A program made the position numbers and the translations under genes. The notes below the pieces were generated by a model. That model made no database searches and was not told where the DNA came from. It saw nothing but the letters and a program-made list of their open reading frames with translations. A stretch of 32,435 nucleotides of DNA from a virus, in the IMG/VR virus record IMGVR_UViG_3300011258_000485, positions 1 through 32,435 of that record; one strand, written 5' to 3'. Below are positions 1-32,435 of this stretch, one piece after another. The stretch's first letter is position 1. Every line of letters begins with the position of its first letter.

Positions 1-84
1 ATCATCACATTTAAACACAGCACAGTGACTCTCAGTGGCTTCCTGATACAAACCTGAAGCCTCTATATCGACTATGAATTTCAT
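1..84 (-). CDS. DNA polymerase, T7 gp5-like, N-terminal 28 codons only
   Basis: This is the start of a leftward gene cut by the window edge. The ATG at 84 follows an AGGAG box. The first residues read MKFIVDIEASGL, then a T..HC.V pattern around residues 17-23. Family A phage polymerases of the T7 gp5 type begin this way: DIEA is the Exo I motif of the 3'-5' proofreading domain, with its metal-binding Asp and Glu. The gene starts 12 bases after the PAPS-reductase-like gene and so belongs to the same operon as the primase-helicase, which would be its replication partner. Only 28 codons are visible, so the polymerase domain itself is inferred. Confidence 0.8.
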   Translation of the reverse strand, partial: MKFIVDIEASGLYQEATESHCAVFKCDD

Positions 85-96
85 TCTATATAACTC

Positions 97-912
97 CTAA
101 AAAATACACTCGCAAGGTTTCTCATCCCTGTCAATCTTAGTATTAATACCTGCTTCCCTAACATCAGCCCAAAATGTCTGGAACTTGATACGCTCTGTCT
201 GTGGTATTCCTTTTCGTTTCATCTCCTCAAACAGGGGTTCTAGCCCCTCCAGTGTATTACCTTTTATTATTGTGTACCCTATTTCATCCTCTGCCCATTT
301 ACCCTTCTCATATATGTCAGGTCTAGTGCAATATACTACGTACCAATGTTGTTTCCCTGCCTTCAAGCACCCAATACAATTAGCATGTTTAAAGCTCTTG
401 TATTGCATAGGGGGTTGAATACCTAATTCCGTAGTACTTCCTACCAATTCCTCCCAATCAAAAGCTATGGGGTAGTCTGTCTTATACCCTTGCTGTCCCA
501 GTATACCGCTCCTCCGTTGTATTCTAACTGTCTCTCCTTTATCAAACCCGTAGTATATAACACAATCTTTATCAGAGAAGTTATCTTTTAAATATCTGTT
601 AAAAGGTTCTGTTTTAAGTCTACTTGTGCATAGCTCAGTCCCCGTTCCTACCTTAAATGCAGAAGCATCTACTACCACATCGAACTGGTCTGGTATAGAC
701 CCTATCTCTAGGTTCTTTATATTCGCATAAGTAATTGGAATACCTAAGTAGTTAGACACTTGTAACTTAAATCTCTTTATATCCGAATCCTCCACCCACT
801 CAGATATATCATGGTTAAGTAATATTGTATTCTCCGCTCCGAATCTCCTAGCTACAGCTATAGCCACCCTTGCTGAACTATGCCCCCCTGAATAACAAAC
901 GATATGTTTCAT
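97..912 (-). CDS. PAPS reductase-like PP-loop protein
   Basis: A 271-residue member of the adenine nucleotide alpha-hydrolase (PP-loop) fold. SGGHSS at residues 8-13 is the pyrophosphate-binding loop, with His where SGGxDS enzymes usually have Asp. CTSRLKTEPF (95-104) resembles the cysteine/lysine segment of phosphoadenosine phosphosulfate reductases. CIGC (179-182) and CEC (267-269) suggest a metal or Fe-S site, as in APS reductase and DndC-type proteins. Phages often carry such genes; the role is unsettled and could be sulfur metabolism or nucleic acid modification. It lies between the sigma-like genes and DNA polymerase with almost no spacing and has a GGAGAG ribosome site. The fold call is firm; the substrate is unknown. 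Confidence 0.75.
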   Translation of the reverse strand: MKHIVCYSGGHSSARVAIAVARRFGAENTILLNHDISEWVEDSDIKRFKLQVSNYLGIPITYANIKNLEIGSIPDQFDVVVDASAFKVGTGTELCTSRLKTEPFNRYLKDNFSDKDCVIYYGFDKGETVRIQRRSGILGQQGYKTDYPIAFDWEELVGSTTELGIQPPMQYKSFKHANCIGCLKAGKQHWYVVYCTRPDIYEKGKWAEDEIGYTIIKGNTLEGLEPLFEEMKRKGIPQTERIKFQTFWADVREAGINTKIDRDEKPCECIF

Positions 913-913
913 A

Positions 914-1387
914 CTACTCTCCAGTTAATTTCCTCAGTGTGTACAAGTGTCTTTGACTAACAGCTTGTCTACTCACACCCTCTACCTTAGCTTGCTCACT
1001 ACATGTTGTTGCACCACTAATTAAGTCCAGTGTAAGTTGGTCTGCATTAGATAGCAACTCATTTATATATATTTCATCTTCCACTGATAGCTCATAACCT
1101 CCTTGCTCCCTATCTAAGTACTCCTTGTCTCTCTCTTCAATACGTGTGGCTTCATTGAATGCTCTATGCTTACCTTCTTTAACCTTCCTAGTACCCATGA
1201 AGTTCTTGAACACGTAGGGTATTAATGTTGTTGGCTTACCTTTCTCGGGGTCATACTTAGCATACAAATGAAAGTGAATGAAGAAGTCTTGATATACATC
1301 ATCTCTATCTTGCTCAGGAATCTTCCACTTACGGATTAGATTGTGTATGAATCCTTCATGCTCTGTTAAGTCCAAGTACTCAATCAT
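914..1387 (-). CDS. ECF-type sigma factor-like protein (copy B)
   Basis: A 157-residue protein with the two-domain layout of small sigma70-family factors. Residues 10-75 look like region 2: DDVYQDF at 29-35, then a hydrophobic helix and a basic stretch around TRKVKEGKHR. Residues 105-155 look like region 4, with a helix-turn-helix centred on VEGVSRQAVSQR (135-146). It is a paralogue of the next gene upstream: both share EH..F...L, IP, DD.YQDF, TT.I...FK.F...R and EGV.RQA...R at matching positions. The ATG overlaps the upstream stop (ATGA) after a GAGG box. The likely role is to direct host RNA polymerase to phage promoters. A non-sigma DNA-binding role is possible because recognition residues cannot be judged by eye. 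Confidence 0.65.
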   Translation of the reverse strand: MIEYLDLTEHEGFIHNLIRKWKIPEQDRDDVYQDFFIHFHLYAKYDPEKGKPTTLIPYVFKNFMGTRKVKEGKHRAFNEATRIEERDKEYLDREQGGYELSVEDEIYINELLSNADQLTLDLISGATTCSEQAKVEGVSRQAVSQRHLYTLRKLTGE

Positions 1388-1845
1388 GCGTAATCCTCCA
1401 TGTAATCCTCTGTAGCTATAGCCATGAGCTTCTTGAGTCTTGTCTCTATAGCTTGCCTTGTAACACCTTCTTCCTTAGCGATAATAGCAGGTGTCTTGTT
1501 AGTGTTGAGTAGTGTCTTAAACAGTGGAGGTAGTTTCTTATAGAGTCTATCAACATCTACACTAGCTTCCATATCCTTATTGTATCCCATCTCTTCTACG
1601 TTATCCATGTTAACTAACTCACCTTGTCTCTTCTTCATGCTGTATCTACTGGCTCTGTGAGATAAGAAACTCTTAAACAGTAGTGCAATCCATGTAGTTA
1701 ATGCATATTGACTGTTGTACTCTTGTGGTCTTGAGTAGTAATACACACAGAAGTCTTGGTATGTATCGTCTTTAATAGCGTGTGGAATATTAGCTCTCTC
1801 TAGTAGCATGAATACAAACTTCCTATGCTCTTCTAAATTAATCAT
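1384..1845 (-). CDS. ECF-type sigma factor-like protein (copy A)
   Basis: A 153-residue protein built like its downstream neighbour. Residues 10-72 resemble sigma region 2, with KDDTYQDF at 25-32, TTWIALLFKSF at 50-60 and a basic HRASRYSMKKR tail. Residues 98-145 resemble region 4, with LPPLFKTLL followed by a helix-turn-helix around KEEGVTRQAIETRLKKL. The start follows GGAGA and overlaps the upstream gene by four bases; its own stop overlaps the next start. The tandem pair suggests duplication and divergence. It probably binds host core RNA polymerase, perhaps with different promoter preference or timing from copy B. No anti-sigma gene is seen. Confidence 0.65.
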   Translation of the reverse strand: MINLEEHRKFVFMLLERANIPHAIKDDTYQDFCVYYYSRPQEYNSQYALTTWIALLFKSFLSHRASRYSMKKRQGELVNMDNVEEMGYNKDMEASVDVDRLYKKLPPLFKTLLNTNKTPAIIAKEEGVTRQAIETRLKKLMAIATEDYMEDYA

Positions 1846-2045
1846 ACAATCTCCAATAAGTTAGCAGGGAATACATATCCTGCATCTGTATAAACACTAA
1901 GGCTGTGGTCGTATGTGCCTAAGTCCGTATTAACTACTTGCATATCTTGTAACTCTAGTACGGGTACATCTTCTAAGTATATAGATACAAGCTGTTCTGC
2001 ATTACCTGTGTAGTTAACTGTATCACCTACTGTTATTCTATTCAT
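1842..2045 (-). CDS. hypothetical protein, 67 aa
   Basis: A small acidic protein of 67 residues, not recognised. It is rich in beta-branched residues (VGDTVNYTG near the start, YDHSLSVYTDAGYVFPANLLEIV-type strand pattern at the end), suggesting a small beta fold. No cysteine pairs or membrane segment are visible. The ATG at 2045 follows GAGGT and overlaps the end of the primase-helicase gene by eight bases; its stop overlaps the sigma-like gene downstream. It is therefore translated as part of the replication/transcription operon. No function can be assigned. Confidence 0.7.
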   Translation of the reverse strand: MNRITVGDTVNYTGNAEQLVSIYLEDVPVLELQDMQVVNTDLGTYDHSLSVYTDAGYVFPANLLEIV

Positions 2046-4647
2046 CGTGTTCTACCTCTGATAGTTTGCCCTTACTGGGATTCCATATTAAATCAACTTT
2101 ACCTACTGCATTATACTCACGTTCTCGTATGACATGCAACACTCTTCTCTTATTTAAATACTCAGCATCTTCACCTTCTGTTAACATCCATGCTTGCATT
2201 GCTATAGCTACATCGCATGTTTGAACCATAGCCGTACTACCTGCGAAGTCGTCACCAACTGCTACTCTGCCTTCTTCCCACTTAGTTCCATCTCTTACCT
2301 TGTTAAAGTGACAGAAGATAAACACGGTATAGCCTAGACTCTTGGCATCCTCAGCAACTTCCCTTGTCATAGTGTGCAAGAAGTCATTCTTCTCACTAGC
2401 ACTCATACCCGATGATAAGTTAGTGATTGGGTCAATGAAGAAATACTTAATACCTCTACTTAGATATGCTTCCCGCATTAACTGTCGCACTTCTCCCCAT
2501 CTAGGGGTTTGATTCCTTTCTAGTACGAACAACTTACCAGATAGTAATGCGCTTGCTCTATCTACATCCTCTGGATTAACTTTAATCTTTGGGTCATAGA
2601 ACACCTTACCAACTGCTGCCCCTGCCATCCTACGTAGTGTACCTTCTTCACTCTCTTCTGGTTTAATAGCGAAGATAGGTTCGTTATGATGTAGCATAAG
2701 ATGTGTAGCTATCTCATTCACCAATGTACTGTTATGCACTACAGTATAATCCTCTAATAAGAATCTATTGTCCCCGTCAACCTTTATGGATGCGTACATA
2801 CCCTTCTTCATAGAACCCCGAGAGAAACCTGTTCTTGTGGGATTCCTTTTGGCTGTACCAACAAGTTGCTTACGGGGTACTCTACAAGGTAAGTTAAATG
2901 CTCCACTTATATGAACCCTGTAGTACGTACCCTCAAAACCCAAAGATTTGATAGTCCCTTTCTTCTCTTTCATCGTAGCTCTGAAACCTAAGCTACGGGA
3001 TAACATCATAATACCTTTTGCAAATAATCTCTGCTTGACAGTTACTTCATATACATTTCTATCAAGTGAACCATCAGTGTCTAGTATCCCTGCAAGAAGT
3101 AAGCGCCTATCCTCATAACTACTGTACAAATAGTTATCTGGTATCATCTTCTGTTTCAAGCATTCTCTGTTGTGCTCTACAATCCCCTTCAGAGTTACAT
3201 TTATACTACCACTCGCGTACTCGTAGTCCTTAACAGGGTGGTGTTCCTCACCTCTCAGTATGGTGGGAGCGTCATCTTTATTTAAAGTGCATCTACCATT
3301 CCCTACATGCCCATCACCTAGCCAAACACCAAACAAGTAAGGATTCCATACAGGTTTTTGATTGAGAAATCTTGGGACGCTAACATGGAACTGTTGACCC
3401 TTCTCCCAATCATAAGGTGCTATATCCTTAACTTCTCTCTCTTTGTAACCCCCTTCCGAGTAGTAGCATAATGTATGATTAGGAGTAACCCAAAAATCCA
3501 TACCTTTGTTTTGTTTTATCTCTACCAAGTCCCCTATTGCGATAAAGTTATCTTGAACAGTCACAAAGCCGTCAACACCCATCAACTTATCGCCTACCTC
3601 CACCTTCCCTGCTTGCTTTACACTTCCGTCTGCCATCCTTACAGGCGTGTAAACTTCTAAGCACTTACCTGCCTTCTCAGGCGCACCTACGTATATAGTA
3701 GTACCTAACCTAATCCCTCGTAGTAAATCAGTCAATCCTTTATACGGAAATGATAATCCAAACTCAGGTTCTTTCTTAACTATATCGAAGTCCGATGATG
3801 TGAACTCCTTAATACCACTGGATAATGGTACACCTGCATTATAACAAGAACTAACTAATTCCTTCTCCTTACCTTGCTTAACCATTTCATTGCTGTCTTT
3901 CTCTGTGTACTTAGCAATCTTAACAGCATAATCGCTAGGGAATAAAGCTCTGATATCCTTTGTGGCGCTACTACCTGCATCATCCATATCTGGCAAGAAC
4001 ACTACTTGCTTCCACTTGTCTATGATGTGTTTAAGTATGGGTTGCAGTGTCTTTATAACACTCTCATTACCTTGCTTTAATGAGATAACCGCTACTTTCT
4101 GTTTCTTCTCTCGCATCCATGCCGTGAATGTAGCTACAGCATCCTCTTCACCTTCAGTAATGTATAATGTATATCCTCCTATCTCCAGTGCTTGTAACCA
4201 TCCAAATGGTAGAGCATTGCGTACACTACCTAATGCATAAAAGTTCTTTGGATTATGTACTCTTACCTTATACCCTGTAACTTCATTGGTATCATCAAGC
4301 ATTGGGTAGTATGTCTCTGTTACAGTCCTGCCATCTTGTCTACTAACCCCATGCTTAACACCGAAGTGTCTATATGCACCTGCTTTTAATCCTCTCTCAT
4401 TGTTGTCTAATGTTCTTAATTCCTGTACCCATGATATGTCCTGTGGTTCTTTCTCGACATACGGTGTGTCACTCTCTGGAATCTCTGATAGTGCCTTCTC
4501 TGTGTAGTACTTACTGCCATGCACTTGTTCATCATGGTTAGAAGAGAAACAATAACCTGTCTTCTTATCATCTTCCACCCACATGTTAAGCCCATCACTG
4601 CTACCACATCGAGGACAGTGTATCTTGCCTTGATGACTACCTGCCAT
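2038..4647 (-). CDS. T7 gp4-like primase-helicase, interrupted by an intein
   Basis: An 869-residue precursor; without the intein (329-639) the protein is 558 residues, close to T7 gp4 (566). It makes primers and unwinds the replication fork as a ring. The zinc-binding part of the primase has C11, C14, C33 and H38. The TOPRIM part has TEGEED (164-169) and DMDD (220-223). The RecA-like helicase has Walker A GAPEKAGK-S, split by the intein, Walker B FFIDP (736-740), the FIFCHFNK segment (777-783) and REREYN (841-846). The C-terminus is acidic (SEVEHDE), as in T7 gp4, where it contacts polymerase. The start has a GGGAGA box and overlaps the stop of a 28-residue membrane peptide. Confidence 0.93.
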   Translation of the reverse strand: MAGSHQGKIHCPRCGSSDGLNMWVEDDKKTGYCFSSNHDEQVHGSKYYTEKALSEIPESDTPYVEKEPQDISWVQELRTLDNNERGLKAGAYRHFGVKHGVSRQDGRTVTETYYPMLDDTNEVTGYKVRVHNPKNFYALGSVRNALPFGWLQALEIGGYTLYITEGEEDAVATFTAWMREKKQKVAVISLKQGNESVIKTLQPILKHIIDKWKQVVFLPDMDDAGSSATKDIRALFPSDYAVKIAKYTEKDSNEMVKQGKEKELVSSCYNAGVPLSSGIKEFTSSDFDIVKKEPEFGLSFPYKGLTDLLRGIRLGTTIYVGAPEKAGKCLEVYTPVRMADGSVKQAGKVEVGDKLMGVDGFVTVQDNFIAIGDLVEIKQNKGMDFWVTPNHTLCYYSEGGYKEREVKDIAPYDWEKGQQFHVSVPRFLNQKPVWNPYLFGVWLGDGHVGNGRCTLNKDDAPTILRGEEHHPVKDYEYASGSINVTLKGIVEHNRECLKQKMIPDNYLYSSYEDRRLLLAGILDTDGSLDRNVYEVTVKQRLFAKGIMMLSRSLGFRATMKEKKGTIKSLGFEGTYYRVHISGAFNLPCRVPRKQLVGTAKRNPTRTGFSRGSMKKGMYASIKVDGDNRFLLEDYTVVHNSTLVNEIATHLMLHHNEPIFAIKPEESEEGTLRRMAGAAVGKVFYDPKIKVNPEDVDRASALLSGKLFVLERNQTPRWGEVRQLMREAYLSRGIKYFFIDPITNLSSGMSASEKNDFLHTMTREVAEDAKSLGYTVFIFCHFNKVRDGTKWEEGRVAVGDDFAGSTAMVQTCDVAIAMQAWMLTEGEDAEYLNKRRVLHVIREREYNAVGKVDLIWNPSKGKLSEVEHDE
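2731..3663 (-). mobile_element. intein with LAGLIDADG homing endonuclease in the helicase P-loop
   Basis: A 311-residue in-frame insertion from Cys329 to Asn639 of the primase-helicase precursor. Splicing signs: Cys1 at the N-terminal junction, a block B motif TPNH (388-391), the terminal VVHN, and Ser640 as the +1 residue. Precise removal restores GAPEKAGKS, a proper Walker A. Two LAGLIDADG-type motifs are present: LFGVWLGDG (438-446, Asp445) and LLAGILDTDG (517-526, Asp525). Both acidic catalytic residues are kept, so the endonuclease may still be active and able to spread the element into intein-free alleles. Helicase activity must depend on splicing because the P-loop is split. Splicing motifs are seen directly; activity is inferred. 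Confidence 0.93.
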
Positions 4648-4733
4648 TACTTTCTCCCTATAAAGTAATTAATTATAGAACCTAATACAAATCCCGCACA
4701 TACCGATATTATAAATATTATAAAGATGTCCAT
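4647..4733 (-). CDS. 28-residue single-span membrane peptide
   Basis: A short open frame from the ATG at 4733 to a TAA at 4647-4649. The peptide begins MDIFIIFIISVCAGFVLG and ends FIGRK, so nearly all of it is one membrane helix with a positive C-terminal tail. A strong GGGGAAGGG ribosome site precedes it, and its stop overlaps the primase-helicase ATG (TAATG). That arrangement suggests it is translated and couples to the helicase gene. It parallels another 28-residue membrane peptide at 6026-6112. Function unknown; a host-membrane effector is possible, but a leader role for downstream translation cannot be excluded. Confidence 0.6.
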   Translation of the reverse strand: MDIFIIFIISVCAGFVLGSIINYFIGRK

Positions 4734-4756
4734 CACCCTTCCCCTTCAGTTGTCAG

Positions 4757-4816
4757 CATAAATCACCGTTATCGTGTATTTTACTGATATTATTGTAATA
4801 ACTTGCCATAAATCAC
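4757..4816. repeat. 10-bp direct repeat CATAAATCAC, 50 bp apart
   Basis: CATAAATCAC occurs at 4757-4766 and 4807-4816, exactly 50 bp start to start, in the 95-bp gap between two leftward genes. In the transcribed direction the copies read GTGATTTATG. A TAAAAT sequence lies between them on the minus strand, without a recognisable -35 box. The repeat may be a protein binding site pair; this is tentative. Confidence 0.35.
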
Positions 4817-4828
4817 TAGTATTGGTGT

Positions 4829-5317
4829 TCATTGGCTATCGTCTTTTAGTTGCTTGGCTTGTTCTAATAAGTTCTCGCTGTAATAGATAGCGTCTTGAGA
4901 TAAACCCATCCCAAACCCTCTATCATACAACTCTTCTATAGTAGGCGGTGCATCTACGAACCACGGGTAATTTTGGACAGTTTCGGCAACTTGAAATACA
5001 TACATTTGAACACCCTTAGCCCGTTGCTCCAAGTCGCGCGTTGCTATAATTTTCAATAGCTCGTCACTGCAATCAACTTTGCTTAACCCTTGCATCATTG
5101 CTTTAGCTATCCAACCAAGAGCTTTTAGGTTTTCTTTCTCAAGCTCTGCAATCTTCTTGTCTTGCGCTCCTACATACTTGTGCATTTCGACTAGCACTTC
5201 ATCTTCAAGTAAGGGACAAGTACCAAGTCTTGCTTTGTTAGCAATAGCGCACATTGAGTCCCACTCTTCTAATATATATTGTGGAGGTTCAAACATGGCG
5301 GTTAGTGTTGATTTCAT
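4829..5317 (-). CDS. hypothetical protein, 162 aa, coiled coil
   Basis: A 162-residue protein, not recognised. The central part (about residues 50-70, AQDKKIAELEKENLKALGW) predicts a short coiled coil, and the rest looks mixed helical and soluble. Its last residues, LEQAKQLKDD, resemble the end of the 97-residue protein encoded at 5736-6029 (HRAKQLKEQ), and the two genes share 15 identical bases there. The ATG overlaps the upstream stop (ATGA) after an AAAGGCGG box. It is part of the leftward early/middle operon of small genes. No function is assigned. Confidence 0.75.
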   Translation of the reverse strand: MKSTLTAMFEPPQYILEEWDSMCAIANKARLGTCPLLEDEVLVEMHKYVGAQDKKIAELEKENLKALGWIAKAMMQGLSKVDCSDELLKIIATRDLEQRAKGVQMYVFQVAETVQNYPWFVDAPPTIEELYDRGFGMGLSQDAIYYSENLLEQAKQLKDDSQ

Positions 5318-5739
5318 AAATTACCGCCTTTTAGAACATACTCACAGCTATAATCTTCATCGTTAATTTCTGTGAAAATATACATTTCATTGGGTAGAAG
5401 TGCTGCGCGTTGTATCTCTACTTCGTCACCGACTTGCGCACCATCCTCGAACTTTAGGTGCATCAATTCTTCGATTGAATCGTGACTTACTTCTGTGTTG
5501 CTTGCATCCCAGAAAAGTTCTGGGTTTAGTTTTTTCTCTAACTCAGCATTCTTCTTTCTAAGCTCGACAAGTTCTGCTATGTCTGCGAGTGAGCTTTGTA
5601 TATTTGGTCTAGCTGGATTCCAAGAATACCCCGACCAAGTTAAAGGCCTCCCGACACTATCAGTTTTAACATAACTACCCAGCTCAGAAATGTGAGTAGC
5701 ACCCTCTGGTGCATTGTCCAGTATTTCTTGGTTAGTCAT
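5314..5739 (-). CDS. hypothetical protein, 141 aa
   Basis: I chose the ATG at 5739 (MTNQEILDNAPEGATHI): it follows AGGAG at a good distance and overlaps the upstream stop by four bases (ATGA). An in-frame ATG at 5778 lies inside the upstream gene. The N-terminal part (NAPEGATHISELGSYVK) resembles small phage proteins with that segment. The middle has a short Lys/Glu coiled coil (ELRKKNAELEKKLNPE), and the C-terminus is acidic. No catalytic motif or membrane segment is visible. Confidence 0.75.
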   Translation of the reverse strand: MTNQEILDNAPEGATHISELGSYVKTDSVGRPLTWSGYSWNPARPNIQSSLADIAELVELRKKNAELEKKLNPELFWDASNTEVSHDSIEELMHLKFEDGAQVGDEVEIQRAALLPNEMYIFTEINDEDYSCEYVLKGGNL

Positions 5740-6029
5740 TCGCCTTGCTCCTTTAGTTGCTTGGCTCGGTGTAGCCATGAATAGTACATTGCAAGCCGAG
5801 CGTAACCGTCAGCAGATTCAGCATCAATAATCATTTGCGCTAAATCCTCCATCTCTGCTATGCGCTTTCTAAGCTCGTACACTTCTTTTGGAGTCCAGTC
5901 TACATCATCGCAAGCACAGTCGCCTTGATGTCGTGCCATACAGTGACAACCCATACCTTCGTAATAAATATCTTCTATGCTTTGCTTCTTATCTTCCAAC
6001 TGCTCCAGTGTTAGTTCTTTTATATTCAT
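5736..6029 (-). CDS. hypothetical protein, 97 aa, His/Cys-rich segment
   Basis: A 97-residue protein. Residues 28-40 contain CHCMARHQGDCACDD, a dense Cys/His group that could bind a metal. The rest is helical, with ELRKRIAEMEDLAQM as a probable short coiled coil. The end, LHRAKQLKEQ, resembles the end of the 162-residue protein at 4829-5317. The ATG at 6029 has an AGGAG box and overlaps the TGA of the upstream 28-residue membrane peptide. Not recognised; metal binding is inferred from spacing only. Confidence 0.75.
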   Translation of the reverse strand: MNIKELTLEQLEDKKQSIEDIYYEGMGCHCMARHQGDCACDDVDWTPKEVYELRKRIAEMEDLAQMIIDAESADGYARLAMYYSWLHRAKQLKEQGE

Positions 6030-6112
6030 TTCTTTCTCCTAAATAAATCTTTAATTAAAACTATAATAAGTATAGATATACATAACATTAACCAAGATAA
6101 TACTAAAAACAT
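6026..6112 (-). CDS. 28-residue single-span membrane peptide
   Basis: A short open frame from the ATG at 6112 to a TGA at 6026-6028. The peptide starts MFLVLSWLMLCISILIIVLI and ends KDLFRRKK: one hydrophobic helix with a strongly positive tail. AGAGGA precedes the ATG by eight bases. Its ATG overlaps the upstream gene's stop (TAATG), and its stop overlaps the downstream start (ATGA). It has the same length, build and coupling as the peptide at 4647-4733 but no clear sequence similarity to it. Likely a real small membrane protein; function unknown. Confidence 0.6.
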   Translation of the reverse strand: MFLVLSWLMLCISILIIVLIKDLFRRKK

Positions 6113-6324
6113 TATACATTTCCTCTGTGAATGTAGCTCTCTAATGTATAACGTGTCGTGCTTAATGGTATCATCATGTAATTTGCCAGTCCTGATAATG
6201 TCTCATAACATCTACCCTCATACCACCACTGACTATCAATATATTCTAATTGTTCTCCAGTTGCAACTAATTTATTCAATAGTGTGATATTCTTTGTGTC
6301 GTGTTTATTGCGTATTAATAGCAT
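6112..6324 (-). CDS. hypothetical protein, 70 aa
   Basis: A 70-residue soluble protein, not recognised. The middle holds SQWWYEGRCYETLSGLANYM, and the end, PLSTTRYTLESYIHRGN, could be the recognition part of a small helix-turn-helix-like fold, though the match is weak. The ATG follows AGAGGGG. It lies one base from the end of the Cys-rich 94-residue gene upstream, and its stop overlaps the start of a membrane peptide. Confidence 0.7.
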   Translation of the reverse strand: MLLIRNKHDTKNITLLNKLVATGEQLEYIDSQWWYEGRCYETLSGLANYMMIPLSTTRYTLESYIHRGNV

Positions 6325-6325
6325 T

Positions 6326-6610
6326 TTAAGCCCCTCTTATAGTTAAGCTGTAGGGTAGCTCAGGTGAACCCAAGAAGTCGTCTAATTCAGTGCTTAAAAC
6401 CCGCTTCTTGGCACTTCTATTAACCTTCTCTGGGTCAACTTGCCATGTGTGTCTATCACCATCCACTAAAGGTCTAAGATTATACAATGCACATGATGGT
6501 GCTGTACAGTCTGTTACTTGCTGCCTCCATGTTCCACTACCACCACTACCATCATAAATGCACTGCTTGCACATTAGGTCTATTTGTTTTCTCATGCTAG
6601 GCTTTTTCAT
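6326..6610 (-). CDS. small phage protein with four-cysteine zinc-finger-like motif, 94 aa
   Basis: A 94-residue protein with C14-x2-C17 and C35-x4-C40, embedded in CKQCIYDGSGGSGTWRQQ and CTAPSCALYNLRP. Small phage proteins with this CxxCIYD...GTWRQQV..CT...C.LY..RP pattern are common and of unknown function; zinc binding is likely. The start has a GGAGA box and overlaps the upstream gene by four bases. The family recognition comes from pattern memory, not a search. Confidence 0.75.
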   Translation of the reverse strand: MKKPSMRKQIDLMCKQCIYDGSGGSGTWRQQVTDCTAPSCALYNLRPLVDGDRHTWQVDPEKVNRSAKKRVLSTELDDFLGSPELPYSLTIRGA

Positions 6611-6822
6611 TTCTTTTCTCCAGTCTGAATTTCAATTATTTCTACTGCGTTTCTATCGAATACTAGATATGTGTCTTCGGGTACATGTTTGGAATTAAAT
6701 TCATTGCTGCTAATATAATACAATCCCATCATACTAGTAGCATTGAACTCCTTACCTACGCTACTTTGTATACCTGCATATCCGTTAGTATGTATTAATT
6801 TTACTCTATATCTCAGTGACAT
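6607..6822 (-). CDS. hypothetical protein, 71 aa
   Basis: A 71-residue protein of mainly beta character (YRVKLIHTNGY, DTYLVFDRNAVEIIEIQ). Not recognised. It is the first gene after a 218-bp gap holding a candidate leftward promoter and 10-bp repeats, so it probably heads a transcription unit that runs down to the primase-helicase. The ATG at 6822 follows AGAAGG. Confidence 0.7.
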   Translation of the reverse strand: MSLRYRVKLIHTNGYAGIQSSVGKEFNATSMMGLYYISSNEFNSKHVPEDTYLVFDRNAVEIIEIQTGEKK

Positions 6823-6898
6823 ATAATTTACCTTCTAATGTTGTATTTACTACCCCTGTTTTAAATATGTATACTAATATTGACTACTCAGGATTAAT

Positions 6899-6927
6899 AT
6901 TATAATTACTATAGTGTATATCTATAC
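6899..6927 (-). promoter_or_regulatory. candidate leftward promoter with repeat in place of -35
   Basis: On the minus strand a perfect TATAAT (6904 to 6899) is preceded by a 17-base spacer, and the -35 position reads GTATAG (6927 to 6922), not TTGACA. That hexamer is part of a tandem 10-bp repeat extending upstream. The predicted start is about 70 bases before the gene at 6822. A good -10 with a replaced -35 suggests activator or alternative-sigma control. No experimental support. Confidence 0.4.
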
Positions 6928-6961
6928 AGTACTATACAGTAGTAATAAGTACTATACATTA
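6922..6961. repeat. three 10-bp repeats CTATACAGTA in helical phase
   Basis: CTATACAGTA is duplicated head to tail at 6922-6931 and 6932-6941, and a third copy, CTATACATTA, lies at 6952-6961. The starts are 10 and 20 bp apart, one and two turns of DNA, so bound proteins would sit on one face. The first copy covers the -35 position of a TATAAT-containing leftward promoter. A 7-bp inverted repeat (ATTAGTA-5-TACTAAT, 6967-6985) follows. Likely operator or activator sites. Confidence 0.55.
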
Positions 6962-7040
6962 TCCTTATTAGTATTACTTACTAATCATTATTACTAAGTA
7001 TAATACTCTATGAGCGATATGCAAGTAATAACTGGTATCA

Positions 7041-7232
7041 TCATTGTTTCTTATTACTACTACTAGGGGATTTACCTGTAGTATTCTGAAAGCATTTAGG
7101 AGCACTAAGCATCCTATAAGCTATACCGTTACATGTAGCATCATTACAATCCATCATCCTTACCTCATCCCCTATGAATACTTCGAAGTATTGCTTGCAT
7201 TCATCACATCTAAAATCTCTTAGTTTACGCAT
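7041..7232 (-). CDS. FmdB-like zinc ribbon protein, 63 aa
   Basis: A 63-residue protein with C9-x2-C12 and C29-x4-C34, starting MRKLRDFRCDECKQYFEVF, and a basic, Ser-rich tail (KSPSSSNKKQ). This is the pattern of FmdB-type putative regulatory zinc ribbons, which are frequent in phages; the Cys pairs would hold one zinc. It could contact nucleic acid or RNA polymerase, but no function is proven for such phage copies. The ATG overlaps the upstream stop (TAATG) with a GGGAG box. Confidence 0.75.
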   Translation of the reverse strand: MRKLRDFRCDECKQYFEVFIGDEVRMMDCNDATCNGIAYRMLSAPKCFQNTTGKSPSSSNKKQ

Positions 7233-7444
7233 TACTTACTCCCTTGATATGTTACATTATAATCATAGTCTATTGTGCATTGTACGTATTCGTACTCATT
7301 AGTATCTACTTGTGTTGCTATTTGTGTACTACCTCTATGCTCATACGTAGTACTGAAGCCTCTATTCCTTGCATCATTCATCCCCTTAAACAATCTTGTA
7401 TTGCGTAAAGCATTCTCATATTCTTCTAGCGTTATTGTGTTCAT
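7232..7444 (-). CDS. hypothetical protein, 70 aa
   Basis: A 70-residue soluble protein, not recognised. It begins MNTITLEEYENALRNTRLF and ends with a Tyr-rich strand pattern (YEYVQCTIDYDYNVTY). The ATG at 7444 follows GGTAGGT, one base after the upstream gene. Part of the leftward early cluster; no motif found. Confidence 0.65.
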   Translation of the reverse strand: MNTITLEEYENALRNTRLFKGMNDARNRGFSTTYEHRGSTQIATQVDTNEYEYVQCTIDYDYNVTYQGSK

Positions 7445-7445
7445 A

Positions 7446-7697
7446 CTACCTACCCATCAATTTTATTGTGACTATACCATAATCTTCAGTATGCACAGTT
7501 AGTTCACCGCAAGCATAAACCATATCTTTAACAACTTGCCCATTGTTTTCCTGAGCTATCAATTCAATAAAGTACTCTATACTACCTTTAGTAATTACAT
7601 AACCGCTTACAGCATCATCAAAGTATGTGATAGTCTCATTACCTAGACGTGCTATTTCTTTCTTACTCATTTCCGGCATTGCGTTATAGTTTATCAT
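7446..7697 (-). CDS. hypothetical protein, 83 aa
   Basis: An 83-residue acidic protein without recognised motifs. The sequence suggests an alpha/beta fold (ETITYFDDAVSGYVITKGSI near the middle, YGIVTIKLMG at the end). The ATG at 7697 follows AGGCG. Its stop is one base before the next start, so translation is probably coupled. Confidence 0.65.
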   Translation of the reverse strand: MINYNAMPEMSKKEIARLGNETITYFDDAVSGYVITKGSIEYFIELIAQENNGQVVKDMVYACGELTVHTEDYGIVTIKLMGR

Positions 7698-7730
7698 GTC
7701 ATTCGCCTATTGTGTTGTATGGTTATTCGC

Positions 7731-7949
7731 TTATAGTGTTACTCTTAAAGCATTAAACCGTTGCACCGTTGCCTTACTGCTACCTTGCCAGTGTGCTACA
7801 TGTATCGTCTTACCGTTAGTTCTGACGAATCTACTACGTTTACCAGTACCACATTGAACCCACTGTCCGCACTGTAGTTTTAATTGTCCTGATAGTATAG
7901 CATCAGACATTGTTGCATCCCATAAATCTATTGTCTTCAAATATTTCAT
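7731..7949 (-). CDS. hypothetical basic protein, 72 aa
   Basis: A 72-residue basic protein with two cysteines (LQCGQWVQCGTGKRSRFVR) and a positively charged middle that could bind nucleic acid. Not recognised. The ATG at 7949 follows GAGGTG. It is separated by 33 bases from the next gene and by 128 bases from the gene upstream, where I see no further gene. Confidence 0.65.
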   Translation of the reverse strand: MKYLKTIDLWDATMSDAILSGQLKLQCGQWVQCGTGKRSRFVRTNGKTIHVAHWQGSSKATVQRFNALRVTL

Positions 7950-8077
7950 TGCATCACCTCATTGTTAGTTGTTAGTTGTACCGTTATGACTGTTTTAGCG
8001 TACTAATTAGCCGTTATCTCCCCACTACCTAAGCTACCCTATTACTACTACATTAGAATAGCTTAGAATGCTGTAGA

Positions 8078-8392
8078 TTAATGCTCCCAGTCTGCTAGTA
8101 TTTCTTCACCTAATATATAAACATACATATTCACTACACTTTCGGCATTATCTAACTTGGTTGTTACTCCCCCGAAGTTGTACTGTTCATATTCTACGAT
8201 GGTGTCGATTGCTTCGAATGCACTAACGTCATGTTGCTTTAACCACTGTTCGCAGTTGTAGTATCCTATCAAGTAATAGTCTTCATTGAATGCATGAAAG
8301 TGCCAGTCATCTACATTATCCGCATCAAGTGCACCATCAGCTATCAAGTTCGCTACATGTGATTTTAATTCTATTTCAATTGAGTTGTTCAT
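8078..8392 (-). CDS. antirestriction ArdA-like/hypothetical acidic protein, 104 aa
   Basis: A 104-residue strongly acidic protein (many Asp/Glu in DGALDADNVDDWHFHAFNED). High acidity in a small early phage protein resembles DNA-mimic proteins such as antirestriction proteins. The IGYYNCEQWLKQHDVSAFEAI segment loosely recalls ArdA-type folds, which carry an IG.Y...WL pattern. This is a weak resemblance, so the function is only suggested. The ATG follows AAGGTA. It lies in the cluster nearest the control region, so it is probably made soon after infection. Confidence 0.6.
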   Translation of the reverse strand: MNNSIEIELKSHVANLIADGALDADNVDDWHFHAFNEDYYLIGYYNCEQWLKQHDVSAFEAIDTIVEYEQYNFGGVTTKLDNAESVVNMYVYILGEEILADWEH

Positions 8393-8453
8393 TTGTATTA
8401 CCTTCTATTTAATTTGTGTGTTTGTGTTGATGATACCATTCATTATCTAAATG

Positions 8454-8537
8454 TTATTGTTCTTTAGCATTCGCCACTTGAATATATATCAGTAGTTCTG
8501 AGAACTCTGTGAAGTACTGCCCTTGATATAAAAACAT
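8454..8537 (-). CDS. possible 27-residue peptide
   Basis: A short frame in the 185-bp gap between two leftward genes, ATG at 8537 and TAA at 8454-8456. The peptide starts MFLYQGQYFTEFSELLIYI and ends VANAKEQ. A GGGA sequence lies about nine bases upstream, a weaker ribosome site than its neighbours have. It may be translated, but short frames like this occur by chance in AT-rich DNA. Confidence 0.3.
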   Translation of the reverse strand: MFLYQGQYFTEFSELLIYIQVANAKEQ

Positions 8538-8557
8538 ATTGTTATCCCGTTTGTTAT

Positions 8558-8571
8558 GGGGCTTGCGCCCC
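8558..8571 (-). promoter_or_regulatory. GCAA-tetraloop hairpin after the 64-aa gene
   Basis: On the minus strand GGGGC-GCAA-GCCCC forms a five-pair GC stem with a GNRA loop, six bases after the stop of the gene at 8578-8772. No T-run follows, so it is not a standard intrinsic terminator. It may stabilise or process the early transcript, or act as a weak pause. Confidence 0.45.
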
Positions 8572-8577
8572 GATTAA

Positions 8578-8772
8578 TTAATCGTTAAAAGATATCTCAT
8601 CTAATTCTGCACCAACTCGTAAAGCCCAGTCTTTGATTGATTTGATTGCCTCCCTTCTATTTTTAAAGCTATTCTCCACCACATCTTCTAATTCAAAGCC
8701 GTTGCTATAAGTACCACATATTATAATGTCGCAGTACTCATTGAACTCACCGTATATATCTATTGTATTCAT
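8578..8772 (-). CDS. hypothetical protein, 64 aa
   Basis: A 64-residue protein starting MNTIDIYGEFNEYCDIIICG. I chose the ATG at 8772 because AAGGTG lies just upstream; a longer in-frame start would overlap the previous gene. The C-terminal part (FKNRREAIKSIKDWALRVGAELDEI) is helical. Not recognised. It is the second gene leftward from the control region, so probably immediate-early. Confidence 0.65.
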   Translation of the reverse strand: MNTIDIYGEFNEYCDIIICGTYSNGFELEDVVENSFKNRREAIKSIKDWALRVGAELDEISFND

Positions 8773-8812
8773 GTTAATCACCTTGTTTAGTTGTTTGTTT
8801 TGCTTCGATGGA

Positions 8813-8992
8813 TTAATAATTAGATTGTAATATATCCAATTCTTGCTGCTCATAATCTATATCATCGCAATTAATAACTGGGGTTAAATACCAGTTAACA
8901 GCGGACTCCACAGTGGTATGCTTTGATGCTACATTGCATAAGAATGTATTGTTTTTATATAATGCACAGTTTACTAATGTATATGTATTCAT
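8813..8992 (-). CDS. hypothetical protein, 59 aa, first leftward gene
   Basis: A 59-residue protein starting MNTYTLVNCALYKNNTFLC and ending in an acidic, Gln-rich tail (DYEQQELDILQSNY). The ATG at 8992 follows AAAGGTG at a good distance; the frame could start three codons earlier at a GTG (9001) inside that box, which is less likely. It is the first gene left of the divergent control region and probably expressed first. Not recognised. Confidence 0.65.
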   Translation of the reverse strand: MNTYTLVNCALYKNNTFLCNVASKHTTVESAVNWYLTPVINCDDIDYEQQELDILQSNY

Positions 8993-9025
8993 TTTATTCA
9001 CCTTTGTTTAGTTAATTACACTTAA

Positions 9026-9052
9026 TTATAAGCACTCACTGAATGCTTATAA
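9026..9052 (-). promoter_or_regulatory. 9-bp inverted repeat in the leader of the first leftward gene
   Basis: TTATAAGCA (9026-9034) and TGCTTATAA (9044-9052) form a perfect nine-pair stem around a nine-base loop, about 34 bases before the ATG at 8992. In the leftward RNA it would be a leader hairpin; at DNA level it could be an operator. No T-run. Confidence 0.5.
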
Positions 9053-9162
9053 ATTAAATATAATCTTGATTCGGCTGCCACAATGCAGGGACGAAGTTCC
9101 AACTGGTTTAGGCTTATGTTTAATGTCTCGCCTCAGGACATGTTTTAAATATACAGCATTAA

Positions 9163-9191
9163 ATTATAATAACAACTCCGACCAGTTGAAA
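9163..9191 (-). promoter_or_regulatory. weak candidate leftward promoter
   Basis: On the minus strand a perfect TATAAT (9168 to 9163) is preceded, after 17 bases, by TTTCAA (9191 to 9186), only three of six matches to TTGACA. The -35 lies within the left arm of the inverted repeat at 9180-9214, which suggests control at that site. It is about 170 bases before the first leftward gene. Low confidence because of the poor -35. Confidence 0.3.
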
Positions 9192-9214
9192 ACTTGCAGT
9201 TTATTTCACTGGTC
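9180..9214. repeat. 35-bp inverted repeat (GACCAGT...ACTGGTC)
   Basis: The arms GACCAGTTGA and TCACTGGTC pair with one bulge, and an inner AAACT-TGC-AGTTT stem continues the structure, giving about 14 pairs in 35 bases. The outer seven pairs are perfect. It overlaps a possible leftward -35 box and is a good candidate for an operator or structured leader. Confidence 0.5.
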
Positions 9215-9531
9215 AGACCACTTGAATAATATCACTACATATAAATGAAACGCATGCACGCGAATAGCACACCTTAATAATATAAGTCTAATAACAAATT
9301 GATATATTAAAATACATTATTAGAACTTAATAGACTTCAGAACAAAGTAATACCAACATCAGGATACATACCTATATCTCATTAGAATGCTATACAGGAC
9401 GATATAGGATACATGTACATATATCCAAGTAACATGTAATCATAATCATTATACGTACATACATAAGTGTTATATAAACATAAGGATTATATATCTATAA
9501 GTATATGAATACATGTAGCGATAGCTATTGG

Positions 9532-9551
9532 CTTATGTGCCTGTACATAAG
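9532..9551. repeat. 7-bp perfect inverted repeat (CTTATGT-6-ACATAAG)
   Basis: CTTATGT at 9532-9538 and ACATAAG at 9545-9551 around a six-base loop, just after the palindromes TACATGTA (9510-9517) and ATAGCTAT (9521-9528). Three palindromic elements within about 40 bases suggest protein binding or an origin-like structure. Confidence 0.45.
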
Positions 9552-9635
9552 ACAACTATATATACAAATCAATACCTTAGACTTGCCGAACGTATGTGAG
9601 GGCTAAGGCTCCATTACCATTCCGCCATGAAATCA

Positions 9636-9915
9636 ATAGACTTTAGTCTATGAATCCTATGTGACTACCCGTACACGGGGGGATTATACCCTACGGGTGG
9701 TATGTGCATAGCACTCCACAAATTTTTACAAAAATTTCTTCCGTACAAGCCCAATGATTACAAGGGGTAGAGCGCCCTTTGCTCGCCATAGCTAAAGCTA
9801 CACCTCGCACTTGTGCGTAATAATTATTTACAGCAGTACCTTCGCCATGTATACTATAGGTATAGCAGATAGATTAGTTATTCTAATGCATTAAGACATT
9901 AACTAGCAAGCTAGT
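9636..9915. repeat. chain of short perfect inverted repeats with 2-base centres
   Basis: Seven perfect inverted repeats with exactly two central bases occur in 280 bp: ATAGACT-TT-AGTCTAT (9636), CCCGT-AC-ACGGG (9668), AAATTTTT-AC-AAAAATTT (9720), TAGCT-AA-AGCTA (9789), CGCAC-TT-GTGCG (9806), CTATA-GG-TATAG (9854) and ACTAGC-AA-GCTAGT (9902). Others have 0-7-base centres: ACCC-TAC-GGGT (9688), GTGC-ATA-GCAC (9704), GAGC-7-GCTC (9770), AATAATTATT (9819) and ATTAG-5-CTAAT (9873). The arms have unrelated sequences, so structure, not a copied motif, is what repeats. One unit overlaps the -10 of the rightward promoter. Confidence 0.6.
9827..9855 (+). promoter_or_regulatory. rightward sigma70-type promoter
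   Basis: TTTACA (9827-9832), a 17-base spacer, then TATACT (9850-9855): five of six matches at both boxes with ideal spacing. Transcription would start near 9862 and give a leader of about 180 bases to the holin gene. The palindrome CTATA-GG-TATAG (9854-9865) covers the -10 edge and start point, suggesting an operator; AATAATTATT (9819-9828) touches the -35. This would let host RNA polymerase start the late operon. Confidence 0.6.
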
Positions 9916-10007
9916 CTGCACCAAATTCTTAATTAATTCCTTAATTCATTGATTGCGGGTGTTGTGAGCCAACTGCTCCTCACCCCAATTACTTCTTTTC
10001 ACTTATA

Positions 10008-10026
10008 GCATTAGTTTTATTAATGC
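10008..10026 (+). promoter_or_regulatory. hairpin in the holin leader
   Basis: GCATTA (10008-10013) and TAATGC (10021-10026) form a perfect six-pair stem with a seven-base loop, ending 18 bases before the holin ATG. The holin ribosome site (GGATG) is weak, so the hairpin could influence translation of this lysis gene. No T-run. Confidence 0.35.
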
Positions 10027-10044
10027 GTATGATATGGATGTTGT

Positions 10045-10443
10045 ATGTCTTTCCTAACTTCACTATTCAGCAGTACAGCCGCAGAACCTATTACAGCAGT
10101 AGGTAATGTGCTTGATAAGCTGTTCACTTCTGATGATGAGAAATTAGATAAAGAGATTATTAAACTACGTCTACTGCAACAACCAGCTTTAGTACAAGCA
10201 GAGATTAATAAAGTACAAGCATCACATCGTAGTATGTTTGTTGCCGGAGCAAGACCTAGCGTCTTGTGGGTATGTTCATTAGGTTTCTTATTTGCATTTG
10301 TACTCAATCCTATTCTACAATGGCTCTATCCGGAACTTGGCGCACCTGTTCTCCCGTTAGATGTAATGATGGAATTAACTATAGCAATGCTCGGATTAGC
10401 AGGTCTACGTACTGTAGAGAAGCTAAAGGGAGTGAGTAAATGA
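10045..10443 (+). CDS. holin-like membrane protein
   Basis: A 132-residue protein with an amphipathic N-terminal half and two clear hydrophobic helices (about residues 72-95 and 105-124). The segment VAGARPSVLWVCSLGFLFAF and the short basic tail (VEKLKGVSK) resemble the 3TM holin family found in phages and gene-transfer agents. It would form the inner-membrane lesion that times lysis. It is the first rightward gene, about 180 bases after a sigma70-like promoter, and overlaps the next gene (ATGA). No endolysin is seen in the window, so the lysis partner lies elsewhere. The ribosome site is weak (GGATG). Confidence 0.75.
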   Translation: MSFLTSLFSSTAAEPITAVGNVLDKLFTSDDEKLDKEIIKLRLLQQPALVQAEINKVQASHRSMFVAGARPSVLWVCSLGFLFAFVLNPILQWLYPELGAPVLPLDVMMELTIAMLGLAGLRTVEKLKGVSK

Positions 10444-10844
10444 ATCAGGATGAAGTCATATTAACATTCCTCAAGGAGTTCAAATCGGAAACTAAAGAAG
10501 ATTTAGCTCAACTAAGAAAAAGTAATCACGATATTAATAATGAATTAAACGGTGTTAATGGACAGTTGATGTTACTTAGACAATCCCAAGAGATTCAGAA
10601 AGAAGATATGGAAGCTAAGTTTCAGAGAGTTCATGCACGTATAGACAAAGAACAAGAAACCTCCACAAAGGAGGTACAAGAAGTAAAAAAGTCCCTAGAA
10701 GCAATCGCCTCTACGTTGAGTGGAGTAGTACCGAAGGTATCCAGTTGGGACGATACTTTAAAAATAGCTAAGAAAGTTGTAGTAACAGCAGTAACAGTAG
10801 CAGTACTAGGACTTCTAACTTCTAAAATGACAGGAATTATTTAA
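10440..10844 (+). CDS. coiled-coil protein with C-terminal membrane anchor (XhlA/lysis-accessory-like)
   Basis: A 134-residue protein. Residues 1-100 are highly charged and predict a long coiled coil; residues about 113-129 (VVVTAVTVAVLGLLT) form one membrane helix close to the C-terminus. The order, coiled coil then anchor, resembles XhlA-type lysis accessory proteins and differs from i-spanins, which have the anchor at the N-terminus. Overlap with the holin gene by ATGA and with the tailspike gene by TAATG supports a lysis cassette. The role is inferred from build and neighbours. Confidence 0.6.
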   Translation: MNQDEVILTFLKEFKSETKEDLAQLRKSNHDINNELNGVNGQLMLLRQSQEIQKEDMEAKFQRVHARIDKEQETSTKEVQEVKKSLEAIASTLSGVVPKVSSWDDTLKIAKKVVVTAVTVAVLGLLTSKMTGII

Positions 10845-12775
10845 TGGCACGTTATATAAAGAGTGGCTCTGTAACACGAGTACCAGAGATTAATTCAGAG
10901 TTAGAGAAGATTGCTACGGCTCAGACAGAGTTCTTATCTCGTTCAGGTGAAGCACCTAATGAGATGTTGAATACTCTGGATATGAACAATAATCGTATTA
11001 CCAATCTCCGTACTCCTGTTAGCGCTACTGATGCAGCTAGACTTGTGGATGTTACTGGTGAATATGATATTACTGTGGGTATTGATGAGACTCCTGTTTT
11101 TGATAACGTAGCAGAGATGACTTCTACCAATCTCGCTGTAGGTCAATTAGTACGTTGTAAAAGATATTACGCAGGGGGTGAGTTAGTTGAAGGTTTAGTA
11201 TACGAAGTGAAGGCTTCTGCTACAGTTGATAACTTCATTGACCACTCGAATGTTAATGGGACGTTTTCTGTATTGGTTGTAAGTGGAGAGATTGATTTAG
11301 CTCAAGCGGGAGCTAAAGGCAATGGAAGCGATATTGATAGCTCTGCACTACAAGCTTGTTTGTCTTTAGGAATCAGGGTGACAGGTAAAGCGGGGATTTA
11401 CAATTCTAATACAGCCTTATCTATTGAAAGCAATACTGTGCTGGATGTTAGTAAGGGAGCAGTAATCTCTTTTTCTGGTGGCGCGTCCGCATATGTATTT
11501 GATACAGCTTCAAAAGAAAATATTACTATAAATAATTTAGAAGTAATAACTCCTGCGGGAACTGCTGGCTTTAGCTCATTAAGATTTGTCCTATGTAATA
11601 ATGTAACAATAACTAATTGCAAGATAACTAAATCTGGCTCAATAGCTGTGTTTTTTGATTCATGCACAAACAGCTTGATAGACAACTGCAACCTGAGCAG
11701 TAACTACACTTATGGCGTTGAGGATAGGGATGGAGTTAACAATAAGTATACCAACTGCCTATTTCAAAACAACGGCAATACAGGTGTTGCAACATCTACA
11801 GGTGGCAGAGGAATTACGTTATGGAGAACAACAGACTGTAAAGTTACGAATTGCTCTTTCATAACTAACAACGAGTACGGATACAGGATATTTTCTGTTA
11901 TAGCTGACACCTTAATTAGCGACAATAATATTGTTTCTAATTGTTATTTTGAAGATAACGGAAAGCTTGATGTGTACCTCTATGACGAGTCAGTTGATAG
12001 TTCATTAGTTAACAACACAACTATAGCTAACTGTAAAGTAAAGAGGACTATTGACCCTAGTTTAAGTAGTTCTTTTTCTATAAGTGGAACTAACAACATT
12101 GTCAGTGGGTGCAACGTAGTTAAAGACGGTGCTTTTGGGGCATTTACGGCATACAACTTATTTAAAGGGGTTAACTGCCAAGTAAGCGACTGCTTTGCTG
12201 AAAACCTTTCAGGCTTTGCAAGTTATAGCTCTGCATCTAATTGCCTTATAAACGACTGCTTTGCGAATGGTGTAGCTGTTGCTATATCTTCATCCACAGG
12301 CGGAGGTGGGAACACAACAAAGGGTAATAAATTTATTCATGGCGGTGCGGGAACTTCGGATGTAGCTATAAATAATTTTCTTTTTAGTGGGGCAGAGAAA
12401 GAAACATACATTGATAATATCTTCGATGGTTTTCATACTGGCATTGCCATTAACGAAGAAGCCGTTACCATTACAGGTAATATATCTCGGAATAGCACAT
12501 TAGGGGGATTAAGGAACTTTGGTGACTCTTTTGTGGGACAAGAAATTTATAATAACTTGTGGGACTTAACAGCCCCAGCAATACTGAGTGCATTTGACAA
12601 AAGAAATAACCCCCTCAGTCGAGCTATTGTTTATAACACTGCCTTTCCTACTACACTGACTTGGGCTGTTGGGGATAGATGTATTAATCCTTCACCCGCA
12701 GTAGGTCAGCCGAAAAGCTGGGTTTGCACTGTTGCTGGCACATCGGGTACGTGGGTTAGTGAAGGTAATCTGTAA
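10844..12775 (+). CDS. tailspike with parallel beta-helix
   Basis: A 643-residue receptor-binding protein. Residues 1-75 form the virion-attachment part, including DMNNNRITNLRTPVSATDAARL, typical of podovirus fibre/spike N-termini. From about residue 150 to 560 the sequence has repeated short strands with Asn, Cys and hydrophobic ladders (ITNCKITKSG, LIDNCNLSSN, VTNCSF, ISNCYF-like), the signature of a right-handed parallel beta-helix as in depolymerase tailspikes. The last 45 residues end CTVAGTSGTWVSEGNL, a C-terminal module shared by many phage and prophage spikes. It likely binds or cuts host surface polysaccharide. Catalytic residues are not identifiable by eye. Its start overlaps the preceding stop. 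Confidence 0.85.
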   Translation: MARYIKSGSVTRVPEINSELEKIATAQTEFLSRSGEAPNEMLNTLDMNNNRITNLRTPVSATDAARLVDVTGEYDITVGIDETPVFDNVAEMTSTNLAVGQLVRCKRYYAGGELVEGLVYEVKASATVDNFIDHSNVNGTFSVLVVSGEIDLAQAGAKGNGSDIDSSALQACLSLGIRVTGKAGIYNSNTALSIESNTVLDVSKGAVISFSGGASAYVFDTASKENITINNLEVITPAGTAGFSSLRFVLCNNVTITNCKITKSGSIAVFFDSCTNSLIDNCNLSSNYTYGVEDRDGVNNKYTNCLFQNNGNTGVATSTGGRGITLWRTTDCKVTNCSFITNNEYGYRIFSVIADTLISDNNIVSNCYFEDNGKLDVYLYDESVDSSLVNNTTIANCKVKRTIDPSLSSSFSISGTNNIVSGCNVVKDGAFGAFTAYNLFKGVNCQVSDCFAENLSGFASYSSASNCLINDCFANGVAVAISSSTGGGGNTTKGNKFIHGGAGTSDVAINNFLFSGAEKETYIDNIFDGFHTGIAINEEAVTITGNISRNSTLGGLRNFGDSFVGQEIYNNLWDLTAPAILSAFDKRNNPLSRAIVYNTAFPTTLTWAVGDRCINPSPAVGQPKSWVCTVAGTSGTWVSEGNL

Positions 12776-12834
12776 ATGCCAACCCTTAAACAAGAATACC
12801 ACTCAGGCAAAACCATACAATTATAAAGGTTAAA

Positions 12835-13332
12835 ATGAGCTACAAATCATCTACAGGTACATACTTAACACAAGGCTTATTCTACGAATGGAATAACAAA
12901 GAAGCTGAGTTTACTATGAGGGATACAGGGAGTGACCCTCTTTATACAGCACGTAGTGGTAAGACTTACACTTCCCTCCCATACCTATACCGTAACAGCA
13001 ACAGCGAATACGATTGTGCTATTGAAACCTTAGGTAGTTGGGAGCATTGGAAGAAGTTATGTGCTTTGGATTGGTTCTTAACTGGTGAAATATCTAATGC
13101 TCAATTCAGCGGCTTAAATGATTGGCGTATAGAGAAAGAACTTGCAGAAGAGAGTAGAGCTAAACAAGTATTGATGCAAGCAATTGATTCAGGTGACATA
13201 CAAGCAGCGAAGTTTATTTATGATAAGAAAACGAAAGCTACCACTGTCAAAGCGGGTAGACCTGAGAAGAAGATTCCTACGAAAACTCAAGGTACAGTCT
13301 TAACATTAGCCAAGAAATTAGAGAGTAGATGA
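12835..13332 (+). CDS. terminase small subunit (probable)
   Basis: A 165-residue protein directly before, and overlapping by ATGA, the large terminase gene. The C-terminal part is basic (KKTKATTVKAGRPEKKIPTK), with an AT-hook-like GRP. The middle (GDIQAAKFIYDKK) resembles the ends of small terminase subunits. It would recognise packaging-start DNA and regulate TerL. The N-terminal domain, with many aromatic residues, is not recognised. The call rests on position, length and the basic tail. Confidence 0.6.
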   Translation: MSYKSSTGTYLTQGLFYEWNNKEAEFTMRDTGSDPLYTARSGKTYTSLPYLYRNSNSEYDCAIETLGSWEHWKKLCALDWFLTGEISNAQFSGLNDWRIEKELAEESRAKQVLMQAIDSGDIQAAKFIYDKKTKATTVKAGRPEKKIPTKTQGTVLTLAKKLESR

Positions 13333-14942
13333 CTTTAGATGAAATAAGAGAACGGTGTGAGCAGGATTTATACTATTATGCTCAGATGATGTTTCCTGAC
13401 AGGTACTTCGGTGAAGTGCATGAGGAGATGTTCCGTTACTTCCAAAACTCATTAGATAAAGCATCAATAGACGGTGAAGGGGATAATGCGGCTGCACTAA
13501 TTCCTCGTGACCATCAGAAGTCCTTTTGTATAGCAGTGGCATGTTCTTGGGTTATTACGAAGTTTCCTTGGTTTACTGTTACATATGTATCCTCTAACCC
13601 TACACTAGCTGAGAGACAGCTTGTAGTTATTAAGAACATATTTAAGAGTGAAGCACACAGAGAACTATGGACTGAGATGCTTAACTACGAGATTAACCCT
13701 CGTACTAAAGAATATGAGCATAAGCCATTAGGAGGATGGACTAAGAGTGAAATAGCTGTAGACCATCCAGATAGACCTAAAGGTGAGAAAGACCCTACAG
13801 TAGCAGCTACAAGTGCTAAGAGTACGAATACAGGTGCTCACTACAAGATGTGTATCTTTGATGATTTGGTGACTAACGAGAACTACAAGTCCCAAGCAGA
13901 GAGAGAAGAGATTAAAGAAGTCTATCAGTCCTACGCTTCTATTGCTACAACAGGTAGTATTAAGTGGATGGTAGGTACTAGATACGGTGATAATGACTTA
14001 TATGCATCATTGAAAGAAAAAGAATATGAAACATTCGATGATGAAGGTAATGTTGTTAGCACCAAGCCTCTGTGGACATGGTTTGAAAGAACAGTAGAGG
14101 ATAGTAAGAATAAAGATGGAAGTGGTAACTACGTATGGGCTAGACAGAAGATGCCTGACGGTAACTGGTACGGCTTTAATAGAACAGAGCTAAGTAAGAA
14201 GCGTTCCGAAGCATTCAACTTAGAGTTGTATTACTGCCAATACTACAATGACCCCAATGCGGCTAGTGAAGCTAAGATTACTCCAGATTGTTTCATGTAC
14301 CTGCAACCTAACTTATTAGAGAATAGACAAGGTAGATGGCACTATGGTAATAAAGAACTTAAACTATCTTGTGGTATGGATTTGGCTTTCAGTGAAGGCA
14401 GTGGTAACAGAAAGACTAAACGAGATTACTCTTCAATTGCCGTTACAGCTTGGGATAGTGAAGGATACTTATATATCCTTGAGTTACAGCGATTCCAAAC
14501 AGCTAAAGCTGAAGTATATTACGAGAAGTTAATTGAGTTACATGAATATTGGGACTTCAGAGAGACAACAGTAGAAACTAACGCAGGTGGATTAGTAGTA
14601 GCTAACTTCATACAAGATGAGATTAGAAGAGCAGGGCATACATTAGTTATCAAGCATCAACATAAGAACCAAGTGCAAGGTACTAAAGAAGAACGTAATG
14701 CTCAGTTGTTTGAACCCTTGTATCGTAACAAGAGCGTATATCATACTAAAGGTGGGTATACGAAGTTGTTAGAAGAAGAATTAAGACTTACTAGACCACC
14801 ACATGACGATTTAAAAGATAGTATCTGGATAGCAATCAGTAACAGCAAGAGACCATCCAGACCTAAGTTTGCATCAAATAAAAATGATAGGAATGTTGTT
14901 AATGCAGGTAGCAGATTCCTCAACAGGAGAAAAAGAGCTTGA
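13329..14942 (+). CDS. terminase large subunit
   Basis: A 537-residue packaging motor. The N-terminal ATPase has a variant Walker A, PRDHQKS (59-65), of the kind seen in T7-like terminases, and Walker B MCIFDD (174-179). The RNase H-like nuclease has CGMDLAF with Asp351, DYSSI with Asp366, VETNAGG with Glu416, and HDDLKDS (492-498) as the last acidic cluster. The C-terminus is strongly basic (NRRKRA). It cuts concatemers and pumps DNA into the prohead through the portal encoded next. It overlaps the small subunit (ATGA) and the portal (TTGA). Confidence 0.93.
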   Translation: MTLDEIRERCEQDLYYYAQMMFPDRYFGEVHEEMFRYFQNSLDKASIDGEGDNAAALIPRDHQKSFCIAVACSWVITKFPWFTVTYVSSNPTLAERQLVVIKNIFKSEAHRELWTEMLNYEINPRTKEYEHKPLGGWTKSEIAVDHPDRPKGEKDPTVAATSAKSTNTGAHYKMCIFDDLVTNENYKSQAEREEIKEVYQSYASIATTGSIKWMVGTRYGDNDLYASLKEKEYETFDDEGNVVSTKPLWTWFERTVEDSKNKDGSGNYVWARQKMPDGNWYGFNRTELSKKRSEAFNLELYYCQYYNDPNAASEAKITPDCFMYLQPNLLENRQGRWHYGNKELKLSCGMDLAFSEGSGNRKTKRDYSSIAVTAWDSEGYLYILELQRFQTAKAEVYYEKLIELHEYWDFRETTVETNAGGLVVANFIQDEIRRAGHTLVIKHQHKNQVQGTKEERNAQLFEPLYRNKSVYHTKGGYTKLLEEELRLTRPPHDDLKDSIWIAISNSKRPSRPKFASNKNDRNVVNAGSRFLNRRKRA

Positions 14943-16699
14943 TTACTCTGAATTATAAAGATAAGAACGCTTTGGCAGGAGGGATAGTAGCCCAATGGTC
15001 ACAGTGGAACTCATCAAGACAGCAAGCTATGGAACTGTGGGCAGAGATTGACAGCTACTTACATGCTACTGATACATCTGAACTAGAAGGTGGAAATAAC
15101 TTTGACCACAAGACACACCTACCTATTCTATCTGAGCTACATGAAGACCTCATTGCTATTGTGTATAGCACTATGTTTCCGCATGAAGATTGGCTTAGCT
15201 GGAAAGGTTTTGAAATTAATGCTATTACCAAGAAGATTAGACAGAAAGTATTAAGTTATATTAAGCAGTGTCACGCTATGAATGGATTTAGTGTTCAAAT
15301 GCGTAAATGTATTGATGACTTAGTACGATATGGTAACTGCTTCACACAAGCGTACTACAAAGACGATAGTATGGAAAGTGAAGAAGGTATGGTAAGTGGT
15401 TATGCTGGTCCTGCTGTTAAGCGTATTTCACCTTATGATATTGCATTCAACCCCGTAGCTAGAGAGTTCAGTAAGACACCTAAGATTATTCGTGAATTAG
15501 TTACTGTTGGTGACTTCTTTGAGATGACTCAGAATGCTAGTGAAGATGACTTATGTGTCTCTACTGATGGTGTAGACCGTATATTAAGCCGTAGAACAGG
15601 CAAGTCTAGTGACTATACAGAGCGTTATAAGGATAAGCAATACATACCCCAAGGGTTCGGTAGTATAGACGAGTATTACACCTCTGGTTACGTTGAATTG
15701 CTATGGTTCTATGGTGACTTCTTTAGCAGTGAAGATAATAGTTTTGCTAAGAAGAGATGTGTCGTAGTAGTAGATAGAGATACAGTGGTAATAGATAAAG
15801 AAGAGTTATTCCCTGCTATATTCAAAGGTGGATGGACTGCAAGACCTGATAACTTATGGAGTCAAGGTCCGTTAGATAAGGTTGTTGGCATCAACTACAT
15901 GATTAACCATCGTGAGAATAGTAAGAATGATGCAATTGACAAATTCACATACCCCGATAGAGCTTATGTTGGTGATGTGGAAGAGATTTATGATGAAGTA
16001 ACAGGTCATACGAAGTATATTATGCCTGAAGGTGGTAGTGTTACGGATATACGTCCTGACTCTACAGTACTCACCTTTGATAACCAGATAATGATGCATA
16101 GAGACTTAGCTCGTACAAGTGCTCGTCTACCACAACAGCTTGCGGGTTTTAGAACAGCAGGTGAGAAGACAGCTACAGAAGTACAGAGTTTGAATGATGG
16201 TGCATTTAGAGGGTTTATTAATAAGGTTGCTCAAGTAGAAGAGGATGCATTAGAACCACTAGTTCAAGCTGAGATACGTATTGCTAAGAACAACTTCTCA
16301 AGTATTATTAAAGTGTTGGAAGAAGATGAAGACGGTATTATGCTTACTACACAAATTACTGAAGAAGACCTCAGTGCTAATGGTAAGCTTATCCCATTCG
16401 GTAGTAGGCGCTTTAGTAGGCAACTACAGCAATTACAGGGCTTAACTCAGTTAGCTAATACACAGATAGGTCAAATGGTTGCACCGCATTTAAACACCTA
16501 TAACCTAGCTAAAACAGTGGAAGAGTTATATGGGTTTGATAAGTTTGGCTTTGTTAACAAGTTTGCCAGTATTGATGAGCAGATGGAAATGCAAGAAAGA
16601 CAAATGCTTGCTCAACAAGAAGCAGTACAACAAAGTAGTGAACCTACATCACTAGAGATGCAAATGATGCAAGAGGAGGATGAGTACGAAGATGAGTGA
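14939..16699 (+). CDS. portal (head-tail connector) protein
   Basis: A 586-residue protein between TerL and the scaffold, of the usual size for T7-type portals (T7 gp8 is 536). It has the portal-like pattern of an N-terminal helical region, a long mixed core with WFYGDFF and PGMGPLD-like (SQGPLDKVVG) segments, and a Gln/Met/Glu-rich C-terminal helix (EMQERQMLAQQEAVQQ). It forms the dodecameric ring through which DNA passes. The start codon is TTG, overlapping the TerL stop; AGGAGA eight bases upstream supports it, and the next ATG would remove conserved N-terminal sequence. Confidence 0.87.
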   Translation: MITLNYKDKNALAGGIVAQWSQWNSSRQQAMELWAEIDSYLHATDTSELEGGNNFDHKTHLPILSELHEDLIAIVYSTMFPHEDWLSWKGFEINAITKKIRQKVLSYIKQCHAMNGFSVQMRKCIDDLVRYGNCFTQAYYKDDSMESEEGMVSGYAGPAVKRISPYDIAFNPVAREFSKTPKIIRELVTVGDFFEMTQNASEDDLCVSTDGVDRILSRRTGKSSDYTERYKDKQYIPQGFGSIDEYYTSGYVELLWFYGDFFSSEDNSFAKKRCVVVVDRDTVVIDKEELFPAIFKGGWTARPDNLWSQGPLDKVVGINYMINHRENSKNDAIDKFTYPDRAYVGDVEEIYDEVTGHTKYIMPEGGSVTDIRPDSTVLTFDNQIMMHRDLARTSARLPQQLAGFRTAGEKTATEVQSLNDGAFRGFINKVAQVEEDALEPLVQAEIRIAKNNFSSIIKVLEEDEDGIMLTTQITEEDLSANGKLIPFGSRRFSRQLQQLQGLTQLANTQIGQMVAPHLNTYNLAKTVEELYGFDKFGFVNKFASIDEQMEMQERQMLAQQEAVQQSSEPTSLEMQMMQEEDEYEDE

Positions 16700-16976
16700 T
16701 TTTAAAATACCTAGCTTTATCTCAAGTGATTTTAGCAAACTAAAGACTGGCAGAGAAAGAGAGGAGATGATTAGTAGGTATAAGCGATGGACTGAGAATG
16801 AGTTCACACTGCTACTCACTGAATACCTCGAAGAAGAATATGACAAGCTGTTAAAAGAAGATGAAGAGAGAAGTGATTTCCTATCAAAGTTTCAATTCTC
16901 TTATGTAGCAATTCGTAATAAAGCGAAACGTGGTTTCATACGAAGCCTTATTAGAAAATTAGATTATACGGTATAG
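16692..16976 (+). CDS. hypothetical protein between portal and scaffold, 94 aa
   Basis: A charged helical protein starting MSDFKIPSFISSDFSKL, not recognised. An in-frame ATG four codons earlier (16680) is directly attached to the GAGGAGG box and so is poorly placed; the ATG at 16692 is 12 bases away and overlaps the portal stop. The sequence is rich in Glu, Lys and Arg with a basic C-terminal helix (KAKRGFIRSLIRKL). By position it may help head assembly. Confidence 0.65.
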   Translation: MSDFKIPSFISSDFSKLKTGREREEMISRYKRWTENEFTLLLTEYLEEEYDKLLKEDEERSDFLSKFQFSYVAIRNKAKRGFIRSLIRKLDYTV

Positions 16977-16986
16977 AGGTAACACA

Positions 16987-17739
16987 ATGGATACGGAGTC
17001 TAACCCAGACTTAAAAGAAACTCAGGAAGCTAACCCAGCAGCTCAGGAAGAGCAAAAGCCACTATTTAGTGGTACTGATAGCCAAGGTAAGGAGCGTCTA
17101 TTCAAGAGTACGGAAGAAGCGCAACAATCGTGGCAATCTGCACAGAATTTTATTAAGGATACTGTGTCAGAGAAAAAATCGTTGGAGTCTAGGATTCAGG
17201 AACTTGAAGCTCAACTTAACCAAAGTACAAAGCTAGATGATGCTTTAAAACAATTACGCACTAAAGAGGAATCTCCTGTGAACGAAGAACAGACACAACA
17301 AGCTACTGAGACAACCCCTCAGTTAGACGTAGAACAGCTTAGACAACAAATCGCTAATGATATAATGGGAAAGCTTTCCGAGACACAACAAAAAGAAGTC
17401 TACGGCAAGAATGAACAGGAAAGCATTAGTGCAGCCCAAGCTGTATATGGTGACTCTTATGAACAGAAGCTACGAGATGCCGCAAAGGAACTTGGTATGT
17501 CGGATGCTGAAATTCTAAAAGAAGCACAGTCTAATCCTAAGCGATTCAAGAAATTGTTTAACTTAGATAGACAAACAAAAACAAACTATACACCGAATGG
17601 CTCTGTTTCTGGTTATGCACAGAATAAAGACCTTTCTATTGATTACTCACGAGGCTTTAGTGATAGACAGCGAGTCGACACAAGCATTGAGAACTATCGT
17701 AGAATTGCCCAAGCCAAAGGTATTAAACTAGATTTTTAA
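16987..17739 (+). CDS. capsid scaffolding protein
   Basis: A 250-residue, Gln/Glu-rich, mostly helical protein directly before the capsid gene. The N-terminus is acidic and disordered, the middle has a coiled coil (KKSLESRIQELEAQL), and the C-terminus is basic with a helix ending AQAKGIKLDF, as expected for the capsid-binding end of a scaffold. It would guide prohead assembly and then leave. GAGGT lies before the ATG. Position and composition make the call; T7 gp9 is its counterpart. Confidence 0.8.
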   Translation: MDTESNPDLKETQEANPAAQEEQKPLFSGTDSQGKERLFKSTEEAQQSWQSAQNFIKDTVSEKKSLESRIQELEAQLNQSTKLDDALKQLRTKEESPVNEEQTQQATETTPQLDVEQLRQQIANDIMGKLSETQQKEVYGKNEQESISAAQAVYGDSYEQKLRDAAKELGMSDAEILKEAQSNPKRFKKLFNLDRQTKTNYTPNGSVSGYAQNKDLSIDYSRGFSDRQRVDTSIENYRRIAQAKGIKLDF

Positions 17740-17752
17740 TTGAGGAAACAAC

Positions 17753-18718
17753 ATGTCTTTTACTTACGCATCAGTACCGAACCTAGTTCGTCAGGAACTA
17801 TATCAGGGTTCACTAGAAAAGAAATTCGATGATTGGCTTATTGGTCGTCCATTGTTTGATGATAAAACAGGTATCTTCCCAGATGGTGACAGCTTAGATG
17901 TTACTCTAACGGCAGACCGCACCACATCCGCATATACAGATAACACACAGATTACATTTGATGGTATGACTACCTCACGTGCAGCCTTGACTGTTACTGA
18001 ATATGAGCAGGATGCGTTCTTTGTCACAGACAAGATGAAGCAAGATGCACATCAGTCAGAAGCTTTCTATCAGGAAAACGTACATAAGTCCGGTATTGCA
18101 ATGGCTACTTCTATGGAGACTAACTGTTTAGCTACTGCTAACCAACAGACTCTTGGTAATGCTAACTTAATCAATGGTGCTGCTCACCGATTCCAAGGTG
18201 CTGGTACTGGTGGTGCAATTACTATTGATGACATCATGTACATCAAGTACGCTTTCGATAAGGCTTATGTCCCTACTGAAAACCGTATGCTTATCATTAC
18301 TCCAGAAATGGAATATGAACTTAATAAGCTATTAAACATTACTGAAGTAACTAACGGTAATAACTTTAACTTCGATGTACAAGGTCTGGTGCAAACTGGC
18401 TTTGGTGACAAGTTAAACATTGTCCGTAACATTGCTGGTATTAACATCATGGTAAGTCACAACCTACCTGATATTACTGCTGAGACTCTTGCTACTTCAG
18501 CAGGTGGTGTAGGTACTTCTATTACTGGTAAGGGTTGTATCGCCATGTCAATGGCTGATAGTACTTCTATGCCGTTTATGGGTGTTGTACGTCAACGTCC
18601 TCAAGCAGAGTTCTTCCGTAACACCAACTTTAAACGTGATGAGTGGTCAGCTACTTGTCGCTACGGGTTCGCATTGAAGCGTCCTGAAACGTTGATTACG
18701 TTAGCTACCCCTGTTTAA
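17753..18718 (+). CDS. major capsid protein
   Basis: A 321-residue protein, somewhat shorter than T7 gp10A (345). It has capsid-type features: a long N-terminal region, a Thr/Ala-rich core (TEYEQDAFFVTDKMKQDA), an internal IMYIKYAFDKAYVPTENRML segment and a C-terminal RYGFALKRPETLITL strand, as in T7-type HK97-fold capsids. A very strong ribosome site (TGAGGAAACAAC) fits high expression. The 61-base gap after it, with a UUCG hairpin, is the largest break in this part of the operon. No slippery heptamer for a T7-like 10B product is seen. Confidence 0.88.
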   Translation: MSFTYASVPNLVRQELYQGSLEKKFDDWLIGRPLFDDKTGIFPDGDSLDVTLTADRTTSAYTDNTQITFDGMTTSRAALTVTEYEQDAFFVTDKMKQDAHQSEAFYQENVHKSGIAMATSMETNCLATANQQTLGNANLINGAAHRFQGAGTGGAITIDDIMYIKYAFDKAYVPTENRMLIITPEMEYELNKLLNITEVTNGNNFNFDVQGLVQTGFGDKLNIVRNIAGINIMVSHNLPDITAETLATSAGGVGTSITGKGCIAMSMADSTSMPFMGVVRQRPQAEFFRNTNFKRDEWSATCRYGFALKRPETLITLATPV

Positions 18719-18732
18719 GAGGTAATCTTTAC

Positions 18733-18754
18733 AGAGGATTCTTCGGAGTCCTCT
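18733..18754 (+). terminator. UUCG-capped hairpin after the capsid gene
   Basis: AGAGGATTC (18733-18741), TTCG loop, GAGTCCTCT (18746-18754): a nine-pair stem with one G-U pair and a C(UUCG)G tetraloop, 14 bases after the capsid stop. No T-run follows, so termination would be partial at most; RNA stabilisation or processing is equally possible. T7 has its late terminator T-phi at the same place, after gene 10. Confidence 0.45.
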
Positions 18755-18779
18755 CCATAAGATTTCTTGGAGGAAACAA

Positions 18780-19559
18780 ATGCAACGCACACTATTACAA
18801 GTCGTACAACAGTATCTTGACGCTACGTCAGGCTTCTACGTTGACAGTATCTATGATACAGATGAAAGTCAACAAGTAGCAAGCCTAGCAGAGCGTGTAT
18901 ACTACAAGATGGTACAAGAGTTTCCTAATCTTCTTTTCACTATGAAAGAACAGACTTTGGATTCTTTGTCTGATACTACTCGTCCTAACTACATGTTACT
19001 ACCAAAGGATATTCAGAAGATACAAGAGAGTAAGATTTACTACAACGTATCCATTACAGGTAAGACACAGTACAAAGAGATTACATACGTACCACCATTA
19101 CGATTCATTGAAATGACGAATACATCAGAAAGTGATACAACTCTTCTAGTAGAGGGTTTCGATGAGAATAAGATGGTTGTATCTACTAATTCATTTCCTA
19201 CTTATTTTACATCTTTTGATAATAAGTACGTGGTGTTTGATTCATATCATTCGGATTATGATACAACATTACAAAGCTCAAAGTCTAAGATTGTGGCTAG
19301 TGGTGAAGAGGTGTTTTACCAAGAAGATGATTTTGTAATTCCAATCCCAAGTCACTTATCAGAAGCCTACTTGGATATGTTCTTAAACGAAGCCTTAACA
19401 CTTATCTATCAACAACCAATAGGTATGATTGCCTCAAGAGCTAGAAGTGCTAGGATTAAGTTACAACAAGACAATAGAACATTAGGTAGTAGCCGAGGTA
19501 AGAAAGGTTACGGTAGGAAAGGCACAGCAAGTAGTTACGTACCAAGAGGACATGGATAA
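18780..19559 (+). CDS. tail adaptor, tail tubular protein A-like
   Basis: A 259-residue protein in the place of T7 gene 11 (196 residues). It starts MQRTLLQVVQQYLDATSGFYVDS and contains VYYKMVQEFPNLLF, of the type found in podovirus adaptor proteins that open with a helical bundle. The C-terminal part has a helix EAYLDMFLNEALTLIYQQ and a basic, Gly-rich tail (GSSRGKKGYGRKG). It would sit between portal and nozzle. A GGAGG ribosome site precedes the ATG, and the stop overlaps the next start. Confidence 0.7.
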   Translation: MQRTLLQVVQQYLDATSGFYVDSIYDTDESQQVASLAERVYYKMVQEFPNLLFTMKEQTLDSLSDTTRPNYMLLPKDIQKIQESKIYYNVSITGKTQYKEITYVPPLRFIEMTNTSESDTTLLVEGFDENKMVVSTNSFPTYFTSFDNKYVVFDSYHSDYDTTLQSSKSKIVASGEEVFYQEDDFVIPIPSHLSEAYLDMFLNEALTLIYQQPIGMIASRARSARIKLQQDNRTLGSSRGKKGYGRKGTASSYVPRGHG

Positions 19560-19870
19560 TGAGTAAGTATACAGCAGACAACGGAACAGAGTACACTTTA
19601 GAATATAATGGCTTATTCTATTTCAGTAGAGCAGGGGCAGTAGCAGAAGGTCTTAAAGGTGCCTTCTTGTCTAAGCGAGAAGCAGAGCGCTGTTTAAAGC
19701 GTTATAATGCCTCTTTAAGCACTCCTATTAACTTAGCAGTAGGTGAGCTTGACTCTTTGGAGAAGAAGGCTGATTTGCTAGGCTATGCCCTCAATAAGGG
19801 GGTAGAGATACCTGAGAAGCATAAGAGTGTAGGTGCTATTAAGAAATTCCTGAAAGGGGGTTATGAATAA
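19559..19870 (+). CDS. hypothetical protein in the tail cluster, 103 aa
   Basis: A 103-residue protein, not recognised. The N-terminal half is beta-like (KYTADNGTEYTLEYNGLFYF), followed by helical SKREAERCLKRYNASL; the C-terminus (VGAIKKFLKGG) is basic. It is coupled by TAATG to both neighbours, between the tail adaptor and nozzle genes. It may be a minor tail or assembly protein. Confidence 0.65.
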   Translation: MSKYTADNGTEYTLEYNGLFYFSRAGAVAEGLKGAFLSKREAERCLKRYNASLSTPINLAVGELDSLEKKADLLGYALNKGVEIPEKHKSVGAIKKFLKGGYE

Positions 19871-20859
19871 TGCCAAGAGCTTCGGGGCAAAAAGATTATA
19901 TAAGTATGGCAAATGGTATTGTCACTGAAGCATCTTCTTTAGCTTTCCCTGAAGGAGCGACTAGCGACGAGTTGAACTTCACCATTGATAGAAATGGTTT
20001 AGTACGTAAGCGTAGGCTTGGATTTGATAAGCTTGTAACAGACTTTACAGTAACAGGAGCTAATGCTAAGTTAGAGAATGTATTCTATTGGCGTGGTCCT
20101 AGCCTTGTAGTTGTTGTAGTTACAGATGAGACTCCTAGAACATTATTACGTTTCCATGCTGTAGATGCGGACTTCACATTTATTGTTGAATTTACTATTG
20201 CTGATTTAGTGGTGGCTACGCAAGTAGCACAGACAACTAACTTACTGACTATAACTACAAGTAATGCCGATAATCCAATATTATGTGAGTACGATAGCAT
20301 AGCAGAAGAGATACTCGTAGGTAGTATAAGCATTCATATAAGAGACTTTGAGTTGGTAGATGATGGTTTAGGAGCTTCTGAAAGACCTTTAACATTAGAT
20401 GACAATCATAAGTACAATCTATTCAACAGCACGTGGTATCAAGATAAAGCTGATTTTAATAATGCAAGTACTAGAAAGAATGTAGCTGTAGCTTACTTTG
20501 ATACTAATACGAATTACCCAAGTAATGCAGATGTAGCTTCTATAGGTATTATAGACGATGGTAGTGGTAATATTGTATTTGATGCGAAGTACGTATTAGA
20601 TGCTGAGTTTGGTAGTAGTATCTCCCCTAGAGGTCACTTTGTATATCCAATTGATAACATTGATAGAACAACAAGATTGAGTACACCTGCTACTTCAGGA
20701 GCACCTAGTACTACAATCACTCCTATAGGTGTAGTTAATTTGACAGGTATACCTACATACAATCCAGATGAAGGCACTCCTTCTGGACCTACTGGTGGAG
20801 GTGGATTACCTCCTTTTGATGAAGATTCTGGTATTGGTCCGGGTGGGGAGATTCCATAA
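19870..20859 (+). CDS. nozzle (tail tubular protein B)-like, N-terminal half
   Basis: A 329-residue protein resembling the first part of podovirus nozzle proteins: residues 12-45 (SMANGIVTEASSLAFPEGAT, then RNGLVRKRRLGF) match the usual start, in which the mature protein binds the adaptor. Residues 60-240 are beta-rich. The end is Gly/Pro-rich (PSGPTGGGGLPPFD), probably a flexible tail or linker. It stops in TAATG overlap with the next gene. Together the two genes give 736 residues, near T7 gp12 (794). Assignment of the half is inferred from position and summed length. Confidence 0.6.
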   Translation: MPRASGQKDYISMANGIVTEASSLAFPEGATSDELNFTIDRNGLVRKRRLGFDKLVTDFTVTGANAKLENVFYWRGPSLVVVVVTDETPRTLLRFHAVDADFTFIVEFTIADLVVATQVAQTTNLLTITTSNADNPILCEYDSIAEEILVGSISIHIRDFELVDDGLGASERPLTLDDNHKYNLFNSTWYQDKADFNNASTRKNVAVAYFDTNTNYPSNADVASIGIIDDGSGNIVFDAKYVLDAEFGSSISPRGHFVYPIDNIDRTTRLSTPATSGAPSTTITPIGVVNLTGIPTYNPDEGTPSGPTGGGGLPPFDEDSGIGPGGEIP

Positions 20860-22082
20860 TGGCAGTTAATACTCCAAAGAGAAATTACAAAAATCCAGTG
20901 GCATGTGCTAGTGCCTTTGGTAGATTCTTCTACGCAGTGGATAGTCTTATATACTACTCACAAGTACTGATTAGTCCTAATTCTGCTGGTAGATGTTACC
21001 AGAGTAATGACCCCACAAGCGCAGAGATACCTGACTTACTGGATACGGATGGTGGTGTACTAGAGCTAGAAGATAGTCGTAACATCAAAGCTATGCGAGC
21101 ATTCAGAAGTGGTGTTATTATCTTTGCAGGTAATGGTGTATGGTACATATCAGGACCAGAGGCAGGGTTTACAGCAACAGCATACAGTGTACAGAAGATT
21201 ACAGATAGAGGTGTAGAGAGCGCTAAGAGTATTATTGAAGGGCAGAATGTAGTTTATTACTTCTCTAATAACGGTGTAATGGCTCTCACTGCTAATGAGT
21301 TCAATAATCTACAAGTTCAGGATATATCAGAAGAGCGTATGCGTAGTTACTTCCTTTCTAATTATGCAGGTAAGAGAGTTGAAGGTGTGTACGATGAAGG
21401 TAATAAACAATGCATATGGTGGATACCAGAAGTAAATGGTAAGGGGTTAGTATTCGATACAAGACTCGGAGCTTTCTATCCACAGAAAATGGCTTCTACG
21501 GATACGTACTTAAAGAGTCCTTTTACTATAGAAAATGCTGTTTATTATCCTTCTGCTAAACTAGCAACAGATACACTAAGTGTAGATTATAACTTCTCAA
21601 GTCCTAGTAATAGACAGTTCAAGGATTTTGGTGCAGACCAAGATGCGTATTTAGTATCTGGTTATGAAACACTAGGTAAGTTTGCTAACAAGAAGAGTAT
21701 AAGCCAAGCTAAGGTGTACTTCCGTAAGACAGAAACAAAAGTAACTGGATACGTAGATAATGCGTACACATATGACTTCCCAAGTGGTTGTCTGTTCCAA
21801 ACAAGATGGGACTTCGATAATACGGATGCTTATGGTAAGTTTAGTGGTTTATTACCTAGCGGTGGTAAAGGTACAGAGATGCAACTATACAAGCCAATGC
21901 AAAGAGGTTTTATACCTGATGCTTATCCTTATACATTCAATACAGGTGAAAGCCTTATCTCTAAGAAGTTTAATATCAGGGGTAATGGTGACAGTGTGCA
22001 GTTTGTATTCAGAACTGAAGCTGAGAAAGATTTACAATTATTAGGTTATAGTGTGAACTTCACAATGCGAGGTAAGATGTGA
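20859..22082 (+). CDS. nozzle (tail tubular protein B)-like, C-terminal half
   Basis: A 407-residue beta-rich protein continuing the nozzle cluster. It contains propeller-like stretches such as SGVIIFAGNGVWYISGPE and IIEGQNVVYYFSNNGVMAL, and later GKGLVFDTRLGAFYPQ. It begins with a disordered AVNTPKRNYKNP segment. The frame is shifted by one base from the upstream gene, with a clean TAATG junction, so it is a separate polypeptide, not a sequencing slip inside one frame. It probably assembles with the upstream protein at the tail tip. Identification is moderate. Confidence 0.6.
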   Translation: MAVNTPKRNYKNPVACASAFGRFFYAVDSLIYYSQVLISPNSAGRCYQSNDPTSAEIPDLLDTDGGVLELEDSRNIKAMRAFRSGVIIFAGNGVWYISGPEAGFTATAYSVQKITDRGVESAKSIIEGQNVVYYFSNNGVMALTANEFNNLQVQDISEERMRSYFLSNYAGKRVEGVYDEGNKQCIWWIPEVNGKGLVFDTRLGAFYPQKMASTDTYLKSPFTIENAVYYPSAKLATDTLSVDYNFSSPSNRQFKDFGADQDAYLVSGYETLGKFANKKSISQAKVYFRKTETKVTGYVDNAYTYDFPSGCLFQTRWDFDNTDAYGKFSGLLPSGGKGTEMQLYKPMQRGFIPDAYPYTFNTGESLISKKFNIRGNGDSVQFVFRTEAEKDLQLLGYSVNFTMRGKM

Positions 22083-22366
22083 TTAATCTTGTAGATAATG
22101 AGTACTACGAGCTAAAAGCTGAAATATCTGGCTCTTGGTTATACTTACATCTTAACTATAAGATAGAGAAATTCACTAAGACTGTATATAAAATAATGCT
22201 TGAGCAGTGGGTTGAGATACTGGATAACTTAAAAGATTCTGGTGTGACAGAAGTTAGGTCTATTATACCAAATGATGAAGAGAAAACAAAAAAGTTTCAG
22301 CTGATGCTAGGGATGGAAGAATACCTTATGTATGAGCCTTTAACTGTATACAGGAGAGTATTATAA
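22079..22366 (+). CDS. internal virion protein A-like (GNAT-like C-terminal part), 95 aa
   Basis: A 95-residue protein in the position of T7 gene 13. The C-terminal part, KKFQLMLGMEEYLMYEPLTVYRRVL-like, recalls the end of acetyltransferase (GNAT) folds, such as those used by T7 gp13-type proteins; catalytic features are not evident. The start codon is GTG (22079), overlapping the previous stop (GTGA) with GAGGT seven bases upstream. It is shorter than T7 gp13 (138). Likely an assembly factor or minor internal protein. Confidence 0.5.
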   Translation: MINLVDNEYYELKAEISGSWLYLHLNYKIEKFTKTVYKIMLEQWVEILDNLKDSGVTEVRSIIPNDEEKTKKFQLMLGMEEYLMYEPLTVYRRVL

Positions 22367-22833
22367 TGGGTATTGAAGTTCTAGTAGGAGCATCCATTGT
22401 TAGTGGTTTAGCTGGAGTGGCGAGTGCTGAAAAGTCAAGAAGCGCACAGAAGAAAGCTTCCAAGAAGCAAGAGAGACAGTCCAGATTACAGAGTGCTAGA
22501 GATGCTATGTCACAAGTACGTCAACAGCGTATAGCTCAAGCAGGTATTCAACAAGGTGCGGCTACGCAAGGTACACAGTCAAGTAGTGCTGCTCAAGGTG
22601 GATATAGTGCTGTTGGCTCTCTTACATCTGGTAATATGCAATTCCTAAACCAAATGGATAGTATGAACTCTCAAATTTCAGGTCTAATGCAGACAAGTCA
22701 GCGTTATGCAGGACAAGCAAGTATGTATAATGCAGCGGCTAACTTATCTATGCAAGGTGCGGCATTAGCTACACCTACACCAAGTACAACTACCCCTACG
22801 AATACAACTAATTCAGGGATAGGTATACTTTAA
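22366..22833 (+). CDS. internal virion protein B-like, 155 aa
   Basis: A 155-residue protein in the place of T7 gene 14 (196). It starts with a hydrophobic segment (VLVGASIVSGLAGVASA), followed by basic helical KKASKKQERQSRLQS and a low-complexity Gln/Ser/Ala/Gly stretch; the end is Thr/Pro-rich (TPTPSTTTPTNTT). In T7-type phages such a protein is ejected into the host and forms an outer-membrane pore during DNA entry. TAATG joins it to both neighbours. Confidence 0.65.
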   Translation: MGIEVLVGASIVSGLAGVASAEKSRSAQKKASKKQERQSRLQSARDAMSQVRQQRIAQAGIQQGAATQGTQSSSAAQGGYSAVGSLTSGNMQFLNQMDSMNSQISGLMQTSQRYAGQASMYNAAANLSMQGAALATPTPSTTTPTNTTNSGIGIL

Positions 22834-25800
22834 TGATTATACCCGATTCAGAAACTAAACAAATTATCCCAGATACAGAAGATTTTGAAATCCCTGTAAA
22901 GCCTAGCACGTCTCTACTCAACCAAGGAGGGTTAGTAATTACAAACTCTTCTATGTTAGAGGAGACAAAAGCTATGGAGTTAGAAACATTAAATCAGAAA
23001 ACATCACAACAAGTCAGGCAGACAGCATCTTTAATTAACCGGCAGAAAGAAACTGAAAGGTTTACGTCATTACTTGTTCAAGAACAAAGTCCTGAGCTTT
23101 TAGCTCTGGGGTTAAAAAGACTTGCAGAAAGAAAGCAGGACAATAGAATAGCTTTAGAAGAAGAAGTTATTAGTGCTTTTGGTGAGAAGGTTAAGAGCAA
23201 TCCTATTACTGGTTTCCTATATGAGAATGATAGGAACTTCTTTGAGAATATGGCACAACGTGCTACTAAAGAGTTAGCTATAGCTAACAAGCTAGAAGAG
23301 TTAAGAAATAAATCTGACTTAGGTGATATGGGTCTTAACCTACTAAGTGAAGTAACTCTTGTAAGTTTCTTACAAAGAGCTACAGGAATGGGCATTATTG
23401 ACTATGCTGATGAACTTAGAGCATTACAGACTAAACTAGAGAAAGCGGATGCTTCTGAGGCTATGCAGATTATAGAGGAAAGCGAAGATTTAATTAGGTC
23501 TTCACAATTTCTAGGGGATAACCCTGAGTTTGTTTCTAATGAGCTATCTTCTGCATTACAAGGTAGTGTAGTTGGTCAAAGAACAGATGCTATGTTAAAT
23601 GCTATAGACTTTATTGATACACTTTTTATTGCTAAAGGTATAGCAGGTAAAGCTGTGTCTATAATTCCTGAAGGGGGTTTAAGTAGTGCGGCTATTAAGA
23701 TGGGAGCTACAGATGACCTTGCTGAAGATATAACATCTGGGGCTAATAGGATTGTAGAGAGTAATGCTGAAGCAGGTGGATTAGCTTCTGGATTGCTTAC
23801 TGAGTTTGATACAGCAAAGGGATTATCTAGTAAGGTAAGAAAGTCTTATGCTGTTAATCAACGTATACTTAATGATGTACTAGATAACTTTACTGGTATG
23901 GGTTATGACGAAGTACAAGCACTAGATATATTTGAAGGTATAAAAGACAGACTGAAAGCTGAGTTTTCTAATGGCTCTATCAGTGATGTCCAGATGAAAA
24001 GTGATGGTACTTCTGATGTGTATTTGCTTACTAAAGGCGGTAACCCTTACGTATCAGAGAAATCAGCTAAGACGGGTATTAAGCAAAAAGGTTTTAACGG
24101 AACACCTGTACAGTTAGAGAGTGGGGGCTGGGCTATAAAAGCTAATGTTCCTACATTAGATGCAACAAATGCTAACTTATCTACTAAAGGTGTAAGTTAC
24201 CTAAGAAGATATTTAGGAAGAACAGAGTCTTGGGTTGATGATGATTTACTGGTCTATGCACAGATTAGTGAAAATGCAATGAACCAGATAACTAAGGCTG
24301 GTCAAAATGTATATGAAAGAAGTATTGGTAAGTTATATAAGGAAGAATTAGATGATATGCTCCCTATCGTAGACATGCAGAGAAAGCGTGTTGAAGATGA
24401 AGGTTTGAATACTTGGATGACTCCTAAAGAAATTGATGCTCAATACAGAGCATTATATGATAGACCTGCTACAGTTAAAGAAATGAATGCATTCGCAGGG
24501 TATAGATTATTGAATGACTTTCAATATGAATTGGATAATAAAGTTTTATATGATAAAAGAAAAGCTAAGGGCTATGGCACTATAGATAAGAGTGTGTTTG
24601 GTTCTGAAATTAATGGTAAGTTTGTTACTGACTTCAACGAGAATGACTATATATTCTTAGATGAGACAGGGGCTACTCTTAATAAGAATAATCTACCTGA
24701 GAACTTTCTTAATAACTACGATGTTATACGTGTAGATAAAATACCAGACATGACTGTATCTAATGGTTTCTCAAAATTAAAAGATAGCCCTACTCCGTAT
24801 ATAGCAGTTGTAAAAGATTCAGTAAAAATAGACGGTCTTGCTCAAAGACAATTGAAGTACTTAGCAGGTGGTCGTATAAGATATGACTCTAATACTGTAT
24901 TCTTGAAGCAAGCCAATGTTGGTAGATATGAGAACGGTAAGGGTTATAGAAAGAATGATAGAACCTTGTATAGAGCTACAAGCTTTACTCAAGCTCGCAA
25001 AGAGGCAGATAGTATTAACTCCCTGAATGCGATACTAAGACAAGGTACGGATAATCCAGATATACTAAAGAAAGCAGAGGACTTCTTACAAGATAGACTT
25101 GTTCTTGGTGTAGATAACGTTGCTGACTATTTAAAGCAAGTTGCTACCAGAGGTATGAAACTTGAAGATGAAGTTGTACCTCTAAGAAATAGAGAGCGTG
25201 TAACTCGTGATGGATTGCCAAATGAATTTGTAGATGATGTAGATTTTATGGAAGTATCTAGGGGGAGATTAAGCGCTCGTGGGAGCGATGTAGTCCCACA
25301 TATTGACCCTGAAGGTGAAGGTCCATTGAATGCTATTGCTTCATTAAATCAGAACTTTGCAGCTACTTCTAACACTGCGGCTTTTAGTGCTTATAGGGAT
25401 TATACGCTTTCTTACTTGGAGAGGTATAGAAAATACTTAAATGTTAGACCTACTGACCCTAGAATAAATCTATTGGATGCTTCTATTCGTACTGAATTAA
25501 AAGTTCCTTATGATATAATACAGAAGATACAAGGAGAGCAACAGTTTGCTAGAGAAGTAATTGGAAGGCAGACTGCTGAGGAAATAGGTCAACTACAGAG
25601 AATTGAAAACTCAATTGAGTGGGCATTAGGTAAATTACCTGAGAATATAAAGTGGGTAGATAAGAATAAAGTATCTCGTAAGCTTACTTCTGAATTGCAA
25701 GAAGACCCAATTGGGAGGGTTCGTGGACTTGTATTTAATATTAAATTAGGCTTGTTTTCTGTACCTGCTATGATTATACAAGCTATACATGCTCCGGCTA

Positions 25801-27227
25801 TCGTAGCTATGTCTCCTAAGCATGGTATGAAAGCTTTAATGACTTACCCATTAGTACGTATGGCTATAGCTTCTCAAGACCCTGCTGTGATAAAAGAGCT
25901 TGCTAAGAAAGTAGATAAGCTTGATATGAAGGGGTTTGGTGATATAGAGAAGTTCTTTAAAGAATTTCGTCATCATGGATTTGATAACTTTGGTGCTAAC
26001 ATGGTCTATGAGAATGCCGCCAGAGGTGACAATCTTATGAGAACATGGGGTGAGAAGTTTTCTGATAAAGGGAGAATGTTCTTTGAGGAGGGGGAGTTAG
26101 TACCAAGAATTACAGCTTACTCTACTTCTGTTCGTGAGTGGAATGCTAATGTTGGTAACATAAACCCCAAAGGATTGGCTATAGATAGCAAAGATGCTCG
26201 TAAGTACATCGTACAGCGTACAAACACACTTACCCTTGGGATGACTAGGGCTGACCTACAACAAGGTCTTAAAAGTGGGTTTATGGGGCTTGTTACGCAG
26301 TTTCAGAGTTACCCACTTAGAGCTTTGGATGCTATGGTATTTCCAAGTAAGGGCCTATCAATAGCAGAAAGAGGCAGACTAATGGCGGCTTACCTTGCTC
26401 TATACGGTAGTGCTGGATTACCATTTGCAGGATACTTCGCGGACTACGCTGTTGAAAATTTTGGTACAAAGGACGATAGTAGTGTTATATACAAAACTAT
26501 CTATAACGGAGTTATTGATGGTGCTGTAATGGCTGCTACAGGTGAGAATACAAACTTTGCTTCCCGTGGTGGTTTAGGTGCTTGGGTTAATGAGATTATT
26601 GATTCATTTACTGATGACAGAACTACAGTGCTAGAAGTATTACTTGGACCTGCGGGGAGTACTGGTAGCGGTGCTATTGATACACTAATAGATTATGCAC
26701 AAGCATATAATGCTGGTTTTAATCCTGACCCTTCTCGTATAACATCAAGTGTGATAAAAGATTTAGCTAAACAAGTAAGTAGTTACAACACCGCTGAACG
26801 TTCATATATAGCTTGGACAACAGGTAAAATATATGACTCTAGGGGTGGTCAATTTATTGATATTACTAAGACAGGTACGATATTACAATTCTTCGGTATA
26901 CCACCACAAGCATACGAAGATATTGGTATGGCTTATTTATCTAAGGATAGGATTAAGTCTGTTAAAAGGTTGTATACGGAGCAAGCTGTTAAAGCTCATT
27001 TAGAATTTGATAGAGAGATTGACCCTGTTAAAAGAAATGAAATAAAAGAGAGGTTAAATGGAATATTCGTATATGCTGCTGAAGATGGTCTTGCTGAAGA
27101 AGTCAATGCAGCAGTTCTTCAACAGTTAGCTGGAAGTAGCGCACACAAGAGAGCTATGGAAGAGTACAAGCTACAGAGAAACCTTGGCGAAAAAGGCAAC
27201 ATTACGGAATTGGATACTAGAAAATGA
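22833..27227 (+). CDS. very large internal virion (DNA ejection) protein, 1464 aa
   Basis: The largest gene of the window. The protein is mostly helical, with a Gln/Glu-rich start and two hydrophobic stretches, about residues 962-1000 (LVFNIKLGLFSVPAMIIQA) and 1178-1205 (MAAYLALYGSAGLPFAGYF), that could insert into membranes. Size and place fit T7 gp16 (1318), a channel protein ejected with DNA. The SLT-type peptidoglycan hydrolase motif typical of T7 gp16 is not visible. It is followed by the smaller ejection protein, the reverse of the T7 order. Coupled by TAATG upstream and ATGA downstream. Confidence 0.7.
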   Translation: MIIPDSETKQIIPDTEDFEIPVKPSTSLLNQGGLVITNSSMLEETKAMELETLNQKTSQQVRQTASLINRQKETERFTSLLVQEQSPELLALGLKRLAERKQDNRIALEEEVISAFGEKVKSNPITGFLYENDRNFFENMAQRATKELAIANKLEELRNKSDLGDMGLNLLSEVTLVSFLQRATGMGIIDYADELRALQTKLEKADASEAMQIIEESEDLIRSSQFLGDNPEFVSNELSSALQGSVVGQRTDAMLNAIDFIDTLFIAKGIAGKAVSIIPEGGLSSAAIKMGATDDLAEDITSGANRIVESNAEAGGLASGLLTEFDTAKGLSSKVRKSYAVNQRILNDVLDNFTGMGYDEVQALDIFEGIKDRLKAEFSNGSISDVQMKSDGTSDVYLLTKGGNPYVSEKSAKTGIKQKGFNGTPVQLESGGWAIKANVPTLDATNANLSTKGVSYLRRYLGRTESWVDDDLLVYAQISENAMNQITKAGQNVYERSIGKLYKEELDDMLPIVDMQRKRVEDEGLNTWMTPKEIDAQYRALYDRPATVKEMNAFAGYRLLNDFQYELDNKVLYDKRKAKGYGTIDKSVFGSEINGKFVTDFNENDYIFLDETGATLNKNNLPENFLNNYDVIRVDKIPDMTVSNGFSKLKDSPTPYIAVVKDSVKIDGLAQRQLKYLAGGRIRYDSNTVFLKQANVGRYENGKGYRKNDRTLYRATSFTQARKEADSINSLNAILRQGTDNPDILKKAEDFLQDRLVLGVDNVADYLKQVATRGMKLEDEVVPLRNRERVTRDGLPNEFVDDVDFMEVSRGRLSARGSDVVPHIDPEGEGPLNAIASLNQNFAATSNTAAFSAYRDYTLSYLERYRKYLNVRPTDPRINLLDASIRTELKVPYDIIQKIQGEQQFAREVIGRQTAEEIGQLQRIENSIEWALGKLPENIKWVDKNKVSRKLTSELQEDPIGRVRGLVFNIKLGLFSVPAMIIQAIHAPAIVAMSPKHGMKALMTYPLVRMAIASQDPAVIKELAKKVDKLDMKGFGDIEKFFKEFRHHGFDNFGANMVYENAARGDNLMRTWGEKFSDKGRMFFEEGELVPRITAYSTSVREWNANVGNINPKGLAIDSKDARKYIVQRTNTLTLGMTRADLQQGLKSGFMGLVTQFQSYPLRALDAMVFPSKGLSIAERGRLMAAYLALYGSAGLPFAGYFADYAVENFGTKDDSSVIYKTIYNGVIDGAVMAATGENTNFASRGGLGAWVNEIIDSFTDDRTTVLEVLLGPAGSTGSGAIDTLIDYAQAYNAGFNPDPSRITSSVIKDLAKQVSSYNTAERSYIAWTTGKIYDSRGGQFIDITKTGTILQFFGIPPQAYEDIGMAYLSKDRIKSVKRLYTEQAVKAHLEFDREIDPVKRNEIKERLNGIFVYAAEDGLAEEVNAAVLQQLAGSSAHKRAMEEYKLQRNLGEKGNITELDTRK

Positions 27228-29131
27228 CAGAATACACAAGAAATATTACACCTATAGATTACAGTGGGACACCGCAAGTTCCTGCACCTGCTCAGACGCT
27301 AGGACAAGATATACTTAATGTTGCTCAGACAGGTTTACAGATGTACTCTATGTTTGAAAATAAAAATAGAGAAGCACAAGCTAACTCTATGGTAGCTGAA
27401 CTTTCTGATTTAGAAGTAGAGCTTACTAAAAATGGATTGAAACGTAGAGATGTCTTAGGGAGATTGGATGCTAGGCTCAGAGAGATAGCTCCAAATCAGG
27501 GTTCACAGACATACATCCGTCAAAAGCTTGCACAGCAACGTGGTGGATTCCTAACTAATCAGATGGTTACTGAAGATAGGACTCAGGAGCAAAATAGACA
27601 GAACCTAATTGAAGGTGATTTTAGGCAGGCTATGGCTTCATTCCCTGACTTCCAAGGCTCTTTAAAGCGGAATGCAGATGGGACTATAGACGAGAAAGAG
27701 AAACTTCGTATTATAGAGACAGGTGCTTCACGTCAACAGATGTTATTTGAGTCTCAACAAGAGAAAGCTCAAGCTACACAGAGGATGACTCAGGAGGGGA
27801 ATGATGCTATCGTAGGGGCGCAACAGTTCTCAGCTGCTGTGAATAAAAGAGTAGGTACAGTTTTTAGTCAGATGAGTAGTAGCTACATATCTGTTGTACA
27901 AGGCTTGGATGTGCAAAGTACTGAGAATGTTCAGAAGTTAGAAGTTGCTAGTGCTAATTTTAGAAATGTTATTGGTATGGCAGAGCAACAAATAGCAGAT
28001 GAGTTTAATACGGCTTCTTCAGCTACAACAAACCCCAGAGTCATAGAGCTTTTAGAAAAGAATAGAGACAACCAACTAACACAGATGGTGAGAATAAGAG
28101 AGAATCTTAATACAAGTGATATTAGTGTAGCTAAAAGAATAGCTGGTAATATACAGATTGTAGAGCAAGGTTTAAAGCTACAGGGAATGCAAAACTTCCC
28201 TCTAGTGTCTGCATTAGAGCAGATAGCGCCTTCTGTTGGCAGGTTTGTATTTGAGGCTGTTGTTAATAAGAATCCTGATTACTTCGATGAGGCAGTTAAA
28301 CAAACTTCAATGGGGTTAGCTAGAACAATAAGTGAACAGGATGGTAACTACGAATTTGCTAGTCAAGTTATAGATTACCTTGATAAGGGGGACACATCTA
28401 AAGCTAGTGATGTTGTATTAAGTACTTTCTATCAAGCTGCTGAAAAGACTATTAATGGACCATCGTTAACTCGTGAGTTAAGTAGTTCTGAGTTAGAGAA
28501 AGTCAGTGGGGGTTTATTAGGTATCCTAGCCGAAGCGCAAGCGACAGATGACCCTAAACAGATAGCGAATGCTAGTAAATTATTAGCATCGGAGAACTTT
28601 AAAGTGTTTATGGACCAACTGCCAGATGAAAGGAAATCTGCTATGGGTAGGTTTGTATCTGGTTTCTCACAAGATGTTCTTGCCGATACTACTGATGGGT
28701 TATTTAAGAAGTTAAATGAACATAATAGTAATATTGCAGGTGTGACTTATGATGCAGACAAAGGAGAGTTTGTACTAGGAGAGACAATTAAAGAGCAACT
28801 GCCTAGTGGTGGGTTTGGTTTTAACGTTACTCGTAGGAATATTGTTAAGAAGGATGTAGAGAAAGCTAACTTATACTTAAAACGTATTAGAGATAACGCT
28901 CAATATGATACAACAGTACAAGATGGTAAAACATTAGTAGATACATTAATGACTCAATCCTTACCTTCTGGTATAAAAGTTAAAGGTAAATTATCTCCTT
29001 ATGAGTTTAAGCAAGAGACTGCTGTTAATGAAGTTAGGGAAGAACTTAGAATGAGTAATGCAGATGTTATCAGGAAACTAGAAGAGCAAGTAATGTCTTT
29101 AGAAGAAAGATTACTTAAAGGTAATAATTAA
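27224..29131 (+). CDS. internal virion protein C-like, 635 aa
   Basis: A 635-residue helical protein, Gln-rich with frequent charged repeats, resembling T7 gp15-type ejection proteins (747). Residues 30-75 (GLQMYSMFENKNREAQANSM) and the C-terminal end (IRKLEEQVMSLEERLL, a coiled coil) are characteristic in composition. It would join the 1464-residue protein in the periplasmic channel for genome entry. It overlaps that gene by ATGA and ends the continuous coupled block; a 254-bp gap follows. Confidence 0.65.
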   Translation: MTEYTRNITPIDYSGTPQVPAPAQTLGQDILNVAQTGLQMYSMFENKNREAQANSMVAELSDLEVELTKNGLKRRDVLGRLDARLREIAPNQGSQTYIRQKLAQQRGGFLTNQMVTEDRTQEQNRQNLIEGDFRQAMASFPDFQGSLKRNADGTIDEKEKLRIIETGASRQQMLFESQQEKAQATQRMTQEGNDAIVGAQQFSAAVNKRVGTVFSQMSSSYISVVQGLDVQSTENVQKLEVASANFRNVIGMAEQQIADEFNTASSATTNPRVIELLEKNRDNQLTQMVRIRENLNTSDISVAKRIAGNIQIVEQGLKLQGMQNFPLVSALEQIAPSVGRFVFEAVVNKNPDYFDEAVKQTSMGLARTISEQDGNYEFASQVIDYLDKGDTSKASDVVLSTFYQAAEKTINGPSLTRELSSSELEKVSGGLLGILAEAQATDDPKQIANASKLLASENFKVFMDQLPDERKSAMGRFVSGFSQDVLADTTDGLFKKLNEHNSNIAGVTYDADKGEFVLGETIKEQLPSGGFGFNVTRRNIVKKDVEKANLYLKRIRDNAQYDTTVQDGKTLVDTLMTQSLPSGIKVKGKLSPYEFKQETAVNEVREELRMSNADVIRKLEEQVMSLEERLLKGNN

Positions 29132-29175
29132 TAAGTAGTAATGATGTGTTGTTATGTTGTAACTTTCTTATAGAG

Positions 29176-29233
29176 TATAATTATAACTTCAAAGAAAGAA
29201 AAAGAAAAAACGAGAAAAAAGAAAAAGAAAGGA
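29176..29233 (+). promoter_or_regulatory. TATAAT plus 43-base purine tract before the HNH-like gene
   Basis: Within the 254-bp gap at 29132-29385, a perfect TATAAT (29176-29181) lacks a clear -35 box. It is followed by a purine tract (29191-29233) with a single C in 43 bases. It may be a late promoter or an RNA landing site, but neither is certain. The rest of the gap shows no gene on either strand. Confidence 0.3.
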
Positions 29234-29385
29234 TTCTACCGAAGGTATACATGCAAGATAGTGTTATTTTAAAATAAATGCAACCTGAAGTAGCAATATT
29301 AGCAACACTCGTCCTACTATATTTATAAATAAACAATACCCATCCTACTGTAATGGTAAGACCAATTTAGAATCAGGAGTTCAAG

Positions 29386-29679
29386 ATGGCTAAGAAAGGA
29401 GACAGGAAAGCTAATGCTAAACCTGCAAGTGTACAGAAACGAGCATACAATAGCACAGAGAAGTCAAAGACGGAACGTGCGGCTAGAAACAAAGTACGTA
29501 GACAGGCTTTGAAAGAAGGTAAGGTATCCAAAGGAGATGGTAAGGATATAGACCATAAGACTCCTCTACGTAACGGTGGGAGCACTTCTAAGAGTAACAC
29601 TAGGGTACGTAGTGCTAAGGCTAATAGAGCTGATAACGGGAGTTATAGTGGTATGGCTCGAAAAGGGAAGCGAAAATAA
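29386..29679 (+). CDS. small basic HNH-like protein, 97 aa
   Basis: A 97-residue very basic protein (start MAKKGDRKANAKPASVQK, end ARKGKRK). The segment KDIDHKTPLRNGGSTSKSN (53-71) and SAKANR (76-81) match the DH...N...N pattern of HNH nucleases: Asp56-His57 and Asn71/Asn80. Small HNH-like proteins of this form are common near late genes of phages and may nick DNA during packaging or act in other ways. The ATG follows AGGAG, and the stop overlaps the next start. Catalysis is not certain. Confidence 0.65.
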   Translation: MAKKGDRKANAKPASVQKRAYNSTEKSKTERAARNKVRRQALKEGKVSKGDGKDIDHKTPLRNGGSTSKSNTRVRSAKANRADNGSYSGMARKGKRK

Positions 29680-29951
29680 TGGCTGTTCCAGAACGAGTTA
29701 AATCTCAAATGAAAAAGAATGGCTTGAGTGGGGTTAACAAACCCAAGAAAACACCAAGTCACAGTAAGAAATCTCACGTTGTAATGGCGAAAGAAAACGA
29801 CTCCTACAAATTGATACGATTTGGTCAACAGGGTAAGACAGGTAGTGCAGATGGTACTAAAAGGAATGAAGCATTCAAAGCCAGACATGCTAAGAATATA
29901 GCCAAAGGTAAGATGAGTGCCGCATACTGGGCTAATAAGACCAAGTGGTAA
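29679..29951 (+). CDS. small basic phage protein, 90 aa
   Basis: A 90-residue basic protein with a disordered Lys-rich start (KKTPSHSKKSHVVMAK) and a conserved-looking end, SYKLIRFGQQGKTG then FKARHAKNIAKGKMSAAYW. Similar short proteins ending KARHAKNI.KGKMSAAYWAN are widespread in marine phages and have no assigned function. It overlaps the HNH-like gene by TAATG, hinting at joint work, perhaps on DNA in the head. Confidence 0.7.
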   Translation: MAVPERVKSQMKKNGLSGVNKPKKTPSHSKKSHVVMAKENDSYKLIRFGQQGKTGSADGTKRNEAFKARHAKNIAKGKMSAAYWANKTKW

Positions 29952-29993
29952 ATAACAAAGAGGTTTAGCAGTACTCTAACAAGAGTAATTAAT

Positions 29994-30257
29994 ATGTTAG
30001 AACGATTTGTGGCAAGTAACGGTATAGTCATTGAGCATTCAGCCTTAATACGTACAGTAGCAGTACTAAAAGATGGAGTTAATACGGATTTTGTTAGCAC
30101 TTTAATGCACCAACATTTCGATAAAGGTACACTTAGATGCGCTTTCGGAGAAGTGGATAGAAAGACATACAAAGCACTAGAGGAGTTTTTCCATTCTCTA
30201 GGGATAACAGAGATTACACGTGGTCGTAAAGACGGCAGTAAAAAAGAAATCAAATAA
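29994..30257 (+). CDS. hypothetical protein, 87 aa
   Basis: An 87-residue protein, not recognised. It has a mixed alpha/beta pattern (MLERFVASNGIVIEH, AVLKDGVNTDFVSTL) and a basic end (RGRKDGSKKEIK). The ATG follows a short gap of 42 bases with a weak ribosome site (AAGAG). It lies between the small basic proteins and the tail/decoration module. No function is proposed. Confidence 0.6.
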   Translation: MLERFVASNGIVIEHSALIRTVAVLKDGVNTDFVSTLMHQHFDKGTLRCAFGEVDRKTYKALEEFFHSLGITEITRGRKDGSKKEIK

Positions 30258-30274
30258 ACAAAAAGGGTTAATAC

Positions 30275-30676
30275 ATGGCTAACGCATTATACGATTTAGG
30301 TAGAGAGTCTTTCCTTAAAGGGGAGATTAGTTGGAGTGCAGATAATATCAAGGCTGTGCTAGTGGACAGTGCAGATTACACAGTGAACTTAGCTACAGAC
30401 CAGTTCTTGAGTAGTATTGCAGTAGCAGGGAGAGTGGCTACAAGTGCTAACTTAACGGCAAAGACACCGACTACAGGTGGTCAAGCTAATGCCGCTGATA
30501 TTACATTCACAGCAGTTACAGGTGATATATCTGAAGCATTAGTCATCTATCAAGATACAGGTGTAGTAGGTACATCACGATTGATTGCATACATTGATAC
30601 GGCTACAGGTTTACCTGTCACTCCTAACGGTGGTGATATTCAAGTTCAATGGTCTGCACCAATATTCACATTATAA
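30275..30676 (+). CDS. phage structural protein (tail fibre/decoration family), 133 aa
   Basis: A 133-residue protein starting MANALYDLGRESFLKGEISW, a recurring family in phages (MANxLYDxGRExFL start, PNGGDI near the end) usually found beside tail or decoration genes. The rest is beta-rich with Thr/Ala/Gly (TAKTPTTGGQANAADITFT). It is likely a virion surface or tail component; the exact role is unknown. The ribosome site AAAAGGG lies upstream. Confidence 0.65.
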   Translation: MANALYDLGRESFLKGEISWSADNIKAVLVDSADYTVNLATDQFLSSIAVAGRVATSANLTAKTPTTGGQANAADITFTAVTGDISEALVIYQDTGVVGTSRLIAYIDTATGLPVTPNGGDIQVQWSAPIFTL

Positions 30677-30688
30677 TAAGGATTACCT

Positions 30689-30856
30689 ATGTTCGGATTT
30701 ACTAAATTAACCCCAGAAGAAAGAGTAGAGCGTGACACTAAGTTACGTATTGCTGAATTAAATGTACTCCTAAAGAATGAGACTGCTATTAGACAAGCAT
30801 CTTTAACTAAGAGTGAAGCATTGAGAGATGAGTTAGAATCTTTATTAGGAGTATAG
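30689..30856 (+). CDS. short coiled-coil protein, 55 aa
   Basis: A 55-residue protein between two structural genes, start MFGFTKLTPEERVERDTKLR, end LRDELESLLGV. It is almost entirely helical with heptad-like leucines. AAGGA lies seven bases before the ATG (30689), and the stop TAG is one base before the next start. It may be an assembly chaperone or trimerisation partner for its neighbours; this is inferred from place and build. Confidence 0.65.
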   Translation: MFGFTKLTPEERVERDTKLRIAELNVLLKNETAIRQASLTKSEALRDELESLLGV

Positions 30857-30857
30857 T

Positions 30858-31451
30858 ATGTTATTACAGGACTTCACCACATTACAAGCGGCTAAAGATT
30901 ACATAGCACCGAAAGAACGTATGATTAGTCAAGATATGATTGTTAGCTTTTTGACTCTAAATGATTGCGTTACATCATTACAGACCAGTACTAATGAAAA
31001 GGCAAAGGGATTCTATTTAGCTATTACTTCAGGCGTGCAAGAATTTAACCTAATGAATAGCCATGCTGTAGGTCAATCACAACAATCATTGTTAGCTTAT
31101 TTGGTCACTGTAGGCGCAGTCAATCAGGCGTTTGCAGATACTTGTGTGGGTTATGCTAATGGTACATATCAGCCTTTTATCAATGCTACCAAGCACGATT
31201 TTGATAAAGCCAAAGGTGTAATAACAAAGACACCTATTGCTGTCGAAAATGGCTATTGTACAATTACGACTACATCAGACGTAGAAAGCCACAACCCGCA
31301 AATCTATAGAAAGATTACGTTTACCAATGGTGATGTTGAATCCATTCGAGTTGCAGGATTTACAAACGTATCCGTTGCTAAATTGTATCGTGTTCAATGC
31401 CCTAGCTTTAATGATATGTATGTCGATGATGCGTATGGTGTGGTGGGCTAG
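30858..31451 (+). CDS. phage structural protein, 197 aa
   Basis: A 197-residue protein. The first ~120 residues are helical (LLAYLVTVGAVNQAFADTCV, YANGTYQPFINATKHDF), a segment found in other phage proteins near tail genes. The last ~75 residues are beta-rich (ENGYCTITTTSDVESH, SIRVAGFTNVSVAKLY). It probably has a helical anchor followed by a beta domain. It follows the 55-residue gene by one base. Not otherwise recognised. Confidence 0.6.
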   Translation: MLLQDFTTLQAAKDYIAPKERMISQDMIVSFLTLNDCVTSLQTSTNEKAKGFYLAITSGVQEFNLMNSHAVGQSQQSLLAYLVTVGAVNQAFADTCVGYANGTYQPFINATKHDFDKAKGVITKTPIAVENGYCTITTTSDVESHNPQIYRKITFTNGDVESIRVAGFTNVSVAKLYRVQCPSFNDMYVDDAYGVVG

Positions 31452-31453
31452 GG

Positions 31454-32435
31454 ATGGCTTATTATTTAACCTTTGATGGTGTCGATGACTATGTTACGGT
31501 ATCCATCCCCGCTTCATCAGAGACTAATTGGGGTATAAACTTTGGCTTTAGAGGTCAAGAAGTTGCTGGCTCTAATAGGTTTTATACTTTAGCGGGGAGG
31601 AGTGCAAATGCTAGGTTTGAATTTGAACTTGAAGGTAGGCTTGACGGTAGTAGAAATTTAGTAATTAGAACGGAAGCAATAACGGAAATATTAACACTAA
31701 ACGGTGCTAGTAGTTTTGATTTAGATGTTTTTAATGATATTTACTTAAAAACCGATGGTGTTGATTTATGGGTTGAAGTAAACGGTGTGGAAACCGATAG
31801 AATTGTAGGGTATACAAGAGCGCTTGACGCAAGCATCGACTTTATCGGAAGAATTACAGGTTCAATAAATGCCGAACCTTTTGACCTTTACTACTTTAAT
31901 TTTTATGAAAATGGCGTTGTTAGAAGGAATTACAACCCAACTTCTTCTGGTGGCACAGGATTAATTTTACCAGATGATTCGGTAAATGCAGATAACGGGG
32001 CACTACTAGGCTACGACCCACCTAATGACGATAGCCAATGGGTTTTTTACGATGCTGGAGGTGGTGGATTAGTAATAACATCTATTGCTATTGCCAGTGG
32101 TGAGAGTTTTGGAACACCTACATTCACAACAGGAGTAGTAACACTTAGTCCTACAGCTATTGCAACAGCAGAGGCTCTAGGTAATCCTACGTTGTCTCAA
32201 GGTGCTACCTTTATAAACCCTTTAACCATCAATACAGAGGAGTTTATAGGTGTACCAGTAGTAACCCCTCAGGGAGTTATTATAACGCCTACAGCAATCC
32301 CTACAGGGGCTTCTGTGGGGAATCCTGATGTATCAGTGGGGCTTACTCTTGTATTCCCTGAACAGATATTCACTGAGGAGTTCGTAGGTGAACCACAACT
32401 TGAGATGCTACTTAAACAGATATTCCCTACTGGTA
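31454..32435 (+). CDS. tail/appendage protein with lectin-like domain and repeats, 3' end missing
   Basis: An open frame of 327 codons running off the window, ATG at 31454, two bases after the previous stop. The first ~205 residues begin MAYYLTFDGVDDYVTVSIP, the usual start of a LamG/concanavalin A-like jelly-roll domain, with further strands (DIYLKTDGVDLWVEVNG, FDLYYFNFYENGV). From about residue 208 there are five ~22-25-residue repeats with a G.P core. It is likely a virion surface, carbohydrate-binding protein. No good ribosome site is seen, so translation is probably coupled to the gene upstream. Confidence 0.7.
   Translation, partial: MAYYLTFDGVDDYVTVSIPASSETNWGINFGFRGQEVAGSNRFYTLAGRSANARFEFELEGRLDGSRNLVIRTEAITEILTLNGASSFDLDVFNDIYLKTDGVDLWVEVNGVETDRIVGYTRALDASIDFIGRITGSINAEPFDLYYFNFYENGVVRRNYNPTSSGGTGLILPDDSVNADNGALLGYDPPNDDSQWVFYDAGGGGLVITSIAIASGESFGTPTFTTGVVTLSPTAIATAEALGNPTLSQGATFINPLTINTEEFIGVPVVTPQGVIITPTAIPTGASVGNPDVSVGLTLVFPEQIFTEEFVGEPQLEMLLKQIFPTG
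32075..32435 (+). repeat. tandem ~22-25-residue coding repeats
   Basis: The tail protein contains five successive units of the form I.I.(S/T)xExFGxP(T/x)... : SIAIASGESFGTP, TAIATAEALGNP, LTINTEEFIGVP, TAIPTGASVGNP and EQIFTEEFVGEP. The spacing is about 22-25 residues and the units have diverged in DNA sequence, so they are old protein repeats. They probably form a stalk of short beta units. They continue past the window end. Confidence 0.65.

Follow-up and report, generated by a model that had tools for sequence, protein, structure and literature searches.

The packaging RNA of phage phi29 is a structured RNA encoded at one end of a genome whose ends are protein-primed and lack a direct terminal repeat. 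Direct terminal repeats are already known from the Zobellviridae, and a conserved G+C-rich stretch at the repeat end has been noted in cobaviruses. The T7 polymerase-lysozyme complex pauses on reaching the concatemer junction and initiates maturation and packaging (PMC3276506), and a hairpin in T7 DNA containing the terminal repeat was found during infection and forms part of models of repeat duplication (PMC4281155).

Here, we analyzed the virus fragment IMGVR_UViG_3300011258_000485 of IMG/VR, whose 32435 bases are given in joined form and whose whole length is called the window below. Its region 9636-9915 has the leftward early genes (as far as 9001) on one side and the holin gene (10045), which is rightward, on the other. 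It is predicted to be the junction of the genome ends, with a direct terminal repeat, in a marine podovirus resembling the Zobellviridae. According to the ORFs of the window and the annotation of RIO-1 and VpV262, divergent early and holin/late genes flank the genome ends as in the Zobellviridae. The terminase large subunit (TerL) is also of a related, Zobellviridae type, being 46-50% identical to TerL of RIO-1, 275E43-1 and relatives; a family search found a T7-type RNase H-like domain (PF22530) in it and identified no small terminase subunit in the window. A blastn search against public phages returned no relative of the junction region, and no tRNA or tmRNA was found.

Some other genes of the window were annotated as well. 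The primase/helicase gene (2038-4647, minus strand) appears to contain an intein: residues about 324-582, which separate the primase part from the helicase part, match Hint, Hom_end and LAGLIDADG. Near it, positions 914-1387 (minus strand) encode a 157-aa protein with a match to sigma-70 region 2 (E 3.7e-5, just below the Pfam cut-off); in RIO-1, too, a putative sigma factor is encoded near that gene. An auxiliary gene (97-912, minus strand) is phosphoadenosine phosphosulfate reductase-like.

Predicted cut site and terminal repeat

A conserved core, GTGCA^TAGCAC...AAATTT(T/C)TACAAAAA (9704-9735), forms a block extending to ACAAAAA and coincides with the annotated end of the RIO-1 terminal repeat; the window reads GTGCATAGCACTCCACAAATTTTTACAAAAATTT at 9704-9737. 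The 121-bp terminal repeats of RIO-1, located in the same gene interval, end with GTGCA in the orientation of the window, and the next bases are TAGCACC (TAGCACCTCTAACATTTCTGCAAG). The cut motif GTGCATAGCAC and the following A/T block match the repeat ends of phages with characterised ends: the direct terminal repeat of VpV262 stops directly before ACACACCTCGAATATTTCTAACA, and that of ICBM1 ends, give or take about three bases, at the homologous place, before ACACAAAAATATTTACTAACAGAAATT. In addition, the corresponding gene interval of CVT22, HP1 and ICP2 contains GTGCATAG or TGCATAG. Since the RIO-1 repeat end and the motifs of these other phages agree, the terminase is predicted to cut at GTGCA^TAGC and should do so between 9708 and 9709.

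The candidate direct terminal repeat spans about 100 bp (9606-9708). Its right limit comes from RIO-1, and its left limit, uncertain and near 9606, we only infer from two signs: GCTAAGGCTCC (9602-9612) resembles the cut motif, and contig L001 starts at this place. Contig L040 begins 5 nt past the cut, and contig ends are suggestive of physical ends in L040 and L001 only. No words were common to the two ends of G001 or of G002, and the self-overlap of G008 was discarded as evidence of a physical end, the overlap lying only in a tandem repeat. A long-range helix of GCTA..GC (9602) with the cut motif, obtained in the first RNAalifold run, was set aside because the two partners appear to be copies of a single cut motif.

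Excess of inverted repeats at the junction

The initial annotation had listed seven perfect inverted repeats with 2-base centres within 280 bp (9636-9915), and all of them were found: 9636-9651 (7-bp stem), 9668-9679 (5), 9720-9737 (8), 9789-9800 (5), 9806-9817 (5), 9854-9865 (5) and 9902-9915 (6). Its estimate of about 0.4 expected by chance agreed with the mean of 0.37 in local dinucleotide shuffles of the 280 bp. Similar counts in shuffled sequence had been named as grounds for rejecting the cluster, and none of 5000 dinucleotide shuffles contained seven repeats, the maximum being 5. Elsewhere in the window, 36 such repeats occur over 32 kb, which corresponds to an expectation of 0.3 per 280 bp. 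The top 280-bp count in 60 whole-window shuffles, with any centre size from 0 to 12 allowed, was likewise 5, and the cluster is therefore robust to the choice of place and centre size.

When 13 relatives were aligned on the cut (-210 to +210), they contained 34 repeats with 2-base centres against 6.3 (sd 2.3) in shuffles. Centres of 3 bases (24) and 4 bases (29, partly nested) were also raised, and those of 0 bases (8) and 1 base (5) were not enriched; hairpins with 3-4-base loops give such a profile, and duplex dyads do not. TAAA, CTTG and TACA were the most frequent inner tetranucleotides of these repeats, and on the plus strand CTTG occurred seven times compared with two for CAAG. The arms are unrelated in sequence, as had been remarked, and among the structures proposed at the outset the best fit was that of hairpins with 4-base loops, the inner pair being C-G or T-A. 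HP1, RIO-1 and ICP2 have the cut common to all, yet no repeats with 2-base centres near it.

The description of the repeats as a chain stood only in part: they are not due to chance, but the seven do not make up one uniform chain because they are spread over the terminal repeat, the cut-site block, the left genome end, the promoter and the mRNA leader. First, ATAGACT-TT-AGTCTAT (9636-9651) lies inside the terminal repeat and has no counterpart there in relatives. A C-run/G-run hairpin of the terminal repeat (9664-9701) contains CCCGT-AC-ACGGG (9668-9679); close relatives have a CCCC..GGGG hairpin at this site and others have G-runs, with varying loop size. Second, AAATTTTT-AC-AAAAATTT (9720-9737) overlaps the conserved cut-site block. 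Because this block is conserved by letters, the pairing is not independent evidence, and the stem is broken where the block reads AATTTCTAC. Third, CGCAC-TT-GTGCG (9806-9817) stands at the end of hairpin D, described below; L123 and L131 have GCACT-3 nt-AGTGC at this site, and the other relatives are without it. Fourth, the repeat at 9854-9865 overlaps the -10 and start of a sigma70-type promoter for the holin/late genes, TTTACA-17-TATACT (9827-9855, plus strand). The count of matches to this promoter type was not above the shuffle background, and L001 has TTGACA-18-TATACT at the matching place. Finally, ACTAGC-AA-GCTAGT (9902-9915, plus strand) lies in the holin mRNA leader, and L001 has kept its right arm and not its left.

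Other structures were seen before holin genes. The window has a leader hairpin, GGGTG...CACCC, at 9957-9985 (plus strand), with similar, letter-changed counterparts in L001 and L128. In L004, an Rfam abiF RNA (2942-2979, plus strand; 44.3 bits, above threshold) stands directly before the holin gene of that related phage.

Five of the seven listed repeats showed no clear conservation of pairing in the relatives. The objection that arms might change without compensation fails for 9789-9800, and most of the others have no paired counterpart in relatives. These remaining repeats may be lineage-specific or part of the promoter and leader, within a best explanation that, taken as a whole, we hold with about even confidence. 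A chance cluster without common function would account for the five, but it is extremely improbable in view of the shuffles that never reached seven, the family-wide excess and the covariation of hairpin D.

Hairpins flanking the predicted cut

Hairpin D (9779-9809), 71-101 bp past the cut, runs from TTGCTC through an inner stem with AA centre, the listed repeat 9789-9800, to TCGCA. It is 31 nt long and was compared in 11 phages, where both sides have changed at five of the eight pairs; 97.7% of its cells are paired versus 78% in shuffles, and none of 500 shuffles reached its covariation score. The flanks are constant across the 11 phages, the centre is AA or GA in 10 of them, and the inner stems read TAGCT, GGAGT, GGTCT, TGGCT, TGACT or TGGAT, with matching partners. 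A scan of the collection with the flank and loop letters only, without the stem letters, returned 37 stretches. All of those linked to a cut had 5-6 pairs, and those away from the cut motif had 1-2 pairs, with one exception.

Hairpin A (9528-9555, plus strand) is the best-conserved hairpin. It lies outside the range of the initial annotation and was absent from its list because of one G.T (G.U) pair and one mismatch. It has up to 13 pairs and a 2-base centre, with the loop CCUG in the window and CUUG in seven relatives. Its length is 28 nt in all eight phages compared, both sides have changed at 11 of 13 pairs, and no shuffle among 500 reached its covariation score of 0.907. Directly before it stands hairpin A0 (9516-9527, plus strand), a covarying 4-bp stem with a GATA/GACA loop, which reads TAGC-GATA-GCTA in the window and CACT-GATA-AGTG in other phages, and directly after it comes a conserved CTATATA(TA)CAAATC. 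A covariance model of A0 and A (R1), built without the window and without L128, recovered both on the plus strand, with 42.9 and 36.7 bits, respectively; the same alignment without pairing gave 14.1 bits for the window and missed L128.

Judged from these alignments, hairpins A and D are conserved by position and pairing, not by letters. Protein-binding sites in duplex DNA, for dimers of terminase or a regulator, would suit the cut-site block, which is letter-conserved across the family including 9720-9737. However, the stem letters of A and D change while pairing is kept, and there is no enrichment of the 0- and 1-base centres typical of dyads; we consider this explanation improbable, and on the same two grounds the DNA dimer sites or cruciforms suggested by the initial annotation lack support as such.

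Read on the plus strand, hairpin A has 10 G.T pairs and no A.C pair in 104 cells, indicating that this strand folds. Folding energy of the whole region was raised alike on both strands, favouring neither, and is therefore useless for the strand question. For hairpin A, the strand bias, together with G.U pairs and CUUG loops, suggests that it is RNA, part of a transcript that runs rightward into the repeat. L129, L130 and L133 each have two divergent sigma54-like sites between the early genes and the genome end; one of the two, upstream of A, is directed into the repeat, and these putative sites support rightward transcription there. The sites (TGGCAY-N5-TTGC) stand at -233 to -311 from the cut on the plus strand and at -477 to -527 on the minus strand; L130 has a second rightward copy, and divergent sigma54-like sites are unusual for phages. 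No rightward promoter was recognised upstream of hairpin A in the window. Hairpin D would be transcribed only if the transcript crosses the junction, because D lies upstream of the holin promoter.

The two hairpins flanking the cut probably help to process the genome ends. From left to right, the proposed junction would consist of the early genes, the terminal repeat of about 100 bp to 9708, the cut, the left genome end and the holin promoter, with A0 and A upstream of the repeat, the G/C hairpin within it and D about 80 bp past the cut. Hairpin A would fold as a single strand, and its likeliest carrier is a transcript that runs rightward across the concatemer junction. The hairpins may then mark or time concatemer processing, either by recruiting the terminase or through a nick and re-synthesis that duplicate the repeat, and in T7 junction transcription and hairpin intermediates act likewise. 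That A at least is a folded single strand of a rightward transcript with such a role is a reading whose chances we consider evenly balanced; the role in packaging we infer from place alone, and the transcript across the junction is putative.

Two-residue loops are known in DNA, and 2-base centres suit DNA hairpins. The main rival is accordingly single-stranded DNA: the terminase or another nuclease would nick beside the palindrome next to the repeat, the displaced strand would fold back, and synthesis would duplicate the repeat, as proposed for T7. The position of hairpin A just outside the repeat and the T7 hairpin intermediate (PMC4281155) favour this course, and the strand bias of A is also compatible with one DNA strand. 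Nevertheless, CUUG loops and G.T pairs at this frequency (10 in 104 cells) are found more typically in RNA, no nick site was identified, and we regard it as possible but rather unlikely. A cis-acting packaging RNA, in which a transcript with covarying hairpins across the junction directs where or when the terminase processes the concatemer, is a doubtful possibility too. A noncoding structured RNA with no part in packaging, such as a small RNA directed at the host, that is encoded across the junction by happenstance might explain several covarying hairpins and conserved unpaired stretches over about 300 nt and the upstream rightward promoter-like site in three phages; yet the terminase would cut through the middle of it, the placement is always at the junction and Rfam gave no match, which makes it quite unlikely. 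Our preferred reading remains hairpins, with A folded in a rightward transcript, that mark or time processing of the concatemer.

Comparison with known systems

Rfam searches at gathering and relaxed thresholds found nothing at the element, with no known structured RNA family scoring above the gathering threshold, and in the window gave only implausible weak matches (E 0.4 or above). On its minus strand, L004 has a hammerhead-like CUGAUGA, which was dropped because the window lacks it. The candidate of the window, without an Rfam match, would resemble the phi29 packaging RNA as a structured RNA at a genome end. With the T7 junction it has in common a repeat of 100-200 bp, the T7-type RNase H-like domain of TerL and a hairpin-forming sequence beside the repeat. 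In contrast to T7, no T7-type RNA polymerase was seen in the window, and the hairpins here are conserved and covarying on one strand.

The closest resemblance in gene order at the ends is to the repeats of RIO-1, VpV262 and the cobavirus ICBM1 in the Zobellviridae, which have the same order, a homologous cut motif, a short terminal repeat and a G-rich stretch before the cut, the end of the window itself being predicted. They differ in the hairpins: the hairpin A model did not match RIO-1 or VpV262 significantly, and RIO-1 showed no D-like box. Among public isolates, none carrying hairpins A and D was found. The literature searched, which lay mostly outside subscription papers such as the RIO-1 genome paper, yielded no account of the covarying hairpins. 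As far as could be checked, this is a known genome-end type with conserved folded elements that are undescribed. The cutting and duplication of terminal repeats are still unsettled, even in T7, and the family-wide cut motif and the hairpins whose pairing is kept provide defined elements testable in relatives, as well as a route to the genome ends of metagenomic phage records from sequence alone.
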